From positions 235,911-299,910 of the IMG/VR virus record IMGVR_UViG_3300035070_002626: a stretch of 64,000 bases of DNA. One strand, 5' to 3'. Shown piece after piece: positions 1 to 64,000 of the stretch (within the stretch, counting starts at the first letter, position 1; each line of letters begins with the position of its first letter). The translations under genes and the position numbers were made by a program. The DNA is from a virus. The notes beneath the pieces were generated by a model, which was given only the letters and a program-made list of their open reading frames with translations, had not been told where the DNA came from and did not search any database.

Positions 1-600
1 GCCAATAGTAGTATCTGTAATTACAAGATTACCAATTGATCCGTCTGAGCCGACACCAAATGGACCAACATATCTAGCACCTACAATGTAAATACTTTTA
101 CCAGTAACGCCTGTATCAATTTGGCTTGGAATATTTTCGCCATTGAAGTTAAGAACGCCTGCTTGATAATCAAAGAACCAACCGTCTTCGTTACCAGAGC
201 CACTTTGGAATAATTGAGTTCCTGTACTTTGCGGAGTTGCTGAGCCAGTGGTGTCAACATAAACTTTAACAAGATAGGTTGATCCAAATTCAGTTGGGAT
301 CCAATCTGTTAAGTTGGTTTTCCATGTTTGGTTATCAGGTGCTGTTAAATCCTCAGTGCACTCAACAGTTGCAGTACCACCTGCGGCATCTTGATACACT
401 TCAACGATACTACTAGTTGCACTTGGTTTAACGCTAGGTATTACGCCCGAGCTCTGCCATACTTTGTCCCCACGCATTAACAAAGGTGATGGTATACTTT
501 CGTTAAATGCTTCTTTATTTGAAGGAGGAGCAGTTTTGGCAACACCAAACCCTAGTTTTTTCCAAAGAAAATCAACTTTTGTGCTATCTGCGAGTGCCAT
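1..600 (-). CDS. Virion structural protein, 3' end outside window
   Basis: The N-terminal 200 residues are visible; the stop lies left of base 1. The start ATG (598-600) shares its A with the TAA stop of the upstream PKD-protein gene, and an AGGAG sits about 12 bases before it, so the two are translationally coupled. The protein begins MALADSTKVDFLWKKLGFGV and goes on with a beta-rich region containing GDKVWQS, a WIPTEFGSTYLVKVYVDT stretch and WFFDYQAGVLNF. I recall this N-terminus in unnamed structural proteins of marine T4-like phages; no enzyme motif is seen. Its place at the end of a run of fibre-like genes supports a tail or baseplate-attached virion protein. The exact role is unknown. 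Confidence 0.7.
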   Translation of the reverse strand, partial: MALADSTKVDFLWKKLGFGVAKTAPPSNKEAFNESIPSPLLMRGDKVWQSSGVIPSVKPSATSSIVEVYQDAAGGTATVECTEDLTAPDNQTWKTNLTDWIPTEFGSTYLVKVYVDTTGSATPQSTGTQLFQSGSGNEDGWFFDYQAGVLNFNGENIPSQIDTGVTGKSIYIVGARYVGPFGVGSDGSIGNLVITDTTIG

Positions 601-3600
601 TAGCTTGCTACTCCTACACTAACACTGGTAAGTGATTGTCCGCTTGCTAGTGCAATGCGAACTAATACGTTGTTACCGGTTGAATTTGAACTGTTTTCAC
701 TACCTAATGTCATAGTGTACGCAGCATTAATTGTACTACCTGTTGGTATTACATCAGCGCCAGTGAGTGCACAGCCCAATGATCCGTTGCCACCATTGCC
801 GGTGTCGTCCCCGGGCACACCCGAACCTGCATATTGCACAGTACCATCAACCCAGCCGTTTGCAGTGCTTGCATCGTCGATAGTAGTACCAGGTGCAGCA
901 ATCCAAAGTCCAGTAATACCTGTTGAACTGTTTAAACTAATGTCAAAGTTGGCCATTGTTGCTCTACGGAATGCAAATGTAAAATATTGTGTGCCACTTC
1001 GTCCTGTGTTAAGGTCTGGACCAGATGGCAAATAGCCGCTACTAAAGTCTGTAGTAAAGTGATCTAACGTGCCCCAGCGCACAACTGCTTCTTGTGTTCC
1101 GGCAATTGTCTCTGCACCGCTCCAGGCATTGGAAGTATAATAGTTTGTTGCACTATTAAATGCAGGATTGTCTGCTGCACTCCCTAATCCAGTAATTCGC
1201 AACCCGTCGTCGTCGTATACACTTCCTAATGCATCTGCAACAGGAATATTCTGTTCATCAAATCCTGATAAACTTGCACTGTAGATTTGAATATATTGAT
1301 TAGTTATGTTTACTACACTACTAGATCCGTTAACATTGAACATCTGACTATCAACATACCCAACTGCTCTTGCGCTACCGTTTACACTCAGTGTAATATT
1401 ACCCATTGGTTGCGGGCTTGCAACACCAACGTCTGCATTAACAATGCCGGCAGTAACAAAACTTGGAGTTCCGTCGATATCACTGTAGGTTTTTGTTTGT
1501 GTGTTGATAATACTGCCGCTCGTGCCCTCAGCTAATGTGCCTGTAGTAAACTGTATAGGCTGACTGGTATTTCTGTATGTCTGTCCTGTTAGGTTAGATA
1601 CTTCTAATCCTTGAATTTGAATAGCAGGACTACCTGTATTGTAATACGGTACACCCGAAATGTATCTGTAAGTGCCAGCAGTTTGTTCTACAATAACTGC
1701 ATTGCCTTGCACCACTGTTGGTACATCAAACATGTCATCTTTAACAAAATCAACAAGATTAGTGTCGCCAGTTGTAGTATGACTCAATTTTGCATCGTTG
1801 TAACCTACACTAATGCCACTAAGGGCACGTTGCCACCGTGCATCAAATACTTTAGCAAATCCACTTGGGTAAGTGCTTGCACTAATTTCATCGTGCGCAT
1901 CTCCATCTGCAACAACAATCAAATCTGTGTATGTCCCTGATGCATCACCGCTGCTAGTAAATGTAACATTGCCTGCTGCTGATCCGTTAAACTGTGCTGA
2001 CAGTGTTCCTGATATAGCAGTATTTGCATTTGTAACATTGTTTGTATTAATAGTTGTAGTAGTTGTATAGCGTGTAACACTTGATCCAGCTGCAACAATG
2101 TTGCCGCTACTGTTATCCGTAGCATTGGCTGCCAACAATGGAGACGTCCCTTGACTCGAATCTGCTAAACTCAGTGTCTTGGTACTTAATGCACCTGGTT
2201 GTGCAGGATTTGCATTAATTTGAATATAATTACTCTTGACTTCGCTATCCGATTGTGCTATAGTAGCAGGAGTTCCGTAAACATCTAGCTCAACTGTATA
2301 GTTGCCTGTGCTCGAATAGGTGTTGGTAATGTTACCATTACCAGGTGTACCAGCTCCGCTGGTAATGTTACCGGTTGTGTTGCCGTCGCCGAACGCCCAA
2401 TCAAATATTGTTGCATTTTGACTGGTATTGTCAAATGTAAATAATGCTCTGTCTGCACCGTCACGATAGTCTGTAAACACATAACCATCTTGTGCATTAT
2501 CGCCTGTTCTGTCACTGAGTGTAACTGCAGACCCGGTGTAGATTGCTCTCACATCTGGTTCAATTGTAATTGTAGTAGTACCACTTACAAAAGGTGAATT
2601 GGTGCTGCCGTTTCTTACTTGTAAGGTAACATCAAATGTTTGGCTCGTGCCGCTTGCTTGGTTACCCGAGCTAAGAGCAAACGTGTGATTAATAGTAGAT
2701 CCTGGATTACCAGCAACTCCACTTTGTATATTAACATTAGCAACTGACCCATCATCCCATGTCCAAAGATATTTTTGCTGACTACCAAACACCGCAGTAG
2801 ACCCTGGATCAGTGGCAACAGTGTTTGTAAATGTTACCACACCACCGGAGGTTGCTTCTTCGTTGACTAATGTAGTTGCACTAGCAGTAAACTGACTAGT
2901 GTGATCACTGTACACACTTACTGTCCCTGGCGCACTGTATACTGTAACCGGGGTTGGTCCGGCAGTGCTTGACGTACCGGCTAGTACAATTGTGTACTGC
3001 TCATCGCCGCCCGAGTTGGTATAGGTATTTGTAAGTGTTGTCCAACCCAATGCTGGGTTTGTATTTGCAACACCATCTCCCCAATCAAGTTCGTAACTTG
3101 ATGTTACATTTGTTGATGTGTTATTAATCTCAGCTAATGCACCACTGTCGATGCTGTTGTCTGTTATAGTAAATGCCGGTACAGGATTCGGAGTGTAAAG
3201 TGTAATATAGTTTGTTCTAGTTCTAGTGTCAACTGAACCTTTTGCGCCAAGAGAAACATTTCCTTGGTAAGTGCCATCAGAGTTAAATGCTGTCAGTGAC
3301 ACAGTAAATTGTCCGCCAGCATCATCGTTGTACGTATGACTAACATTAAGTCCACTGGTTGATGTATTACCGTCGCCAAAGTCCCAGAGATAGTTATCAG
3401 CAGTGCCCACTAAACTTCCACTAAATGTTACAGTTTGTGGACTTGGACCTGCAAGAGGTGTACCAGTAAATTCAACTTGGCCAACATATGTACCATTGGC
3501 AATGTTTAGTGCAACTTGGTTGAGATCATCAAGACCATCGGTTACAAACGTGTTAGTCGTCCAATCATTGTACGCTACGTTGGTTGTTAGATCCCCGTCA

Positions 3601-3986
3601 GTTGGTGTGCCAAGGCTAATAACATTACCTGTTAGTCCTCCAACATTACTGATAGGAATAAAACTTAGAACGCCGCTACCGTCAGTGCTCAACACTGTGC
3701 CGCTTGAGCCGCCAGTGATTGTTATATCTTCAACTGCACCTAAGTTAAGCTCTGACCCTGACAGGTCGAGGTTCCCAAGATCGGACGTGATACTATTACC
3801 GGTGATTACAACATTACCAATTGAGGCATCGTCGGGTGTTGTAATAGCATGAGTAGTCGATGTAGTGTTAACACCAATTCTGCTGTTAGCCACGTCGATG
3901 TACAACGCATCTGTGCTAATTGCTAAATTAGTGCTCCGTTGTAAATCGTTTGCTAATGCATTACCAGAAACCCGTGCAATTGCCAT
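600..3986 (-). CDS. Large virion surface protein with four PKD domains
   Basis: 1,128 residues. The N-terminus (1-115) resembles the T4-like fibre-type start seen in neighbouring genes (MAIARVSGNALANDLQ, then GNLDLSG and GTVLSTDGSG). Residues about 165-590 hold four PKD-type beta-sandwich units, recognised by WDFGDGN (201-207), DWGDGVAN (301-308), WTWDDGS (408-414) and WAFGDGN (530-536), each followed by a [NS]HTY/NTY-like strand. The remaining C-terminal half is Thr/Ser/Asn-rich beta sequence with no motif I recognise. PKD domains usually mediate protein or polysaccharide contacts on surfaces, so a role in adsorption or decoration is inferred. It has its own exact late promoter (TATAAATA at 4015-4022) and an AGAGGA ribosome site, and it is coupled to the next gene by a TAATG overlap. 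Confidence 0.8.
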   Translation of the reverse strand: MAIARVSGNALANDLQRSTNLAISTDALYIDVANSRIGVNTTSTTHAITTPDDASIGNVVITGNSITSDLGNLDLSGSELNLGAVEDITITGGSSGTVLSTDGSGVLSFIPISNVGGLTGNVISLGTPTDGDLTTNVAYNDWTTNTFVTDGLDDLNQVALNIANGTYVGQVEFTGTPLAGPSPQTVTFSGSLVGTADNYLWDFGDGNTSTSGLNVSHTYNDDAGGQFTVSLTAFNSDGTYQGNVSLGAKGSVDTRTRTNYITLYTPNPVPAFTITDNSIDSGALAEINNTSTNVTSSYELDWGDGVANTNPALGWTTLTNTYTNSGGDEQYTIVLAGTSSTAGPTPVTVYSAPGTVSVYSDHTSQFTASATTLVNEEATSGGVVTFTNTVATDPGSTAVFGSQQKYLWTWDDGSVANVNIQSGVAGNPGSTINHTFALSSGNQASGTSQTFDVTLQVRNGSTNSPFVSGTTTITIEPDVRAIYTGSAVTLSDRTGDNAQDGYVFTDYRDGADRALFTFDNTSQNATIFDWAFGDGNTTGNITSGAGTPGNGNITNTYSSTGNYTVELDVYGTPATIAQSDSEVKSNYIQINANPAQPGALSTKTLSLADSSQGTSPLLAANATDNSSGNIVAAGSSVTRYTTTTTINTNNVTNANTAISGTLSAQFNGSAAGNVTFTSSGDASGTYTDLIVVADGDAHDEISASTYPSGFAKVFDARWQRALSGISVGYNDAKLSHTTTGDTNLVDFVKDDMFDVPTVVQGNAVIVEQTAGTYRYISGVPYYNTGSPAIQIQGLEVSNLTGQTYRNTSQPIQFTTGTLAEGTSGSIINTQTKTYSDIDGTPSFVTAGIVNADVGVASPQPMGNITLSVNGSARAVGYVDSQMFNVNGSSSVVNITNQYIQIYSASLSGFDEQNIPVADALGSVYDDDGLRITGLGSAADNPAFNSATNYYTSNAWSGAETIAGTQEAVVRWGTLDHFTTDFSSGYLPSGPDLNTGRSGTQYFTFAFRRATMANFDISLNSSTGITGLWIAAPGTTIDDASTANGWVDGTVQYAGSGVPGDDTGNGGNGSLGCALTGADVIPTGSTINAAYTMTLGSENSSNSTGNNVLVRIALASGQSLTSVSVGVAS

Positions 3987-4014
3987 TTATAATGCTATCC
4001 TCTAAATCTTATTG

Positions 4015-4022
4015 TATTTATA
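4015..4022 (-). promoter_or_regulatory. Late promoter TATAAATA for the PKD protein
   Basis: Exact match to the T4 late promoter octamer on the minus strand, 28 bases before the ATG at 3986 and inside the short gap after the stop of the preceding gene. The late sigma factor gp55 is encoded at 25767-26681. Confidence 0.75.
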
Positions 4023-4033
4023 CTAGTTTTGAT

Positions 4034-4468
4034 CTAGGTTCCAGGTACTGTTCCCAGCCCGTGAATTACATGAATTGGCTCAGCATCAAGCGGTGCTGCA
4101 CTAAACGTAATGTCATTTCCTCCGCCAGTGATGGTATACACACCCACAGGTTGCTGATAAATGTTTGAAACAAAAGTAATAACTTGATCTTCGTTACTCA
4201 CTGATGTACTAAGCGTAAATGAAAGCGTAGACCCATCACCTGTAAATGCATCAACTACTAAATTTGCTTCTCCAGCAACGCCAACTGACTTGAATACAGT
4301 TCCATCAAAATATTCCATACCGCCAGTGCTAGTGTTAAACCTAAAACTACCAAATATCGGAGCAGTAGGTCGATCAGCGGTTGCTCCGCCCGGAATAATC
4401 ACACTCGAGGTGCTCGCCGGTATTCTGTGATTTTTTAAAAATTGCCCCGAGCTTGGATTAGCAGCCAT
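4034..4468 (-). CDS. Small fibre-like virion protein
   Basis: 144 residues. Residues about 20-65 carry a motif common in marine phage fibre proteins (VIIPGG, then GSFRFNTSTGGMEYFDG, then VFKSVG), probably an intertwined beta unit. The C-terminal half (about 70-140) has the pattern FTGDGSTLSFTLS, then ITFVSNIYQQPVGVYTI, then ITFSAAPLDAEPIHV, the same bead-like module repeated many times in the giant protein at 37929-51449. No catalytic motif is seen. It probably forms part of a fibre or its attachment. The start ATG at 4466-4468 follows the upstream gene with one base between. Confidence 0.65.
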   Translation of the reverse strand: MAANPSSGQFLKNHRIPASTSSVIIPGGATADRPTAPIFGSFRFNTSTGGMEYFDGTVFKSVGVAGEANLVVDAFTGDGSTLSFTLSTSVSNEDQVITFVSNIYQQPVGVYTITGGGNDITFSAAPLDAEPIHVIHGLGTVPGT

Positions 4469-4469
4469 A

Positions 4470-4784
4470 TTAGATACCAGTATACGAAATTACTGAATTC
4501 ACTCCTGTTGCAACATTTGCAACAGCACTAATAAAATCATTGTTACCAAGCAATAGTTTTTCACCGCCTGCATATAATTGATATGTGTCAGTTGCCGTGA
4601 TTTCTAATGATTTTGTAATACAATTAACATTTCCTACGCTATCTCCACTTGGGACAACATGTATATCTATACTAATAGTAGAACTAGTATAATTTGTAAA
4701 CGCTGCATATGTAATTGCACTGTTATCCGAGCTTGTGTACACTGTGGTATCTGAGTTTACAACTTCGGTTGTTTGAATTGCCAT
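4470..4784 (-). CDS. Small beta-rich structural protein, unknown role
   Basis: 104 residues beginning MAIQTTEVVNSDTTVYTSS. The sequence alternates short beta strands with Ser/Thr turns, and has no signal peptide, cysteine cluster or enzyme motif. The gene is packed between two fibre-like genes (1 base and 10 bases of spacing) and reads in the same direction, so it is very likely a virion component. The pattern of a small beta-sandwich (ISIDIHVVP, then YQLYAGGEKLLLG) would suit a trimeric fibre or collar piece. I do not recognise a named family. Confidence 0.6.
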   Translation of the reverse strand: MAIQTTEVVNSDTTVYTSSDNSAITYAAFTNYTSSTISIDIHVVPSGDSVGNVNCITKSLEITATDTYQLYAGGEKLLLGNNDFISAVANVATGVNSVISYTGI

Positions 4785-4794
4785 TTTTTAATCC

Positions 4795-5460
4795 TTAAAA
4801 TATAATGCCATAAACGATGGCCTTGCTTTTGCTTACTAGTTCGTCGGATGTGGAGCCATCAACAAAATAAACACCAGTTCCGCCACTGCCTACTGTGTTT
4901 GCATACAAAACTGTGGTATTTGCTACTGAGGCAGGGGCACTACTCTGATCAGAAAGTTGAATTGCGCCGTCAACAGCAACATTGCCAGTGGCGCTAACAA
5001 TTCCTGTAATCGAAAGTGTATCAGTGGCTTGATCCCAGGTGAATTCTGCCTCACCGCCGAACGTACCTGCATTATTAAATTGGATAGCAGTATTAGGACC
5101 ACCTGGTGAACCAGCTGATGCTGTCCCGATTGCATCCCAAGTGCCAGTTTCTCCGCTTGCACTAGTAGAAGTACTCAATTCCCAGCGGCCGTTATCAACA
5201 CTATATCTAATTCCAGCGTAGTTGCTTGCTGTTTTGTGAGTTAATACACCTGCATTAGCAGCATAAGTTGCTGTGTTACTACTGTTTAAAACAATAAACG
5301 GATCTGATACATTAAGTTCTTCAGTATTAATATACGTTAAGTTGCCGCTAACCACCAAGTTACCGTCAACTTCAAGAGTATCTGTATCAATGTATACTCT
5401 GTCATCGGCATTTATTGTTTCAATATAGTAATCGCCGTCAATTCTTTTTTTTGTGTTCAT
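4795..5460 (-). CDS. Tail-fibre-type structural protein
   Basis: 221 residues. The N-terminal third contains VYIDTDTLEVDGNLVVSGN and TEELNVSDPFIVLN, a phrase I recall from fibre and baseplate-attached proteins of marine T4-like phages. The middle holds WELSTSTSASGETGTW and a glycine-rich SAGSPGGPNTAIQFNNAG turn; the C-terminus has ATGNVAVDGAIQLSDQ and ends VYGIIF. The repeated short 'DG.L.VSGN' beta pattern fits a trimeric beta-helical shaft. Its stop overlaps the start of the next upstream gene by an ATGA (5457-5460). Attribution to a particular fibre is not possible. Confidence 0.7.
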   Translation of the reverse strand: MNTKKRIDGDYYIETINADDRVYIDTDTLEVDGNLVVSGNLTYINTEELNVSDPFIVLNSSNTATYAANAGVLTHKTASNYAGIRYSVDNGRWELSTSTSASGETGTWDAIGTASAGSPGGPNTAIQFNNAGTFGGEAEFTWDQATDTLSITGIVSATGNVAVDGAIQLSDQSSAPASVANTTVLYANTVGSGGTGVYFVDGSTSDELVSKSKAIVYGIIF

Positions 5461-6044
5461 AGTGGACCTCTAGCAGTATTTACCTTCTCTAGAAACTTGC
5501 CCATAGACATTATCCTCATATTTTGTATTTTATTAAACCTAGGCACAAATGCTGATTCTGGACCTTCTATTCTCCAGAATTGCCTGGTGCTAAAGTCCTC
5601 AGTAAGCTTGATGATTTGATTAATCCAGTTACCCGGGTATGTTGGTGGGTCGAGATCTTTTTTGTAAAATTTTGTATTTGTATAGATATTGTTAACCATA
5701 CCGTTGGTAGTCCCAAGATCCATGCCAATTAAGTATATGTCACTGTGGCCGTCAATTAACGCTAAACTAGCAGCATTTGGGCCACTGCTAAATCCTTTGT
5801 AGTCTTTAGCAAGAAACCGACCACCTAAATCCACGATAGGTTTTCGGGTGTGGAATCTATGTTTTTTTGCATATCCAGAATTTTGTATTTCTTCAGCAAT
5901 TGGCCTATCAGTGGCTACCAAGCAATGAGGTGTGCACTCTTGATACAATCTATTGCATCCAAATACTGTACCAATTTCCATCAATTTACTAGGATTAACT
6001 GCTAGCCTGCTTTTGCCGTTTCCTAGTATAAATGCTGCACTCAT
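5457..6044 (-). CDS. MptE/DUF115-like Rossmann protein (putative)
   Basis: 195 residues. The N-terminus FILGNGKSRLAV followed by GTVFGCNRLY and CLVATDRPIAEEI resembles the nucleotide-binding region of the MptE/DUF115 (6-hydroxymethylpterin pyrophosphokinase-like, flagellin glycosylation accessory) families; the middle has SGPNAASLALIDG and IYLIGMDLG. In bacteria such proteins occur with sugar-nucleotide and glycosylation genes. Here the gene sits among fibre genes, so a role in modifying a fibre or host surface glycan is only inference. The ribosome site seems to be the G-run of the 3' arm of a terminator hairpin directly before the ATG (see 6045-6077). Family assignment is by motif resemblance only. 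Confidence 0.5.
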   Translation of the reverse strand: MSAAFILGNGKSRLAVNPSKLMEIGTVFGCNRLYQECTPHCLVATDRPIAEEIQNSGYAKKHRFHTRKPIVDLGGRFLAKDYKGFSSGPNAASLALIDGHSDIYLIGMDLGTTNGMVNNIYTNTKFYKKDLDPPTYPGNWINQIIKLTEDFSTRQFWRIEGPESAFVPRFNKIQNMRIMSMGKFLEKVNTARGPL

Positions 6045-6077
6045 AAAAAACCCCCATTGTAGTTATTACAATGAGGG
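6045..6077 (-). terminator. Rho-independent terminator overlapping a ribosome site
   Basis: Minus-strand stem of 11 base pairs including one G-U pair (arms 6067-6077 and 6051-6061, loop of 5) followed at once by six U. It lies after the gene ending at 6100. The U-run ends exactly at the ATG of the next gene (6042-6044), and the five Gs of the 3' arm are positioned as its Shine-Dalgarno. Confidence 0.75.
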
Positions 6078-6099
6078 CTAGCAAGTTAAAAAATTAATC

Positions 6100-6750
6100 T
6101 TAACCGTATTGTGGGTTCTCAATCTGTACTAGATTAATAGTTGTTGTTGATCCTTCGGCACCTGATTTTTCAATTGTGTCATCAAGAACATTAAAGTAGT
6201 TAACCAATACTTTTGCGTTAGCAAAGTTGATTGCATACTTGTTAGTCATACGCTTGATACGCACTAGAGAAGAACCTTCGTCAGCATAAGTTACTGTCAT
6301 AGTATTAGCTGTTAATGCTGCATCAGCTAAATCAGCTAGTACACAAACACCGATTGTATCTGCTGTGCCTGTACCTGCACCTACACCGGTTGCTTTAAAT
6401 GTACTACCAACGCCTGCATCTGGGCCTGCACCAATTGATTGCCAGTCAGTATTGCCAAGTGCTGTAATGATGTATAGATTGTCAACAATAAACGAACCAG
6501 CTGTAACGCCAGTCGAATCGCCAACTAGGTATTTTGTTGAACCTTTTTGACGAATAATATAGCCGTCTGCTTCAGCAACTGTGCCGATTTTAACACGACA
6601 TGTTGTTGTTGGAAACTCTCCACTTGATAGATTTGAATTACCGCCAACTTGACCGAAGTATAGCTCGCCTGCTGGTGTACCATTTCCGTCTGGATTGTTA
6701 AAGCCAGCGTCTCTAGTATCAGAAATTTTAATTTTGAGAGGACGTCCCAT
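6100..6750 (-). CDS. Virion structural (possible capsid decoration) protein
   Basis: 216 residues starting MGRPLKIKISDT, then a segment TPAGELYFGQVGG typical of small marine-phage virion proteins. Residues 86-134 form a recurring module (NLYIITALGNTDWQSIGAG, then VGSTFKATGVGAGTGTAD) that I recall from many phage structural proteins. The C-terminal part has MTNKYAINFANAKVLVNYF. No catalytic residues are evident. The gene stands alone between two terminators directly downstream of the major capsid gene, with its own leader and good SD (AAGGAG). High-level independent expression next to gp23 would suit a capsid decoration protein, but this is inference. Confidence 0.6.
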   Translation of the reverse strand: MGRPLKIKISDTRDAGFNNPDGNGTPAGELYFGQVGGNSNLSSGEFPTTTCRVKIGTVAEADGYIIRQKGSTKYLVGDSTGVTAGSFIVDNLYIITALGNTDWQSIGAGPDAGVGSTFKATGVGAGTGTADTIGVCVLADLADAALTANTMTVTYADEGSSLVRIKRMTNKYAINFANAKVLVNYFNVLDDTIEKSGAEGSTTTINLVQIENPQYG

Positions 6751-6777
6751 GTTGTTTTCTCCTTGTAGAAGTCCGAT

Positions 6778-6812
6778 GTAGGTTCTAGCCTACTACGCGG
6801 ATGGTGTTCCGC
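6778..6812 (-). other. Two hairpins in the leader of the 6750 gene
   Basis: Within the roughly 90-base leader are GCGGA/TCCGC (6797-6801 with 6808-6812) and GTAGG/CCTAC (6778-6782 with 6789-6793). Neither is followed by a U-run, so they are leader structure rather than terminators. Confidence 0.4.
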
Positions 6813-6839
6813 ATAAAACGCAGTATTACGTTAGAAAAG

Positions 6840-6847
6840 TATTTAGC
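6840..6847 (-). promoter_or_regulatory. Probable late promoter GCTAAATA
   Basis: Six of eight positions match the late octamer TATAAATA. It lies just downstream of the gp23 terminator and about 90 bases before the ATG at 6750, where a promoter for this isolated gene is expected. Confidence 0.45.
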
Positions 6848-6848
6848 C

Positions 6849-6877
6849 AAAAAAACAGCACCCGAAGGTGCTGTTTT
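6849..6877 (-). terminator. Terminator after major capsid gene (UUCG loop)
   Basis: Minus-strand hairpin with CAGCACC pairing GGTGCTG around a TTCG tetraloop, extended by A-T pairs and followed by seven U. It lies 37 bases past the gp23 stop. A shorter U-run on the other strand could make it bidirectional. Confidence 0.9.
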
Positions 6878-6913
6878 CTCTTCCCTGCATAATACAGGTT
6901 GTAATGATAAAGC

Positions 6914-8125
6914 TTATGAGAACGAAAGGTTCTGTACAGCAATTTCACCAACATAGTCACCGGCGTTGCCGAAGGACGATGCTGTGTTTGTTAGCTCAAT
7001 ATAGCCATAACGTGTCATAAAGGACACTACTGGCTCAAAGCTGGACGGATCAAGAACAACGCCTGAACTCATTAGCGGTACGTATGGGCAATAGAACGCT
7101 GGTGCGTCTGTTTCACTTGCGCCTTTGTAGCCAACTAGTACTGGAGTTGTGTCGCCTGCGTATGAGTCACAGAATACACGCATTGTGCCATTCAATGTAC
7201 CAACGAATTTAGTATTTGTTGGTGCTTCAAATGTGCCTTCTGTTGTGCGAGCAAATGCACTTGTTGTTGCACTCTGTAGCACTGTAAGTGCAGCAGGGGA
7301 AACAACAGCATAGTTGCCTGCGCCACGACGTGTACGCTGAGCGATCAAGTTAGCTGTGCGGTTGATTAGAACTGCAAGAGCTGCATGCTCGTCACCAACA
7401 AATGTTGCTGTACCTGATACTGTGGCTTGGTTGTATGTAAACTCAGTTGCTGCTAGCGAACGTAGAGAAAGTAGAATCTCTTGGTCGATTTCAGCAGTAA
7501 TCTCTTGAGCAAGTGCTGCCATGATTTCAGCTTCAACGTCAATGCCGTGCATGGCTTGTGCGTCTTGTGCTGCTTCAAAAGTCCAGCGAGCTTGTAGCTT
7601 ACGTGTTTTTGCTTCAACAGCTTGCTTGAGGATTTGTACGGAAATCTGACGACCGCCGGAACCTTCAAGTACTGCTGTGTTTGCACCTTGGTATGTGTTC
7701 TGTGCATTTTGTACAACGCCTGCTGTCACTGTGGACGCAGAGGAGTAAGCTTGTGCAATTTTAAATGGTGATAGAGCTTCGTCACCAGCGGCTGTACTTG
7801 TTGCGGCTGCTGAGTTATCTGTCATTGCGTTTGCATAACGAACACGTAGTGTGTGGATTTGGCCAACTGGACCAGTCATTGGCTGAACGCCGACTAGTTC
7901 GTTAGCAATAACAGTTGGCATAACACGTCTGATAACTGGTAGGATAACACGGTTAAGTGTTGCTACGTTACCGGAAGAAGTTGAACCTGCTGTTGCGTTC
8001 TCTGCCAAGTGCTTGCGAGTGTTTTCTAGGATAACACCCATTGTTGAACGGCGTGAACCTTGAAGGCCTTCTAGGAGGGCTTCCTTGGTCTCACTCCATC
8101 TGTTTTCTAGTAGTTCTTGTGACAT
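6914..8125 (-). CDS. 23: Major capsid protein gp23
   Basis: 403 residues, T4 major head protein family, the hexameric subunit of the capsid shell. The N-terminal region LLENRWSETKEALLEG, then STMGVILENTR and TLNRVILPVIRRVMPTVIAN is diagnostic, followed by GPVGQIHTLRVRYA. T4 gp23 is trimmed by the prohead protease after a Glu; the LAEN at about residues 40-43 is a plausible counterpart, inferred from position. The protein is shorter than T4 gp23 (521 residues). The start has a strong AAGGAG site. It is the last gene of the head operon gp20-67-68-21-22-23 and is followed by a strong terminator. Confidence 0.97.
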   Translation of the reverse strand: MSQELLENRWSETKEALLEGLQGSRRSTMGVILENTRKHLAENATAGSTSSGNVATLNRVILPVIRRVMPTVIANELVGVQPMTGPVGQIHTLRVRYANAMTDNSAAATSTAAGDEALSPFKIAQAYSSASTVTAGVVQNAQNTYQGANTAVLEGSGGRQISVQILKQAVEAKTRKLQARWTFEAAQDAQAMHGIDVEAEIMAALAQEITAEIDQEILLSLRSLAATEFTYNQATVSGTATFVGDEHAALAVLINRTANLIAQRTRRGAGNYAVVSPAALTVLQSATTSAFARTTEGTFEAPTNTKFVGTLNGTMRVFCDSYAGDTTPVLVGYKGASETDAPAFYCPYVPLMSSGVVLDPSSFEPVVSFMTRYGYIELTNTASSFGNAGDYVGEIAVQNLSFS

Positions 8126-8146
8126 TTCTGTCTCCTTTTTCTTTTT

Positions 8147-9238
8147 TTAAAGCCCTGCTAGGCGCTTAAGATCGATAACGTTATTAGCGTCATTTGTTTG
8201 TGATCTTTGTTGTTCGGCCTTAACAGTTTTGTTACCAGTAGATTCAACAAGTGCTTCAGCTTTTTTAGTTGCTTTAGCTTCACTGAGTACTGCTGGCAAA
8301 TACTTCTCAAATGCGTTCTTTAGACGAGATGTTTGAACGTTTTCAAGAAGATTAATCATTACTTCTCTCTTTTGATCGTTAAGAGGAGATAGTAGTTCGT
8401 CTAATGTAGCTTCCCGCTCATTAGCTTCACGAATGATTTTAATTTCATGATTTTTGCTCTCAACAAGCTTTGCGGCTTGTTTTTGAGCAGTAACGGCTTC
8501 TGCCAACTTAATATCTTTATCTTCAATAGTAGCTAATAGCTTGCGTACTTCTGCATTCTCATTGAGATGCGTGGCACCAAACTCTGTAGCATATGCTTCA
8601 AATATACGGCGACCAAAATTGTTCTCACGAGCAACCTTGATATCCTCTTTAAGTTGACTTAGTTCTTGCGTAAGATGAGTAGCAACAGTTGTTGACATCT
8701 TTTTAGCAGATTCTTTTACAAATTTACTTTTTAGACTATCAAGTTGTCCACGTGCTTCGCTGACAAGTTTTACTTTAGTTTCAACTAAGTCTTTCTTGTC
8801 TGCTGCGAATTCCTTGATTTCTTCGGCCAAAGCACTTACAATAAAAGATTCTAGCTTACCAAAACCTTCTGCTTGTACTTTGCGATCTGTGCGTAGTTCG
8901 CGAAGCTCTTCGGAAAGTTTTGATACCATAAAGTTATTAAATTTATTAGCATTTTCTTTCATTGCTTTTGCGGCTTTTACACGGTCCTCTGCAAGCGCCT
9001 TTTTCTCTTCGTTAAGTTGAGCAATTTCTTCTTGCAGGCCTTCTGTTACCATTTTATCTAGGGCTTCTACCATCACTGTTTTATCATGATCATAGCGTTG
9101 TGCAAACTCCTCACGAAGTTCTGCACGAACTGTTTCTTTGGTCTCATTCAACTTTGCTGCCCATTGTTCAGCAATAGCATTACGAGTATCCTCATTAACC
9201 AGGTCGCTATCTAGTAGTGGTTTAATAGCATCTAACAT
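8147..9238 (-). CDS. 22: Prohead scaffold protein gp22
   Basis: 363 residues, highly charged and almost entirely predicted coiled coil, e.g. ETVRAELREEF, EEIAQLNEEKKALAEDR, KNHEIKIIREANERE. It ends in a short tail NNVIDLKRLAGL. T4 gp22 is the major core scaffold around which gp23 assembles and which gp21 degrades. Assignment rests on composition plus exact position between gp21 and gp23; the C-terminal SPLNDQKREVMINLLENVQT region agrees with what I recall of marine gp22 proteins. There are 21 bases to gp23 and 9 to gp21, consistent with one transcript. Confidence 0.92.
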   Translation of the reverse strand: MLDAIKPLLDSDLVNEDTRNAIAEQWAAKLNETKETVRAELREEFAQRYDHDKTVMVEALDKMVTEGLQEEIAQLNEEKKALAEDRVKAAKAMKENANKFNNFMVSKLSEELRELRTDRKVQAEGFGKLESFIVSALAEEIKEFAADKKDLVETKVKLVSEARGQLDSLKSKFVKESAKKMSTTVATHLTQELSQLKEDIKVARENNFGRRIFEAYATEFGATHLNENAEVRKLLATIEDKDIKLAEAVTAQKQAAKLVESKNHEIKIIREANEREATLDELLSPLNDQKREVMINLLENVQTSRLKNAFEKYLPAVLSEAKATKKAEALVESTGNKTVKAEQQRSQTNDANNVIDLKRLAGL

Positions 9239-9247
9239 GCGATTCTC

Positions 9248-9874
9248 CTAAATCTTTAGGTCCCTAATCAAACGAGATACTTCGTCTGTTAGGTACTTCT
9301 GTATTTTGTCGTTTGACCCTGACTCCCTAGCCATTTCAAGAACCGAATGACCATGTTTCATGTTCAAAAGTCCTTCGTAAATAGCTTTAGGGTAAGCATT
9401 TGGAGCACTGGGCTGTGCGACTACATCGACAGTAACAATTTCAAAGTCACTGACGTGTCCGTTGTGTGGATCTACATTACCTGATCCACGACTAGATACT
9501 CCCAATCGTACACCTGACTGAAGCATAGTTTTAACTAGCTCACCCATTGGTGTTGGAAGTATTTTTAGTTTTCCGTATCCATTTGGACCGTCCATCCACA
9601 TACTAGTAATCATGTGACATACACGGTCTAAATTAATCTTAAGGTCATCCGGGTGATCAACTTCACCAAGGACGCTATTGCCTTCTTTGATCTGTTCATT
9701 AAGAGTTTTAACTGCGTTAGAAATCTCACTCACAGGGTATATTCGCTCATTAGCGTTCTTAACACCACCTTGTATGCAGATGCCTTCCATAAAGAGTTCC
9801 TTACCGTCTTTCCCTTCAACAAGTTGAATTTGTGCGGTTTCGAAGGTAAGGTTTTCTCTAAGATAAAGAGCCAT
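9248..9874 (-). CDS. 21: Prohead core protease gp21
   Basis: 208 residues, T4 prohead protease (serine protease of the herpesvirus-assemblin-like fold). The candidate catalytic His is H74 in GEVDHPDD and the nucleophile Ser is in VSSRG at 127-128, with the surrounding LGVSSRGSGNV and FEIVTVDVVAQPSAPNA blocks conserved in the family. After assembly it cleaves scaffold and capsid proteins to mature the head. It sits between the acidic core protein and gp22 in T4-like order with gaps of 9 and 14 bases. Confidence 0.95.
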   Translation of the reverse strand: MALYLRENLTFETAQIQLVEGKDGKELFMEGICIQGGVKNANERIYPVSEISNAVKTLNEQIKEGNSVLGEVDHPDDLKINLDRVCHMITSMWMDGPNGYGKLKILPTPMGELVKTMLQSGVRLGVSSRGSGNVDPHNGHVSDFEIVTVDVVAQPSAPNAYPKAIYEGLLNMKHGHSVLEMARESGSNDKIQKYLTDEVSRLIRDLKI

Positions 9875-9888
9875 ACTTGGTTATCCTT

Positions 9889-10686
9889 TTAGTCAATAAC
9901 GCTTTTGGTATTCACACCAGACGCTTGAGCTAGTTGCGGTTTTGGCGCAGCTTTCATGTCTGGTCTTGTTGTGTTACCTTGGTCTTGTGCTTTTGGAGCA
10001 GGACGACCTTTTTCTGGAGCAGTGTCTGTGTCAACTGGTTTTGCTACAGCACCTTTTGCGCCACTGTTTGCAGCCACAGTACTATGTGTTTGAGTACCAG
10101 CTGGTTCAGTAGTAACAGCTTTAGGAGCAGCAGTTAGGTCAACATTTTCTTCTAGACCTTCCATTTCCATGTCAACTTCGACTGTTTCGTCGTCCATGTC
10201 CATTTCTTCATGGTCATCTTCAACATCGTCGATGTCGTCGGTGTTGTCATCAACTTGACCCATGAGTTCTTCAAACTCGGACATAAGTTCGTCTAGTTTG
10301 TCTTCTAGGCCAACAACACGATCTTCAAGTTCTTCATCGTCGTCATCATCTTCAACGTCGACGTCAACCATTTCGATTTCGTCTTCATCTTCAAAAGTAA
10401 CACCTTGCTCTTCGGCTTCAATTTCGTCAATAAGATTATCAACTTGTGATCCGCCAAGTTCTGACTCGTCAATGGACTCGTCCATTTTGTCATCATACTC
10501 GATGTCTTTTTTAACTTCATCACCAGCTTTTTCAGCATGGTCATCTTTTTCTGCGTCTGATTCTTCAGACATAATGTCTTCATAGATTGTTTTAGATTGC
10601 TCTACAACGATCTCATGAAAGAGAGCTTTTGCTTTATCTTCTTCGTCGTTAATAACGAATTCGATAAGTTGTTCAAATTTATTCAT
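9889..10686 (-). CDS. Acidic prohead core protein, gp68-like
   Basis: 265 residues from the ATG at 10684-10686, chosen because GGAGGAACCAAT stands directly before it; an upstream in-frame ATG at 10728 lies in the promoter region and lacks a ribosome site. The N-terminal 40 residues (MNKFEQLIEFVINDEEDKAK, then ALFHEIVVEQSK and IYEDIM) match a domain I recall in gp68-type core proteins of marine T4-like phages. Residues about 40-190 are extremely acidic with Asp/Glu runs and a coiled-coil segment (EDRVVGLEDKLDELMSEFEE); the tail is Pro/Ala/Thr-rich. It probably forms part of the internal scaffold degraded by gp21. The gp68 name rests on position and the N-terminal motif. Confidence 0.75.
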   Translation of the reverse strand: MNKFEQLIEFVINDEEDKAKALFHEIVVEQSKTIYEDIMSEESDAEKDDHAEKAGDEVKKDIEYDDKMDESIDESELGGSQVDNLIDEIEAEEQGVTFEDEDEIEMVDVDVEDDDDDEELEDRVVGLEDKLDELMSEFEELMGQVDDNTDDIDDVEDDHEEMDMDDETVEVDMEMEGLEENVDLTAAPKAVTTEPAGTQTHSTVAANSGAKGAVAKPVDTDTAPEKGRPAPKAQDQGNTTRPDMKAAPKPQLAQASGVNTKSVID

Positions 10687-10718
10687 ATTGGTTCCTCCAA
10701 AGTATGGGCTCAGTATAA

Positions 10719-10726
10719 TATTTAAC
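10719..10726 (-). promoter_or_regulatory. Probable late promoter GTTAAATA
   Basis: Six of eight matches to TATAAATA, 33 bases upstream of the chosen start at 10686, inside the gap between two head genes. Confidence 0.5.
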
Positions 10727-10780
10727 ATAGAATTAAAAAACTATGCAGTTATAGGAGTAAAATGGGTAGAAAACGATAAA

Positions 10781-10811
10781 TTTATTAGACTAAAAGAAAA
10801 AGTCTAATAAA
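10781..10811 (-). terminator. AT-rich hairpin after gp67-like gene
   Basis: Perfect 11-base inverted repeat (10781-10791 and 10801-10811, loop of 9) beginning 4 bases after the gp67-like stop. On the minus strand it is followed by TTTA rather than a long U-run, so it may be a partial terminator or an RNA processing site. Confidence 0.5.
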
Positions 10812-10814
10812 GTA

Positions 10815-11030
10815 TCACATTTGTGGCGGCGCTGGTGCATATTGTGCTTGCACCTTTTTCAGCTCTTCCTTTTTTTCATAATTTCGCATGTCATACATTT
10901 TACGCAATTTTGAAATTTGTTTAAGAGTTAGTTTAGTTTTGCGCAGTTCGCCGAGTTGCGGTGTAGAATTGTCATCCTCTACATCTTGGTATCCTTCTGG
11001 TGCTGCTTCAAAAAATTCAAATAGTTTCAT
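10815..11030 (-). CDS. Small prohead core protein, gp67-like
   Basis: 71 residues: MKLFEFFEAAPEGYQDVEDD followed by a basic helical segment (LRKTKLTLKQISKLRKMYD) and a Pro-rich tail. It lies between portal-side genes and the acidic core gene, where T4 encodes the 80-residue core protein gp67, and I recall similar small proteins at this place in marine T4-like phages. Position, size and charge pattern support a scaffold role; sequence similarity to T4 gp67 itself cannot be shown here. A late promoter octamer ends only five bases before the ATG, so the message may be almost leaderless. Confidence 0.65.
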   Translation of the reverse strand: MKLFEFFEAAPEGYQDVEDDNSTPQLGELRKTKLTLKQISKLRKMYDMRNYEKKEELKKVQAQYAPAPPQM

Positions 11031-11035
11031 AATAA

Positions 11036-11043
11036 TATTTATC
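11036..11043 (-). promoter_or_regulatory. Late promoter GATAAATA overlapping a stop codon
   Basis: Seven of eight matches to the late octamer. It contains the TAA stop (11039-11041) of the radical SAM gene and lies five bases before the ATG of the gp67-like gene. Confidence 0.6.
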
Positions 11044-12061
11044 CAAAATCTATATCTATAGGATCAATCCTTCCTGCACCTAGAACTGATCCTTTTGAGC
11101 AGTTTCCTATACAAATGTTATGACAGGTTTTTATACTATCAAAACTATTTTTAAGTTTAAATTTGTAAAAATCTGACTGTGCAATATCACTTATACTGTG
11201 AATATTCAAATTTATATCGTTGAGGTTGCCAATTATTTTTCTAAAAAGCCTATCAGACATTGTGTTTTTCCAAGTTGTTCCGGACGTCATACAGCACGGC
11301 AATACATACCCTTCATGATTTATGTACATATCCCCGTGTTGATTCCAGGAGCACTGAGGGCTTGTAAACTCGTTGATACTGTTTGCTACGCTGTGAGACT
11401 TAGTAACAAATTCTATTCCGTCTGCCATTTCTAAATCATACTGAAACTCCCCGTCGATATACACAGGCCAAATAGTAGTTCCAAAGAAATTTCTATTAGA
11501 GTATTGAACTTGAAAGTCTATAAATCCAAGATCTTTTGCCAATTGTCTAGCTTCCTCAATTTGATGTTGATTGTGTTTGAAAACTATGTATTTCCAAGTT
11601 GCATTTCCTCCGGCTGAAATAAAACTTTTTGCATTTTCAATAGTTTTTTCCCAGTTAGCATTTATTCTATAGATGTGATTTGTATCTTCTAATCCATCTA
11701 GTGCAAATACAACATGCACATTCTTATAGGCTGCTATCTCTGAAAACCACTTTTTATTGCGTATACTTCCATTAGTATTAATGTCAACCCGGTTGATGTC
11801 TTTAAAAAAGTCAACAAAATTTCCAATTTCAGGATTCATTACTGGATCGCCGTAATCGCCTTCAAACTTCATATATTTTAAGTTAGGCAAATACTTTAAA
11901 TCGAAATTTTTTGAAAAATTATCAAAACTTAAATGCCCCGGAGTAAGATTTTTATCTAAAAATCCATGTTCGTCAAATCTAGGACATTGTGGGCAGTGCA
12001 AGTTGCAAAAACTAGATGATTCGATTGTTAGTTGTTTAATTTTATTTAAATCTAAGAACAT
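11039..12061 (-). CDS. Radical SAM protein with SPASM-like C-terminus
   Basis: 340 residues. The [4Fe-4S]/SAM motif CX3CX2C is at C19, C23 and C26, followed by a GDYGDP (69-74) GGEP-like loop, DINTNGS (93-99) and FALDG (119-123), the usual barrel landmarks. The C-terminal cysteines C237, C256, C257, C313, C317 and C321 form a SPASM-type auxiliary cluster pattern around GYVLPCC. SPASM proteins act on peptides or other large substrates; the substrate here is unknown. The gene is inserted between portal and gp67 in the head operon and overlaps the upstream small gene by 10 bases, so it is expressed with head proteins. Modification of a virion protein is possible but is inference. Confidence 0.88.
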   Translation of the reverse strand: MFLDLNKIKQLTIESSSFCNLHCPQCPRFDEHGFLDKNLTPGHLSFDNFSKNFDLKYLPNLKYMKFEGDYGDPVMNPEIGNFVDFFKDINRVDINTNGSIRNKKWFSEIAAYKNVHVVFALDGLEDTNHIYRINANWEKTIENAKSFISAGGNATWKYIVFKHNQHQIEEARQLAKDLGFIDFQVQYSNRNFFGTTIWPVYIDGEFQYDLEMADGIEFVTKSHSVANSINEFTSPQCSWNQHGDMYINHEGYVLPCCMTSGTTWKNTMSDRLFRKIIGNLNDINLNIHSISDIAQSDFYKFKLKNSFDSIKTCHNICIGNCSKGSVLGAGRIDPIDIDFG

Positions 12062-12498
12062 TTGCTGTTAAACCAGTGCCACATGGGCGTATAAAAGTCT
12101 ATACGCACTTCGCCGTTAAGTCCAATAAAACCGTAAAACTCGTCAGTTAAGGTTGGACCATTTTGATTGTTGTTACTACCCACATGATAATAACAGGGAT
12201 TTCCGTTAACGTATAAATCAGTTACATCAATTTCATCAAGTACAATTTTCTGCACAATTGCATGAACATTGTAAACAATGTTGTCTTGTTCGTCAACAAT
12301 TGTGTGTTCTTCAGTTTTTCCCCGCATCACTACCCGAATACATTGTTCAGTGTGCTCGGCGGTATCTTCGTATTCAATAGTATATTGTGTTACACCTTCA
12401 TTAAATGAATTACTTGTAACAAGTTTATTGTTTTGGTATACATCAATAAAAATTTCCGGAACAGTTTCACTGCACTCGATATCTATTGTTGAAATCAT
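12052..12498 (-). CDS. Small beta-rich protein beside portal, unknown
   Basis: 148 residues. Its pattern is mostly beta strands: IDIECSETVPEIFIDVYQNN, then TQYTIEYEDT, then DVTDLYVNGNPCYY, then GEVRIDFYTPMWHWF at the C-terminus. The YVNGNP, YGFIGLNGEV and FYTPMWHW phrases recur, in my memory, in unnamed marine phage proteins. There is no signal peptide. It is three bases from the portal stop and overlaps the radical SAM gene by 10 bases, so the two inserted genes probably form a functional pair; it could be the substrate or carrier for the radical SAM enzyme, which is speculation. Confidence 0.6.
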   Translation of the reverse strand: MISTIDIECSETVPEIFIDVYQNNKLVTSNSFNEGVTQYTIEYEDTAEHTEQCIRVVMRGKTEEHTIVDEQDNIVYNVHAIVQKIVLDEIDVTDLYVNGNPCYYHVGSNNNQNGPTLTDEFYGFIGLNGEVRIDFYTPMWHWFNSKCS

Positions 12499-12501
12499 TT
12501 G

Positions 12502-14223
12502 TTATGCTAGAGGCGTTTCTGCTGCAACTGCACCAGCATCGATGTCCACATCAATTTCCTCACCGCCTGCTTCGATGTCACCGCCGGTTTCAATATCTGC
12601 ATCAAAATCAGCAGGACTAACACCAACTGTGCGTAAATCTTTGCCCATTGGTTCAAGTTCACTTGGTTGTCCAGTTTCTTCACTCCACAATTTCGAGTTT
12701 TCTTGCAACTCGTCGTCAGTGAGACCCAGGTAACGTTTCATAAGAAAACGCTTGCTCATGTAGGGAATTTGCTCTAATGTGCTAAACGCTTGCATACGAG
12801 TTGTATCAAGTTCAGCTTGGCGATAACTAGCAAAATTCTGTGGTGGTGCAAACTTGATGTTAAACAACCCACTGTCAATATTAAAGCCTCTCCAGCGCAA
12901 AAACATTTTAAATTCATCATCAAGTTTTTGACAAATTTGCTTTTGCAGTCTTTCACAATACTGATTAAATCTGTATTCTTGTATAAGTGCAGTACCAACA
13001 CGCCCATCGTTCATTGGGCGATCACTGTCGTCTGGGCCAGTTGGAAGGTAACTGCTTGGAACACGAAGTCCTCTGCACATCTTGTTGTTAAAGTATTTTA
13101 AGTCATCAATTTGACCTAAGTTCTCGCCGCCTGGAAGTGTTTCAACTTTAGAACCACGACCTTCTGCTGTTTGTGGGAAGAAGTAGTCTTCGTTGATTGA
13201 CAATGGATTGTATGTAGTATCCATTGTAGTACCAGCTTGTCCGCCTTGTTGATTAGGAATACGTCTTTGGTGCACTTCATTTTTAACACGTTCAACAAAC
13301 TGCATAGCAAGGTGACTTGGCATGTTGCCTACATCAATATAGAATACTCTGCGCTCTGGTGCACGTTGTACACGATAGATTAGAATCGAGTCTTCAAGTA
13401 GTTCTTTTTGTTTGAATACTTTGAAAATCATTTCAAGTATACTTTGACTAAACGGCCAATAAAAATCCAAGCCTTCACTAAGTCCAAGGTGAACTATGTT
13501 TTTAGCATCAATCACTGTTTCGTTTATAGTGTGTTCAAATCTACTTTGTCCACCAGCAAGAGGCGCATTTGGGATAGTGTAGTTTGAATTTGATCCACCG
13601 CTGCCCCCAATTGACCCTGCATTAGGATTTGATCCATAATCTGTAGTGCTTTTAGGAGCAATGCTTAAATTTTGAAAGTTGGGATTAATATCACGAATAA
13701 CGTATTGTTCGGGTTTCTTGCCTTCGTTTTCGTTAACAATAACTCTTACTACTTTGGTCATGTCGACCCAGTATAGTTCAAAGGTTTCTGGATCTCTAAC
13801 AAAAACCTGATCGCCGTACTTCAACGTGTTTCGGAAGAGACGGAATATGCGTTGATCAAACTTGTTGAGTTTAGTCCACTGTTGTAGTTGTTTTCTAATA
13901 ATCTCAATTTCGTTGTTTGTAGGAGTGTCAGCGTAATCAACTTCAAACGGTGTGCCGTTGCTTTCATTGGTTTGTGTTGCAAACTCAGCAATAATATCTA
14001 AACACGCATTGATTTCACTGTCACAATCCATATTTTCATATTGATTATAACGTTCAATTCTGTTTGGATGTCCCGAATACACTTCTGGCAAGTGGCTTTG
14101 ATAGTTTTTAAAACCAAACTGACCACCAGACCCCGATTGCCCTCGTGCAGTTTGCCCGCTTATAGGAGAAAGTTGCCCACCTTCGTTTCCTACTACTTTA
14201 AAGTATTTTTTCCATCCAGCCAT
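12502..14223 (-). CDS. 20: Portal vertex protein gp20
   Basis: 573 residues, T4 portal family: the dodecameric ring at the head vertex through which DNA is packaged and ejected. Diagnostic blocks are RYNQYENMDCDSEINACLDI (about 58-78), FRLFRNTLKYGDQVF, ILIYRVQRAPERRVFYIDVG, the MDTTYNPLSINEDYFFP block, and KYFNNKMCRGLRVPSSYLP. The C-terminus is a low-complexity acidic Gly/Glu/Asp tail. The start follows an AT-rich leader with a late promoter (GATAAATA, 14259-14266). It is the first gene of the head operon. Unlike T4, the gene before it is the tape measure, not the tail tube. Confidence 0.96.
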   Translation of the reverse strand: MAGWKKYFKVVGNEGGQLSPISGQTARGQSGSGGQFGFKNYQSHLPEVYSGHPNRIERYNQYENMDCDSEINACLDIIAEFATQTNESNGTPFEVDYADTPTNNEIEIIRKQLQQWTKLNKFDQRIFRLFRNTLKYGDQVFVRDPETFELYWVDMTKVVRVIVNENEGKKPEQYVIRDINPNFQNLSIAPKSTTDYGSNPNAGSIGGSGGSNSNYTIPNAPLAGGQSRFEHTINETVIDAKNIVHLGLSEGLDFYWPFSQSILEMIFKVFKQKELLEDSILIYRVQRAPERRVFYIDVGNMPSHLAMQFVERVKNEVHQRRIPNQQGGQAGTTMDTTYNPLSINEDYFFPQTAEGRGSKVETLPGGENLGQIDDLKYFNNKMCRGLRVPSSYLPTGPDDSDRPMNDGRVGTALIQEYRFNQYCERLQKQICQKLDDEFKMFLRWRGFNIDSGLFNIKFAPPQNFASYRQAELDTTRMQAFSTLEQIPYMSKRFLMKRYLGLTDDELQENSKLWSEETGQPSELEPMGKDLRTVGVSPADFDADIETGGDIEAGGEEIDVDIDAGAVAAETPLA

Positions 14224-14258
14224 GTATTATTTTTCCAATATGAACATCGTAACTGAAG

Positions 14259-14266
14259 TATTTATC
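14259..14266 (-). promoter_or_regulatory. Late promoter GATAAATA before portal
   Basis: Seven of eight late-octamer matches, 36 bases before the portal ATG. Its first bases belong to the TGA stop (14265-14267) of the tape measure gene. Confidence 0.65.
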
Positions 14267-16442
14267 ACCCTCGACGGGTTGCATTTAGTATTTCCTGGCT
14301 GGTGTTGTTAGCACGTTGCATAGCAGTTACAAGTTCAGTTAATTTTTCAATGGTTAGATCCGACACTTCTTTTCTTGCTAGACTATCTGCATGCTGGCTT
14401 GCCAATTGATTGTTTGCTACTTTGAGATTTTCATTTAATACATCTGACAAATTGCTGCTGTTTTGTAACGTGCCGGCTGGGCCTGCTGTTGAAGGTACAG
14501 CATCTGATGTTCCTGGTGGAGCATATTTTTTTCTACTTTCTTCAAGTAGTTTTAATAAATCACTATTGTTTCCGTAATCTGGTGCTGCACTTGTTGGCGA
14601 AGTACCGTCACCTCCAGCTGGCATTGTTCCACTATCGCCACCAACAAATCTTCCAAAAAACATCTTTTTGATGCTTTCCCATGTCTCTGCGTTTTGTTTT
14701 CTAGAGTTTTCAAGTCTTTCTTGAATTTGTTGTTGCGCTATCTCTCTTTCTTCTGGACTCATACCTGTAAAATCTACAATTCCAGTACCAGATTCTGGCA
14801 TTATTTGTTCAGTAACTGCTGACTTTAATCCTCCTACACCGCCTTCGGAAAATATTTGTAGCATTTTAAGCATTTCGGTATTTGATTTTTGTACTATTTC
14901 GGCAAATTGTTTAACTGCACTAGCTGCTGGGCCCATAAGCTCTTTGGCCATTTTATCAGCTTCAATTGCTGCTCTTTGTAAAGCAACCTGTGCAGAAATT
15001 AAGTCAGCAGTTGTAGTATCCGTTGCTGTTGTTAAACTATCTTGTGATGTTTTTAATTTTTCTAAGTCGTCAGCTGTTAAATTAGCACGTTGGGACACAT
15101 TAAACATACCTTCAAACACTGCATCCAATGGTGTGCCAAGCCCAACTAGTCTAGCAATTCCTGCTGATCCTCCTAGAGAATCAAATCTATTGTTAATGCC
15201 TTGCATGATTAATGCTGTTGCATCAAGATCACTTATAGTACCTGCACGTAGTGCAGCAACCGCAGCAACACCTTCTTGCCCAGCTGCAAGAACAAACCCT
15301 TGTGCAGCTTCGGTACCGAGGTTGCCTGCCATTGCATCACGCAAACCATCAGCAATTTCTTTACTTGCAACAGTTTCAATAGCTGCTGATGTGGTTTGCA
15401 TGGCTAGTGCAGCTCGACGACCTTCGTCGCCGCCTAGTCTTTCTTGGATATCAGCAGCGGCACCCATTAAACGTATGTTTCGTGTTTGTGCATCCATTAT
15501 GGCTTGTTGATCGTCGATACTTCTACCAGTTATCCTCGAAAGAGTGGACAGTTTACGAATGTATTCTTCGCTGCCTTGTGCAAGTGCCCTTGCTGACATT
15601 GTTTCAACTCTACCAGTTCTTGCTTGTAACAACAAATATTTTGTTGTTAGTTCATTTTGTTTTTCGGCGCCCACACCCAAAGCTATCAAGCCTTGTCTAA
15701 ATGGTTCCATGTCTGCTGAGACTCGAGAAAATCTCTCAATACCTTCGCTTGCATCGCCAAACGCAAATGCAAGACCTTCAGCACCTTTGGACGCTACAGC
15801 ACTAAACTGTGTAAAACTAAGTCCAGCATCAATACTTTGATTCATTAGCTCAGTTAATCCGCTAGCAGTTAACCCGCCAACTTGCCCTACTGTGCGAAAT
15901 GCTTCACTTGCACGTTGTACTTCGGCTGTTACTTGCTGGCCTACTGTGGTAAGGATGTCAGCAACTGCTTCAGTAATTGCAGCGGCAAACTTGCCCACTG
16001 CATTGATTGCGCCTCCGATAACGCCGCCAACAACAGGAATACCGTCAGCAAGCCCGCCTAGTGCTTCACCAGCTACTCCTGCTAGTTTTCCTGTTGTTTT
16101 TAGTGCCGAGCCAGCTAGGTTTATCGATGGGTTCAAGCTGGTAAAGTCTTCCCTACTTTGCCTAACTGCACTAGCTGCTTCTGCAAAAGACGATCCGGCC
16201 TTAACAGCGCCAACTGCCATTTTACCTACAGCGGCAGTTCCTTTGCCGACTGAATTAGCAAACGACTCTTGGGAGGATATTATTGCTTTGTACTTGTTTT
16301 GAACATTGCTTAACTGGCTGTTGATTTTATTCCATTGAGAACTGCCTACTTGCTGACTGTTAGCCAGTTGCAACATAGACTGTTGCAATCGAGAGATTTC
16401 ATCATTCAATCTCTGTAGGTCTTGATCATCAAAATCTGCCAT
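14265..16442 (-). CDS. Tail tape-measure protein (gp29-like)
   Basis: 725 residues from ATG 16440-16442 (MADFDDQDLQRLND); an in-frame extension to 16550 would run through the promoter region and the opposite-strand gene and is rejected. It has an N-terminal coiled coil (about 5-60), then a long Ala/Gly-rich helical stretch with a hydrophobic segment (GIPVVGGVIGGAINAVGKF, about 150-170), then helical repeats and a Gly/Pro-rich linker before a final helix. This composition is typical of tape measures, which span the tail tube lumen and set its length. T4 gp29 has 590 residues. Position beside the gp26/gp51 hub genes supports the call. Confidence 0.8.
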   Translation of the reverse strand: MADFDDQDLQRLNDEISRLQQSMLQLANSQQVGSSQWNKINSQLSNVQNKYKAIISSQESFANSVGKGTAAVGKMAVGAVKAGSSFAEAASAVRQSREDFTSLNPSINLAGSALKTTGKLAGVAGEALGGLADGIPVVGGVIGGAINAVGKFAAAITEAVADILTTVGQQVTAEVQRASEAFRTVGQVGGLTASGLTELMNQSIDAGLSFTQFSAVASKGAEGLAFAFGDASEGIERFSRVSADMEPFRQGLIALGVGAEKQNELTTKYLLLQARTGRVETMSARALAQGSEEYIRKLSTLSRITGRSIDDQQAIMDAQTRNIRLMGAAADIQERLGGDEGRRAALAMQTTSAAIETVASKEIADGLRDAMAGNLGTEAAQGFVLAAGQEGVAAVAALRAGTISDLDATALIMQGINNRFDSLGGSAGIARLVGLGTPLDAVFEGMFNVSQRANLTADDLEKLKTSQDSLTTATDTTTADLISAQVALQRAAIEADKMAKELMGPAASAVKQFAEIVQKSNTEMLKMLQIFSEGGVGGLKSAVTEQIMPESGTGIVDFTGMSPEEREIAQQQIQERLENSRKQNAETWESIKKMFFGRFVGGDSGTMPAGGDGTSPTSAAPDYGNNSDLLKLLEESRKKYAPPGTSDAVPSTAGPAGTLQNSSNLSDVLNENLKVANNQLASQHADSLARKEVSDLTIEKLTELVTAMQRANNTSQEILNATRRG

Positions 16443-16467
16443 TAAATTCTTACCCGTTTTTACGCTG

Positions 16468-16475
16468 TATAAGTA
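16468..16475 (+). promoter_or_regulatory. Probable late promoter TATAAGTA for hub genes
   Basis: Seven of eight matches to the late octamer on the plus strand, 30 bases before the ATG of the gp26-like gene. It sits in a small hairpin (CTGTA/TACAG). Confidence 0.5.
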
Positions 16476-16485
16476 CAGTATCATA

Positions 16486-16493
16486 TATTTATG
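16486..16493 (-). promoter_or_regulatory. Late promoter CATAAATA for tape measure
   Basis: Seven of eight matches on the minus strand, 43 bases before the tape measure ATG, forming with 16468-16475 a divergent promoter pair in 63 bases. Confidence 0.6.
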
Positions 16494-16505
16494 GTAGGAA
16501 AAAAC

Positions 16506-17351
16506 ATGGATCACAACAACCCAAACCCACTTGCAAAACACTTTAGGCAACCTGCAATTTATGTCACGTTGCCAAGCAATGGGGTGTACTACGACGAAAA
16601 TATTCTAGTAATGCCAGAGAATAAAGAAATTCCAATTTACCCAATGACAGCACTAGATGAAATTGCATATAGAACTGCTGACGCATTGTTCAACGGCGCT
16701 GCTATTGCTAATGTAATAAAAAGTTGCATCCCTGCTTTTGTAGACACTTGGCAGGTCAGCACACTTGATTTGGATACGTTGTTAATTGCTATAAGAATTG
16801 CAAGTTACGGACACGAAATGGAATTTACCAGCAAGTGTCCAAAGTGCAGCGAAACCAATGAGTTTGGCATTGACTTGAGAAGCATTATGGATCGAATCAA
16901 GACTCCAGATTTTTCTCAACCGGTTGTCAACGGAGACATTGAAATACATTTTAGACCGTTGACGTACACAGAACAAAATCGCAACAACATGTTGCAGTTC
17001 CAAGATCAAAAAATGTTGGAAGCATTACCTGATGCTGACCTTGATGAAGCTGAAAAGCTTAGATTGTTAACTGAAGCATTCCAAAGTCTCAGCGAGCTTA
17101 CTGTAAATGCAATCAGTGACAGTATCAGCATGATCAAAGCAGGCGATGATATTGTAGTAGACAAGGAACACATTACAGAATATATTAAAAACTGCGAATC
17201 TAAAGTTTTTTCAAAAGTACGCAAAAAAATTGAAGAAATTAAAAAACTAGGCGAAATTGACCCTCTTAACATTACTTGCGCCGATTGCAAGCACCAATAC
17301 GAAACGCCGTTTACTATGAATGTTGCAAATTTTTTCGAATCAGGCTCTTAA
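16506..17351 (+). CDS. Baseplate hub protein, gp26-like
   Basis: 281 residues from ATG 16506, chosen over the in-frame ATG at 16491 because AGGAAAAAAC stands directly before it. Landmarks are LPSNGVYY (22-29), MTALDEIAYRTADALFNG (47-64), a conserved I.SCIP (71-75), and two CXXC pairs (C111/C114 in CPKC, C258/C261 in CADC) that could hold one zinc. This matches the T4-type baseplate family that includes hub subunit gp26. It would act in central hub assembly at the tail tip. The last codons contain a slippery AAATTTT (17327-17333), and a -1 shift there would continue into the gp51-like frame (see findings). Confidence 0.7.
   Translation: MDHNNPNPLAKHFRQPAIYVTLPSNGVYYDENILVMPENKEIPIYPMTALDEIAYRTADALFNGAAIANVIKSCIPAFVDTWQVSTLDLDTLLIAIRIASYGHEMEFTSKCPKCSETNEFGIDLRSIMDRIKTPDFSQPVVNGDIEIHFRPLTYTEQNRNNMLQFQDQKMLEALPDADLDEAEKLRLLTEAFQSLSELTVNAISDSISMIKAGDDIVVDKEHITEYIKNCESKVFSKVRKKIEEIKKLGEIDPLNITCADCKHQYETPFTMNVANFFESGS
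17327..17333 (+). promoter_or_regulatory. Candidate -1 frameshift heptamer A AAT TTT
   Basis: In the gp26 frame the codons are GCA AAT TTT TTC, so the heptamer has the canonical X XXY YYZ form. A -1 slip leads into the open frame encoding the gp51-like sequence, 18 bases before the gp26 stop. Confidence 0.5.
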
Positions 17352-17389
17352 CATCAGCTCCAGACGAGATTGAAGCAATCGTCGAGAAG

Positions 17390-17566
17390 ATGGAAAAAGA
17401 AGTTAAGGGCCTAAAAGAGGATATGATGAAGATATGCTGGTACATGCGTGGCGGTATTAGCTACTCTGAAATCACACAGATGAGTGGTCCAGAACGAGAC
17501 ATCCTGGGAAGCATCATCAAGGGCAACTTGGAAACAGCAAAGAAAACAGGAAGAGACTTTTGGTAA
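17390..17566 (+). CDS. Baseplate hub assembly protein, gp51-like
   Basis: 58 residues if started at ATG 17390 (MEKEVKGLKEDMMKICWYMR, then GGISYSEITQM and IIKGNLETAKKTG, ending FW). The WYMRGG and IIKGNLETTKK-type phrases agree with gp51-like hub assembly catalysts of marine T4-like phages as I remember them. The ribosome site before 17390 is weak. The frame stays open upstream with no ATG, through a region (LLTSAPDEIEAIVEK) of similar coding character, as far as the slippery site in gp26, so the real product may be a gp26-gp51 fusion of about 353 residues. Its TAA overlaps the TTG start of the next gene. Confidence 0.6.
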   Translation: MEKEVKGLKEDMMKICWYMRGGISYSEITQMSGPERDILGSIIKGNLETAKKTGRDFW

Positions 17567-18063
17567 TCGATGAAGTAAAAGCCAACATCGAAGAATGGTT
17601 GATCAACTTTCTTGAAGTTCCACATCCTGCATTAGGCAATTGGTCACCATGCCCGTATGCTAGAAAAGCACGACTAGCCAACAAATACAGTGTGCGCATT
17701 GGCACTTCTCTAGCACAAGACATGATAAATGTTGCCGAAGAAGGCATGGGCAACCAAGATGTGTACATTTATGTGTACAACCCTGATGATTACGATCCTG
17801 AAGAATTTGAAGACACAATTGATAATGTCAACGAAGAAACACTAGTACCTATTGACATGCTAGCACTGTCAGACCATCCAGGTGTTCCTGAAGTAGTTAA
17901 TGGTGTGAAATTCAATCACGGAAAGTATGCACTAGCACTAGTACAAAGTCGCAGCAAGTTACACAGTCATGCAAAGATATTAGGTAAAAAAGGTTTCTAC
18001 AACGGCTGGGACGAAGAGTATCTTACTGGTCTATTTTCAAATCGTGAAGATCCACGACTTTAG
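17560..18063 (+). CDS. Conserved hypothetical protein with CPYA motif
   Basis: 167 residues from a TTG start (17560-17562) that overlaps the gp51-like stop by seven bases; AGGAAGAG lies about 9 bases before it and no ATG is available near the N-terminus. It begins VIDEVKANIEEWLINFLEVP, then PCPYARKARLANKY at about 30-44, an acidic middle (NPDDYDPEEFEDTIDNVNEE) and KLHSHAKILGKKGFYNGWDE. I recall this type of protein downstream of gp51 in related phages but know no function. One may speculate on an enzyme because of the Cys/His content. The 3' end overlaps the convergent gene by 41 bases. Confidence 0.65.
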   Translation: MVIDEVKANIEEWLINFLEVPHPALGNWSPCPYARKARLANKYSVRIGTSLAQDMINVAEEGMGNQDVYIYVYNPDDYDPEEFEDTIDNVNEETLVPIDMLALSDHPGVPEVVNGVKFNHGKYALALVQSRSKLHSHAKILGKKGFYNGWDEEYLTGLFSNREDPRL

Positions 18064-18709
18064 AATTTAACAGCTTGGTGTCTCTCTTGCACAACCACAC
18101 ATAGTGATCAACATCAGTGCTCCATTGTTGTCCCGTCCACCACTCAAATCCGTCAACTCGGCTTTTGTAAGTGCATATCTTCTCATATCCACTTCCCATG
18201 TACACATGCGAATACCCAGATTGTTTAGCCCAGGCAATTTCGTGATGCATTGTGCGTTCGCCTAAACGCAAATGCGGCTCATTATAGTCCCACGCAAATA
18301 ATGCTGTTTCAATACTGTTGGGACTGTATCTACGTAACTTACTCCATGCAACCAGCTCAGCATCGTGGTGATACTGAACATAGATATCCCAACTGAGTTG
18401 GTCATCAAGAGTGTACATTTTCTTAAAGCCTTTTTTCAAACAGTAGGCACTGTACACATGATCCATTTCGCTTGTAGAACTGTCAGTGATTTGGTAATTG
18501 TTTATTAGACTATAATCAGTGTTAGCAACATTTACTCTGGTACTACGACTTTGATACCAAATTTTTTCACCGTTGTCTACTGTTAATAACCATCCTTGAG
18601 CCAGCGCCTCATCGTGTTCACTGATGTCAACATCAACTAATTTTGGTATATTGTAGTTTATATCAGCTTGGCTCAGTGTGCCAAAAACATTATCGAATAC
18701 TATTTTCAT
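18023..18709 (-). CDS. GNAT-fold acyltransferase resembling ATE aminoacyltransferase
   Basis: 228 residues. The C-terminal half resembles arginyl/leucyl-tRNA-protein transferases: LVAWSKLRRY (119-128), ALFAWDYNEPHLRLGERTMH (136-155), EIAWAKQSGYSHVYMGSGYE (157-176), then CTYKSRVDGFEWW (179-191), parallel to the ATE pattern 'LG.Y.I..EI..A...G..YVYLGY.I..C..M.YK..F.P'. The family transfers an amino acid from tRNA to protein N-termini; whether this protein does so is unknown, and the N-terminal Cys-rich domain of classical ATE is absent. It could instead be another GNAT enzyme. The gene is convergent with 17560-18063 and divergent from 18741 with only 31 bases between. Confidence 0.5.
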   Translation of the reverse strand: MKIVFDNVFGTLSQADINYNIPKLVDVDISEHDEALAQGWLLTVDNGEKIWYQSRSTRVNVANTDYSLINNYQITDSSTSEMDHVYSAYCLKKGFKKMYTLDDQLSWDIYVQYHHDAELVAWSKLRRYSPNSIETALFAWDYNEPHLRLGERTMHHEIAWAKQSGYSHVYMGSGYEKICTYKSRVDGFEWWTGQQWSTDVDHYVWLCKRDTKLLNSKVVDLHDLKIDQ

Positions 18710-18740
18710 TACTAACTATATATAGAAATAAGGAAACCCA

Positions 18741-19064
18741 ATGGACATTTACACTATCTACTCTGACGTCAATGAAGGCGTTAATGCACACGAATTTGTA
18801 ACTAAAATGAGTGCGTTCTTAGATGAACTACCTACATTGCACAGCTATCGCATCACTAGAATGAAACTTGGATTTCGTAGTATGGATTTGCCAGAGTTTC
18901 GAATTGACATGGAATTTAAAAACATGCAAGATCTCGACGATGCAATGAAGCATGTAGTTACGGACACAAATGACATTGAAGTTAAGCACCATGCATTCAA
19001 TCAACTGGTTGATGTGGAAACTATACAACATTTTCTGTATAGAGACTTCCCAGACCAGTACTAA
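18741..19064 (+). CDS. Small ferredoxin-like-fold protein (DUF6614-like)
   Basis: 107 residues: MDIYTIYSDVNEGVNAHEFV, then RITRMKLGFRSMDLPEF, a DMEFKNMQDLDDAM helix, and the end FLYRDFPDQY. The order beta-helix-'R.T..KLG'-beta-helix, then 'H...N.LV....F.LYRDFPD' resembles the bacterial DUF6614 family, probably a dimeric alpha/beta barrel of unknown function. It has SD AAGGAAACCC. Its TAA shares a base with the ATG of the pyruvyltransferase-like gene, so the two are translationally coupled. Confidence 0.6.
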   Translation: MDIYTIYSDVNEGVNAHEFVTKMSAFLDELPTLHSYRITRMKLGFRSMDLPEFRIDMEFKNMQDLDDAMKHVVTDTNDIEVKHHAFNQLVDVETIQHFLYRDFPDQY

Positions 19065-19885
19065 TGCGCATCCTGCTGTTAAATGATACTTCTAAATATC
19101 ACAGCGGATGCAAACAGGTAATTAAAAACCTTAAATTACAAATGCAACCACATACCGCTGTGGTTAGCATTCCAGTGACTGTACCTTATATACAATACAA
19201 CGACTGGGATAACATTGATGCTGTTGTTGTTAACGGCGAAGGTACTATGCATAACAATCGCCAAGGTGCAGTTAGCTTACTAAACTTTGTAAACTTAGCC
19301 CAACAACAAAATAAACCCACAGTGCTGCTGAATTCAATTTGGCAGAACATGGACACTAGTTGGAAAAGTGTAACTGATAATTTGCAGCAATGGAGTGTAA
19401 GAGATGTGTATAGCCAACAACACGCTCAACACGATTTTGGAAGAACTCCAGACTTGTGCCCAGACATTAGTTATATCAATTGCCCAGATGTGTCAACTGT
19501 TGAAACACAACACAACATCACACTAGGGCAATATGCATTTGACAGTGTACACAACCACACCAAACACACGCAACGAATAAACATATTCAAACAATCATGG
19601 CATGATGTAGTTAATCAGTTGCGCAACAGCAATCTATGTGTTACTGGACGCTTTCATGAGGTTATGGCATGTATCTGTGCAGAAACACCATTTGTTGCAG
19701 TTGAAGGTAACAGTTGGAAAATGCAAGCACTCATTGCAAGTGCTGGTGCAGATATACCTGTACTCAATGATTTTCCAACAGACTTACAAGATGTTGAGCA
19801 TTTTTCCAGAACATACCATTTAGAATATGCTAAAGTATTTAAGTGGCATAAGCAAACAATATCAAAGTTTTCTTTAACATTATAA
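19064..19885 (+). CDS. Polysaccharide pyruvyl transferase-like protein
   Basis: 273 residues. Family marks are VVNGEGTMHN (55-64), KPTVLLNSIWQ (84-94), SVRD (111-114), LCPDISY (131-137) and TGRFHEVMACICAETPFVAV (194-213), all in the order of CsaB/WcaK-type polysaccharide pyruvyl transferases, which use a GT-B-like fold to add pyruvate ketals to surface glycans. The protein is shorter than many members (often over 300 residues), so it could be a divergent sugar-binding relative. It is coupled to the small protein before it and followed by a terminator hairpin. A phage could use it to change host surface glycans or its own decoration; this is inference. Confidence 0.7.
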   Translation: MRILLLNDTSKYHSGCKQVIKNLKLQMQPHTAVVSIPVTVPYIQYNDWDNIDAVVVNGEGTMHNNRQGAVSLLNFVNLAQQQNKPTVLLNSIWQNMDTSWKSVTDNLQQWSVRDVYSQQHAQHDFGRTPDLCPDISYINCPDVSTVETQHNITLGQYAFDSVHNHTKHTQRINIFKQSWHDVVNQLRNSNLCVTGRFHEVMACICAETPFVAVEGNSWKMQALIASAGADIPVLNDFPTDLQDVEHFSRTYHLEYAKVFKWHKQTISKFSLTL

Positions 19886-19900
19886 GATGTCTAAAGACAT

Positions 19901-19934
19901 CTATTAATTCGCTATCGCTCTTAATAGTTTTTTT
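19901..19934 (+). terminator. Terminator after the pyruvyltransferase-like gene
   Basis: CTATTAA (19901-19907) pairs with TTAATAG (19921-19927) and is followed by seven T. A second perfect hairpin, AGATGTC/GACATCT (19885-19902), overlaps its left edge by two bases and the stop codon, so the two are partly alternative. Confidence 0.7.
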
Positions 19935-19937
19935 ATA

Positions 19938-20308
19938 CAAGTGATTAATATTATTAAGCACGAGAGAATCGAGTGTTTCATTATCATCTAGATTTTTTGG
20001 TCATACTTGCCCTTGCACAGGGCAAGCATAACCGAACATACATCATCATCTGAGTCGTGTCAGTCACTTGAATAAAGAGATTTGTAATAGTTACAACGGA
20101 TGCGGTTACGCTTTACACCCTACTCTAGCCTTGTCTCGCAACGGAGCCCTGTAATATACTCATTCAAGCAAGTATATCGAGAGCACAGGTTGTATCTGTT
20201 TCACAGAGCCTGTATCATTTTAGCCTTAAGTTAGCCTGTCCTTGGAACTCACTATATCTGTTCATGCAATTACTACATGTTCTCATAGTGGGTCGAGGTG
20301 CCTCGACC
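19938..20308. ncRNA. Candidate structured noncoding RNA
   Basis: This 567-base gene-free stretch (19886-20452) has no convincing coding frame but is rich in perfect stems: CTTGCCCT/AGGGCAAG (20006-20013 with 20019-20026, extended by GGT/ACC), TTGTAA/TTACAA (20082-20087, 20091-20096), ATATACT/AGTATAT (20154-20160, 20171-20177), ACAGG/CCTGT enclosing CTGT/ACAG (20185-20213), CACTAT/ATAGTG (20250-20255, 20285-20290) and GGTCGAGG/CCTCGACC (20291-20308). CAAGTGA (19938-19944) can close a long-range stem with TCACTTG (20064-20070). I do not recognise tRNA, tmRNA, RNase P or a canonical group I core. Strand is undetermined. 20309-20452 shows nothing further. Confidence 0.55.
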
Positions 20309-20452
20309 AAACAATGTTCCTATAATAGCTGGGGAATTTTAAAAGGGAAAGTTAAAAAGAAGTTTGAGCATTGCTCTGTTTATTTGCCTGTGCATAGTGT
20401 TTATGCGAATATTTTGTATGTAGTAAATTTATGTATATAGTAAAGCATTATG

Positions 20453-21442
20453 TTAACTTTGTAAACTGTCTAGTATTTCTTTTGCATACTTTTGGTGTGT
20501 TAGCGGCCCAGGGTGCATGTTGTTTGTGCCTAAATCTAAAAACTCTTCGTATAAACCCTGTATGTCTTCAAAATTTGGCGTAAATTTTCTAATAACATTG
20601 CATGTCTTGTTGAATAGAAAGCGGTCTAGTGCACTATTTCCAGGAAACATGTTGTAGCATTTTAATGTAGCACCAATTTTTTTGCAATAATTTTCTACTT
20701 GTAAGATTGAACACAACTGGCGGTGTAGGTTATTTTCTGAAAAAAGCTCATAACGTGAAAAATGTAATTTTTTTGATAGTTTTAAATTTTCCTTTGGCCT
20801 TGGTGGCCATCCTGGTCTTATAAAATGCAATTCGCCTTCGTGTGCATGGTAAAAACGTTCCCAGTGTGTTATACCCCAAACAACAATATCTCCAGAGATA
20901 ATATTACTTCTAAGTATTTGGTCAGCTGACCAAGATATATCGGTTCCGCCTTTTGCAATATTTGTAACCGGCATATCCAAGTGCTTGCCAAGTAGGTATC
21001 CATAGTTTTCTGTTTCACTTACACCAGTTGCAGAACTAAAACTACATCCTGCCACCCATAGCTGATTTTTGTCAGTTTGTCTTTCTTTTATCGTTGGAAT
21101 TGTGCAGTGTAAACCGTTAATATGTTCAAGTCCATATGTTTTTGTAAAATTACTTCCGTGTAACAAGAGTGGTTCGAGTACATATTTCTCGTTTTCAGTA
21201 TACAAATTATTATCTGTTTCCCAACCGTGTTGCGGTGAATAGTGTACAATATCGCTAGTAATTATGCAATTCCATATCTTTGATTCTGCTTTAGACAGAT
21301 CTGCTATGCTTGTATAACCACTTTCTGGTGAAGCAAGCCACGATGTATAGTTTGAATCATTTACTAGTACACTGTCTGGATCAACAAATTTAGCCAATCT
21401 TGCTAGATATTCGTTGCTGCTCCCAATCCAAAGTTGTTTCAT
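20453..21442 (-). CDS. SGNH/GDSL hydrolase-like protein
   Basis: 329 residues. After a roughly 125-residue N-terminal region comes block I VAGCSFSSATG (130-140) with S134 as the likely nucleophile, block II-like NIAKGGTDISW (161-171), a DIVVWGITHWERFY strand where the block III residue lies, and near the C-terminus NNMHPGPLTH with H310 as the catalytic His. SGNH hydrolases remove acetyl or acyl groups from glycans and lipids. With glycan genes nearby, deacylation of a surface sugar is a reasonable but unproven role. Its start overlaps the stop of the GIY-YIG gene by ATGA (21439-21442), so they share a message. Confidence 0.7.
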   Translation of the reverse strand: MKQLWIGSSNEYLARLAKFVDPDSVLVNDSNYTSWLASPESGYTSIADLSKAESKIWNCIITSDIVHYSPQHGWETDNNLYTENEKYVLEPLLLHGSNFTKTYGLEHINGLHCTIPTIKERQTDKNQLWVAGCSFSSATGVSETENYGYLLGKHLDMPVTNIAKGGTDISWSADQILRSNIISGDIVVWGITHWERFYHAHEGELHFIRPGWPPRPKENLKLSKKLHFSRYELFSENNLHRQLCSILQVENYCKKIGATLKCYNMFPGNSALDRFLFNKTCNVIRKFTPNFEDIQGLYEEFLDLGTNNMHPGPLTHQKYAKEILDSLQS

Positions 21443-21846
21443 TCTTTTAGTATGCCTTTTTGATGTACACGCACCTGTATGTGTCCATTGTACCAGTCTT
21501 TGCTTTCTAGCACTCGATGTGCAAATTGTTCTCTAGCTTCGATGTAGCTAAGTTCGCTTTTGCTACTACACCAAAACATTATTTCACGTTTAAATTTGTC
21601 TTTGCCTAGCAATTCTACATCAGCTGATAATGCATCACTACTTCCATAGTAGTCTTTCCAGTCGCTTTCTACAGTGTATCTACGTTTGTTAACTCTGCCT
21701 TTAAGCGGCTTTCGGCTGCGTTTAAATTGTGCAAGTTTCTTACCAATATACTTTCGGTTGTTTGTTGTATTTGTGATCAAATATACAAACCCAATTGCGC
21801 CCTCTGGAATGTCTTCTACTTCGGTGTCTTTGTAATACCATGTCAT
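21439..21846 (-). CDS. GIY-YIG endonuclease, Seg-like
   Basis: 135 residues. The GIY-YIG core is GFVYLITN (19-26) plus KYIGKK (32-37), followed by a basic stretch (FKRSRKPLKGRVNKRR), W63..YYGSS (66-70) and the acidic catalytic helix YIEAREQF (101-108). Free-standing GIY-YIG nucleases of T4 (Seg family) are homing-type enzymes that cut relatives lacking them. This one lies directly next to gp46, an insertion place outside any interrupted gene, and the structured RNA is one gene away. A late-promoter-like GATAAATG lies just before the ATG. Confidence 0.85.
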   Translation of the reverse strand: MTWYYKDTEVEDIPEGAIGFVYLITNTTNNRKYIGKKLAQFKRSRKPLKGRVNKRRYTVESDWKDYYGSSDALSADVELLGKDKFKREIMFWCSSKSELSYIEAREQFAHRVLESKDWYNGHIQVRVHQKGILKE

Positions 21847-21851
21847 ATAAA

Positions 21852-21859
21852 CATTTATC
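21852..21859 (-). promoter_or_regulatory. Late-promoter-like GATAAATG overlapping gp46 stop
   Basis: Six of eight matches to TATAAATA on the minus strand, five bases before the GIY-YIG ATG; it includes part of the TGA stop of gp46 (21858-21860). Confidence 0.35.
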
Positions 21860-23615
21860 AGATTATTTCCACATCGTTGCTATAACTTGTAAAGCCGTTT
21901 TCCTTGACAACTTTAAGCAAATTATTTACACGACCTGCAAGTTCATCCTTGTGGGAAACAAGCCATATACTCTTGTTGCGTTCTCGTGCCATCTTTTTAA
22001 GCAATGCTAAACTTGCTTCGACTCCTGATGTGTCCATGCCTGAATCAACTAACTCGTCGATAAACAACAAGTTAATTGAGCCATACAAGCTTTCCCACAC
22101 ATCGCGAAACGCCCAGCTCATACTGAGTATAAGTCTGTTGCGCTCACCACGTGACAAGTTATCAAAATCCAAGTCTCTGCCTAGTTCTTGAATCTCCACT
22201 GTGAGATCGTTTTGGAATATAACAGTGTGGGGTAAACCTATCCGATCTAGGTAATGTGTTAATCTAGAATTTAGATAAGAAAGATTTTGGTCAATAATGC
22301 GTTTTCTAACAAAACTATCTTTGTTTGTTAACAACTTCAGCAAGAAGTCTTGGTGTTCTTGCAATCGTGTTAAGTCGTTCACTTTGTCGTAACTAATTTC
22401 TTGTAATGCCGAAGTTTCCATATCGGCTATCTGATCAACATAAGGATCAGTTTCGTCCTTCTTGTTTTCCAGTTGTGTTTCAAGAGAGCTCAGTGTTGAT
22501 TTGTGATTGTGAGCATCGGTTAAGTTGTCGTAAAATGTCTTGGGCTTTGCGGGCACATCTTTCTTCTCGATTAACAGTGTAGCAATGCCTTGCTCTAATT
22601 CTGCTAGGAAGTTAGCTGCATCCAGGTGCTCTTTTTTTGCATCAATCATTTGTTGTTTGTGTGTTTCGAGGTGATCAACACTTTGTCCACATGCGCTACA
22701 AGTACCATCTTCGATGCTGTCAATTGACTTTTTAGTTCTTTTGAAATCTCTATCAGCTCGGCTAACTTGTGCCTGTAGCGCAGCAATGTCTTTTTGTAAT
22801 TGCGATTGTTCATTGTCGACTACAGTCCAGTTAACTAACTGTTCGTGTGCTTCGAGTTCAGATTCGATATTAACATGTGCTAAATCACTAATAGCACGTT
22901 CGATGTTGCTGATTTCTTCTTTGTTTTTATTCAACCAAAGAGTTTGTCTACGTTTGAGTGCATCAACTTGCTCACCAATTTTTTCATTGGCATTTTGTAA
23001 TGCCCGAATTGACATTTCTTCTTCTTTGATTAAATCTTTGGTATTTTTACTTAGTTCTTTGATTTTATCAGCACGTTCACTAAGCAATGTGATACCCAGC
23101 AGTTGCTCGATTATCTCACGTTGATCGTTTGTTTTGAGACTTAAAAACGGTTCGGTGTACGTGTTTAGTGCTACCAAGTGTTTGAACATGGTGTGACTCA
23201 TATTCAAAAGTTTGTTGATAGCACCTTGTGTTTCTCTACTATCGCCTTGTGCATTGTCATCAGCTTCTTGTTCGCTGTTGTTGATATAAAACTTCAACAC
23301 ATTAGGGCTACGACCACGTTCGATTCTATAGCACTTTTCTCCTATGCAAAAGTCTAAACTGACCAACATACCTTTGCTGTTAGTCTTGTTGATTAGATTG
23401 TTGCGTTTGATATTAGTAAGTGCTTGACCGTACAGTGCATAGCTAAGTGCATTGATAATAGTAGTCTTACCAGTGCCATTGCGACTGCCGTCACCGCCGA
23501 GATCAAGATTTTCGCCTAGTACCAATGTAAGGTCTTGCCTGTCAAAGTTAATTGCTTGCGTGGCATTACCTACACTCATGAAGTTCTTGACAGTAAGGTC
23601 TTTGAGCTGAATCAT
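21858..23615 (-). CDS. 46: Recombination nuclease subunit gp46 (Rad50/SbcC-like)
   Basis: 585 residues. SMC-type ATPase: Walker A GSRNGTGKT (43-51), long coiled coils on either side of a zinc hook CSAC (306-309), signature LSRGERNR (487-494), Walker B LLFIDE (516-521) and an H-loop SHK (568-570 by tail count, approximate). With gp47 it forms the Mre11-Rad50-like complex that resects DNA ends for recombination-dependent replication and degrades host DNA. An insert between the first glycine and the P-loop (GENLDLGGDG) is as in other phage gp46 proteins. The start is overlapped by the stop of the glycan-type gene (ATGA-type junction), which separates it from gp47, an unusual arrangement. Confidence 0.95.
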   Translation of the reverse strand: MIQLKDLTVKNFMSVGNATQAINFDRQDLTLVLGENLDLGGDGSRNGTGKTTIINALSYALYGQALTNIKRNNLINKTNSKGMLVSLDFCIGEKCYRIERGRSPNVLKFYINNSEQEADDNAQGDSRETQGAINKLLNMSHTMFKHLVALNTYTEPFLSLKTNDQREIIEQLLGITLLSERADKIKELSKNTKDLIKEEEMSIRALQNANEKIGEQVDALKRRQTLWLNKNKEEISNIERAISDLAHVNIESELEAHEQLVNWTVVDNEQSQLQKDIAALQAQVSRADRDFKRTKKSIDSIEDGTCSACGQSVDHLETHKQQMIDAKKEHLDAANFLAELEQGIATLLIEKKDVPAKPKTFYDNLTDAHNHKSTLSSLETQLENKKDETDPYVDQIADMETSALQEISYDKVNDLTRLQEHQDFLLKLLTNKDSFVRKRIIDQNLSYLNSRLTHYLDRIGLPHTVIFQNDLTVEIQELGRDLDFDNLSRGERNRLILSMSWAFRDVWESLYGSINLLFIDELVDSGMDTSGVEASLALLKKMARERNKSIWLVSHKDELAGRVNNLLKVVKENGFTSYSNDVEII

Positions 23616-24172
23616 ATAGCTGACAATCTTTCTTTGACTTTTTGTAATTCGAGTTTTTCTAAATTCATAACTGTTGTGAAGTTTGAATCTAAAACATCTT
23701 TATATTGTAACACAGCATTGCGTACTTCGTCAATTGGTAATGTTACCAATCGATCAATCTCGGATAGTATAGCTTTCATGCGATCAATTGGATCAGTGAT
23801 GCTATCATACGTTTCGTCTATAAAAGGACTAAACGTTTTGAATCCTTTGGTTTTTAAAAACTTCAAAGTATTTGCAGGACCAACAATTAAAAACATCCGT
23901 TTGTTTACAATCGGTCTGAGTATTTTTTCTGTAACAGCAGGATATGGATGCGCGAATACAGATTCAGTAACAATGTCAATGCCAATTTTTTGATAAAAAT
24001 CTTGCTGAAGGGAGGAAGTACGATCGTCAGTGCCCCATATCCAGTCAAGCGGCTTGCCAGTGATTAGCGGATCTTTAAAAGAGTTTATATCTGGATTAGT
24101 TTCTAGTTCGCCGTAGTGGTTCCAGTTTTCGTTCACTTTAGTGCTATTATTGGTATAAATTCTAACTTTCAT
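23612..24172 (-). CDS. C-terminal-type half of a phage glycosyltransferase-like protein
   Basis: 186 residues. The block AVTEKILRPIVNKRMFLIVG followed by LKFLKTKGFKTFSPFIDETY and DSITDPIDRMKAI resembles the acceptor end of fucosyltransferase-like proteins ('TEK...PI....PF...G....LK.LGFKTF....DESYD'), which I recall as the C-terminal half of roughly 300-residue proteins in marine T4-like phages. The N-terminal portion is short. It overlaps the next upstream gene by ATGA (24169-24172), and that gene resembles the N-terminal half of the same kind of protein. Together they look like a split enzyme. Substrate unknown. Confidence 0.5.
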   Translation of the reverse strand: MKVRIYTNNSTKVNENWNHYGELETNPDINSFKDPLITGKPLDWIWGTDDRTSSLQQDFYQKIGIDIVTESVFAHPYPAVTEKILRPIVNKRMFLIVGPANTLKFLKTKGFKTFSPFIDETYDSITDPIDRMKAILSEIDRLVTLPIDEVRNAVLQYKDVLDSNFTTVMNLEKLELQKVKERLSAI

Positions 24173-24741
24173 TTGTCATCAACATTTTTAGATTTTTGAT
24201 ATTTGTATGAAGTTGCAATCATATCAAAATAATTTTGTTTTTTAATATGATTGTATAATGCATTACGGTGAACTCGACTTGATCCCATCATTGATACACA
24301 ATGTTTTTCAATTTTATCACTGTTTATGTCGATATTGTTCCATTTTGGATTAGACATAGAAGCATTGTAGTAAGGAACCGACATACAATCATCGAATACA
24401 ATAGGCAGATCGTATTGGTGTAATCTGTTAGGAATCAACAGCTTGAATTCATTAAGATATCCTGGATTGTTTGTAAATATTATTGTTCTTCCTAGGGATA
24501 TGTCGACTTCCTGGAATGTTCGAATTAAGTTAAATGTTGTTAAACCGTATCCACAATGTGGCAGATAGTATTGCAGGTCAAAATGTTCAATTACATAAAA
24601 ATCGTTAGGTGCATAAACTTCTTTTTTTGTTTGAATCAATTTGTTTTTGAGTAAGTCAAAATTTTGATCAAACATATTAATATCCAGCATATCAATAATA
24701 TTAATATTCTCGTTAATTGTGTTGATAAATTTTTTGTTCAA
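24169..24741 (-). CDS. N-terminal-type half of a phage glycan-related protein
   Basis: 190 residues. It starts with an AT-rich hydrophilic helix region (ENINIIDMLDINMFDQN), followed by YVIEHFDLQYYLPHCGYG, RTIIFTNNPGY, IVFDDCMSVPYYN and CVSMMGSSRVHRNALYNHIK. The 'NR..R.HR..L...L' type motif corresponds to 'GSSRVHRNALYNHI' here and normally precedes the TEK block found in the following gene. No DxD or transmembrane segment is visible. Lies between gp47 (1 base gap) and its partner (4-base overlap), so it is part of the gp55-gp47-gp46 transcript. Function is inferred only from its partner. Confidence 0.45.
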   Translation of the reverse strand: MNKKFINTINENINIIDMLDINMFDQNFDLLKNKLIQTKKEVYAPNDFYVIEHFDLQYYLPHCGYGLTTFNLIRTFQEVDISLGRTIIFTNNPGYLNEFKLLIPNRLHQYDLPIVFDDCMSVPYYNASMSNPKWNNIDINSDKIEKHCVSMMGSSRVHRNALYNHIKKQNYFDMIATSYKYQKSKNVDDK

Positions 24742-24742
24742 A

Positions 24743-25756
24743 TCACAAACTCCTGTAAATTTCTAGCAAAAGTTTATTGTCGTAAAACTCGCTGTCAATT
24801 GCAATAATCTGCTCAGTGATAATTTGATCAACACTTTCAAACTTAATATCACCGGGATTCATTTCTTCTTCTAGTGCACTTTGCTTGTTAGGAATCAATG
24901 CCATTTCTCGCAATTGGTACTTGGTAATGTATTGCTCTTTGATGTAGTTTGCTTCTTCGTAAGAAATTTCAATATCCAAGTTAACACGAACATGCATTCT
25001 CGGCTTAAGTCGTTTGTCAGCAAAGTCGATTACATCGCTAAGATTCATAACACTGTACAAAGGCTGATTGGGCCAAGAGATGTATTCCTTGGTACCATCC
25101 CAATCTAGTATCATCACTCCACGCTGATCGTCACCGGCATCAGAGAAGTTATGCGGAAACGCATTACCAATGTAGTTGATGTTGTTCTTCTTTTGCCGCA
25201 AATGGAAGTGCCCACTGAAAACTTCTCCGTAGCCAGTAAAATGTTCTGCGTTAATATCACCATGATCTGGCATCTCTACCATTGCATTCATCTTAAAGTG
25301 GGGAAGTTCAAAGTGTCCAAACATGTATCTAGCACTAGCATTTTTAACACGTTTATAATCATCACCAACCAGCCACGGAACAAGTATAACATCGTCTTGT
25401 TCAAACCATTCGTTGTGGATGTGCACATTTGGAATATGCTGTGCCCACTCGTAACTGTAAATGTCACGCTTGTCTCTATAATACAAGTCGTGATTGCCTG
25501 TTATAAAATGTGTGTTGTCAAATCCTGAACTTAGTTTTTCTAATGCTCTCAAACTATGATGCATTGTTTGCAAACTCAAACTTGCTCTATGATGATGCCA
25601 ATCTCCCATAAAGATGCAAGTTTCGCAACCGTGTAATTTGCCTTGTTCTACTGCCCACTCAACAAACTCCTCACAATCTTGATTGTGAAGAGCACTGTTA
25701 CTTTTCATGCCAAAGTGGATGTCAGTAAAGACCAAGGCTTTCTTGAACAAACCCAT
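24743..25756 (-). CDS. 47: Recombination nuclease subunit gp47 (Mre11/SbcD-like)
   Basis: 337 residues from ATG 25754-25756 (MGLFKKALVFTDIHFG) with AGGA before it; an in-frame ATG 42 bases upstream lies in the preceding gene and is less likely. The metallophosphoesterase motifs are in order: TDIHFG (11-16), MGDWHHH (50-56), ITGNHD (85-90), GHFELPH and SGHFHLR. The Mn-dependent nuclease partners with gp46 for DNA end resection. It lies ten bases after gp55 in a minus-strand operon and is separated from gp46 by two glycan-type genes. Confidence 0.95.
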   Translation of the reverse strand: MGLFKKALVFTDIHFGMKSNSALHNQDCEEFVEWAVEQGKLHGCETCIFMGDWHHHRASLSLQTMHHSLRALEKLSSGFDNTHFITGNHDLYYRDKRDIYSYEWAQHIPNVHIHNEWFEQDDVILVPWLVGDDYKRVKNASARYMFGHFELPHFKMNAMVEMPDHGDINAEHFTGYGEVFSGHFHLRQKKNNINYIGNAFPHNFSDAGDDQRGVMILDWDGTKEYISWPNQPLYSVMNLSDVIDFADKRLKPRMHVRVNLDIEISYEEANYIKEQYITKYQLREMALIPNKQSALEEEMNPGDIKFESVDQIITEQIIAIDSEFYDNKLLLEIYRSL

Positions 25757-25766
25757 GTATAAGTCC

Positions 25767-26681
25767 TTATTTGGTTTTAGTTGCTTTAGTTTCTGCAATA
25801 AAACGTTTTGATTCTGCTGAGTTGTTAAACTGTCGTGTCCAACTCGGATTCAAACCTGCATTTTCTAGAATATCATCACGAATGTTTTGATTTTTCTTTT
25901 CAATGTTTAGTACCCTAGTAAAACTGTTGGTAATAGCAGCGGTATAGTATGCAAACGGATTTTGCGATTTGCTTTCGTCAAATTGTAAACCAATTTGGCT
26001 GAGCTGCAACAATGCCTGTCCACGCATTTCTTCGTTGTAAGTATACCCACGCCAGTTTGAACGTGTAGCATAGCGTTCGCACAACTTGATAAACATGTGT
26101 GCTAGTTTGTCTGTCATTTTACCGTGATCTTTTGAGAAGTGACCATTGTCTAGTCCGCCGACCCAGTGACTTTTGCCCACAACATACGGAACTTTGTTAT
26201 CGTCGATCATGTAATGCCAAAATGGTGGAAAATTCAACTTTATATAGTTGAGATCTTGTTCTACTTCGGTCATAAGCTCTTGTAGTCCGTCGTCGGAATA
26301 ATCAACATCATCCATTTCTAGAATTTCTTCTAGTTTGGATTTCTTCTTTTCTTGTGCTTTGGTTAGCTTTTTTGGCACCATTGGGATGTGATCCCAGGTG
26401 GTAATGCGAAATACAAGCTCTTGGTTGCTGAGTTTTGTCGGATCAACTATTTCGCCTGTTTCTCGTTTGATGCGATCGGCTTTGTTACGCCGTGCTTCTG
26501 CAACCGTGCGCTGATTGATTTTGTCCACACTGGGCAAAATAATGTCATACTGCGCTTGACCCGGCTCTAGGTATGAACAATATGTGCTTTTACTTTTGTA
26601 AATTTCTTTGAGAATATCTCGGTTGTTAAGATAGTTAACTTTTTTAGGTTTTTTAACAGGTGTTTTTTTAGCTAATGCCAT
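25767..26681 (-). CDS. 55: Late transcription sigma factor gp55
   Basis: 304 residues. The C-terminal third (RSNWRGYTYNEEMRGQALLQ, then LSQIGLQFDESKSQNPFAYY, TAAITNSFTRVLNIEKKNQN) is the conserved gp55 region equivalent to sigma region 2, which binds core polymerase and reads the late octamer. The N-terminal half is basic and poorly conserved, longer than in T4 gp55 (185 residues). It directs transcription of virion genes, and octamers matching its T4 site precede many genes in this window. The gene itself has a host-type promoter (26705-26733) and SD GGAGA. Confidence 0.9.
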   Translation of the reverse strand: MALAKKTPVKKPKKVNYLNNRDILKEIYKSKSTYCSYLEPGQAQYDIILPSVDKINQRTVAEARRNKADRIKRETGEIVDPTKLSNQELVFRITTWDHIPMVPKKLTKAQEKKKSKLEEILEMDDVDYSDDGLQELMTEVEQDLNYIKLNFPPFWHYMIDDNKVPYVVGKSHWVGGLDNGHFSKDHGKMTDKLAHMFIKLCERYATRSNWRGYTYNEEMRGQALLQLSQIGLQFDESKSQNPFAYYTAAITNSFTRVLNIEKKNQNIRDDILENAGLNPSWTRQFNNSAESKRFIAETKATKTK

Positions 26682-26704
26682 TTAAGTTCTCCATAATTGT
26701 ACTT

Positions 26705-26733
26705 AGTATAAACGATGTAGAGGTGGTTGTCAA
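26705..26733 (-). promoter_or_regulatory. Sigma-70-type promoter for gp55 operon
   Basis: Minus strand TTGACA (26728-26733), a 17-base spacer, and TATACT (26705-26710), an almost perfect bacterial promoter ending 24 bases before the gp55 ATG. It would be read by unmodified host polymerase early in infection. Confidence 0.85.
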
Positions 26734-26759
26734 TCATTAAGTTAGCCGTTTTTGATCGC

Positions 26760-26767
26760 CATAAATA
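26760..26767 (+). promoter_or_regulatory. Late promoter CATAAATA for baseplate operon
   Basis: Seven of eight matches, 17 bases before the ATG of the tube-cap gene at 26784, with TAGGAG between. It heads a run of five plus-strand baseplate genes. Confidence 0.7.
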
Positions 26768-26783
26768 ATGCATAGGAGTCAAC

Positions 26784-28382
26784 ATGCCGTACAATCAAAA
26801 ATTAGCTGATCTATACAACGAATTAGCAGAGCAATATCCTGGGCTTAGTGAAAATGGTCTTAGATCTCTTGCCGGTATAGCAATAAGTGATGGGGATTAC
26901 ACACTTGATACAACCGGCACTGCATCTCGTAACAATAGTTATGGTCGGCTTGTTGACACAGCATCTCTGCAAACTTCGTGGGTAACAGACGACTTGCTTG
27001 ATGCGCTAGCAGTTGTTGAGTCAGGTAACGATCCTAATGCAGTGTCTCCAGCAGGCGCATTAGGTGTGTACCAAATTATACCAGAGACCGCAGCTGATCC
27101 TGGGTTTGGTGTTGAGCCTATCACTCTTAGAGAAGTGCTTGATCCGGTAAGAGCTAGAGAATTTGCTAGGCAGTATCTCGAAGGACTTAGGAAAGAATAT
27201 CCGAACTACACGCCTGCAGAAATTCTTCAAGCATATAACGCCGGTCCCGGAAGAATAGAAAAGTACAAGCTTGGGCTAGGCCCACCTCTAACAGAAGAAA
27301 CTATATTATATCCTGGAAAAATACTTGACCAGCTTCCTGGCTTCCAAGACAATCCTTACACAGTATCACCAACAGATGCCGATATTCTAGAAACAGTATT
27401 CAGAGATAAAGTTGCACCCGATTTTAACGATCCGGAAGTTGCAAGGTTAATAAATGAAGAACGTGTCGCCAGGGGTTTAGAGCCTTACACAGACATGGAA
27501 GAAATGCAGAGAGCAATAGATGCTAACCAATTGCTTATTAAAGCACGTAACCAGCAAACTGTTAGTGCACAACGAGAAGCAAGCGGTGTTAAAAATGCCG
27601 ATGGCGATTGGCGTGTTAAGTTAAGACTTGCGCCTCAAGCAAATTACCTGTACAAAGCAAGTAACCCAGGAATACTTGCTCCGTTGGCAGTCACTGACGG
27701 TGTTATATTTCCATATACTCCTCAAATTGATTTACAATACAGATCAGACTACAACAGTTATCAGCCCACGCATAGTAACTATATGCACTATTTCTACAAA
27801 GGATCAAATGTTCAAACTATACAAGTTACTGCTGAATTTACAGCACAAGACACTGTTGAAGCAGAATATTTGTTGGCAGTCATGCACTTCTTTAAAAGTG
27901 CAAGTAAAATGTTTTACGGACAGGATGCAGAACGTGGATCTCCACCTCCGTTATTATACCTATCGGGCTTGGGTGAATACCAATTCAATGAGTCACCTTG
28001 TGTGATAGCAGAGTTTAACTTGAACTTGCCTTCTGATGTTAACTATATCAGAGCTAGAAGCCGACACATAACAGGCGCAGATAATTTACAATATCAAAAG
28101 CCTCTAGCAACAAGTGCAACCAATGGTAACTTTTCTAGTTTAACTAGATTGTCCACGGCAGCTACAAGATTGTTTGGCGGCGGAACACAGCCGCTCCAGG
28201 TTGGTGCAAAACCATTCACGCCATCACCTGGCCCATTGGGAAGCAAAGGTGCAACATACGTACCAACTAAGATGTCAATGACTCTTAACTTACTTCCAAT
28301 TGCAAGTAGACGACAAGTCAGTCAAGATTTTAGTCTCAAGGAATATGCAAACGGTAACTTAATTAAGAAAGGAATGTGGTAA
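26784..28382 (+). CDS. Baseplate tube-cap protein with lytic transglycosylase domain
   Basis: 532 residues. Residues about 68-165 form an SLT-type (family 1 lytic transglycosylase-like) domain: catalytic Glu E79 in AVVESG, SPAGALGVYQIIPETA (88-103) and LQAYNAGPGRI (148-158). Residues about 265-532 form a T4-like baseplate domain resembling tube cap proteins gp48/gp54 (DWRVKLRLAPQANYLY, then GVIFPYTPQIDLQYRSDY, MHYFYKGSNVQTIQVTAEFT, LLAVMHFFKSASKMFYGQDA, PPLLYLSGLGEYQFNE). It probably caps the hub and starts tube assembly, with the enzyme domain cleaving peptidoglycan during penetration. Such a fusion may replace the lysozyme that T4 carries in gp5. Start at ATG 26784 with SD TAGGAG; the stop overlaps gp53 (TAATG). 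Confidence 0.8.
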   Translation: MPYNQKLADLYNELAEQYPGLSENGLRSLAGIAISDGDYTLDTTGTASRNNSYGRLVDTASLQTSWVTDDLLDALAVVESGNDPNAVSPAGALGVYQIIPETAADPGFGVEPITLREVLDPVRAREFARQYLEGLRKEYPNYTPAEILQAYNAGPGRIEKYKLGLGPPLTEETILYPGKILDQLPGFQDNPYTVSPTDADILETVFRDKVAPDFNDPEVARLINEERVARGLEPYTDMEEMQRAIDANQLLIKARNQQTVSAQREASGVKNADGDWRVKLRLAPQANYLYKASNPGILAPLAVTDGVIFPYTPQIDLQYRSDYNSYQPTHSNYMHYFYKGSNVQTIQVTAEFTAQDTVEAEYLLAVMHFFKSASKMFYGQDAERGSPPPLLYLSGLGEYQFNESPCVIAEFNLNLPSDVNYIRARSRHITGADNLQYQKPLATSATNGNFSSLTRLSTAATRLFGGGTQPLQVGAKPFTPSPGPLGSKGATYVPTKMSMTLNLLPIASRRQVSQDFSLKEYANGNLIKKGMW

Positions 28383-28687
28383 TGGATAACATATATACAA
28401 GCAACAGTCCGTACTTTGACACAAGTGTGGTTAATCAGACATATCTTGGTGTAATGGTTAATCGACCTATTCCTAAATTAGCAGACGACTTATTAATGAC
28501 TATCAATGAAACTTACAATCTACGTCCCGACTTGTTAGCATTTGACTTGTACGGAGATGCAGCCTTGTGGTGGGTTTTTGCACAAAGAAATCCAAATCAA
28601 CTGCAAGATCCGCTAGGCGACTTTACGACCAATACATCAATATACCTACCACAAAAAGCAACTTTATCCCAAGTATTAGGAATCTAG
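28382..28687 (+). CDS. 53: Baseplate wedge protein gp53
   Basis: 101 residues from ATG 28382, which shares its A with the tube-cap stop; a GTG two codons upstream is less likely. The core RPDLLAFDLYGDAALWWVFA followed by QRNPNQLQDPLGDF is the gp53 family signature, and the end (YLPQKATLSQVLGI) is the LysM-like tail. T4 gp53 (196 residues) locks adjacent wedges in the baseplate; this version is about half that length, as I recall is usual in marine relatives. Confidence 0.88.
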   Translation: MDNIYTSNSPYFDTSVVNQTYLGVMVNRPIPKLADDLLMTINETYNLRPDLLAFDLYGDAALWWVFAQRNPNQLQDPLGDFTTNTSIYLPQKATLSQVLGI

Positions 28688-28688
28688 C

Positions 28689-31505
28689 ATGACCACCTCA
28701 GCAGAAATTAACCGCGCAAGGGGAGGCATACAGCAGAATATCAATAACATGACAGCTGCCGTAGAGGCCCTGGAGTTTGATGTTGATGATGGAGCCACGT
28801 GGCCAGAAATTGAAGACAGATGGAACAGAGCCTATACCTTCTCCGTTAATAATTTACGTTCAGACTTGATCAATCTGCAACGTCAAAACGACGGCATGCC
28901 ACCAACTGATCCTGACAAATCTGCAACAACATTTAGGATATCTGAAAACATAGCAGACGTTGATGCTCTTATTGTTAGGTTGGATGCAATTAAAGTGCAA
29001 GCTCTTGCTAACGCAGGCGAAGTTGCCCGAATAGACAATTTGCCAACAGACAGTGCAGGAACGCAAGTTGCTAGAGATCAAGCCGGCGGCACTGAAGATA
29101 GTAGAGTTAGTAGCCCGTCAACCGGAACTGAGGTATTAGAAGGCAACACAATTGTATCTTCTGATTCAGTTAGCAACACTCCTACAAATGCAAGGTTAGC
29201 AACACTGAGTGGCCCTGACGGAGAATTTGCTAGTCTAGGTGCCGACGATGGTGGAACAATCAGCACAGTAGGTGCTGCTAATGACGTAGTCAGTGTTACT
29301 AATACCCAAACCCCAGACGGCAGAATTGCTTCTGATGGGTCAGTTAGTGCAAGCGATGATTCGTATGATCGACGCAGCTCTAATGTTGAAGGTCGTGCAG
29401 CCATTGCCAATGAATTCTTAGAAACCATTGAACCTACGCCAAATCAACTTATAAACCTTGCTTCGCAGACTTATACTATTTCGGTATACCTTATGGACAT
29501 CGACGAATACACTCGGATGATCCAGTCCGACAGGAAAACATTACCAAGCAATCAGTTGTTGTTTCAAAGTGGCGGTGCTACAATTGGTGAACGCAACAAA
29601 CATTTCGACTTGGATTTTTATCCAGAAAACGTTGAGCTTAAATGCTTAGTTGGTACCCAGGGAGTTGGAAGCCCCCATAATGCTGTTACACTTGAATTTG
29701 ATGTGCTTGAACCCCAGGGTATAACATTCTTAGAAAGATTGCGCCTAGCAGTCTGGGATCACACTGGAGTACCTGGTGCTACTATTAACGGTCAAAATTA
29801 TCTTATGGTTATACGATTTTACGGCTACGACGAAAATGGAAACTTAGTCAGTGGCCAGGGTAGGGAGTTTACAAGTGATCCAAATGCTTTGGTAGAAAAG
29901 TTCATTCCTTTTCAAATAGCAATGCTTAGATATAAACTTGCTGCACAAGTTGTTGAGTATCAGCTGCAATGCATGATACCTCAAACAACAGTTGGATTTA
30001 GTACGTCTAGAGGATCAATACCTTTTAACTTCCAACTTACTGCACCCGATGTAGGCACATTGTTCAATGGTAATATGCAAGTTTCAGCAGGTGCGGCTGC
30101 ACAAGAAGATTTTGCAGGAGGCGCAGCTGGCGGAGAGTTTAGCAGCGGCAATCGTAAAGCTGGCGGAGGATCGCCGACTATAACCCAAGGGCTAACAGAT
30201 GCATTAAACCAGAATCAACGTGAACTGGTAAAAAAAGGTGCACAGGAAATTGCAGATGTGTACAAGATTATATTAGAAGACATCCCGGCTTTTCGCGATG
30301 CTAAAATGAAAAAGCAAGGAACAACCAACAAGCCTTACACCCCAATGACTACTACCGGTGATCCAAATATAAAACTGAATACACAAAAACAAAACTTTGA
30401 CAACCAAGGAAGAACCTACAGTATCTCAGCAGGTACGCAAATCACACAGTTGATTGATCAGGTAATGAAAAACAGCGAATATATTACTGCGCAACAAACC
30501 ATAGTGTTTGACGAAGTAACCAAAGCTGAAATTTCAAACCCTCCAGTTGGAACTACAATGTGGTACAAGATTACACAACAGTCCAGACCAATTGGGTGGG
30601 ATAATCTTAGAAAAGACTACGCATATGAGATTACCTACAAAGTAAACAGATATCAGATCAACACACCAAAGTCTCCTTATTTCCCCCCGTCGGCATATAG
30701 AGGATCACACAAGATCTATAATTATTTGTTCACTGGCGAAAACACAGAAGTGTTGAATCTTGAATTTGTAGCCAACACCAACTATATAACACCAATTGGC
30801 AACAGCGGATTAACTGCACCAGTTGATGGCGACGGAAGATATGCTCAAAAACAAATGTTTTCAGTTGGGGCAGAATCAAGTCAACAAGGCGGTGGCGGAG
30901 AATCAACATTGCCGGCTGCACAATTAGCAGGCAGACTATATGCCGAGTCAGATGTGTTGAAAGTCGAGCTTGAAATTGTTGGAGATCCAGACTGGATTAC
31001 ACAAAGCGAAGTGTTTTACACAGAGGACAATCTTGCACCTTTTGAATCTGACGGCAGTATGAATGTTAATGCTAGCGAAGTGTTGTTTGAAGTACGTTTT
31101 AATAGAGCAAATGATTATGATTTAGCAACAGGCTTAACACCAAAATATCAAGAAAATATCAATCAAGGTGCTATCAACAACAACACAAACGTAGCCGAAG
31201 AACGTCTAGTATTTGCAGCATATTCTATAACCAACATGTTCAAAGAAGGTAAATTTACACAGCGAATCGAAGGCACACTGCGAGAATTTACACCTGACGA
31301 TCTAGCACTTGACCAAGGAGTTAAGGTTTCTCGTACAAATAACAACAGAGGGCCAAAAGCTTATACTGACAAGACTGACCAAGACCTGCTCAATGAAGGA
31401 TATTACATAAACTATAAAGATGCTGAGCTCGACCAGATGGTCACAGGCGGTGTATCTAAAAGTTCAACCAACGCAGTAGACGACGATGGCTCGGGCCCAT
31501 TTTAA
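28689..31505 (+). CDS. Large baseplate structural protein (VrlC-like)
   Basis: 938 residues. The N-terminal 110 residues are helical, residues about 115-230 are a Ser/Thr/Asp/Gly-rich linker, then well-conserved blocks follow: FYPENVELKCLVGTQGVG, FLERLRLAVWDHTGVPGA, YLMVIRFYGYDENGNL, and later KNSEYITAQQTIV, YAYEITYKVNRYQINTPKSP and EVRFNRANDYDLATGLTPKY near the end. I recall proteins of this kind (sometimes labelled VrlC) between gp53 and the gp5-like spike in marine T4-like phages. It may serve the gp27 hub role or connect wedge and hub; this is not established. It begins two bases after the gp53 stop. Confidence 0.65.
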   Translation: MTTSAEINRARGGIQQNINNMTAAVEALEFDVDDGATWPEIEDRWNRAYTFSVNNLRSDLINLQRQNDGMPPTDPDKSATTFRISENIADVDALIVRLDAIKVQALANAGEVARIDNLPTDSAGTQVARDQAGGTEDSRVSSPSTGTEVLEGNTIVSSDSVSNTPTNARLATLSGPDGEFASLGADDGGTISTVGAANDVVSVTNTQTPDGRIASDGSVSASDDSYDRRSSNVEGRAAIANEFLETIEPTPNQLINLASQTYTISVYLMDIDEYTRMIQSDRKTLPSNQLLFQSGGATIGERNKHFDLDFYPENVELKCLVGTQGVGSPHNAVTLEFDVLEPQGITFLERLRLAVWDHTGVPGATINGQNYLMVIRFYGYDENGNLVSGQGREFTSDPNALVEKFIPFQIAMLRYKLAAQVVEYQLQCMIPQTTVGFSTSRGSIPFNFQLTAPDVGTLFNGNMQVSAGAAAQEDFAGGAAGGEFSSGNRKAGGGSPTITQGLTDALNQNQRELVKKGAQEIADVYKIILEDIPAFRDAKMKKQGTTNKPYTPMTTTGDPNIKLNTQKQNFDNQGRTYSISAGTQITQLIDQVMKNSEYITAQQTIVFDEVTKAEISNPPVGTTMWYKITQQSRPIGWDNLRKDYAYEITYKVNRYQINTPKSPYFPPSAYRGSHKIYNYLFTGENTEVLNLEFVANTNYITPIGNSGLTAPVDGDGRYAQKQMFSVGAESSQQGGGGESTLPAAQLAGRLYAESDVLKVELEIVGDPDWITQSEVFYTEDNLAPFESDGSMNVNASEVLFEVRFNRANDYDLATGLTPKYQENINQGAINNNTNVAEERLVFAAYSITNMFKEGKFTQRIEGTLREFTPDDLALDQGVKVSRTNNNRGPKAYTDKTDQDLLNEGYYINYKDAELDQMVTGGVSKSSTNAVDDDGSGPF

Positions 31506-31526
31506 TAAATTAAAGGAACAACATAG

Positions 31527-34073
31527 ATGGTAGAAAACTATCAACGAAGTACAGGCAGGGCAAGATCCTTTAAAACAGATAAAGGTGGAGCACCAGCGGA
31601 TACTGGCCCGTTTATCGGTGAAGTAGTTAACAATGTTGATCCTACTCGCAGTGGTCGACTACAAGTTTACATCGAGTATCTTGCAGGTCCAGATAAAACT
31701 GAAAAAAGTCTTTGGAGAACAGTTAGCTATATTTCGCCTATGTACGGCAGTACTCAACAAAGTGTTCCGTCAAAAACTGGCCCAGGAACATTTGTAGGCA
31801 ACCAGCAAAGCTATGGTTTTTGGGGAACAACACCCGACATTGGTACTAAGGTTATTTGTTTCTTTGCAAACGGTGACCCCAACGAAGGGTATTATATTGG
31901 TGCACCTATCGAACCAGGCATTAACCACATGATGCCAGCTATTGGTGCAAGTAAGAAATACACCGACGATACAAATAGTCCGTATTTTTCTAACGCAACA
32001 CAGCTACCAGTAACCGAAATAAACAATAGTAACCCTGCTATATCTGAAAATCCAAGATTTTTTGAAGAAACAAAACCAGTTCATAGTGTGTTGGCCGGGC
32101 AAATGCTAAACCAGGGTGTTATCAGCGACCCGTTGCGAGGGCCTATTACTAGTAACTCTCAGCGTGAATCTCCTAGCACAGTATACGGATGGAGTACTCC
32201 AGGTCGACCTGTGTTTCAAGGGGGATTTACTCCTGCTGAAATGGCAAAAAAAATTGCAAGTAGTCAAGTACAGCCCAATGAAGCTATAGTAGTGTCGAGG
32301 CTTGGCGGTCACAGCATCGTAATGGACGATGGCGATCTTCAAGAGCAAGACCAGTTGCTGAGAGTGCGCACATCTTCTGGGCATCAAATCATGCTGAGCG
32401 ACACTGGAGAGAGCATTCATATAATGCATGCCAATGGTCAGTCTTGGGTAGAACTAGGAAAAGAAGGCACAATTGACGTCTATGCATCAAACAGTGTTAA
32501 TATTCGCAGTCAAGGTGAAATCAACATGCATGCAACCGGAGATATTAATCTTAATAGCGAAGAAGGCAGCATCAAGATGTTTGCCAAAGTTGCCATGGGC
32601 CTCGAAACCAAAGCACTGAGTTTAAATGCAACCGACAACTTGCTTCTTTACAGTAAAAAACAAGTTGGCATTAAAAGCGACGGAAACCTTGCACTAAAAT
32701 CAAAAAATGGCTCATGGAATAGTAAAAGCTTGACCTTAACAGGTAAACCTATCAAGCTAAACAGCGGAGCAGCCAGCGATGTTCCGACCCCACAAGACAT
32801 TCCTAAAAATAAATTACCAAACACTGTGTTTACTGACGGTGTTGGCTGGACAGTCGAAGCAAACGCAATCGAAACAGTGGCTAGTAGAGCACCTACCCAT
32901 GAACCATATCCTTATCATGGAACAGGTGTTAACTTTACTACTTCATTGGCAGGTGGTGCAAGTGAAGTACCAGTATCAAGTGCAACACAAGATGTTATTA
33001 ACCGTGCTAGTACTGTTGATATTCCAAAAATTACAGTGTCTGATTATGAAGTACAATCCGGAACTGATTCAGCAGTTGGTAAAATAGATCCATCAACAGT
33101 TCAAGCTATGTTAGCACAATCAAGTTTGCAAGTTTCCCAAGGGCCTACTGTAATATCAAACACATTAGGAGTTGGAAAATATGGATTTAGTGCCGAGCAA
33201 TTGGAAAAATCAGGTTACTTGAAACCCGGAACATCGGCTTTCTTCCTTAAAGATCCAAGCACTTCTCTTGAATCTGTTCTAAATAATAGCAGTGTGTGGA
33301 CAGGATTAAACGGCGTTAGTGATGTAAATAGCTTCTTAGAAAACACCAACTTACAGGACAACACACAAACTGATTTGCTGAACCTGGGACTTAGTGAATT
33401 GCAAAATCTTGGTGTTGTGACTGGATTAGAAAATACATCCGATCTTGCTGGTTTAGTGCAAGGTGCTGCCAAGTACGGCGGCGAGGCAGTTGCTAAATGG
33501 GCAAATGGTGCTGCAATTATTGGAGAAACACTTGCTGGTATAGATAGTAGCAAAATTACTAGTCTAGATATGGACTCGATAATCCAAGGCGGTAAATTTG
33601 CAGTTGATATGGTAGCAGAAAAAATACCTTCTGCGTTGCAAGGATTTACCTCAGCAAATTTAAGTTCAGTTCTTGAAACAGTTGATCTCAGCAGTGTTGC
33701 TAGTCTAGCAAATCTTCCTAGCATTAACAACTTAACCAGCAGTATAGCAAATATTCCGAGTCTCGATAACGTGTTAAGCGGAGTTGGCGGCCTCTTTGGT
33801 GGATTTGCTGGATTGTTCGGCGGCGGCGGATCATATTCGTTCCCTCCATTTATTAACAATACAATAGTTGAAGGTATAGAAAATACTGCCACTAGAGCTA
33901 GTATTGATGGTGCAATTACATCAGTTGTTGGCTCGTTTAAAGTACAAAACGCAGTAGTAAAAGCACTACCCCAAACTGTTCAAGACTATCAAACAGCATT
34001 AAAACTAATGGCAGCAGGCCGAGGCGGCAATGCTGCTACTGTAATCGACAGCCTGTCGACTAGAATATCATAG
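31527..34073 (+). CDS. Baseplate hub spike protein, gp5-like without lysozyme
   Basis: 848 residues. Residues about 25-125 form an OB-fold-like domain (GPFIGEVVNNVDPTRSGRLQ to VICFFANGDPNEGYYIGAP). Residues about 255-420 form a triple beta-helix spike of short repeats (GGHSIVMDDGD, RTSSGHQIMLSDTGESIHIM, WVELGKEGTIDVYASNSVNI, GDINLNSEEGSIKMF). The long C-terminal region is Ser/Ala/Gly-rich with a Gly-rich hydrophobic stretch (GVGGLFGGFAGLFGGGGSYS) of unknown purpose. No lysozyme domain like that of T4 gp5 lies between OB-fold and helix. It probably forms the membrane-piercing tip. SD AAGGAACAAC. Confidence 0.82.
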   Translation: MVENYQRSTGRARSFKTDKGGAPADTGPFIGEVVNNVDPTRSGRLQVYIEYLAGPDKTEKSLWRTVSYISPMYGSTQQSVPSKTGPGTFVGNQQSYGFWGTTPDIGTKVICFFANGDPNEGYYIGAPIEPGINHMMPAIGASKKYTDDTNSPYFSNATQLPVTEINNSNPAISENPRFFEETKPVHSVLAGQMLNQGVISDPLRGPITSNSQRESPSTVYGWSTPGRPVFQGGFTPAEMAKKIASSQVQPNEAIVVSRLGGHSIVMDDGDLQEQDQLLRVRTSSGHQIMLSDTGESIHIMHANGQSWVELGKEGTIDVYASNSVNIRSQGEINMHATGDINLNSEEGSIKMFAKVAMGLETKALSLNATDNLLLYSKKQVGIKSDGNLALKSKNGSWNSKSLTLTGKPIKLNSGAASDVPTPQDIPKNKLPNTVFTDGVGWTVEANAIETVASRAPTHEPYPYHGTGVNFTTSLAGGASEVPVSSATQDVINRASTVDIPKITVSDYEVQSGTDSAVGKIDPSTVQAMLAQSSLQVSQGPTVISNTLGVGKYGFSAEQLEKSGYLKPGTSAFFLKDPSTSLESVLNNSSVWTGLNGVSDVNSFLENTNLQDNTQTDLLNLGLSELQNLGVVTGLENTSDLAGLVQGAAKYGGEAVAKWANGAAIIGETLAGIDSSKITSLDMDSIIQGGKFAVDMVAEKIPSALQGFTSANLSSVLETVDLSSVASLANLPSINNLTSSIANIPSLDNVLSGVGGLFGGFAGLFGGGGSYSFPPFINNTIVEGIENTATRASIDGAITSVVGSFKVQNAVVKALPQTVQDYQTALKLMAAGRGGNAATVIDSLSTRIS

Positions 34074-34076
34074 GAC

Positions 34077-34084
34077 AATAAATA
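34077..34084 (+). promoter_or_regulatory. Late promoter-like AATAAATA before gp25
   Basis: Seven of eight matches to the late octamer in the 15-base gap before gp25, ending four bases before the ATG, so any transcript from it would be leaderless. Confidence 0.4.
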
Positions 34085-34088
34085 CAAT

Positions 34089-34469
34089 ATGCCAACATTT
34101 ATCGGATACAGCACAATCGACAGATACAAGTCATACACAGTCACTGACTTTGCATTGATTAAACGTGATTTGTTAAACGCACTGAACATAAGACAAGGCG
34201 AAATGCCGGGTCGACCATCTGTAGGCACAACCATGTGGAGTTTAATTTATGAACCACAAAATGCTAGCACTTCTCAGCAAGTGATAACTGAAATTCAGCG
34301 AGTGGTTGCACAAGATCCTAGAATTGCTATCAGTGATATCAACGTTTATGCACAGGAAAACGGAATACTGGTTGAGTTAGAAGTACAAACAGTACAAGGA
34401 CAAAACGCCGAAATGATGGCTATTTTCTTTGATCAAAACCAGCAACGTGCAGCATTTTCAGACGTATAA
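34089..34469 (+). CDS. 25: Baseplate wedge protein gp25
   Basis: 126 residues (T4 gp25 has 132). The domain runs the whole length: DFALIKRDLLNALNIRQGE, the conserved MPGRPSVGTTMWSLIYEP loop (39-56) corresponding to the family EPR-type core, then VITEIQRVVAQDPRIAISDI and a final LEVQTV strand. gp25 belongs to the sheath-baseplate joint family, where it forms the first ring that nucleates sheath assembly in contractile tails. It lies just before gp6 as in T4-like baseplate clusters. Confidence 0.93.
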   Translation: MPTFIGYSTIDRYKSYTVTDFALIKRDLLNALNIRQGEMPGRPSVGTTMWSLIYEPQNASTSQQVITEIQRVVAQDPRIAISDINVYAQENGILVELEVQTVQGQNAEMMAIFFDQNQQRAAFSDV

Positions 34470-34483
34470 ACTACCCAGTTTAT
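34466..34483 (+). other. AT-rich hairpin between gp25 and gp6
   Basis: ATAAACT and AGTTTAT form a perfect seven-pair stem around ACCC, starting inside the codon before the gp25 stop. No U-run follows, so it may be a processing or weak pausing signal. Confidence 0.3.
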
Positions 34484-34489
34484 TAGTAT

Positions 34490-34497
34490 CATAAATA
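34490..34497 (+). promoter_or_regulatory. Late promoter CATAAATA for gp6
   Basis: Seven of eight matches, followed by C as in other copies here, 21 bases before the gp6 ATG with AAGGATAG in between. Confidence 0.65.
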
Positions 34498-34517
34498 CTT
34501 GCCAAGGATAGATAAAC

Positions 34518-37500
34518 ATGGCAAAAACAACTAGACAAACCAGTATATTCGGCGTTGAGGATTGGAAAAGAATTTACCAAACCTATCGCGAAGCTGACTT
34601 TCAAAGCTATGACTTTGAAACATTAAGAAAAAGTTTTATCGACTACATACGTCTGAATTATCCAGAAAGTTTCAACGACTACATTGAAAGTTCAGAATTT
34701 ATTGCCCTCCTTGATGTTATGGCATTCATGGGACAAGCAGGTAGCTTTCGTAATGACCTAAACACAAGAGAGAACTTCCTTGACACTGCAGAACGTAGAG
34801 ACAGTGTAACACGATTAGCCGAATTAGTAAGTTACACTCCTAAACGTAACACAGCGGCGCAAGGTTTTTTAAAAATACAAAGTATTAGCAGTACCGAAGA
34901 CATAGTTGATTTTACAGGTGTTAACTTGTCTAATGTTACAGTCAATTGGAACGATACTACTAATCCAAACTGGCTAGAGCAATTTACTGTAATTGTTAAC
35001 AGTGCCCTGAACGGTAGCCAAAGATTTGGCAACCCAGGAAACAGTCAAAATATTCTTGGTGTGCAAAATGATGAGTATCAGATCAACCTTGCACCTGGGT
35101 TTCTTCCGGTAGTACCATTTTCGTCAACAGTTAACGGCAGTAACATGGTATTCGAAGCAGTAAGCTCGACATCATTGAACAAAAATTACATGTATGAACC
35201 TGCGCCAAAGCCCAACGGTGCATTTAATATGTTGTATAGAAACGACAAACAAGGTTACGCCAGTGCTAACACAGGTTTCTTTTTCATGTTTAAACAAGGG
35301 TCATTGACAGATTATCCTTTTAACTTGGGTGAGCGTATCAGTAACCGAGTAGTCAACGTAAACATCGAAGGAATCAATAACGAAGATGTTTGGTTGTATG
35401 AAATAGACGCAGCCGGTGCAGTTAAGGATGAATGGGATTATGTAGAAAACTTGTACACAGGCGCAGTTGAGCAACTTACTCCGGAGCAGCGTAGATATTT
35501 CACCATTACATCAAGAACAAATGATCAAATCAATTTGAACTTTGGCGACGGAGTATTTTCTGCTATCCCAGTTGGTACATTTAGATCTTATGTTAGAGCA
35601 TCAAATGGGTTGAACTATGTTATCAATACCAATGAAATGCAAAACATTGTTATTTCTATTAGCTACATAAGCAGAACTGGACGCAACGAAACGCTGTCAA
35701 TGTCTTGTGCATTAACACAGCCAGTGAGTAATGCAACCAATAGAGAAAGCATTAGCCAAATCAAGCAACGTGCACCTGCTAGATTTTATACACAAAATAG
35801 AATGGTTAATGGCGAAGATTACAACAACTTTCCTTATACATTGTACAACACAATTATCAAATCAAAAGCAGTTAATAGAAGTTCCATTGGGACAAGCCGC
35901 TACTTAGACTTGGTTGACATTACTGGAAAGTACAGTTCAACTAACGTGTTTGCCAGTGATGGATTGATTTACGAAACCACCGATACACCGGGTTTTACAT
36001 TTACATTTGTTGATCAAAATGATATTAGCAATGTTATTGTTAACCAAGTAGAACCTTTGCTATCTAGTAGAGGCATGCAAGAGTTTTACTATCAGAACTT
36101 TACTCGCCCAGATCTAACTAGTTTAAATCTTAACTGGAATCAAAGTACAACAGCTAACAATGAAACAACAGGTTATTTTAGATTTGCTGCTACCAACGCC
36201 CCAGCACCAGTTGGCCCTCAGACTTCAGACAATAAACAATACATTGAACAAGGGGGTTTAGTTAAATTTGTACCACCAGCTGGACAATATTTTACCAAGT
36301 TTAACAGATTAGCAGTTGGTAGCCCAACACAACCCGGTGATAAAATGGTGTTGTGGGCAACAGTTACTCAGCTTGAGCTTAATGGCACAAACTTTGGAGT
36401 TGGCAACAACGCAGACGGAACAGGACCGGTAACACTTAATAACTTTATTCCAACAAATGCTGTACCGGTGCAGGTAATTTCAAACTTTGTTACTGACTTA
36501 CCTACTACTATCGAGCAAACCATGCGTGAACAAATTGAATTGTACAGAGCGTTTGGATTGGGTTACAACAACCTCACTGGTAACTGGTATGTTATTACAG
36601 CAACCAACCTAGATGACAGCACAACTTTCAGTCTTGCTAATGCACAAAACACAAGCGGCGCAAATTTAGACAACAGTTGGTTAGTTGCGTTTGAAACAGA
36701 TGGGGTTACATACTCGGTAACTTCGAGAAGCTTGGAACGCTTCTGGGCTAGTGTGCTGGAAACTCGATTCTTTTATGACGGCACACAAAAAGTATACGAT
36801 CCAAAAACTGGTACAGTTATCAACGATTTTATCAATGTACTAAAAACAAATAATCAACCTGATTCTAGTTCAACACTAAACAGTGATGAGGTGCTTGACA
36901 TTATTGGACAGCCAGCAGAAACAGATGGCTTTGTTGATGATTTCCGTGTTAGAATTAGTTATAAAGATTCAGACAACGATGGTATTCCTGACAATCCGGA
37001 CTACTTTCAAACATTGGTTGCACCTACTACTAACCCTAACAGCAAACGAGTTTATCTACAAAAAACCATTGATTTTGACAATTTAGAAAGATATATTCCA
37101 CTAGCAAGCGGAGTTGTTAACGGGCAATATGCAACCAAGGATGCAATTGAATTAGTTAAAAGTGAATTTGCAGACAAACAAGTGTTTTATGCATACACTG
37201 ACAAACTGTTTTATATGTTAACAGTTTCTTATGACGGCGTTCGCACAATAACACAAGCTTTGGGTTATGTGGTTTATACTGGACGCCAAGATTTGTATTT
37301 CCAGTACAGACACAACGCTCCGTTGAGTAGAAGAATTGACCCGGGTACAACCAACATCATTGACATATATTTGGTAACTGATGCATATTATACTGCATAT
37401 CAAAACTATGTTAAAGACAGCACTGGCACTGTTAAAGAACCATCACAGCCTACTATCGACGAACTAACAACAAGCTACAGCACATTGAACGACTATAAAA

Positions 37501-37925
37501 TGATTTCAGATAACATTATTTTAAATAGTGTGTCTTTTAAACCACTGTTTGGAACCAAGGCAGATCCAGAGTTGAGAGCAACAGTTAAGTGTGTTAAAAA
37601 TCCAAACAGCACAGTGAGTATTAGTGATATTAAAAGTCAAGTTGTTACAGCAATAAATCAATATTTTACTATTGAAAACTGGGATTTTGGAGATACATTC
37701 TTCTTCTCAGAGCTCAGTGCATACTTACACGATCAATTGGGTAGTATTATTTCCACTGTGGTCCTTGTTCCAACTGATCCCTCAAAGTCATTTGGCGACT
37801 TGTATGAAATTCGCAGTCAACCAAATGAAATTTTTGTTAATGCAGCAACAGTTAACGATGTTGAAGTTATTAGCGCACTGACTAGCAGTCAATTACGCAC
37901 AGCAACAAATAGTGGAGTAGTATAA
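34518..37925 (+). CDS. 6: Baseplate wedge protein gp6
   Basis: 1,135 residues. The N-terminal part (FIDYIRLNYPESFNDYIESS, EFIALLDVMAFMGQAGSFRN, RDSVTRLAELVSYTP) is the conserved gp6/baseplate J-like start, followed by NFGDGVFSAIPVGTFRSYVR, RAPARFYTQNRMVNGEDYNN and a C-terminal half with DPELRATVKCVKNP. gp6 dimers form the continuous ring that ties the wedges together in the T4 baseplate. T4 gp6 has 660 residues; the extra length appears as loops and an added region about 560-830 (e.g. NFGVGNNADGTGPV). Promoter and SD are close before it; the next gene starts four bases after its stop. Confidence 0.93.
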   Translation: MAKTTRQTSIFGVEDWKRIYQTYREADFQSYDFETLRKSFIDYIRLNYPESFNDYIESSEFIALLDVMAFMGQAGSFRNDLNTRENFLDTAERRDSVTRLAELVSYTPKRNTAAQGFLKIQSISSTEDIVDFTGVNLSNVTVNWNDTTNPNWLEQFTVIVNSALNGSQRFGNPGNSQNILGVQNDEYQINLAPGFLPVVPFSSTVNGSNMVFEAVSSTSLNKNYMYEPAPKPNGAFNMLYRNDKQGYASANTGFFFMFKQGSLTDYPFNLGERISNRVVNVNIEGINNEDVWLYEIDAAGAVKDEWDYVENLYTGAVEQLTPEQRRYFTITSRTNDQINLNFGDGVFSAIPVGTFRSYVRASNGLNYVINTNEMQNIVISISYISRTGRNETLSMSCALTQPVSNATNRESISQIKQRAPARFYTQNRMVNGEDYNNFPYTLYNTIIKSKAVNRSSIGTSRYLDLVDITGKYSSTNVFASDGLIYETTDTPGFTFTFVDQNDISNVIVNQVEPLLSSRGMQEFYYQNFTRPDLTSLNLNWNQSTTANNETTGYFRFAATNAPAPVGPQTSDNKQYIEQGGLVKFVPPAGQYFTKFNRLAVGSPTQPGDKMVLWATVTQLELNGTNFGVGNNADGTGPVTLNNFIPTNAVPVQVISNFVTDLPTTIEQTMREQIELYRAFGLGYNNLTGNWYVITATNLDDSTTFSLANAQNTSGANLDNSWLVAFETDGVTYSVTSRSLERFWASVLETRFFYDGTQKVYDPKTGTVINDFINVLKTNNQPDSSSTLNSDEVLDIIGQPAETDGFVDDFRVRISYKDSDNDGIPDNPDYFQTLVAPTTNPNSKRVYLQKTIDFDNLERYIPLASGVVNGQYATKDAIELVKSEFADKQVFYAYTDKLFYMLTVSYDGVRTITQALGYVVYTGRQDLYFQYRHNAPLSRRIDPGTTNIIDIYLVTDAYYTAYQNYVKDSTGTVKEPSQPTIDELTTSYSTLNDYKMISDNIILNSVSFKPLFGTKADPELRATVKCVKNPNSTVSISDIKSQVVTAINQYFTIENWDFGDTFFFSELSAYLHDQLGSIISTVVLVPTDPSKSFGDLYEIRSQPNEIFVNAATVNDVEVISALTSSQLRTATNSGVV

Positions 37926-37928
37926 GCT

Positions 37929-40900
37929 ATGGCTAAAAGAATTCGTTCTGAACAATTTCTTCCTGAGATTTTTCAAACACCTGCAAACAAGCAATTGTTG
38001 CGAACCACACTTGACCAACTGTATCAGAACCCAAAATTAAAACCAACCCAAGGTTATATTGGGCGAAAAATAGGCCCTGGTGTTACTGCTAGTGACAATT
38101 ACGTTCTTGAGCCAACCGAAACTAGAACAAACTACCAATTAGAACCCGGTGTTGTCCAACTTAAACCAAATACAAATCAAGTTGAAAATGCAATCACTTA
38201 TCCGGGTATCATTGACAGTTTGCAAATGCAAGGTGCTGATGTTTCTCGTCATGATAGATTGTTTAACAGTGAATATTACAGTTTTGATCCGTTTGTTGAT
38301 TATGACAAGTATGTCAATTTTGGGCAATATTATTGGGTTCCTCAAGGACCGGACAGTGTTGATGTCTTTTCGAATTCTATTCCTGTACAAGATGATTTTG
38401 ATGTAGAAGACACCGACGATGGATACACTTTTTCTGGTGAAGCAGGCACGTTGCCTACCCTATCAGTTGTGCGTGAAGGAAATTATACTTTTAATATTAA
38501 TAGCCCAGGCAACAATTTTTGGATACAAAGTGTTCCTGGGGTAAGCGGTGTATTACCATTTCAGCCAAATCAATCCTCAAGGCAGGTACTAGGTGTATCT
38601 AATAATGGCGAAGATTCTGGCACTGTTAGATTCGATGTACCTGCTAAAGATGCACAGAATTTTTACTTTACACTTTCAGACATCGGTGCAACTGATTTAA
38701 TCGACGGCACGCTAAAGTTCACTGACATTAACAATCAATATGTTGATGAATTCCTTGCTGTTAATGGCGGCATTGACGGGATTTCTGACTTAGAAAATCG
38801 TACATTGATCTTAACAACCACTAGTGATAGTGGATGGGAAATCCAAACGCCGTTTGACACAGAAGGAAACGGCTATGGCGAAGGCCCGTTTGATGACTCT
38901 ACTCCGATAGCAACTGATGCTGAAAGATACGTGCAATGGAGAATTAACTTTAACTATGCAGATCCTGATCGTCCATATATGGAGCTTACAGTTAATCAGA
39001 GTATTGCAAATCTGAGCAAAACAAACATTGAATATGGCACAAATAATGCCGGCGCTACTTGGTATAAAAATGCCGAAGGCACAATGGAGCGTCAGCCTCT
39101 TATTACTGCTAACTCAGATATTCTTTACTATCAAGATGGCAGCGACGATACTAATTTTGGTATTATACGCATTGTTGATCAAGAAAATGCTGCTGATTTA
39201 AACATATCCGAAATACTTGGGAAAACAAATTACACATCACCTAATGGTGTTGTGTTTACCAATGGGCTTAAAGTACGTTTCATTGGGACAGTTGTTCCTG
39301 CAAGTTACGCAAATAATGAATATTATGTTGAAGGAGTTGGGGCATCAATTGACTTGTTGTTAACAACTAACTTTGTCACTCCTGAGAAGTACACAGCTAG
39401 TAGCAGTGTGCCATATGACTCCAATCCATACGATGAAGGCAATTTTGATGAAACACTGAATGCACCAACTGCGCAAGATTATTTAACAGTCAACCGTGCA
39501 AGCATAGACCGCAACGCCTGGAGTCGCAGCAACAGATGGTTCCATATTGATGTATTGGATGCCACAGCGACATACAACAACGTTCCGTTAACAATCAACA
39601 ATGACAACAGAGCCAAACGTCCTATCTTAGAGTTTAGAAAAAATCTAAAACTTTTCAATGCAGGTACAGAAGGCATTAATAGTATTGATATTATCGACTT
39701 TTCTGAAACAGATGCCTTTTCAAACATCAATGGTACAATTGGATATTCAATTGATGGGTATAGCTTGATCTCAGGATCGCAGGTTATTTTTGCTGCTGAT
39801 GCAGACCCTGAAGTAAGAAATAAAATTTACGAAGTACAGTTTGTTGAACTAACTCCGGGTGCTACGCCGATTATTGATTTGCAACCAGCAAGCTTAACAA
39901 CTCCTGATGTGCCTGCTAACACTACCACAGTAGTAATGAGTGGAAACACACAACAAGGCAAGGCATATTGGTTTAACGGCACTAACTGGATAAGTGCACA
40001 GCAAAAAACCAAAGTTAATCAAGCACCGTTATTTGATATATTCGACAGTAATGGCTACAGCTACTCTGATATAACTGTCTATCCAAGTAGTACATTTGTA
40101 GGTACCAAGTTGTTCAGCTATGCAGTGGGCAGCGGCGCAACGGATACTATTATCGAACAGCCATTGAAATATTCAACTATTGCCAACGTTGGTGATATTG
40201 TTTTTGACAACAACTTGTATGTTGACACATTTGTATATGTTAGCGGCACAACTAGTGTTACAAAAATGATTGACGAAGGCACAGTTAGGCAGTATAATAC
40301 TAGGACTACATTTGATAAACTACTAGGCTGGCAAACATCATTTACTAAAACAGTTCAGCGACAAAGTTTTAGTTTTGAATATAATGCTGCACCGCTTGTG
40401 CTAGACGTACAAGTAATTGCTGATACGTCATTAATTCCTGTTAAAGTGTATGTTGAAGGACAGTTTGTTCTTCCAGAAGATTACACCTATGCAACGAATG
40501 TTGACAACACAACTACAATCACGTTTAACACAGATAAACAGCCGGTAACTGGCACAGTGATTGAAGTGCAAGTCATCAGTGACACTGAAAGCAGTGTTGC
40601 TTTTTATACCATACCAGTTAACCTTGAATCAAATGCACTAAATGAAAATAGTAGTGGATTTACACTAGGTACTGTGCGCAAGCATTATGAAAGTATTTGT
40701 CAAAATTTAGAAAACTTTTCTGGAAAGATACATGGTGCAAATAATGTTCGCGACCTTGGTAATGTTGTTCCATTTGGCGGCTTAATACTGCAACAAAGTG
40801 CTCCGTTGAGTATGATGACAAACTTTATCAATGGTAGAGATTTTGAGTTTTTTCGTGCACTGGAATTCAATGCAGTTGAATACAACAAAACAAAAAATAA

Positions 40901-43900
40901 GATTCTAAATTATGTTGCACAAAATGATTGGCAATCAAAAACAACTGCCGAAATATTAGATGATGCACTGGAAGCAATTAATGCTGGTAAAAATCAATTT
41001 AGCCCATTTTATTGGACTGATGCTATTCCGTCGGGTCCTATATTTGAGCTAACAACATACACAGTTAGTGCAATTACTACAAACGTGTTTGATACACTTT
41101 ATAGTTACAATATGTTTGCAGCAAATTATGCAGGTATATTAGTATACTATACACCAAAGAGCACTGGTGTTGAGACTATTTTAACCGGCAACGGGCATGA
41201 CTATACTGTAGCAGCAGACGGGCCTCGAATTACAATTAATACTGACAATGTTACATTAGCAACCGGTGATATTATTAGTATACGTGAATATAAATCAACA
41301 TCGGGCAGTTATGTACCGGCAACTCCGTCAATGATGGGTATGTATGAAATATTCAAACCAGAAAAATTCTTAGACAATACTTATGTTGAGCCGCAACAAG
41401 TTATTCGTGGCCATGACGGTAGTATAACAATTGCCTGGGACAATGGCGATTTTAGAAACGATGTATTGCTTGAGTTTGAAAATCGAGTGTATAACAACAT
41501 AAAAATTAGCGAAGAAAGCCGCAAGATGTTGCCCATTAAGGCAGCTGATGTTATTCCTGGACAATTCCGTACTACTGATTATTCAGCCGCTACAATTAAT
41601 AGTATGCTTTCTGTTAGCTTCTTGAGTTGGGCAGGCGGCAATCGTGTTCCATATAAAGATCAAGATTATATTCCGACCAATGAATTTACTTGGAATTATA
41701 GCAACAGTACCAATCGTTTGTCAGGTGATTCTTTATTAGGTGGCTGGAGAGCAATTTACTTCCAGCTATATGACACAGACAGTCCAGACACTCGTCCTTG
41801 GGAAATGCTAGGGTTGTCCGAAAAGCCGTCATGGTGGAACGATAGATACGGCCCTGCACCTTATACCTCAGGTAACTTGGTGCTATGGGAAGACCTAGCA
41901 GCAGGCCGTGTAGCAGATCCAATTGCACCTTATGTACGTAAAGACTATGTGCGCCCGGGCTTGTTAGATGTTATTCCGACAGACAGCCAAGGAAGACTAT
42001 TGTCGCCATTCGATAGTGTTGTTGGCAATTATGACCAAAACAGTTTTAAAAAATCTTGGGTTGTTGGTGATATGGGCCCAGCTGAAACGGCGTGGAAACG
42101 CAGTAGTTATTATCCTTTTGCAATACAAAGATTACTTGCACTAACTAAGCCAGCTGATTACTTTTCGTTGTATTCTGACAGAGATGCATGGGATTATAAT
42201 GCAGTCTTTGGGCAATATTTGTTGAACAACAGATTTAGATTAAATGCATCGCAAATCGGTATTTACGGTAATGGAACTATTAAAAACAGTTATATTAATT
42301 TTATTGTTGACTATAATAGAGTTACCGGGTTAGACAGTACTGCAATATTAACATCTAAATTGGCAAACATTGATATACGTTTGTGCTATAGAATGGCAGC
42401 GTTTAGTGATCAAAACTATCTAAAAATATTCAGTGAGAAGAGTTCACCAAACAGTCTGAATGCTAGTTTATTATTACCAGACGAAAGCTATCAACTGTTC
42501 CTTTATCAAAATCCAAGTTTTTCAGAAATACAATACAGTAGTGTTATTGTACAAAGAACCACAACAGGATACACTGTTAGTGGGTACTCGACTACAAAAC
42601 CATATTTCAGCATATTAGAAAGTGTGTCAAGCGGAAACTTTAACAGGATGACTGTGAATGGTGAAACATTCCGTGTTGCTAACACCTATTCTAAGAACGT
42701 AGTTACAGTACCATATGGTTACGAGTTTTCAAGTAAAAACGCAGTTGTTGACTTCTTGGTTAGTTATGGTAAACTACTTGAGTCACAAGGTATGGAGTTT
42801 GATACAGTTGAGAATACAGCAATTCTTAATTGGGAACAAATGGCACAAGAATTTTTATATTGGGCCGGCCAAGGCTGGATTGCAGGTAGTTTAATTAACT
42901 TGAACCCAGCTGCTAATATACTAAAATTGGAGCAGCCAAACAGCGTAGTCGAAAGTTTAAAAAACGAAAATATCAATGATATATTATTAGATCAAAACTA
43001 TGAACCATTGATGTCAAGCGAATATGCAGTTGAAAGACTTGACAACGAACTTAAATTGATCGGTCTTAACAATCAAACATTTAGCTATCTTAATGCAAGA
43101 TTTACCAGTTACGAACATATTATCGTATTTGACAATGTTAGTATCTTCAATGACCTCGTGTATGAACCAAAAACCGCAGCAAGACAAAGTCGCTTGCTGC
43201 TAAACGGATACACAGTGTATGACTGGAACGGTACACTTGATGCTCAAGGATTTATTCTCAATGAGGATAACATCGAGCCTTGGGTGCCCAACAAATCATA
43301 TACTAAAGGGCAAATTGTTCTTTATAAAAATAGATACTGGAGTGCAGTTGAATTACTGGCACCAACAGAAAAATTTGATTTTTCTAAATGGATAAAAAGC
43401 GATTACAATAAAATACAAAAAGGATTGTTGCCAAACCTTTCTAGTAAGGCAAGCGGATTGCAGGAAAACTATGATATCCACACTGCAAATCTTGAACAAG
43501 ATGCTACATTACTTGGATTAGGACTGATTGGATTTAGACCAAGACAGTACATGCAAAATCTAAACTTAGATGATATTTCACAAGCTGGGCTATACTCCCA
43601 ATTCTTGGGAACAAAGGGCACACTGCAAGCAGCTGAAATCTTTACTAGTGCTAACCTTGGTAAAGATCAAGCAGAATATGAAATATTCGAAAATTGGGCA
43701 ATACAGCGTGGACTATACGGTGCAAGTGCAAACCGTAGTTACTATGAATTGCAGCTTGACGAAAGCAAATTACTCGGAAACCCGACTACAATTGATGTTG
43801 TTAATGCTGGCGAAACAAGTAGCGCAGATCAATCAATATCGTTGAACAATATATGGAAACAAAGTTATAAAATTACTGATACAAACATATTGCCAACTAT

Positions 43901-46900
43901 AGATCAGATTCCCGCAGACGTGGGATTACCAAGTGCTGGTTATGTAAATTACGATGATGTTGATATTAAAGTTTTTAACTACAGTGACTTGACAAATATT
44001 ATTCTTAACATGGAAAAAGTTACGGTTGGCACCAACGTGTGGGTAGCCAAAGACAATAGATATGATTGGAATATCTATAGAACCAATGTAGTTAATGCTA
44101 GTGTTGTTCGAGTATTTGATAATCTAGACGGTACATGTACAGTAACTTTTGATGTTAACCACGGATTGTCAGCTGCTGACAGATTGATTGTTAAGTATTT
44201 CAATAGCAATGTTGATGGCGCTTATATTGTTAAGTCAGTGCCAAGCCTAAAAACTTTAGTAATTGATTTAATGCTACTAGGAAACACAACCGACATAACT
44301 GGCGACGGTCGTGCGTTTGTTCTAGAAAGTGTTCGTGTTAAGCAACCAGCTGATATTTCAAGCCTGAGCTTTGTTGATGAGATTCAACCTACCAATGAAG
44401 TTTGGGTCGACAACAGCGGCAATGATACATGGGAAGTATTAGAAAAAATTAATCCATTTGGTACACCAAGTGATTTAGACGGACCTGTTGCTCAAATAAA
44501 TGCACGTTTCGGTACATCTATTGCGCAAGGATTACGCAATCAAGGACTGGTTATTGGTGCACCTGGATACAATTCTAGTGTTGGTGCAATAACTGTTTAC
44601 AATAAAGGCGAGGGTGTATACGTAGAAACTGCTACTATATCTCCTGCAACCACTGGATTTAATGAATTTGGTAGTAGTTTAGCAGTAGGCGGATTTGATT
44701 GGGCAATTGTAGGCGCACCTGCTAGTGACAGTAACAAAGGTTATGCAGTTGCAGTTAACAGAAACCCAAACAACGGTAACTACAGACAATCTCAAATCTT
44801 TGTTGGCGCCAGTGGTGCATCAGAGCAAGGATACGGAGTAGCTATTAGCAACGACGAACGCTGGATGTATATCAGCTCGCCGGCCGACAACAACATCGAC
44901 GCATACAATTTAGTTAATGTGCAAAGCCAAAGTGTGGAATACACAGGTGATGCTGTTACTACCAGCTTTGCAATCACTCCAGCAATTGTGGTTAGCGGTA
45001 CACTATTAACAGCACAAACACAAATTGGCGTAACTGTTAATAACATTCCTAAATTAGCCGGAGTTGACTGGAACTTAGAATCTGTTAGTGGTACAACAAA
45101 TGTGAAGTTTACTACAGCACTAAACAACGGCGACGATTTACGAATCACAAGACTACTGAGTTACATAGACAATACAGTAGTTGCTGAGACTACATTTGAC
45201 ACCAGTATGTTGTACACTGTAACCGACATTTATAGTTTTGCAGTCTATGTTAACAACGTATTACAGCGACCAGGCATTGATTATACGTTTGTTGGCAATG
45301 ATGTTGTGCTTTCTTCGCCAGCAACAGGAACAGTTTTTATTAATTCGCAATCTTACTGGAAACATGTTGACACATTCACTGTAGCTAGTGTAGTAGGCGG
45401 TGCAAGACTAGGGCAAAGTATTTCAACAACCACCGACGGCCGCCAAATTATGATTGGCGCACCTGACGATACAGTTGGCTCAGACACATTGGCTGGGACA
45501 GTTCACGTTATGGATAGAAGTGTTGAGAGATTTCAAGTCACTGATGCAACAGTTGCTACCTATACTGTTACTGATACACCAAACGGTCCAGTAAGTGTTA
45601 CTGTCAATGGTAACTATTTAATACCAACTAACAACTTTAACAATCCGCAGTTTAGTGTTGCTGGCAATGTTGTTACAATTGGCACCACTGCTAATCCTGT
45701 AACGCTAAATGTTGGTGACATAATTGAAATTGAAACCAATAATTTTAGATTAATGCAAAGCATACAATCAACTACACCAGGGGCTAGCTATAGCTTTGGC
45801 AGCGTAGTTAAAAATTGCCCAACTAATTGTAGTTTATATATTGGTGTGCCAAACGATAGTGCAATTATGCCCGAAGCCGGCAGCGTTGAGCGTTGGGCAA
45901 ACCAAAGTAGATTGTTTGGAACTATAACAGGGACTGTTGCTAATCCGGTACTGTCTGTTGGTGATAGTATTCGTATTAATAATTATTATGTCACACTAAC
46001 TGGCACAACAGTTGCTTCGTTGGTCAACGACATTAATGGTGCCGATATTCCTAATGTACTCGCAGTTGCCGATGCTGGTAAATTACTACTTACATTGCAA
46101 AATGTAGCAGCCGGTGATGAATTTATTAAATTGCAAGTATTACCAGGTGTTGGGACAGCGTATGATGATCTTGGTATTGCCCAAATGGTGTTTGCACAAA
46201 AAATTACATCACCATTGGTACAAGCATATGGGCATTTTGGAACCAGTGCAAGCATTAGTAATAATGCATTAACACTAGTAGTTGGTGCACCAGATTCAAC
46301 TGCAATTATGGCAACAACTTTTGATACTGCAACCACCGACTTTGATTCAGATAGCACGCCGTTTAGTGATCCAGTTGCGCAATCCGGAGTTGCAATAACA
46401 TTTGATTTCTTAAATGCAGCAAATCCGAGTATTACAAACTTTGGAAAGTTTGTATACGGCCAACAGATATTTGACACAAGCATTAACAGTCTTGATAAAT
46501 TTGGAACAGCAGTTGATTATCGTGATGGTACATTGCTAGTAGGTGCACCAAATGATGACCTTGACGACAGCACAGATACCAACAGCGGCCGTACTATACA
46601 AATTATCAATGCCAAGAAAGAGCTTGCTTGGAAAGTAGTATACAAGCAAGAGCCGGTAGTTAACACTGCACTTCTAAACAGTGTATTCTTGTATGACAAG
46701 ATTAGTAGTAATGTTACTAATTACTTGGATTTCATTGATCCATTGAATGGAAAAATACTTGGATCAGCACAGGCTAATATTGATTATACTGGCGGAGTCG
46801 ACCCTGCTGCTTACAACACTGGCACAGTAAACAATTTCGGTTCGCAGTGGAACAGTAATCATCTTGGAGAAATGTGGTGGGATTTATCAACAGTTCGATT

Positions 46901-49900
46901 TATTGATTATCATCAAGACACAATTGAATACAAAGCCAGAAGATGGGGACAACTATTTGAAGGTTCCGTTGTAGATGTGTATCAGTGGACAGAAAACACA
47001 GTCCCGCCTAGCGAATATGCAGGTATTGGCGAAGTTTATAGTACCACAAGTTACACCATGACAAGTATGATCGACAGTGTAGGCACTTTTGTAACTTATT
47101 ATTACTATTGGGTTAAAGGTATTACAAGTGTAAGTCCAAGCAAAACGCTGAGTGCTGCTGGAGTTACACAGTATATTGCAAATCCACGTAGTAGTGGTAT
47201 TAGCTATGCAGCCGCACTATCGCCTAGCACAACAGCACTATACAATTGTAATAGTCTTATTAGTGCTAAAGATACAATTTTGCACATCGAGTTTGATAAA
47301 ATTGCAAACACCGACAACGTTCATGCTGAATATGACTTGATTACTGTTGGTAATCCTAGTAGTTTCTTAGGTGCTGGGCTTTATAGAAAGTTGCTTGATA
47401 GTTTCTGCGGCGAAGATACATTGGGCAACATAGTACCTGATGCGACATTGAGCATAGCAGACAAGTACGGAGTTAACTTCCGTCCAAGACAGAGTATGTT
47501 CAAAGATCGATTCCTTGCTCTTGAAAACTATCTATCACGAGCAAATAAAATCATGGCACTGTACCCTCTCACAGACAGCAAAAAGTTTGATTTGCTTAAT
47601 AGCGAAGAACCAGAGCCAACTAAAGTTAGTGGAGCTTGGGATAAACGAGTTGCAACATATGCAGAATTGACATACCAAGATCTACAGCAAGTACCAGTTG
47701 GTTACATATACCTAGTGGCAAGCGACAGCACACAGCAAGGCTTGTGGACAACTTATACAGTACAGGCAAATAAAACATTGTTGCTCAGCAGAGTACAGAC
47801 ATACGATACTAAACTTTATTGGAACTATGTTGACTGGGTAGCAGTAGGGTATGATGCATCGGTTAAGCCAACAACCGAAGTTGCAGTGTACAGCGACCTA
47901 CTTGCATTAACTCCGGTAAATGGTCAAGCAGTTAAAGTAACTGCAAATAGTTTCGGCAAAAGCGAAATATACCAATGGACTAGTGCTGCTGGTGAATGGG
48001 TGCGTGTGCAGCTTACAGACGGCACAGTTGCAATTAGCAATACTATCTGGGACTATGCAATTGGAAACTATGGTTTTGACACTGAGGTGTTTGATGCACA
48101 AAGATTTGATCAAGCACCAAACACTGAAACACGACAGATTCTTAAAGCTCTAAATGAAGAAATATTTACAACAGATTTAGAAATTTATCGCAATGAGCTG
48201 TTAATTCAAGTATTTGAATTTATTACAACAGAGCAGCTAGCACCAGATTGGCTGTTTAAAACTAGTTTGATTGATGTTTCTCATAAAATTCGTGATTTAC
48301 TTCCGTACCCAATTTACAAACGTGATAATCAAGATTTTGTTAGTGATTATATCGAAGAAGTTAAACCGTACCATGTCCAGATTCGCGAATTTAATTTACG
48401 TTACGAAGGAATTGACAGTTACAACGGCAGTGCTACTGATTTTGATGTGCCAGCATATTATGATGAGCTAAGACAAGGATTTATATCGCCTATCTTGGAC
48501 AACAACGTTGATAATCCGTCATCAGTGAGTAGCTTTCCTAGCACTGATCCAATTTGGCAAACTTGGCCATACAGCCAATGGTTTAACAATTATTTGCTAG
48601 AACTAACTAGTGTTACTGTACTAAACGGCGGCACAGGCTATACTGTTCCCCCGCAAGTTATTGTAACAGGCGATGCTACTACACAAGCAACTATGGAAGC
48701 AAAAGTTAACAGTGCTGGCAATGTGATTAGTATAAGTGTGCTCACACCTGGTAGTGGATATACAACTACTCCAATTATTACTATTTCCGGCGGAAATGGT
48801 GTTGGCGCAACCGCAATTGCAGTGCTTGCACCAAGCTTGATTCGAGATATTGTAACAACAATCAAATATGACAGAATTACTTATAATAGTCAAGTAGTTG
48901 ATTGGCAAGCAAATACAGTGTATACTGCAAATGAGCTTGTACGTTATCCTGTTCCTACTGTTGGCACAGTTAACACAGTGCAAGCAAAAGTTTATCAAGT
49001 AATTACAGATTTTACTAGTGCCTCAACATTTGATCCTGAAAATTTCACAGTAGTTGATCCAACTACACTTGACGGTGCCGACAGAACAATTGGCATGTAT
49101 ACACCGACTCCAAACCAGCCTGGGCGAGAACTAGCACAGTTGATGGCAGGTATTGATTACCCAGGTGTGCAAGTACAAGGACCCGACTTTGATCAAAACA
49201 CTGGCTTTGATGTAGGCAATTATGATGTTAATCCTTTTGACAACCTCGATTTTGGCCCTGAAGGGTTGCCAACATACAGCACAGACATCCTTGATGTTAT
49301 ATACGAAAGCTCGTTTGTTGATTCTTACTTGGGAATACGTGCAACTGATATTAATGTCGAGGGTGGCGAATTTATCGACACATATAGTTCTCATGCACCG
49401 GAAGAACTTGTTCCAGGAAGCGAGTTTGATACACTAGATCTTAAAGTATACACTCGCCCTGGCAGTGATTGGTCTAACAACGGTCACGGGTTTGATATCA
49501 AAGATATTAGTGTTGAGTATACAGGAGTTGGAACAACAGTTAGTTTTGCAAATCTTATGCAGCATCCTGTGGAACTTGAAATTTATAATGAACTTAGTGG
49601 TCAAAATGTAGATCCAAGTACCTACACCATTAACTGGGTTACCAAAGTAATTACATTTAACAGTGGAAACGTAGGAAATGTGTTTGACGTTCAAGTTTAC
49701 GGACTTGGCGGCGGATCACAACTCTATAAAGAAAGTTTTGTAGGCAGTACTATTACTAATGCAACACAGCGTATTAATGTAGCATACACAGAAATTGCCG
49801 AAATGGTTGTATTTGTAAATGGAGCACTGTTTACAAACTACACTTATGCAGCCAGCGGTAGTTTTGCAACAGATGTAACATTTAACACACAACCTACATC

Positions 49901-51449
49901 AACTGATTGGGTTACTATTGTTGCACTTGGCGTAACAACGCCAACACAACTAAGCTGGAGTGCACCTCAAGTACAACGTTTTATACATGATGGCAGCACA
50001 TCGCAATACACATTAACAAAAAGCTTACAAGGCACAAATATTGTTAACATGGTAGTTGAGCGCAACGGATTACGTCTACGAGCACCAGAGGGTATCGAGT
50101 ATACCAGTGATGGGTCAAGTTTAGGTCCGTATTATTTGAGCACAACAGGTAAAACAAATCAAGGATTAATTGCAGACAACGATGTTCTCGTGTATGTTGA
50201 CAATGTACAACAGAATCTCGCAGTTGATTGGACACTCAGTGAATTTGATGGCAGTAGTGATAGATATGTTGAGTTTAATGCATCATCTCAACCAGCAGAC
50301 GGTGCAGAAATTTTAATTGCAGTAACAACTGAAGCCGATTATACAATAGTAAACACAAATGATTTGTTGCTACGTGTTGGATCTGCGCCTAACACAACGT
50401 TCACTGTGTACACATTTAATGACACGTCTGAACAAAACATTATCACCAAAGTGTATCAAGGTCCTACTACCGAAGGAGCAACTACTAGTGTTGCGTTTGA
50501 TGAAAGTGATTATGATGTTGACCCATTTGATTACACACTAGGTATATCTATCGAAACTAACAATTTTGCTCTTGGCAGACTTGTAACTGATGCAGGTAGA
50601 CTGTTTGTATCGCTAAATGGCAAATATCTCAAAGACGGTGTGGACTTTGAACTAAGTATTGGCACAGATGGTCTCAGTGTTCTTACTATTAGCGGCGGCA
50701 TACTTGGACCCATTGATGTGTTGGTAGTAACTATATTCACAATGAGTGTTGTCCCGGATAGTTTAAACTTCCGTATTTTCCAAGACATGCTAGGAAATCA
50801 AAAAATACTCAAACTAAACAGCAGCAATACCACTGAGTTAACATCTGCACTAGCAATGGATGATGATGTTGTTTATGTCAAGGATGCAAGCAAGTTGAGT
50901 GCACCGAATCTAGAATCAAACATATTTGGTCAGATGATAGTTGGTGCAGAGCGCATTACTTACAGAACACGCAATTTAGCAAACAACACTGTTAGTGGAT
51001 TGCGCAGAGGCGTAGCTGGTACCGGTGCAATGGCGCACGTTAGTGGCGAAAGTGTCAGTGATGTTGGGCTAGCACAACAGTTGCCAAGTACGTATCAGCA
51101 AAAAACTACAACCGATAAAACAAATATTGGCGACGGTTCAACTACTACCTTTATTGGGTCTGGTATTGTTGTACCATCAACGATTGACAGTACAGAGCTC
51201 GACGAAGCAGTTAGAGTTAGTGTTGGCGGCGCAGAGCTGATCAATACTGTTGATTATACTGTAACTCAAGTTGATGCAACCCAGGTTGAAGTAACACTCA
51301 CAACTGCACCAACAGACGGCGTAGAAATTGATATCTCAATAGTCAATGGTAACGTAATGTACAAACAAGGAAATAATACAGCAAGTAACGGAATTGCGCT
51401 GCAAGACCAAACTACTGTAGCAGCATTATTTCTTAAAGACCAAGGTTAA
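37929..51449 (+). CDS. Giant baseplate/tail structural protein, 4,506 residues
   Basis: One open frame of 13.5 kb, in the place where T4 has gp7 after gp6. The N-terminus (MAKRIRSEQFLPEIFQTPAN) resembles a baseplate-anchoring region. Residues about 2,180-2,910 hold at least six FG-GAP-like repeats ('FG.S' followed by 'VGAP' and a GT-V strand), i.e. a beta-propeller like integrin alpha. Scattered over residues about 840-4,480 are eight or more copies of a beta module of the form V-VNG--L---DYT----F---P--G--I-V. Around 3,560-3,640 lies GGTGYTVPPQVIVTG, a Gly-rich strand repeat. No catalytic or membrane motif is seen. It probably forms the outer baseplate or a long fibre. Translation is likely coupled to gp6. 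Confidence 0.85.
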   Translation: MAKRIRSEQFLPEIFQTPANKQLLRTTLDQLYQNPKLKPTQGYIGRKIGPGVTASDNYVLEPTETRTNYQLEPGVVQLKPNTNQVENAITYPGIIDSLQMQGADVSRHDRLFNSEYYSFDPFVDYDKYVNFGQYYWVPQGPDSVDVFSNSIPVQDDFDVEDTDDGYTFSGEAGTLPTLSVVREGNYTFNINSPGNNFWIQSVPGVSGVLPFQPNQSSRQVLGVSNNGEDSGTVRFDVPAKDAQNFYFTLSDIGATDLIDGTLKFTDINNQYVDEFLAVNGGIDGISDLENRTLILTTTSDSGWEIQTPFDTEGNGYGEGPFDDSTPIATDAERYVQWRINFNYADPDRPYMELTVNQSIANLSKTNIEYGTNNAGATWYKNAEGTMERQPLITANSDILYYQDGSDDTNFGIIRIVDQENAADLNISEILGKTNYTSPNGVVFTNGLKVRFIGTVVPASYANNEYYVEGVGASIDLLLTTNFVTPEKYTASSSVPYDSNPYDEGNFDETLNAPTAQDYLTVNRASIDRNAWSRSNRWFHIDVLDATATYNNVPLTINNDNRAKRPILEFRKNLKLFNAGTEGINSIDIIDFSETDAFSNINGTIGYSIDGYSLISGSQVIFAADADPEVRNKIYEVQFVELTPGATPIIDLQPASLTTPDVPANTTTVVMSGNTQQGKAYWFNGTNWISAQQKTKVNQAPLFDIFDSNGYSYSDITVYPSSTFVGTKLFSYAVGSGATDTIIEQPLKYSTIANVGDIVFDNNLYVDTFVYVSGTTSVTKMIDEGTVRQYNTRTTFDKLLGWQTSFTKTVQRQSFSFEYNAAPLVLDVQVIADTSLIPVKVYVEGQFVLPEDYTYATNVDNTTTITFNTDKQPVTGTVIEVQVISDTESSVAFYTIPVNLESNALNENSSGFTLGTVRKHYESICQNLENFSGKIHGANNVRDLGNVVPFGGLILQQSAPLSMMTNFINGRDFEFFRALEFNAVEYNKTKNKILNYVAQNDWQSKTTAEILDDALEAINAGKNQFSPFYWTDAIPSGPIFELTTYTVSAITTNVFDTLYSYNMFAANYAGILVYYTPKSTGVETILTGNGHDYTVAADGPRITINTDNVTLATGDIISIREYKSTSGSYVPATPSMMGMYEIFKPEKFLDNTYVEPQQVIRGHDGSITIAWDNGDFRNDVLLEFENRVYNNIKISEESRKMLPIKAADVIPGQFRTTDYSAATINSMLSVSFLSWAGGNRVPYKDQDYIPTNEFTWNYSNSTNRLSGDSLLGGWRAIYFQLYDTDSPDTRPWEMLGLSEKPSWWNDRYGPAPYTSGNLVLWEDLAAGRVADPIAPYVRKDYVRPGLLDVIPTDSQGRLLSPFDSVVGNYDQNSFKKSWVVGDMGPAETAWKRSSYYPFAIQRLLALTKPADYFSLYSDRDAWDYNAVFGQYLLNNRFRLNASQIGIYGNGTIKNSYINFIVDYNRVTGLDSTAILTSKLANIDIRLCYRMAAFSDQNYLKIFSEKSSPNSLNASLLLPDESYQLFLYQNPSFSEIQYSSVIVQRTTTGYTVSGYSTTKPYFSILESVSSGNFNRMTVNGETFRVANTYSKNVVTVPYGYEFSSKNAVVDFLVSYGKLLESQGMEFDTVENTAILNWEQMAQEFLYWAGQGWIAGSLINLNPAANILKLEQPNSVVESLKNENINDILLDQNYEPLMSSEYAVERLDNELKLIGLNNQTFSYLNARFTSYEHIIVFDNVSIFNDLVYEPKTAARQSRLLLNGYTVYDWNGTLDAQGFILNEDNIEPWVPNKSYTKGQIVLYKNRYWSAVELLAPTEKFDFSKWIKSDYNKIQKGLLPNLSSKASGLQENYDIHTANLEQDATLLGLGLIGFRPRQYMQNLNLDDISQAGLYSQFLGTKGTLQAAEIFTSANLGKDQAEYEIFENWAIQRGLYGASANRSYYELQLDESKLLGNPTTIDVVNAGETSSADQSISLNNIWKQSYKITDTNILPTIDQIPADVGLPSAGYVNYDDVDIKVFNYSDLTNIILNMEKVTVGTNVWVAKDNRYDWNIYRTNVVNASVVRVFDNLDGTCTVTFDVNHGLSAADRLIVKYFNSNVDGAYIVKSVPSLKTLVIDLMLLGNTTDITGDGRAFVLESVRVKQPADISSLSFVDEIQPTNEVWVDNSGNDTWEVLEKINPFGTPSDLDGPVAQINARFGTSIAQGLRNQGLVIGAPGYNSSVGAITVYNKGEGVYVETATISPATTGFNEFGSSLAVGGFDWAIVGAPASDSNKGYAVAVNRNPNNGNYRQSQIFVGASGASEQGYGVAISNDERWMYISSPADNNIDAYNLVNVQSQSVEYTGDAVTTSFAITPAIVVSGTLLTAQTQIGVTVNNIPKLAGVDWNLESVSGTTNVKFTTALNNGDDLRITRLLSYIDNTVVAETTFDTSMLYTVTDIYSFAVYVNNVLQRPGIDYTFVGNDVVLSSPATGTVFINSQSYWKHVDTFTVASVVGGARLGQSISTTTDGRQIMIGAPDDTVGSDTLAGTVHVMDRSVERFQVTDATVATYTVTDTPNGPVSVTVNGNYLIPTNNFNNPQFSVAGNVVTIGTTANPVTLNVGDIIEIETNNFRLMQSIQSTTPGASYSFGSVVKNCPTNCSLYIGVPNDSAIMPEAGSVERWANQSRLFGTITGTVANPVLSVGDSIRINNYYVTLTGTTVASLVNDINGADIPNVLAVADAGKLLLTLQNVAAGDEFIKLQVLPGVGTAYDDLGIAQMVFAQKITSPLVQAYGHFGTSASISNNALTLVVGAPDSTAIMATTFDTATTDFDSDSTPFSDPVAQSGVAITFDFLNAANPSITNFGKFVYGQQIFDTSINSLDKFGTAVDYRDGTLLVGAPNDDLDDSTDTNSGRTIQIINAKKELAWKVVYKQEPVVNTALLNSVFLYDKISSNVTNYLDFIDPLNGKILGSAQANIDYTGGVDPAAYNTGTVNNFGSQWNSNHLGEMWWDLSTVRFIDYHQDTIEYKARRWGQLFEGSVVDVYQWTENTVPPSEYAGIGEVYSTTSYTMTSMIDSVGTFVTYYYYWVKGITSVSPSKTLSAAGVTQYIANPRSSGISYAAALSPSTTALYNCNSLISAKDTILHIEFDKIANTDNVHAEYDLITVGNPSSFLGAGLYRKLLDSFCGEDTLGNIVPDATLSIADKYGVNFRPRQSMFKDRFLALENYLSRANKIMALYPLTDSKKFDLLNSEEPEPTKVSGAWDKRVATYAELTYQDLQQVPVGYIYLVASDSTQQGLWTTYTVQANKTLLLSRVQTYDTKLYWNYVDWVAVGYDASVKPTTEVAVYSDLLALTPVNGQAVKVTANSFGKSEIYQWTSAAGEWVRVQLTDGTVAISNTIWDYAIGNYGFDTEVFDAQRFDQAPNTETRQILKALNEEIFTTDLEIYRNELLIQVFEFITTEQLAPDWLFKTSLIDVSHKIRDLLPYPIYKRDNQDFVSDYIEEVKPYHVQIREFNLRYEGIDSYNGSATDFDVPAYYDELRQGFISPILDNNVDNPSSVSSFPSTDPIWQTWPYSQWFNNYLLELTSVTVLNGGTGYTVPPQVIVTGDATTQATMEAKVNSAGNVISISVLTPGSGYTTTPIITISGGNGVGATAIAVLAPSLIRDIVTTIKYDRITYNSQVVDWQANTVYTANELVRYPVPTVGTVNTVQAKVYQVITDFTSASTFDPENFTVVDPTTLDGADRTIGMYTPTPNQPGRELAQLMAGIDYPGVQVQGPDFDQNTGFDVGNYDVNPFDNLDFGPEGLPTYSTDILDVIYESSFVDSYLGIRATDINVEGGEFIDTYSSHAPEELVPGSEFDTLDLKVYTRPGSDWSNNGHGFDIKDISVEYTGVGTTVSFANLMQHPVELEIYNELSGQNVDPSTYTINWVTKVITFNSGNVGNVFDVQVYGLGGGSQLYKESFVGSTITNATQRINVAYTEIAEMVVFVNGALFTNYTYAASGSFATDVTFNTQPTSTDWVTIVALGVTTPTQLSWSAPQVQRFIHDGSTSQYTLTKSLQGTNIVNMVVERNGLRLRAPEGIEYTSDGSSLGPYYLSTTGKTNQGLIADNDVLVYVDNVQQNLAVDWTLSEFDGSSDRYVEFNASSQPADGAEILIAVTTEADYTIVNTNDLLLRVGSAPNTTFTVYTFNDTSEQNIITKVYQGPTTEGATTSVAFDESDYDVDPFDYTLGISIETNNFALGRLVTDAGRLFVSLNGKYLKDGVDFELSIGTDGLSVLTISGGILGPIDVLVVTIFTMSVVPDSLNFRIFQDMLGNQKILKLNSSNTTELTSALAMDDDVVYVKDASKLSAPNLESNIFGQMIVGAERITYRTRNLANNTVSGLRRGVAGTGAMAHVSGESVSDVGLAQQLPSTYQQKTTTDKTNIGDGSTTTFIGSGIVVPSTIDSTELDEAVRVSVGGAELINTVDYTVTQVDATQVEVTLTTAPTDGVEIDISIVNGNVMYKQGNNTASNGIALQDQTTVAALFLKDQG

Positions 51450-51456
51450 CTAGATA

Positions 51457-51464
51457 GGTAAATA
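51457..51464 (+). promoter_or_regulatory. Possible late promoter GGTAAATA
   Basis: Six of eight matches in the 19-base gap after the giant gene, ending four bases before the ATG at 51469. If used, translation would more likely begin at the in-frame ATG at 51499. Confidence 0.35.
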
Positions 51465-51468
51465 CAGC

Positions 51469-52134
51469 ATGGAAGTAGATAAAGATAACGTTAACGAGAT
51501 GTCAATGGAACAAAATAAAGAAGTTGCACCAAACGAAAATGGTCAAGTTGCTATCAGTGGGCACATCAAGATTTTTGATCCGAACACCGATGAAGTAATT
51601 ATAGATAAACGTAATGCAATTCATTATGAAAATATGAGTGAAGCACTTGCAAACAGTCTTGCAAATAAAAGCATTGGACAAATCTATAGTATGTCATTTG
51701 GAAACGGCGGCAGTAGTGTAGATCCAACAGGTGTTATTACATACTTGCCACCTAATACTACAGGGCAAAACGCTAATCTATATAATCCAACATATTCAAA
51801 AGTTGTTGACGACAATAGTGCAGCAAACACCGACACCAGTAGAAACAAACTAACTGTAACGCATACCACTGGTAAAGTGTACACAGACATTCTAGTTAGT
51901 TGTCTATTAGATTACGGAGAGCCCAGTGGACAACAGGCATTCGATAATTCAACAGATTTTAATGGAGACTATGTGTTCGACGAGCTTGGACTTAAAGTTT
52001 GGAACGGCAGTGCAACTAATTTAAGATTGATAACACATGTTATTTTTCATCCAGTTCAGAAATCATTGAACAGACAAATACAAATTGATTACACAGTGCG
52101 CATTCAGACTTTGACAAATCTTAGTGCGACATAA
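51469..52134 (+). CDS. Baseplate/tail structural protein
   Basis: 221 residues from ATG 51469, or 211 from the in-frame ATG at 51499 (MSMEQNKEVAPNEN); ribosome sites before both are weak. The core is GHIKIFDPNTDEVIIDKRNA, then IHYENMSEALANSL, SIGQIYSMSFGNGGSSVDPT and a C-terminal beta region ending HVIFHPVQKSLNRQIQIDYT. I recall this core in tail or baseplate proteins of marine T4-like phages, where it may be a gp8-type wedge equivalent, but the T4 counterpart cannot be shown. It lies between the giant protein and a fibre gene behind possible late promoter sequence. Confidence 0.65.
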   Translation: MEVDKDNVNEMSMEQNKEVAPNENGQVAISGHIKIFDPNTDEVIIDKRNAIHYENMSEALANSLANKSIGQIYSMSFGNGGSSVDPTGVITYLPPNTTGQNANLYNPTYSKVVDDNSAANTDTSRNKLTVTHTTGKVYTDILVSCLLDYGEPSGQQAFDNSTDFNGDYVFDELGLKVWNGSATNLRLITHVIFHPVQKSLNRQIQIDYTVRIQTLTNLSAT

Positions 52135-52137
52135 ATA
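52130..52137 (+). promoter_or_regulatory. Late promoter CATAAATA (first of a tandem pair)
   Basis: Seven of eight matches, containing the last bases of the preceding TAA stop (52132-52134), 25 bases upstream of a second, exact octamer. Confidence 0.6.
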
Positions 52138-52154
52138 CACGTATATTATAAAGA

Positions 52155-52162
52155 TATAAATA
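52155..52162 (+). promoter_or_regulatory. Late promoter TATAAATA (second of a tandem pair)
   Basis: Exact T4 late octamer followed by C, 26 bases before the ATG at 52188; CGGAG lies between as the ribosome site. Confidence 0.75.
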
Positions 52163-52187
52163 CACTTGGAAACGGAGTAATAAACAA

Positions 52188-53579
52188 ATGGCTTATACCA
52201 TTAACAAAACAGATGGTACGATCTTTGCAGTAGTTGCAGATGGTACTATTAATACAGATTCAAGCCAAATCATCGTAGGCAAAAACTACGCAGGATACGG
52301 CGAGTTCTTAGGAGAGAACTTTGTTCACTTGTTGGAAAATGCAGCAAACACAACTGCACCGGGAACACCGTTGCAAGGACAGTTATGGTATGATCAAACC
52401 AACAATGTTATTAAAGTATATAACGGCACATTGTTCAAGTCTATTTCGGGCGCAACTTCATCAACATCGGCACCGACTAGTAATGTAGCAGGCGACCTTT
52501 GGTTTGATACTGTAAACGATCAACTTAAAGTATACAGCGGTAGTGCTTTTGTAACGATTGGTCCAGCGTTTACTAGCGGCGAAGGCACTTCGGGCGCTAT
52601 TGTTGACACTATCACTGATAGTAGTCCAGGCGCAGATCATGTTGTTGTGTTGATGTATGTTAATAATGTTATTTGTGGTATTTGGTCTAAAGACGCAACT
52701 TTTACTCCGGCTGCGGCACTTTCGGGCTTTGCTACAATTTCTCCAGGTCTGAACTTGAGCACCACAGTAGCTGGCGCAACATTTAAGGGTACAGCATCAA
52801 ATGCTGATACACTTGACAGCTTAAACAGCACACAGTTTATGCGGGCAGATGCAGCCACTAGTACAACCGGGACATTAAGTGTATTAAATGATACTGGTGT
52901 ATACTTCGGCGGCGACAATGATGGTCGACTAAATGTTAGTGGCACAGATGTGTACTTTCAAAATCAAACACAAGATGGCGATATTATAATTCGTGTTAAC
53001 GATGGTGGTGTACAAACTACTGCTATGACAATTGATGGCGCAACTTCAGTTGTTACTGTTAACACTAGCTTGGTTTCAACAGGCTCAGTAACAGTTGGCA
53101 GTATAGTAAATGGCAATGCTGACGGCGTTGGTAATATTGGATCTCCTTCATTATCTTTTGACACAGTGTACGCTAGAGCAACGTCTGCAGAATACGCCGA
53201 TTTGGCGGAGCGTTTTGCAGCAGATGCAGAATATGCTCCTGGTACAGTTGTTGAACTCGGCGGTAGCGAAGAAGTTACAATTTGCGTAGATGATCTTTCG
53301 ACTAATGTTTTTGGGGTAGTATCAACTCGTCCAGCTTACACAATGAATGCAGGATCCGGGAACGATGCTACACATCCAGCAATTGCTATGACCGGGCGTG
53401 TTCCAGTTATGACAATGGGTTTTGTGTCTAAAGGTGATAGACTAGTAAGTGCAGGCAACGGCACAGCTAGAGCAGCAACTTTGGATGAAGTAACAGCATT
53501 TAACGTAATCGGCCGTGCGCTAACGAATAAGGAAAGCGACGGTTTTGGTACTGTAGAAGCGATTGTGAAAATTAGTTAA
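52188..53579 (+). CDS. Tail fibre-type structural protein
   Basis: 463 residues. The N-terminus (MAYTINKTDGTIFAVVADGT, then GQLWYDQTNNVIKVYNG and GDLWFDTVNDQLKVYSG) has two copies of the 'G-LW-D-----KVY-G' unit common in marine phage fibres. The middle is beta-rich (SNADTLDSLNSTQFMRAD, GGDNDGRLNVSGTDVYFQNQ). The C-terminal domain starts at YADLAERFAADAEYAPGTVV, continues GVVSTRPAYTMN and ends in GRALTNKESDGFGTVEAIVK, a self-contained fold often ending phage fibre proteins. It probably forms a trimeric fibre attached to the baseplate. Preceded by tandem late promoters, so strongly expressed late. Confidence 0.75.
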   Translation: MAYTINKTDGTIFAVVADGTINTDSSQIIVGKNYAGYGEFLGENFVHLLENAANTTAPGTPLQGQLWYDQTNNVIKVYNGTLFKSISGATSSTSAPTSNVAGDLWFDTVNDQLKVYSGSAFVTIGPAFTSGEGTSGAIVDTITDSSPGADHVVVLMYVNNVICGIWSKDATFTPAAALSGFATISPGLNLSTTVAGATFKGTASNADTLDSLNSTQFMRADAATSTTGTLSVLNDTGVYFGGDNDGRLNVSGTDVYFQNQTQDGDIIIRVNDGGVQTTAMTIDGATSVVTVNTSLVSTGSVTVGSIVNGNADGVGNIGSPSLSFDTVYARATSAEYADLAERFAADAEYAPGTVVELGGSEEVTICVDDLSTNVFGVVSTRPAYTMNAGSGNDATHPAIAMTGRVPVMTMGFVSKGDRLVSAGNGTARAATLDEVTAFNVIGRALTNKESDGFGTVEAIVKIS

Positions 53580-53583
53580 TTAC

Positions 53584-53591
53584 TATAAATA
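53584..53591 (+). promoter_or_regulatory. Late promoter TATAAATA for receptor-type fibre gene
   Basis: Exact late octamer just after the preceding stop, 112 bases before the ATG at 53704. It produces a long structured leader (see 53615-53680). Confidence 0.75.
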
Positions 53592-53614
53592 CATAGATAC
53601 AAGATGACAACCCA

Positions 53615-53680
53615 GCTATATAGAAAAATAACTAAAACTACCTAATTGGGAATTCATTATATAGCGTAGGTTACACCTAC
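53615..53680 (+). other. Structured mRNA leader
   Basis: GCTATATA (53615-53622) pairs perfectly with TATATAGC (53658-53665), and directly next to it GTAGGT (53666-53671) pairs with ACCTAC (53675-53680), so two helices can stack end to end. The start codon follows 24 bases later. No U-run, hence not a terminator. Confidence 0.5.
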
Positions 53681-53703
53681 TAATACAAAGGGAAAAATAA
53701 TTA

Positions 53704-54630
53704 ATGGCGTACACAGCAGGAGATGTAATCTCACATGCAGATTACAATGATTTCGCTCAAAAAACAGATACAGTTTGGGGCACTGGTGCCGGAACTGACG
53801 GCTACGGGCAAACCAACACAATCGGTACAGTAACTGGTGGTGTTACAATTACAGCGACACAATGGGCAACATTGCTAGCAAGAATAACAAGTGCAGCAAA
53901 CCACCAGGGGTCGACAATTACAGCAATAACAAGTCCGACTGCTGGCGACACTATTTCGGCATATGCTGCATTGGCAACAAACGTTGCAGCGATCCAAAAC
54001 AATAATAATGCCGCTGCTAGTGGCAGTGATGCTACAGCAACTACTACAACAACTAGTGCGTGGACTGCAACTGCAACAACAAGCAAAACTGTTACATTTG
54101 CTAGTGCCGACCAACTGCGTTATTTCTTTAATGCCGGCGGCATGATTAGAATGGGTTTTAGTCGCACAGGCGGAACTGCAAGTGATCAAAACACTTCTTG
54201 GACAAACTTATTAGACCAAGCTGGTACAATTGTATTAACAGGATCTGGTAATCCAGGTTTTACTAAAACTATTGCAGGTGTAACTTACACTGGTACTACT
54301 AGAATTGGTGGCAGCGGCACCCCATCTACACTAGCCGAGGGAATTGGTGCGTATAACCTTACTGGGACAAACCAAACACTTTACAAACAATTCGCTACTA
54401 CATACACTTATACGTCAAACTACACTCAAATTGACGCATCAATTAGTGGAAATGTTATTACGTTCACAGTAACGCTAGCTGATGTCAGTGGTCCAAACGT
54501 ACCCGGCGGACTTGACAGCATCGACGGAACACTTACTATGACTACAACAATTCGTCAACCATCAACTACATACATTGCAAGTACATGGGGTTCAGTAACG
54601 CAGAATGCTGCATCTTGGACGCTAACTTAA
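53704..54630 (+). CDS. Possible receptor-binding fibre protein
   Basis: 308 residues. A conserved small-helix start (AYTAGDVISHADYNDFAQKT) is followed by WGTGAGTDGYGQ, a helical stretch with Asn/Ala/Thr runs (about 95-125) and a C-terminal beta domain: YFFNAGGMIRMGFSRTGGTA, TYTGTTRIGGSGTP, then ISGNVITFTVTLADVSG. The 'FN-GG-IR' phrase recurs in tail and fibre tip proteins. It may be the adhesin at the end of the fibre module, inferred from position and composition. It has its own promoter and structured leader. Confidence 0.6.
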   Translation: MAYTAGDVISHADYNDFAQKTDTVWGTGAGTDGYGQTNTIGTVTGGVTITATQWATLLARITSAANHQGSTITAITSPTAGDTISAYAALATNVAAIQNNNNAAASGSDATATTTTTSAWTATATTSKTVTFASADQLRYFFNAGGMIRMGFSRTGGTASDQNTSWTNLLDQAGTIVLTGSGNPGFTKTIAGVTYTGTTRIGGSGTPSTLAEGIGAYNLTGTNQTLYKQFATTYTYTSNYTQIDASISGNVITFTVTLADVSGPNVPGGLDSIDGTLTMTTTIRQPSTTYIASTWGSVTQNAASWTLT

Positions 54631-54655
54631 TATTTAAAAATTTAATCAGGTCATT

Positions 54656-54684
54656 GTTTGCATGCTAACTACTAGCATGCAAAC
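54656..54684 (+). other. 12-bp perfect hairpin covering candidate start codons
   Basis: GTTTGCATGCTA (54656-54667) and TAGCATGCAAAC (54673-54684) form a perfect inverted repeat with loop ACTAC. The ATGs at 54662 and 54677 each lie inside one arm. Confidence 0.7.
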
Positions 54685-54982
54685 AGACCAACTCTCCCAA
54701 AACATTAAAACTAGATTTGATCATCAGCAAGCCAGGATTGTCTTGCGGGAAACGTATCAGGCTAAGATGCTTTTTGCGCATAGTGGCGGTATGTGGAAAG
54801 CATCGCCAGACTTGATTGTGTTGTGTGATTGTTGCCAAGATTCACTTGTAGTACTTGAAGATTATTATAATACACCAGTTAGTGTGGATCCGCGTGAACT
54901 TAAAAAATTAGCAATGCAGAGATGGCAGGAACAAATGAACGCCTGGCAAGCTGAATACAATGAAATTTCTAAACAAAGATGA
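54662..54982 (+). CDS. Small conserved phage protein, unknown
   Basis: 106 residues from ATG 54662, or 101 from the in-frame ATG 54677; both are buried in a hairpin, and only AGG about 12 bases before 54662 resembles a ribosome site. The sequence is helical and hydrophilic: TRFDHQQARIVLRETYQAKM, FAHSGGMWKASPDLI, a CDCC (about 51-54), and LKKLAMQRWQEQMNAWQAEY. I recall such a protein after the fibre genes in marine T4-like phages, possibly a structural or assembly factor; no T4 name can be given. Its stop overlaps the next start (ATGA). Confidence 0.6.
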   Translation: MLTTSMQTDQLSQNIKTRFDHQQARIVLRETYQAKMLFAHSGGMWKASPDLIVLCDCCQDSLVVLEDYYNTPVSVDPRELKKLAMQRWQEQMNAWQAEYNEISKQR

Positions 54983-55773
54983 CAACGGGTGCTTTACTTT
55001 TTGCGTTTGACAGTGAAATACAGTATACCAAACTTGCGGTTGAATGTGCTCGTCGAATAAAAGAACACCTCGGCATTCCAGTAACATTAGTCACTGACAA
55101 ACTTGTTGACTCGGGTATGTTCGATAATCAAGTTATAGTTGATCGAGGCAAAAACACCAATAGGCGATATTTTCATGATAGAAAAGAAACAACAACTTGG
55201 TATAACTTCGGCAGAAATGCTGCACTTGACTTGTCTCCTTATGATAGAACGCTATTAGTTGACACAGATTATATGGTCAACAGCGATTCATTAGCGCCGT
55301 TACTGGATAGTTCACAGCCCTTCTTGTGTCACAAACATGTGCGAAGTGTACACCAGCCGTCTCCAAGGCTGCAAAAGTTTGGAACAAAAAATTCACACAT
55401 GTGGTGGGCAACAGTTGTTATTTTTGATCGTCGCAGCCAATTTACACAAGATGTGTTTGATATTTGGAAAATGGTGGAACAAAATTATTCACACTATGGA
55501 GCGATGTTTGGATTTAACACTAAACAATATCGCAACGACTTTGCAATAAGCATTGCATTATTACTAGCCAATGGAAATACACACCCACATCAATGTGAAA
55601 TTCCGTGGCCAATGGCAAATGTAGAAACTGATGTAGAAATTGATTTAGTTGATGATACATGGTGGATCGAATACATCAATGATAAACGCAAAAAGAAAAT
55701 TTGTGTTAAAAATCATGATCTACATGTTATGTGCAAGAGTTATTTGGAGAAACTGTATGCAGTACGAAGCTGA
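54979..55773 (+). CDS. Glycosyltransferase-like protein (GT-A, GT8-type)
   Basis: 264 residues. A GT-A fold order is visible: ALLFAFDSEIQYTKLA at the N-terminus, VTLVTDKL, then the metal-binding DTD (95-97) in RTLLVDTDYMVNSD, followed by PFLCHKHVRSV and MWWATVVIFDR, and a C-terminal DFAISIALLLANG helix. Family 8-like enzymes move sugars from nucleotide donors to glycan or protein acceptors. It begins the overlapping accessory cassette, coupled to the small gene before it and overlapping the next glycosyltransferase-like gene by 17 bases. Substrate unknown. Confidence 0.72.
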   Translation: MTTGALLFAFDSEIQYTKLAVECARRIKEHLGIPVTLVTDKLVDSGMFDNQVIVDRGKNTNRRYFHDRKETTTWYNFGRNAALDLSPYDRTLLVDTDYMVNSDSLAPLLDSSQPFLCHKHVRSVHQPSPRLQKFGTKNSHMWWATVVIFDRRSQFTQDVFDIWKMVEQNYSHYGAMFGFNTKQYRNDFAISIALLLANGNTHPHQCEIPWPMANVETDVEIDLVDDTWWIEYINDKRKKKICVKNHDLHVMCKSYLEKLYAVRS

Positions 55774-56536
55774 TCGAGGATATCTAATTGTTGCAGGAAC
55801 TGCTGACAGTGTTGACTATATTTCCTGTGCAGAAACACTTGCAAAAAGTCTTAAGTACTGGCATCCGGATGTAAAGATTTGTCTAGTTACAGATCATGAA
55901 AACTATGCAAATCCTCTTTTTGATTATGTTAGGCAATTTCCGCAAGGAAACACAGGCGGCTGGTCCACTGATTGGCAAGTATTTTATGCTAGCCCATTTC
56001 ACGAAACTGTAAAACTCGAAGCAGACATGGTTGTCAGTGGCCCGATTGATCATTGGTGGCCACTATATCGAAACATGCCAGTTTGGATTAGCACCGGTGC
56101 ACGAAATTTCCATGGAACCACAACAACTGTGCGAAATTACAGAAAAATATTTGATCATAACAATTTACCTGATGTATATAATGCAATTACTTACTGGAGA
56201 GTAAGCCCTGATGCAGAACGATTCTTTAATAATGTAAAACAATGTTTTTACGATTGGGATAAAATTAAACTCAACATCAAGCTAGGAAGCGACGAAATAG
56301 CTAATACAGATTTAATTTATGCATTAAATGGCAGCGACTTTGTTACTCCGGGAATTGGTCCTCAAATTGTACACATGAAACCTAGAATACTTGGTACTAG
56401 TGCTGACGACTGGGCAAAAGAGCTAACATGGGAAGTAGACGATGGGGTACTACGTATCAACGGGCATAATCAACACGGATTTGTTCACTATCATCAAAAA
56501 GAACTAGCACAGCAATTAGGGCAGTACTATGACTGA
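55757..56536 (+). CDS. Second glycosyltransferase-like protein
   Basis: 259 residues from ATG 55757, chosen for its GGAGAAACTGT ribosome site; a longer in-frame ORF upstream would overlap the previous gene by over 100 bases. Features: GYLIVAGTADSVDYISCAET, VKICLVTDHENY, WQVFYASPFHETVKLEADMV (EAD in the DxD position), PVWISTGARNFHG, and NAITYWRVSPDAERFF. The pattern parallels the preceding GT-A protein, so the two are probably distant paralogs; the weaker DxD suggests altered metal use or a scaffold role. Overlaps genes on both sides by 17 and 8 bases. Confidence 0.62.
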   Translation: MQYEADRGYLIVAGTADSVDYISCAETLAKSLKYWHPDVKICLVTDHENYANPLFDYVRQFPQGNTGGWSTDWQVFYASPFHETVKLEADMVVSGPIDHWWPLYRNMPVWISTGARNFHGTTTTVRNYRKIFDHNNLPDVYNAITYWRVSPDAERFFNNVKQCFYDWDKIKLNIKLGSDEIANTDLIYALNGSDFVTPGIGPQIVHMKPRILGTSADDWAKELTWEVDDGVLRINGHNQHGFVHYHQKELAQQLGQYYD

Positions 56537-56876
56537 AGAAGAACTAGCACAATTGTTTGACCAAATAATAGCAGACAATAAACCGGTTGACTATGAATAC
56601 AGATTGTACTATAATAAAGAAACTGGAGAACCTTTGTTCTACAGTATGGAAGAACATCACGATGGCGATTACATTACAGTAACACAGAAACAGCACAGCG
56701 AAGGTCGGTATGATATCCTTGTTCTCAAAGGCAGCATTGTCAGACGAAATGATGCAGTTAGTTGGACAAAACTAGCACCATCCGAGTCGGGTACTAGGTG
56801 CAGAGCTGACAATGCAATGATTGTGGATAACAACAGTGATATTAAGTGGGCTAGTAAAACATATTATCTAAAGTAA
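56529..56876 (+). CDS. Small conserved protein, unknown
   Basis: 115 residues: an acidic start (MTEEELAQLFDQIIADNKPV), then a beta-rich core YEYRLYYNKETGEPLFYSME, GDYITVTQKQHSEGRYDI and SIVRRNDAVSWTKLAPSESG, ending SDIKWASKTYYLK. There is no signal peptide and no enzyme motif. Its position between sugar transferases is the only functional hint. It overlaps the upstream gene by eight bases, so it is translated from the cassette message. A late-promoter-like AGTAAATA contains its stop codon. Confidence 0.6.
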   Translation: MTEEELAQLFDQIIADNKPVDYEYRLYYNKETGEPLFYSMEEHHDGDYITVTQKQHSEGRYDILVLKGSIVRRNDAVSWTKLAPSESGTRCRADNAMIVDNNSDIKWASKTYYLK

Positions 56877-56879
56877 ATA
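56872..56879 (+). promoter_or_regulatory. Possible late promoter AGTAAATA
   Basis: Six of eight matches, containing the TAA stop (56874-56876) of the preceding gene, 25 bases before the ATG at 56905. AAGGAAAAT stands as ribosome site. Confidence 0.35.
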
Positions 56880-56904
56880 CTTTATATAATAAGGAAAATA
56901 TTAA

Positions 56905-57234
56905 ATGAAGTATATACTAAATGCATTTATTGCAGGACTACTAGTACCAACTACAGTGTTGTCACAAGAACAAGAGACTAAATTTTTTCTTACTACACAA
57001 CCTTGTGCACCAGTTATTCAAATAACCGACACGATTATGAACAAGTATGGCGAAAAACCTTTGCACAGTGGCAGAGGCATGCAACGGAGTTCATCTGACA
57101 GCAAAGAGTATTGGAGTTCAATGATGTTTTTTGTTAACCAAGACTCGGGCACCTGGACCTTGGTAAGTCTGTATGAAGACGGAACAGCGTGTTTGGTTGC
57201 TAATGGCGGTGAGTTTAAACCTTACTCAAAGTAA
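56905..57234 (+). CDS. Small exported protein with signal peptide
   Basis: 109 residues. Residues 1-20 form a typical Sec signal peptide (basic MK, hydrophobic YILNAFIAGLLVPTTV, cleavage after VLS). The mature part contains CAPVIQITDTIMNKYGEKPL, a disordered SGRGMQRSSSDSKEYW and GTWTLVSLYEDGTACLVANG, with two cysteines that could form a disulfide in the periplasm. I recall similar small exported proteins in marine phage and bacterial genomes without known function. It may act in the periplasm or envelope of the infected cell. Confidence 0.65.
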   Translation: MKYILNAFIAGLLVPTTVLSQEQETKFFLTTQPCAPVIQITDTIMNKYGEKPLHSGRGMQRSSSDSKEYWSSMMFFVNQDSGTWTLVSLYEDGTACLVANGGEFKPYSK

Positions 57235-57248
57235 ATTATGGAGTTAAC

Positions 57249-58175
57249 ATGGATTCAATTGATATTGCCGATTTGGACTGTATCTATCTTTCTTACGATG
57301 AACCACAAAAAGAAGAGTTTTGGGTTAAGATACGCAACATGGTTCCGTGGGCAAAACGTGTTGATGGTGTAGAAGGCAGCGATGCTGCACACAAAGCCGC
57401 AGCACAAGCAAGTGACACTGAGCGTTTTATATTAATTGACGGCGACAATTTGCCCGAAGAGTCTTTTTTCAATCAAACCATTGAATACAAAGACAGTAGC
57501 TACGAAAAAGCAGTTTATCGCTGGAGAGCACGTAATCATGTTAATGGATTGATGTACGGCAATGGCGGTATGAGTTCTTGGACAAAAGAGTTTGTTATGA
57601 ACATGCGCACACATGAAGCAAGCGAAGGTGCTGATGACACTGATGTAGAGTTTTGTTTTGATCCACTGTACTGGCCGATGTACAATTGCTATTCAACTAC
57701 ACACCCAAATGGAAGTGCTAAACATGCTTGGCGGGCCGGCTTTCGTGAAGGTGTAAAGATGTGCCTTGACAGAGGACGCAAACCAACTGTTGGTGAATTT
57801 AAAGAACGAGTACACAGTCGCAATCTCGATCACTTGACCATCTGGCAAAATGTGGGCAGCGATGCAGATTACGGTCTGTGGGCAATTGCCGGTGCAAGAC
57901 TTGGTACATACAAAACCATGCTCACTGATTGGAACCACAAAGAAGTGCAATGGTTCGATAATCTAGAACAAATTTGGAATGATATAGAAAACACCGATCC
58001 ACTTAACATAATCGAAGAACATGCTAATGCATTAAACAGACAATTAGATTTGCCAATGAGCACATTTTCTCCAGAGCAGAGTAAGTTTTTTAAACATCAC
58101 TATCGCAGCAATTGGAACAATAAAAATATCATGACACGAGAAATTGATGTTATTCGCAGCCAAGAAGGTTGGTAA
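57249..58175 (+). CDS. Glycosyltransferase-like protein (GT-A)
   Basis: 308 residues. After a short N-terminal strand (LDCIYLSYDEPQKEEFW) comes WAKRVDGVEG and RFILIDGDNLPEES, where DGD (64-66) is the likely metal-binding motif of a GT-A fold, then AVYRWRARNHVNGLMYGNGG. The C-terminal half is rich in conserved aromatic and His residues (HAWRAGFREGVKMCLD, TIWQNVGSDADYGLWAIAGA) and may bind the acceptor. It is a third transferase-type enzyme in this cassette. SD GGAG. The next gene begins with a GTG one base after its stop. Confidence 0.65.
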   Translation: MDSIDIADLDCIYLSYDEPQKEEFWVKIRNMVPWAKRVDGVEGSDAAHKAAAQASDTERFILIDGDNLPEESFFNQTIEYKDSSYEKAVYRWRARNHVNGLMYGNGGMSSWTKEFVMNMRTHEASEGADDTDVEFCFDPLYWPMYNCYSTTHPNGSAKHAWRAGFREGVKMCLDRGRKPTVGEFKERVHSRNLDHLTIWQNVGSDADYGLWAIAGARLGTYKTMLTDWNHKEVQWFDNLEQIWNDIENTDPLNIIEEHANALNRQLDLPMSTFSPEQSKFFKHHYRSNWNNKNIMTREIDVIRSQEGW

Positions 58176-58176
58176 T

Positions 58177-59238
58177 GTGAAAGAGTTGTTTGCTAATCTT
58201 GACGCTAACTACAGGCATACATTGAAAGCAATGCCACGGGGCCAGACTGAATCTCGCCCAATCACATTTAGTTGCAATGTTCCGCATAAAGTTGTATCAA
58301 TTGATGATAACTTAAATTGTTTAGTATGCCTGTGTGATGGATGGCTTCCGCTTCCTGTAGGACAAGTACATGATTTTGAAAGTTTAGTTGACGTATTTTC
58401 TAGTCCAAAAGCAAAAATTCTACAAGATGATGTTGACGCAAAAAACTATACATGGTGTGCTGTGCAACATTGCGGAATTAAATACGGCAACATCGAGCAA
58501 TCGCATTACGAATTAGCCATTAACATTGATAGAAGTTGTAATTTACAATGTCCTAGTTGTCGTCGAGACAAGTTTATGTTAACATCGGGACCAATGTACG
58601 ACAAGAAGATCGCAGCATCAAATCGAATTTTAAGTTGGCTAGAAAAATTCGATGATAAGATTAACATTGTACTAAGCGGTGATGGAGATCCACTGGCTAG
58701 CTTGGTTGTTCGCCCAATAATTAAAAACTGGAAGTACAAACCTAATCAAACTCTTATACTAAAAACTAACGGGTTGTTATTACGGAAACAACTTCAAAAC
58801 ACTGAAATTCTTAAAAATGCATTTTTAAGTATAAGCATTGACGCTGGTAGTAAAGAAGTTTTTGAAAGTATTCGTCGTGGCGGTAATTGGGAAGTTTTAC
58901 TAGACAATTTTGATTTTTTAGTTAAGAATGACAAGCAACAAGTCACTACATTGAATTTTACTATACAAAATGATAATTATCTTGATTTAGAAAACTTTGT
59001 AGAGCTTTGTGAAAAATATCAGTTTCAGGGTTCTGTGGCTAAATTAGATGACTGGGGAACCTGGAATGATAAAACAGTTTCTAATCCAGACGAATGGACT
59101 CAAGAAAATGGTTACTTTTTTGAACATGATGTGTTACACTTAGAGCATGAGAATTACGAAGCAGCTAGACAAATATGCACCAAGTTTTTAAATCATCCAC
59201 TAGTGGGTATGAATCCGTCGGTGTTGGAAAGATTGTAA
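58177..59238 (+). CDS. Radical SAM protein, cassette copy 1
   Basis: 353 residues from GTG 58177 with AAGG about ten bases before it. The radical SAM motif is C121, C125, C128 in DRSCNLQCPSC. Before it stand C33, C48, C51, C53, C94 and C99, an arrangement suggesting an N-terminal SPASM/twitch-type auxiliary cluster that in most family members is C-terminal. Barrel landmarks: NIVLSGDGDPLAS (GGEP-like), LILKTNGLLL and FLSISIDAGS. Substrate unknown. Unlike the next three radical SAM genes it lacks the WKMED/YCWKIED block, so it represents a different subtype. Its TAA shares a base with the next ATG. Confidence 0.87.
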   Translation: MKELFANLDANYRHTLKAMPRGQTESRPITFSCNVPHKVVSIDDNLNCLVCLCDGWLPLPVGQVHDFESLVDVFSSPKAKILQDDVDAKNYTWCAVQHCGIKYGNIEQSHYELAINIDRSCNLQCPSCRRDKFMLTSGPMYDKKIAASNRILSWLEKFDDKINIVLSGDGDPLASLVVRPIIKNWKYKPNQTLILKTNGLLLRKQLQNTEILKNAFLSISIDAGSKEVFESIRRGGNWEVLLDNFDFLVKNDKQQVTTLNFTIQNDNYLDLENFVELCEKYQFQGSVAKLDDWGTWNDKTVSNPDEWTQENGYFFEHDVLHLEHENYEAARQICTKFLNHPLVGMNPSVLERL

Positions 59239-59900
59239 TGACTGGAGGAATGGTAATTGGATTTTATCCTGGTGCAGGTGGGCATAGGTATTATAATTCA
59301 CTAATCAATCGATCATTTGGTAAATCAGAGACAGTTTATGATAATGCCCCAACTGATTACAACGCACGTTACACAACCAATCAATCACATTCAACATATA
59401 CAGATATAGTTAGCAGTCATTGTGTAAACTACACAACATTAAAAAATTGTTATGTAAATCAAAATAATTTTACAATTATTCGAAGTGACCTTAAACGGAG
59501 TTTGTTTAGAGAATATAGATTAATTGGAAGAGAAAGATATTTACGAAATAAAATACAAGCAGAACCTGACTCTGTTAAACTTGAGCATTATCAACATTAT
59601 AAAGATAGCGCATGGCCAGATGTGTACACTATTAAACAGTATTACAGTTTGCCTGCATGGATTCAGAATGAAGTTAACAACGACCGCAAGCAGGTAGCAG
59701 AGAACATTGATTTTTTAGCAGCAGAAGCCACAATAGAATTTCACTACGATTATTACAACCAATACCCGTTTGAAATTGGCGGCGCTAAAATTGTTGATAT
59801 TGATCAAGATGACAACGAATTTTGTGCCGTTATGAGACAAGAGCTTGCAGTACCATTCTCTGAAGAATTTAATCAAGCATGGGAGAACATAGTTGGTTAA
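59238..59900 (+). CDS. Unknown protein with glycine-rich N-terminal loop
   Basis: 220 residues from ATG 59238, overlapping the previous stop by one base. The N-terminus MVIGFYPGAGGHRYYNSLIN recalls the phosphate-binding start of sulfotransferase-like or related nucleotide-using enzymes, but no Walker A lysine is present. Other blocks: NAPTDYNARYTTNQSH, DIVSSHCVNYTTLK, NFTIIRSDLKRSLFREYRLI and a C-terminal EEFNQAWENIVG. I have the impression of related unnamed proteins in marine phages. A small-molecule or group-transfer role is possible but not supported by catalytic residues that I can name. Confidence 0.6.
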   Translation: MTGGMVIGFYPGAGGHRYYNSLINRSFGKSETVYDNAPTDYNARYTTNQSHSTYTDIVSSHCVNYTTLKNCYVNQNNFTIIRSDLKRSLFREYRLIGRERYLRNKIQAEPDSVKLEHYQHYKDSAWPDVYTIKQYYSLPAWIQNEVNNDRKQVAENIDFLAAEATIEFHYDYYNQYPFEIGGAKIVDIDQDDNEFCAVMRQELAVPFSEEFNQAWENIVG

Positions 59901-60882
59901 TAGTTATACAGGATTTGGCAAACTACGTGAAGTTTGGTTAGGTGATTGCTACCCTGCAGAGTTTTATTCCGATTATGCACCAGCAGTGCGTGATGCATTT
60001 GAGCGTATAACCGAAATAACAAAGGAAGATCTTGCAAACATTGAATCTGTACTTACAGGGCTTAATGTACAGGTACGCAGACCTGTGTTTTCTAATAACA
60101 AAGAAGATTATACAAACAACAACGGTGCGCTGATTAAACCGCCGATCATGCCACGTGATGATAACTTGGTATTAGGAAAACAGTTTTTTCATTTACGAAA
60201 CCGATATCGTGTTGACCCCTGGCAGTCACATTTACCTGACAGTGTCGAAACCATTACAGCAGAACTTGAATGTTTGCAACCTCCTAGTATTGTTCGCTGC
60301 GGCAGAGATTTGTATATCGATCGAGACTCGCATCAACACATATGGGGAATGGTAGGCAGTACGTTTTTAGACTGGGCACAAGACTACCGAGTGCATATTA
60401 TTGATACAGGCGGACACAGTGATGGTGTTTTTTGCCCAGTGGCACCTGGGATTATTGTTGCAAGTTGCTGGATGGAGGAGTACAGTCAAACTTTTCCTGG
60501 CTGGGAAGTATTCCAATTACCAAAGGAACGTGTTGAACATTTTGGCAAATGGTGGATAGATGATCACACTGTGTCTAACAACAACGAGTTTGCCGACCAT
60601 ATAAATAAATTCGCAATCGATTGGATTGGGGACTTTACAGAAACACAATTTAGTGTTAATATGTTAGTAGTAGATTCAAAGACTGTAATCAGTGTAAATG
60701 AAAATCGTGAACTAAATGACTTTTTAGATCAACGTGGGATTAATGTCATTATTGCACCATTCCGTGCCAAGAGCTTCTGGGACGGGGGATTGCATTGTCT
60801 AACAGTAGACACAGTTCGCGACGATACACAACAGGATTTTTTTCCCGAGCGCGGCAACAGAAATTATTTGGATTGGATGTAA
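59893..60882 (+). CDS. Amidinotransferase-like pentein protein
   Basis: 329 residues from a TTG start (59893-59895) with GGGAG eight bases before, overlapping the preceding gene by eight bases. Family marks of glycine/inosamine amidinotransferases (pentein fold) appear: GKLREVWLGD (9-18), an RDD (88-90), SIVRCGRDLYIDRDS (132-146), DTGGHSDGVF (171-180) with H175 and D177, and the catalytic Cys C302 in SFWDGGLHCLTVDTVRD (294-310). Such enzymes transfer the amidino group of arginine to an amine, or hydrolyse arginine derivatives. It is flanked by radical SAM genes. The substrate, and whether it transfers or hydrolyses, cannot be told. Confidence 0.85.
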   Translation: MVNSYTGFGKLREVWLGDCYPAEFYSDYAPAVRDAFERITEITKEDLANIESVLTGLNVQVRRPVFSNNKEDYTNNNGALIKPPIMPRDDNLVLGKQFFHLRNRYRVDPWQSHLPDSVETITAELECLQPPSIVRCGRDLYIDRDSHQHIWGMVGSTFLDWAQDYRVHIIDTGGHSDGVFCPVAPGIIVASCWMEEYSQTFPGWEVFQLPKERVEHFGKWWIDDHTVSNNNEFADHINKFAIDWIGDFTETQFSVNMLVVDSKTVISVNENRELNDFLDQRGINVIIAPFRAKSFWDGGLHCLTVDTVRDDTQQDFFPERGNRNYLDWM

Positions 60883-62309
60883 TGCAAAACAAAGGCGACG
60901 AAGTCGATGCAGACTTTAAAAGTAAATTTTTAAGTGATGCAGAAATTGCACAACAAAAATTAGACACAGTAAGTCCTAGCATGTGTCTTGCTAAGTGGAA
61001 GCAACTCAGCTTGCACCTTACCACTGGAATGAACAACAGTTGTTATCATCCGCCATTACACAGGGCAGATGCAGTAGCTATTAAGAAAAATCCTAGTGCG
61101 TTACATAATACGGACTATAAAAAGCAACAACGCAAGCTAATGCTAGAAGGTGTGCGACCAAACGAATGTGACTACTGCTGGAAGATGGAAGACAACGGAA
61201 AACTAAGCGATAGGCATTATCGCAGTGGCGAACCATGGGCAATTAAAGACTTTGAAAAAATAACAAATGCAAATTGGGATGAAGATATCACTCCTAGTTA
61301 TGTTGAAGTAGACTTTAACAGTGCATGCAATCTAAGTTGTAGCTATTGTTCACCACAATATAGTTCGACTTGGATGGCCGAAACAGAAAAGCATGGTGCT
61401 TGGCCAACTAGTACACCACACAATGATCCTGCACACTTTACAGGAGAACGCAAGCCTATACCTGCTAGGGAATACAATCCATATGTAGAAGCCTTTTGGG
61501 AATGGTGGCCTACCTTGTATCCAGAGTTAGAACACTTTCGGATGACAGGCGGTGAGCCACTAATGGATAAAAATACATATCGAGTATTTGATCATGTGTT
61601 AGCTAATCCCAAACCAGACTTGCATTTAAGTACAACATCTAACTTTAGTGTAGATGAAAAATTGTGGCAAAAATACAAAAATTATGTATACAAGTTGTGC
61701 AGTACACACGGCAATGTAGAACACTTCATGCAGTATGTGAGCTTGGACGGGATGTTCGAACAAGTAGAATATGTACGGCACGGGCTTGACTTTGAGCTGT
61801 TGTGGGACAGAGTGCATCAATTCTTGCGTGATATACCAGAACGTAATAGTGTTACATTTATTGTAACAATGAGTAATCTAAGCGTGACCACGCTGCACAA
61901 ATTGTTTGCTGCTATACTTGAACTAAGACAAACATACAGCACAACATATCAACGAGTGTGGTTTGATACCCCAGTGTTGCGTACACCAACTTGGCAAAGT
62001 TTGCAACTGCTACCTGAGAGCTATGTATATGAACTTGAAGCTATCAAGACTTGGATGCTAGATAATCTTGAAACTGAAGCCACCCGGTTTCACGGATTTA
62101 AGGACTATGAAGTTAACCGTTTGGACAGAGACATTGCCTGGATGCGCAATGGGCAAAAATTATCTCCAGAATACATTAATCGTAATAAAGCAGATTTCTA
62201 TAGGTTTTTCAACGAGCATGACCGTCGACGCAACACAGACTTTTTAAGAACATTCCCAGAAATGACAGACTGGTGGAATGATTGTAAATATCAAGCCATT
62301 AACACATAA
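60882..62309 (+). CDS. Radical SAM protein with twitch-type cluster, copy 2
   Basis: 475 residues from ATG 60882, which shares its A with the amidinotransferase stop. The radical SAM motif is C149, C153, C156 (SACNLSCSYC) followed by SPQYSSTWMAE and an FRMTGGEPLMD loop. The N-terminal region has C35, C54, C96 and C99 with CDYCWKMED (96-104), a SPASM/twitch-like auxiliary Fe-S arrangement placed before the barrel. The C-terminal region is helical with DRDIAWMRNG and FLRTFPEMTDWW. It is closely paralogous to the next gene, sharing the order Cys motif - 'YCWK.ED' - 'CSYC.P..SSTW' - 'F..W......L...R.TGGEP'. Probable peptide or small-molecule modification; substrate unknown. Confidence 0.88.
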   Translation: MQNKGDEVDADFKSKFLSDAEIAQQKLDTVSPSMCLAKWKQLSLHLTTGMNNSCYHPPLHRADAVAIKKNPSALHNTDYKKQQRKLMLEGVRPNECDYCWKMEDNGKLSDRHYRSGEPWAIKDFEKITNANWDEDITPSYVEVDFNSACNLSCSYCSPQYSSTWMAETEKHGAWPTSTPHNDPAHFTGERKPIPAREYNPYVEAFWEWWPTLYPELEHFRMTGGEPLMDKNTYRVFDHVLANPKPDLHLSTTSNFSVDEKLWQKYKNYVYKLCSTHGNVEHFMQYVSLDGMFEQVEYVRHGLDFELLWDRVHQFLRDIPERNSVTFIVTMSNLSVTTLHKLFAAILELRQTYSTTYQRVWFDTPVLRTPTWQSLQLLPESYVYELEAIKTWMLDNLETEATRFHGFKDYEVNRLDRDIAWMRNGQKLSPEYINRNKADFYRFFNEHDRRRNTDFLRTFPEMTDWWNDCKYQAINT

Positions 62310-62323
62310 GAGATACATACATT

Positions 62324-63676
62324 ATGCCCAAGCAAAATAACGAAACAGATTTACAATATAAAAATCGGGTGCTCGATCCATTGAGTTCCAGTATGTGCGG
62401 AGCTAAATGGTACAACGCTACTATATGGCTAGGATCAGGAATGACCACTAGCTGTCACCATCCTTTGCCTCATCATATATCTGTTGAAGAAGTGCAAGCA
62501 AACCCAAAAGCATTACACAACACTCCTCGCAAAAAAGAAGAACGTAGACAAATGCAATGCGGCGAACGCCCAAGCGGATGCGAATATTGCTGGAAAATTG
62601 AGGACATTGGCAGAGATAATATATCTGACAGAACATATAAAAGTGTAATCTACTCAGATGAAGATTTGCAATCAGCACATGCACTGGATTATAACGAAGA
62701 TGTTGATCTTAAAACATTGGAAATTGCATTTGATAGAACTTGTCAGTTTGCTTGCAGTTATTGCAATCCAGCATTTAGTTCAACCTGGGTTAAAGATCTG
62801 AAAAAACACGGTGCATACGAAGATTTAATCAGTGATGGTCGCAATCATTTTACGCACACACATGACAGTAATCAACTGTACACTTACAACGAAACAAACC
62901 CATACATTGAAGCGTTTTTTAAATGGTGGGAAAGCGACTTGCATAGAACACTCGACGAATTACGTATCACAGGCGGCGAACCAGCAATGAGCGGCCACTT
63001 GTGGAAGTTGCTTGACTGGTTTAAAGAAAATAAAGGCGCAAGCACCACACGAATTGCAATCAACAGTAACTTGGGCCTTGCTACTGCTGATATGGAAAAA
63101 TTGCTTGACAGAGCTGCTAGTGCGCCACTGGACATTTATACATCAAATGAAAGTATGCCAGTACAAGCAGAATACATCCGTGACGGACTAGAATGGGAAA
63201 CTTGGGATCGAAACATGCACATGTTGGCCAATTCGGGTAAAATACGTGGGTTGCACAATATGTGCACAATCAACGCATTGTGCTTGGAAACACTTCCTGA
63301 GTTTTTGGATTATCTACTAACATTCAAACAAACGTATGGCAGAGATTTCCCAAGCTTTACGTTAAACATTTTACGTTTTCCTAGTTTCCAAAGCCCATTG
63401 GTATTGCCAGACGAAATTCGAATGTTGCATAAAGATCGTTTGCAAAATTGGCTAAACACAAACAGAGACAATACATTATTGCACGAACATGAAATTAACC
63501 AAACTGAACGATTGATTGACTATCTTGATGTTGTTAAAACACCACACAGCGACACATTTGATATGCCAAAACTACACAACGACTTTAAACGTTTTTATAC
63601 ACAGTACGACAAGCGCAGAGGTAAAGACTTTGCTACTGCATTTCCTAGCATGAAAGATTGGTACAATGAGCTATAG
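62324..63676 (+). CDS. Radical SAM protein with twitch-type cluster, copy 3
   Basis: 450 residues. Radical SAM motif C140, C144, C147 (RTCQFACSYC), then NPAFSSTWVKDLKKHGAY and LRITGGEPAMSG. The N-terminal auxiliary set is C25, C44, C86 and C89, with CEYCWKIEDIG (86-96). The C-terminus FATAFPSMKDWY parallels the previous gene. Clearly a duplication of the same architecture, though diverged, so the two may act on different substrates or successive positions. It starts 14 bases after the preceding stop with only a weak GAGA site and overlaps the next gene by 11 bases. Confidence 0.88.
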   Translation: MPKQNNETDLQYKNRVLDPLSSSMCGAKWYNATIWLGSGMTTSCHHPLPHHISVEEVQANPKALHNTPRKKEERRQMQCGERPSGCEYCWKIEDIGRDNISDRTYKSVIYSDEDLQSAHALDYNEDVDLKTLEIAFDRTCQFACSYCNPAFSSTWVKDLKKHGAYEDLISDGRNHFTHTHDSNQLYTYNETNPYIEAFFKWWESDLHRTLDELRITGGEPAMSGHLWKLLDWFKENKGASTTRIAINSNLGLATADMEKLLDRAASAPLDIYTSNESMPVQAEYIRDGLEWETWDRNMHMLANSGKIRGLHNMCTINALCLETLPEFLDYLLTFKQTYGRDFPSFTLNILRFPSFQSPLVLPDEIRMLHKDRLQNWLNTNRDNTLLHEHEINQTERLIDYLDVVKTPHSDTFDMPKLHNDFKRFYTQYDKRRGKDFATAFPSMKDWYNEL

Positions 63677-64000
63677 TTATAACAGTGCCGATCCAATTAA
63701 GATTAGGCTAGCAGATGTAAGTGAAAGAGAACGTGAACTTCTGTCTGAAAGTAAAACATTTTGTATGTACCCGTGGATACACTTGCATGCTTATCCTACA
63801 GGCGAAGCATACCCTTGTTGTCATGCCGAAATGGGTGTTGGTCAAGTTGGAAACTGCAAAAACAACACAATGGAAGAGATTTGGAATAGCCCAGAGCAAA
63901 AGCAACTGCGCAAAGACATGCTGTTAGAACAAGAAAACCCTGCGTGTGGACGTTGTTACGAACAAGAGAAAAGTGGATTCTTTAGTGGCCGTCAAAGTGC
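63666..64000 (+). CDS. Radical SAM family protein, N-terminal part, copy 4
   Basis: The window ends after about 111 codons. The visible part is the N-terminal SPASM/twitch-type cluster domain: FCMYPWIHLHAYPTGEAYPC with C33, C51 and C52, then GNCKNNTMEEIWNSPEQKQL (C64) and CGRCYEQEKSG (C94, C97). This 'GN....T..EIWNS....-LR..ML' pattern is typical of this domain. The radical SAM barrel itself should lie beyond the end, which is not seen. It overlaps copy 3 by 11 bases, continuing the cassette. Confidence 0.75.
   Translation, partial: MSYSYNSADPIKIRLADVSERERELLSESKTFCMYPWIHLHAYPTGEAYPCCHAEMGVGQVGNCKNNTMEEIWNSPEQKQLRKDMLLEQENPACGRCYEQEKSGFFSGRQS

Follow-up and report, generated by a model that had tools for sequence, protein, structure and literature searches.

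INTRODUCTION

GOLLD and ROOL are large, ornate RNAs linked to phages. ColE1 RNAII and the transcript of T4 oriF act through R-loops: the folded transcript remains hybridised to its template and serves as the primer for DNA synthesis. HDV-like ribozymes are organised as a nested double pseudoknot with the strand order P1-P2-P1.1-P1'-P1.1'-P4-P2'. For jumbo phages, a 2026 review mentions noncoding RNAs for phiKZ only (PMC13282480). The Rfam entry RF01718 (Polynucleobacter-1) is mentioned in the searchable literature by Weinberg 2010 only (PMC2864571).

Here we describe an RNA of T4-like jumbo phages that resembles each of these systems in part. It shares with GOLLD and ROOL that it is large, pseudoknotted and phage-encoded, but it is placed elsewhere and has several paralogs per genome; the Rfam covariance models of GOLLD and ROOL matched neither the window nor a 121Q copy. 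Like ColE1 RNAII and the oriF transcript, it is a noncoding transcript, structured or made from a middle promoter, that lies close to genes for replication and recombination in T4-like phages, but no change of skew was seen at its copies. The likeness to HDV-like ribozymes is one of topology only, since the strand order of its core, S1-S3-S2-S1'-S2'-H4-S3', resembles theirs, whereas the RNA has no P3, no identified catalytic sequence and no match in Rfam. As with group I introns that are accompanied by GIY-YIG homing endonucleases, the RNA has crossing helices and lies beside a GIY-YIG gene. In contrast to such introns it sits between genes and not within one, and the Rfam model Intron_gpI had no match in the window (E ≤ 10) or in a 121Q copy (E ≤ 5). 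The relation to RF01718 is closer and is described below.

RESULTS

A gene-free gap downstream of gp46

The window, which is the whole 64,000-nucleotide stretch of DNA that was analysed, takes up the final 64 kb of a virus record of 299,910 bases with T4-like genes. The initial annotation had pointed to a gene-free stretch of about 570 bases, and a gap of 567 nt (19886-20452) was indeed found between the stop codons of a plus-strand gene (19885) and a minus-strand gene (20453), with no ORF of at least 60 aa. No conserved coding frame was seen in the gap, and relatives are distinguished by non-triplet indels. The gap and its surroundings contain the following features.

19886-19927, no strand assigned: two adjacent hairpins at the convergent junction, with a U-tract on the plus strand, compensatory changes and conservation in all branches
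19890-20331, minus strand: structured noncoding RNA, minimum extent from an nhmmer profile match (E 4e-88)
20453-21442, minus strand: gene for a 329-aa protein, between the RNA and the GIY-YIG gene in the window
21439-21846, minus strand: SegE-like GIY-YIG endonuclease gene (Pfam PF19835, E 3e-36), the conserved upstream neighbour of the RNA
21858-23615, minus strand: gene for a gp46-like recombination endonuclease (Pfam AAA_23), used as the synteny anchor

The gp46-like protein shares up to 50% identity with annotated gp46 proteins of cultured phages, and its nearest cultured relatives are those of jumbo phages. The hairpins at 19886-19927 are a terminator for the plus-strand gene, on whose strand the annotated terminator is present, and likely mark the 3' boundary of the minus-strand RNA.

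An Rfam search of the gap gave no match at the gathering threshold and, at E ≤ 10, one chance match outside 19938-20308. ARAGORN called no tRNA or tmRNA in the window. BLAST searches of the stretch against 50,697 phage records returned chance matches only, and those of the window-branch RNAs against cultured phages returned no significant match. Elsewhere in the window, Rfam freshwater-2 RNA (RF02980), a cis-regulatory candidate, was found on the minus strand at 6748-6833 (62.3 bits). The protein encoded on the minus strand at 18023-18709 weakly matched the C terminus of arginyl-tRNA-protein transferase (PF04377, 26.4 bits against a cut-off of 25), which would be unusual phage cargo.

Relatives in uncultured viruses

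Because the neighbours of the RNA are a SegE-like GIY-YIG gene and the gp46 gene, loci were fetched by gp46, which gave a collection of 80 viral loci. A nucleotide profile seeded with the window sequence recovered the same noncoding element in 58 of 83 loci, in all 58 on one side of gp46 and in one orientation relative to it. A DNA pattern taken from the conserved part added further viral loci, bringing the total with the element to 176 uncultured loci; loci from the pattern search were selected for a few core bases (S1', S2'), whereas the gp46 loci and the 121Q family were not. In bacterial genomes there were 17 exact matches to the pattern, none of them supported by the profile. At 149 of 157 loci (L002-L207), a count that takes in loci found through the RNA alone, the RNA is preceded on its own strand by the SegE-like GIY-YIG gene, which often ends a few tens of bases before it. 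The nuclease that had been annotated one gene away is present, but that spacing is particular to the window; in most relatives the gene abuts the RNA.

The non-redundant relatives formed two groups of 56 and 57 sequences. In the relatives of group 2, RF01718 makes up the 5' domain (91-122 bits, with 122 bits in L069). This 141-nt element lies directly behind the GIY-YIG gene and is followed, after 40 nt and on the same strand, by the conserved 3' domain; in locus L017, for example, RF01718 spans 8511-8646 on the plus strand and the conserved 3' domain 8686-8937. Since RF01718 constitutes the 5' domain in some relatives, the Rfam entry covers just a fragment of a larger RNA and leaves out the core pseudoknot as well as the domain with the heptamers. 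The window copy itself did not match RF01718 at gathering or at E ≤ 10, and it matched no other Rfam family even at E ≤ 10. The initial view that no known class fits therefore holds for the window copy but not for the family, which is not wholly unseen because RF01718 already lists the 5' domain from one branch.

The virus of the window has two detected copies in total. The second, diverged copy, of type B, was found by the profile at 76,269-76,402 of the 300-kb record on the minus strand (E 1e-6), in an intergenic gap outside the window, and shares the 3' hairpin with copy A.

76269-76700 of the window's record (16250-16730 of locus L268), minus strand: region of copy B

Some relatives have type B at the gp46 place. 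Two further candidates in the window's virus, at 143 kb and 217 kb, came from the repeat pattern and were discarded as chance matches within coding sequence. In the 347-kb contig G004, what had been taken for a second copy proved to be the same copy matched again.

Strand and extent of the RNA

A conserved structured RNA is almost certainly encoded in the gap, on the minus strand like gp46. The single-sequence fold of this strand was more stable than 100 of 100 shuffled sequences (z -2.34), whereas that of the plus strand was unremarkable (z -1.41, with 11 of 100 shuffles as good). RNAalifold scores favoured the minus strand in both groups of relatives, with -157 against -131 for the plus strand in group 1 and -128 against -120 in group 2. 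In the same alignments, G-U and A-C cells were counted at 680:67 on the minus strand and 283:144 on the plus strand in group 1, and at 605:178 and 438:160 in the second group. The independently defined core of the window's branch held 40 G-U cells and no broken cells. From the RNAalifold scores, the G-U and A-C counts and the G-U cells of the core, the RNA is read on the gp46 strand from at least 20331 down to about 19890; a plus-strand RNA was rejected for its poorer fold and fewer conserved pairs. The proposal of a structured RNA is borne out, although its strand is the complement of the one drawn. The interval first given, 19938-20308, falls inside an RNA that is larger by the profile match.

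Blastn homology to locus L009 spans 19981-20431 of the window. By these comparisons the 5' end of the RNA is placed somewhere within 20331-20431 and its 3' end near 19886-19927. In the window's branch the RNA begins a few tens of nucleotides past the upstream stop codon, and no clear promoter was seen.

A pseudoknotted core

The core helices were found by eye on alignments, with the S1 consensus GUUGN:NCAAC; RNAalifold cannot draw them because they cross. In the window, the core and the surrounding hairpins map as follows, all on the minus strand.

20073-20144: pseudoknot core in the order S1-S3-UA-S2-loop-S1'-CG-S2'-H4-S3', from covariation
20137-20142: S1 5' strand GUUGCG, pairs with 20105-20110
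20105-20110: S1 3' strand CGUAAC, crosses S2 and S3 (pseudoknot)
20123-20126: S3 5' strand AGAG, pairs with 20076-20079
20076-20079: S3 3' strand CUCU, pairs with 20123-20126
20116-20120: S2 5' strand GGGUG, pairs with 20098-20102
20098-20102: S2 3' strand CAUCC, pairs with 20116-20120
20082-20096: H4 hairpin UUGUAA-CUA-UUACAA, in which 4 of 4 tested pairs change on both sides
20006-20026: apical hairpin CUUGCCC...GGGCAAG between the heptamers, with compensatory changes in relatives
20185-20213: hairpin ACAGG...CCUGU, with covarying pairs 147-150:170-173 of the group 1 consensus
20154-20177: hairpin AUAUACU...AGUAUAU, from the single-sequence fold, with a counterpart helix that covaries in relatives (columns 181-189:198-207)
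20250-20308: hairpins of the 5' domain, CACUAU...AUAGUG and GGUCGAGGCACCUCGACC, from the single-sequence fold

The 5' domain differs from branch to branch. In the core of the window and its relatives, 100% of the cells were paired, with 58 double-change cells against 15.2 ± 2.9 after shuffling and a covariation score of 0.392 against 0.098 ± 0.015. The core of the 121Q family (17 copies) was paired in 98.8% of the cells, with 62 double changes against 17.2 ± 3.6 and a covariation score of 0.602 against 0.238 ± 0.020. Slid controls are biased, as the structures were derived from the same sequences, but this bias does not explain the double changes.

Tree-based counts gave up to 15 independent two-sided changes per core pair. 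When at least two two-sided changes and 85% pairing were required by parsimony, 7 of 18 core pairs passed in group 1 (against 3 of 1935 other column pairs), 6 of 13 in group 2 (against 4 of 1163) and 10 of 15 in the 121Q family (against 12 of 2130). A whole-genome scan with a descriptor of the core recovered the window copy and four of the five copies in phage CBB, with few false matches. The homolog search thus yielded strong covariation, and with neither an Rfam match for the window copy nor a conserved frame it supports the earlier suggestion of a candidate new structured RNA. The long-range closing helix that had been drawn between CAAGTGA (19938) and TCACTTG (20064) did not survive, as relatives vary in the region of the 19938 arm or lack it; what really pairs in the core is the pseudoknot, which was absent from the stems listed at that time.

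Two heptamers that change together

In the 3' domain, the direct-repeat units ACUC-RGAUNAN and AUCU-RGAUNAN flank a conserved hairpin. Both heptamers are identical in the window, on the minus strand.

20045-20051: heptamer copy 1, AGAUGAU, in the context ACUC-AGAUGAU-G, identity-coupled with copy 2 in 121 sequences
19983-19989: heptamer copy 2, AGAUGAU, in the context AUCU-AGAUGAU-A, identity-coupled with copy 1

At three heptamer positions, concerted switches and breaks were counted at 22:2, 12:0 and 5:3, whereas unrelated column pairs showed at most one concerted change; ranks by mutual information agree with the coupling. Nine distinct heptamers were seen, and copy B of the window's virus carries a different one, ACAUGAA, again twice. 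Complementary pairing between the copies cannot yield identity; one shared partner is the simplest cause. Within the RNA there was no coupled column that would mark a segment pairing with both heptamers in cis, and complementary sites were not enriched near the RNA. The words GAUGA and GGA had raised a C/D-box RNA and binding of CsrA/RsmA as candidates; both were rejected because the natural variants AGAUAAU, AGAUCAA and ACAUGAA lose required bases. Among the copies of the 121Q family no heptamer pair was detected, so that it does not characterise the RNA family as a whole.

Multi-copy relatives in cultured jumbo phages

Relatives of the RNA occur in several copies in cultured giant phages whose hosts are gut and plant bacteria. 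In 121Q, CBB, GAP32 and SNUABM_12, gp46 is followed by EndoVII, a gene-free gap, a small gene and the baseplate hub gene, and the gap holds an RNA gene of the same core and strand. The order gp46, nuclease, RNA and baseplate hub gene on the gp46 strand is thereby common to these four phages and the window. The core helices S1, S3 and S2 occur in this order, with S1 crossing, in both of these distant branches. The same core pattern was found in 28 stretches of viral contigs, mostly from genomes of 350-370 kb. The window-branch and 121Q-type RNAs very probably form one family; their kinship is drawn from synteny, strand, core order and short motifs and not from a full-length alignment.

The 121Q-like jumbo phages have four to six paralogs per genome, at positions that are kept from one phage genus to another; in 121Q itself, copies lie at 90, 193, 247 and 327 kb. 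In CBB, all five copies lie in gene-free gaps of 660-790 bases, at five different places with different neighbours. Copies in 121Q-like phages have a TGRRAC-N-TGNTATAAT promoter, each of the five CBB copies lies directly behind one of the 34 TGRRAC-TGNTATAAT promoters of the genome, and many 121Q-like copies end in a U-tract terminator. A TGAAACG/TATA promoter class was described in CBB and linked to DNA-synthesis genes; the promoter prediction covered the 100 bp before each annotated gene, and the term "non-coding" is absent from the text of that paper (PMC5259590). The CBB copies are spaced 52-84 kb apart, more evenly than five random points (P ~0.002), in a test made after the pattern had been seen. 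GAP32, XbC2 and Munch show similarly even spacing, but these relatives are not independent of CBB.

Just 3' of the terminator in 121Q-family copies (for example 18245-18300 of locus L087) lies another conserved hairpin, TTCATTCCCC...GGGGGATGAA, with AAATG-CCTCAACAAATC behind it, and this arrangement is common to many paralogs of the family. At the same syntenic place, gene-free gaps that look structured were observed in Sinorhizobium phage Phosso (1015 nt, 18411-19424 of L085), where RNase HI comes next, and in PA5oct (664 nt, 18868-19530 of L084), where a 32-nt piece of the gap occurs once more elsewhere in the genome. In the gaps of PA5oct, Phosso and Atu_ph07, the core was not found by profile or descriptor.

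DISCUSSION

Sequence comparison places a pseudoknotted core in two distant branches, at one syntenic place after gp46, with paralogs and an identical pair of heptamers. We consider it somewhat better than an even bet (probability roughly 0.55) that the locus is a gene dedicated to a structured noncoding RNA in T4-like jumbo phages, whose product would act in trans and be bound by a partner at the heptamers. That the RNA works in trans through a partner bound twice has, taken by itself, about an even chance. In the 121Q-like phages the RNA would be made from its own middle-type promoter, and in the window's branch it is probably the processed 3' end of the gp46/GIY-YIG transcript. The stable RNA would then act in trans, with a rigid pseudoknotted scaffold presenting the two identical heptamers to one partner, either RNA or protein. 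The specificity of the partner may differ between phages; we propose that both heptamers would be forced to change together because this specificity changes.

Alternatively, the RNA could belong to an RNA-primed replication origin, where a folded transcript primes DNA synthesis and several copies mean several origins. The even spacing of the 121Q-like copies in gene-free gaps fits such a model, although that test followed sight of the pattern, and so does their use of the promoter class that the CBB authors tied to DNA-synthesis genes. A promoter driving a noncoding transcript, as this model expects, is present in 121Q-like phages, gp46 and EndoVII adjoin one copy, and RNase HI follows the Phosso gap. 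However, GC skew does not reverse at the five CBB copies, although skew is a poor indicator in T4-like phages, and the window's virus has just two detected copies. We regard an origin as rather unlikely.

Also unlikely is a cis-acting 3' UTR element, which would stabilise the gp46-GIY-YIG mRNA at its 3' end, or process it there, and would block convergent transcription. The window's branch would suit it, with the RNA directly after the upstream stop codon, no clear promoter and a convergent junction with terminator hairpins. The 121Q-like copies, by contrast, have their own promoters at five places with different neighbours, and a 400-nt pseudoknotted RNA with coupled heptamers far exceeds what a stabiliser needs.

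It is doubtful that the RNA is a re-addressable dual-site guide, with heptamers that recognise one target and a SegE-like GIY-YIG nuclease or other effector directed by the RNA; the target would then vary from phage to phage and also among the paralogs of one phage, with AGAUGAU in copy A of the window's virus and ACAUGAA in its copy B. Even less likely is a selfish or guided element that unites the SegE-like nuclease with the RNA and has the heptamers as its address. The nuclease gene is indeed a near-constant same-strand neighbour upstream, also at the RNA-only loci, but no GIY-YIG gene is annotated beside the inspected CBB copies or the gp46 copy of 121Q, the stable positions between genera do not suggest mobility, and the lack of enriched complementary sites near the RNA leaves no target found. 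A DNA-level element (iterons, a packaging site or a recombination site) with fortuitous hairpins is strongly disfavoured, since identity-coupled direct repeats do behave like binding sites or recombination cores but such an element cannot explain the strand asymmetry of the pairing, with its many conserved G-U cells, or the covariation of the pseudoknot in separate clades.

A dedicated trans-acting RNA gene thus remains our preferred reading. The joint changes of the heptamers are an evolutionary signal of a rare kind, of identity and not of complementarity, and predict a single partner that is contacted twice. If the dual-site guide were true, it would be an RNA-directed phage system of an undescribed kind. 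The orphan Rfam entry RF01718 becomes a domain of a larger RNA, and the several copies in cultured phages make immediate testing in laboratory hosts possible. The family joins the short list of large structured phage RNAs and is widespread in uncultured jumbo phages.

Follow-up and report, generated by a model that had tools for sequence, protein, structure and literature searches.

Why would a phage line up several radical SAM (rSAM) enzymes directly behind its tail and fibre genes, and what could they be making? rSAM enzymes are oxygen-sensitive and each needs SAM, a reductant, and Fe-S clusters, which makes a set of five costly for a phage. Yet position after position of the enzymes described here is conserved throughout a large lineage of uncultured jumbo phages, and this conservation marks chemistry that is important to that lineage. 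We approached the question from a 64,000-nucleotide stretch of viral DNA (the window) that ends where its 299,910-bp phage contig ends.

The cassette and its phages

A lineage of uncultured jumbo myophages shares a conserved cassette, and its left half lies in the window. The cassette immediately follows tail and fibre genes as a tightly packed row of same-strand genes (Table 1), and the relative of tail463 in PA5oct is a virion structural protein detected by mass spectrometry. The first-pass annotation had nearly all junctions overlapping by 1-17 bases; the range is right, but only 7 of 11 junctions overlap (x106/gtA by 4 bases, gtA/gtB by 17, gtB/x115 by 8, R1/P241 by 1, P241/AmtA by 8, AmtA/R2 by 1, and R3/R4 by 11), the remaining four being gaps of 1-28 bases. 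It had also called the phage T4-like, which is true only broadly, since by capsid protein its nearest relatives among isolates are the jumbo phages Phosso, PA5oct, and the 121Q-type Escherichia phages. The carriers of the module described below form a large, uncultured group of giant phages in seawater and lake water. Among isolates, 50,697 phage records gave no match to R2 or gtC, and R4 and R6 had matches of only 22-28%.

Table 1. Genes of the cassette and the tail and fibre-like genes preceding it, in window coordinates; fractions give the phage groups in which a gene was found.
Gene	Coordinates	Strand	Description
tail463	52188..53579	+	virion protein with conserved C-terminal domain, directly upstream of cassette; relatives in PA5oct, Phosso, Atu_ph07
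fib308	53704..54630	+	fast-evolving fibre-like protein, possible protein substrate; 115/127 groups, median identity 38%
x106	54662..54982	+	small conserved protein; 111/127 groups
gtA	54979..55773	+	putative GT-A type glycosyltransferase, invariant DxD (D95, D97); 118/127 groups
gtB	55757..56536	+	putative glycosyltransferase, start ATG 55757; 120/127 groups
x115	56529..56876	+	conserved small protein; 80/127 groups
sig109	56905..57234	+	small accessory protein, signal-peptide-like start; 9/127 groups
gtC308 (gtC)	57249..58175	+	core gene, putative GT-A fold enzyme, invariant D64-G-D66; 122/127 groups, median identity 68%
R1	58177..59238	+	accessory rSAM protein, N-terminal auxiliary cysteines; Pfam Radical_SAM 3.6e-11; NF033640 only 40 bits; few relatives
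P241	59238..59900	+	accessory gene without Pfam match; 7/127 groups
AmtA	59893..60882	+	accessory, putative amidinotransferase of the AGAT/StrB1/SxtG/HsvA family; 6/127 groups
R2	60882..62309	+	core N-terminal-twitch rSAM enzyme; NF033640 309 bits; Radical_SAM ~6e-5 (below Pfam cut-off)
R3	62324..63676	+	core N-terminal-twitch rSAM enzyme; NF033640 294 bits; Radical_SAM ~6e-5 (below Pfam cut-off)
R4	63666..64000 (cut by contig end)	+	N-terminal SPASM/twitch part of core rSAM enzyme; SPASM 8.9e-13; NF033640 95 bits over first 82 positions

An ordered module of five rSAM enzymes

Four rSAM genes, at 58177, 60882, 62324, and 63666, had been read as an array. Pfam bears out the first and NF033640 the next two, while the gene at 63666 is present only as its N-terminal part with a SPASM match. 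A 99%-identical relative (L179) reads past the contig end and supplies the full R4 of 428 aa together with R5, R6, and R7. The four-copy array does not survive as a unit, because R1 is accessory (8 usable sequences, the other rSAM genes having 97-125) and because the contig stops short of R6 and R7. The real unit is the module R2-R3-R4-R6-R7, with an identical order in all 103 phage groups that hold all five members. The contig of the window has nine rSAM genes in total.

R2 through R7 are members of NF033640 (N_Twi_rSAM, twitch domain-containing radical SAM protein), for which the cut-off is 170 bits over the whole protein, and R1 is a non-member. In L179 the scores are 414 bits for R4, about 232 for R5, 331 for R6, and 292 for R7; the low score of the R4 fragment in the window is due solely to its truncation there. 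The family name gives no function, and what sets the phage module apart within the family is a fixed set of five distinct orthologous lines, each of which keeps 96-166 positions almost invariant. Pfam also recognizes a SPASM domain in R4 and R6. The cluster-binding CX3CX2C motif is present in R1, R2, and R3 of the window, and that of R4, which lies past the point where the contig stops, is retained in full by relatives. Across 97-125 sequences for each of the five enzymes, the motif is 100% conserved and the SAM-binding GGEP motif is invariant. The N-terminal auxiliary Cys are likewise 100% conserved, four in R2 and R3 and five in R4, R6, and R7, and all seven cluster Cys are fully kept in R2 (125 sequences) and R3 (120 sequences). 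In every one of these enzymes the auxiliary Cys precede CX3CX2C and are thus N-terminal to the barrel, rather than in the C-terminal auxiliary domain of classical SPASM/twitch proteins. This placement had been noted for the second and third copies, correctly, but it is not confined to them, since all four carry it.

Curated scores far above the cut-off, together with an order and a set of cysteines kept in more than 100 phage groups, put the module beyond chance. The first-pass annotation had proposed a shared multi-enzyme pathway, to be doubted if homologues lost CX3CX2C or lay outside any conserved neighbourhood; the full retention of the motif and the constant order support it. A passive pile of duplicated genes with no joint pathway would fit the 8-16 NF033640 matches on the largest contigs and the further rSAMs (20 of 122) among cargo proteins without prior assignment. 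We consider it highly improbable given the fixed order, the five separate lines, and the presence of orthologues of all five members together on one Bacteriovoracaceae contig.

Between phages, the rSAM enzymes are about 56-71% identical, above only the fibre, tail463, and gtA/gtB; they are under tighter constraint than the fibre gene and the majority of the neighbouring glycosyltransferase-like genes. They are not the most conserved phage genes, as identity to the window's major head protein is 81-92% across relatives. Distances correlate only moderately between families (0.49 for R2-R3 and 0.09 for R7-tail463), which indicates past recombination in the module and an inheritance not strictly tied to that of the tail genes. 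When five large contigs were chosen by capsid gene, the R3 orthologue was missing from two, both of which end before its expected site.

Sugar-linked genes and a candidate glycan pathway

A function in modifying virion or host surface molecules had been suggested earlier, and the genes linked to the module make that suggestion lean towards a glycan. Most phage groups carry gtC, gt358, and the carbamoyltransferase CbT; the linked carbamoyltransferase is of the NodU/TobZ O-carbamoyltransferase type (PF02543, Carbam_trans_N, 2.5e-36; PF16861, Carbam_trans_C, 1.6e-52). A full-length DegT/DnrJ/EryC1/StrS aminotransferase occurs in 23 of 24 genomes, on the opposite strand and ~8-13 kb beyond R7; in the contig of the window, whose two ends probably adjoin, it sits at the other contig end. 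Gfo/Idh/MocA, epimerase, and FkbM genes are among the linked genes confirmed by Pfam, and KdsB, a DUF59 Fe-S assembly protein, and ThyX are also encoded near the module. The cargo varies but is rich in nucleotide-sugar epimerases and dehydratases: the 122 cargo proteins include 14 of the NAD-epimerase/GDP-mannose-dehydratase types and one match each to a UDP-sugar dehydrogenase, a hexapeptide transferase, and a GHMP kinase. Against PDB sequences, AmtA matches HsvA (5e-10), AGAT (7e-9), SxtG (1.4e-6), and StrB1 (1.4e-3), with the catalytic Cys region aligned. The enzymes of amino-sugar and aminocyclitol biosynthesis (StrB1/AGAT, StsC/DegT, TobZ/NodU, and BtrN-type twitch rSAM) are thus of the same kinds as those combined in the cassette, a comparison that extends to a parts list only and includes the rarely carried AmtA.

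The transferases are less well defined. A Pfam search gave no match for gtA, gtB, gtC, or gt358, so gtA and gtB are only putative glycosyltransferases. The DxD is invariant in both gtA and gtC. An AlphaFold2 model of gtC (pLDDT 75) returned weak Foldseek matches to ArnC, PcManGT, and HddC (best E 1e-3, low TM), and gt358 had no match in the PDB.

From observed gene content and order, conserved catalytic motifs, family assignments, and linkage to sugar-amine genes, we propose that the module is a pathway for amino-sugar modification of a glycan on the host surface or the virion, a proposal that we favour over its rivals but hold to be evenly balanced. The epimerase/dehydratases, the Gfo/Idh/MocA oxidoreductase, and the DegT/StrS aminotransferase would provide an amino sugar. 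R2, R3, R4, R6, and R7, each with its auxiliary Fe-S domain before the barrel, would carry out successive radical steps on the sugar or glycoconjugate, such as dehydrogenation, epimerization, deoxygenation, or C-C/C-N rearrangement. The optional amidinotransferase and carbamoyltransferase could add guanidino and carbamoyl groups, and the GT-A-like transferases may place the product on the virion or on the surface of the host. Three elements of this scheme are inferred: joint action of the five enzymes in a single pathway, a glycan as the substrate, and the destination of the product. Counting against the proposal are a best fold and profile match to a peptide maturase, SkfB, rather than to a sugar enzyme, PqqD-like neighbours at three Bdellovibrionota loci, the weak or absent glycosyltransferase matches, and one locus (L196) at which the five-gene array adjoins obg and lgt without adjacent sugar genes.

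A SAM synthetase, a nucleosidase, and a DUF59 protein in some members suggest heavy rSAM traffic during infection, and the MTA/SAH-type nucleosidase, found in 9 of 127 groups, could clear 5'-deoxyadenosine. The SAM synthetase MetK is present in only 2 of 24 records, which rules out general SAM self-supply and, with the nucleosidase count, makes self-supply a minority trait. A fuller version of the glycan proposal is doubtful in our view: that the five rSAMs form a complete, ordered biosynthetic line, found in a widespread lineage of jumbo phages and on some Bdellovibrionota chromosomes, that builds a novel amino-sugar decoration (possibly guanidino- or carbamoyl-bearing) and is fed in some phages by their own SAM synthetase, 5'-deoxyadenosine/SAH nucleosidase, and Fe-S assembly protein.

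Peptide maturases, nucleotides, and related loci

The fold evidence brings in the main rival, that the rSAMs put RiPP-like crosslinks, epimerizations, or oxidations on a neighbouring tail-fibre or virion protein such as fib308 and so alter its stability or receptor binding. The AlphaFold2 model of R3 (pLDDT 82.5) has rSAM folds as its neighbours, with SkfB and then anSME as the best PDB matches, and SkfB is the only profile match of R4 and R6. SkfB, anSME, and PqqE share the rSAM barrel and an auxiliary cluster with the phage enzymes. Their auxiliary domain is C-terminal, whereas that of the phage enzymes is N-terminal, and neither a precursor peptide nor a recognition domain was found in the phage module. 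At 163 phage loci, ORFs of >=60 aa included 21 small ones, mutually unrelated, and no small ORF of at least that length is conserved within the module; the same loci hold no conserved small unassigned gene that might encode a PqqD/RRE protein, and PqqD is absent from the cargo Pfam families listed. The cassette does begin directly after the fibre genes, but fib308 lacks a conserved Cys/His-rich tail and has an identity of only 38%, against 59-68% for the enzymes, and a fibre substrate would leave DegT, the epimerases, and the carbamoyltransferase unexplained. At the same position, after tail221-tail463, the cultured Sinorhizobium phage Phosso and Agrobacterium phage Atu_ph07 carry a different array of four adjacent rSAM genes, with partial matches to HxsB, HxsC, PapB, and DynA, plus a protein ending in CHxSCHxSCHxSRSRR. 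This arrangement speaks for protein modification, but these rSAM enzymes, unlike the module, are not NF033640 members. No CHxS-type tails were found in the window lineage. With both sides weighed, we regard protein modification as unlikely.

A small-molecule or nucleotide product, that is, a viperin-like chain terminator, a hypermodified DNA base, or a cofactor, appears improbable. Weak viperin matches by profile and fold, and the nearby ThyX and TobZ/NodU-type carbamoyltransferase, point in this direction, and carbamoylated 5-hydroxymethylcytosine occurs in phage DNA. However, the best score against the viperin profile NF038283 is 34 bits for a cut-off of 180 bits, viperin has no N-terminal twitch domain, and such a product fits poorly with the tail-side position and the sugar cargo.

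Orthologues on bacterial chromosomes touch on both the glycan proposal and its main rival. Relatives of R3 in Bdellovibrionota adjoin genes for an ABC-2 exporter, a GT4, a DegT protein, and a carbamoyltransferase, and the same phylum also has a fusion of SPASM-rSAM and DegT in one protein; the three loci noted above, at which R3 has PqqD-like proteins (with a fold for peptide recognition) as neighbours, favour protein modification. With a defined list of five enzymes, the sugar-amine genes linked to them, and their orthologues in bacteria, the substrate question becomes directly testable.

The first-pass annotation held such a pathway to be uncharacterized, which stands for its function. Clustered rSAM genes in marine myophages were already known, as rSAM cassettes beside tail fibres and glycosyltransferases in the pelagimyophage host recognition cluster, read as O-chain modification (PMC7029224), and as 12 rSAM genes, with PaaD/DUF59 also present, in the T4-like environmental genome TARA_ERS488813_N000010 (PMC5332604). 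Those regions were described as variable, and their rSAMs were not resolved into a module, whereas here neither the order nor the motifs of the five members change across more than 100 groups of a jumbo-phage lineage. We found no description in the literature of the ordered five-member module, of its Bdellovibrionota chromosomal orthologues, or of the genomic link to sugar-amine genes. Adjacent rSAM genes also occur in Vibrio phage K566, at about 24% identity to R4.

Extent and conservation of the module

The five radical SAM (rSAM) genes R2, R3, R4, R6 and R7 constitute a real, strongly conserved and uncharacterized phage enzyme module. Three of the four rSAM genes proposed in the first-pass annotation stand in full, and the fourth (R4) is present only as its N-terminal part. 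In the relative IMGVR_UViG_3300018036_001349 (L179), whose R3 is 99% identical to ours, R4 is complete (428 aa), and after it come R5 (459 aa), R6 (400 aa), an MTA/SAH-type nucleosidase, a cytidylyltransferase-like gene, R7 (438 aa), the putative glycosyltransferase gene gt358, MetK and the NodU/TobZ-type carbamoyltransferase gene CbT. The window is the right end (positions 235,911-299,910) of a 299,910-bp IMG/VR virus record in which end repeats are absent. Because CbT, which comes after MetK in L179, sits near the start of our contig (97% identical), the two contig ends very probably adjoin. KDO synthesis genes, KdsA (partial, read by eye) and KdsB, occupy contig positions 1-941 (L010) and map, relative to the gene order of L179, after MetK and before CbT.

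rSAM genes and selected neighbors (window positions unless stated)
Feature	Position	Assignment
R1	58177-59238	rSAM protein; only 40 bits to NF033640 (NCBIfam twitch domain-containing rSAM protein, cut-off 170 bits), not a member
AmtA	59893	amidinotransferase, by homology
R2	60882-62309	rSAM protein; clear NF033640 member
R3	62324-63676	rSAM protein; clear NF033640 member
R4	63666 onward	rSAM protein, cut by contig end
CbT	920-2458 of contig	carbamoyltransferase
Separate small rSAM gene	11039-12061, minus strand	C-terminal SPASM-like cysteines; within head-gene block
Further rSAM protein	34100-35698 of contig (L011)	CVRKCTFC; different kind

The major head protein matches phrog_138, and its closest isolates are jumbo phages, with Sinorhizobium phage Phosso at 66% identity and Vibrio 2.275.O, PA5oct and Escherichia/Erwinia 121Q-type phages at 61-64%. 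R2 or R3 relatives were encoded by >580 of the first 600 pattern matches in IMG/VR. The 163 loci kept were reduced to 127 groups by merging those with an identical protein in common; R2 and R3 occur in all groups by construction, and the remaining genes were not used for selection. The putative glycosyltransferase gene gtC was found in 122 groups, R4 in 118, R6 in 112, R7 in 105, gt358 in 94 and CbT in 76, counts that include many loci with early ends. The neighborhood is conserved, with the order R2-R3-R4-R6-R7 in all 103 groups holding all five genes. As an rSAM-independent check, large contigs were chosen by head protein, with R3 expected ~54 kb away; all three that reach this site encode R3 (E < 1e-240), and two more stop short of it. 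Tight junctions, described as nearly all overlapping by 1-17 bases, held for 7 of 11 between the small conserved gene x106 and R4, but the other four have gaps of 1-28.

All three CX3CX2C cysteines, the four or five auxiliary cysteines that precede the barrel (100% Cys in each case) and GGEP are invariant in the alignments of R2 (125 sequences), R3 (120), R4 (114), R6 (108) and R7 (97). Mean pairwise identities across the same 71 groups were 71% for R7, 69% for R2, 67% for R3 and gtC, 57% for R4 and 56% for R6, as compared with 53% for the virion protein tail463, 45% for gtB, 42% for the fiber-like fib308 and 40% for gtA (gtA and gtB being putative glycosyltransferases); the head protein is more conserved than the rSAMs (81-92% identity to the window's). 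Given the invariant residues and these identities, the five proteins are predicted to be kept as active enzymes. The module is ordered, constrained and physically linked to tail and sugar-amine genes.

Sugar-amine setting and predicted structures

On the opposite strand beyond CbT and DUF59, both in locus L264 and in our contig, lie AmtB (an AmtA paralogue), the two unassigned genes g4596 and g5765, a 524-aa gene, a Gfo/Idh/MocA oxidoreductase, a DegT/DnrJ/EryC1/StrS aminotransferase and an NAD-epimerase. A full-length DegT gene occurs in 23 of 24 records, by position 8-13 kb past R7 or, in our contig, at the other end. Among 122 cargo proteins without assignment, a set that excludes matches to the AmtA, g4596 and g5765 references, 20 are further rSAMs and 14 are epimerase/dehydratases. 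The AlphaFold2 model of gtC (pLDDT 75.5), in which DGD is invariant, weakly matches GT-A and nucleotidyltransferase folds. We infer that the five rSAMs work in one pathway, that their substrate is a glycan and that the product goes to the surface.

The AlphaFold2 model of R3 (pLDDT 82.5, pTM 0.82) has SkfB as its top PDB match (4e-5), followed at 2e-3 or weaker by anSME, viperin, MoaA and BlsE. Its best matches among viral models come from uncultured Caudovirales (E to 1e-21, TM 0.77-0.82) and from Vibrio phages phi-pp2 and KVP40, the last two with "MoaA/nifB/pqqE" proteins.

Parallel arrays and the peptide alternative

Phosso (L184:11618-18742) and Agrobacterium phage Atu_ph07 (L186:15388-22460) carry four other rSAM genes at the same site after tail221-tail463, with partial matches to HxsB/HxsC, PapB and DynA. 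Both arrays encode a ~300-aa protein, ending in CHTSCHASCHSSRSRR and CHSSCHASCHNSRSRR, respectively, that is absent from every other isolate in the phage collection searched; they look like a RiPP-type system working on a phage protein. With these arrays, the SkfB match and PqqD-like genes around R3 at three Bdellovibrionota loci, a peptide or protein target is a serious alternative for our module, although neither a conserved precursor-like small ORF of 60 aa or more nor a conserved small recognition gene was seen inside the phage module across 163 loci, and its setting is sugar-rich. In Vibrio phage K566 (L379:12010-22472), three adjacent annotated rSAM genes precede one for the lipid A acyltransferase PagP, a combination that would be consistent with modification of the host envelope.

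The literature searched, mostly without subscription papers and preprints, yielded no prior description of the five-rSAM module. Nishimura et al. (2017; PMC5332604) counted 12 rSAM genes, in addition to paaD, in a T4-like environmental genome. The host recognition cluster described for pelagimyophages in 2020 (PMC7029224) contains rSAM cassettes as well as glycosyltransferases, the latter interpreted as O-chain modification, and Tasman Sea phages are enriched in rSAM and glycosyltransferase genes (PMC7150976).

Relatives outside phages

Relatives were also found in a scan of GTDB contigs. Several lie on phage contigs that had been binned as bacteria (L188-L191, L228), and some lie on chromosomes. 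Among the chromosomal cases, Bacteriovoracaceae UBA6144 (L196) shows an R3-R7-R6-R4-R6-x-R2-R3 array flanked by rplU/rpmA/obg and lgt (housekeeping genes named by eye). A close R3 orthologue (E < 1e-150) is encoded by ~10 of the 192 genomes of Bdellovibrionota, in one case on a contig of 2.66 Mb. The surroundings of R3 include the PqqD-like genes noted above together with ABC-2 exporter, GT4, DegT and carbamoyltransferase genes, a setting consistent with a modified glycan or glycopeptide being exported. Near one orthologue, a ~650-aa protein (L281:1134-3086) joins a SPASM rSAM to a DegT/StrS-type aminotransferase (by eye); another of ~650 aa (L282:14037-15974, Bdellovibrionota) has the same start. 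A single genome, the Elusimicrobia MAG bin-0981 (L202, L203 and other contigs), has 67 NF033640 hits; many are fusions that follow TPR repeats (~550-1200 aa), their genes arranged in tandem with three to seven per row.
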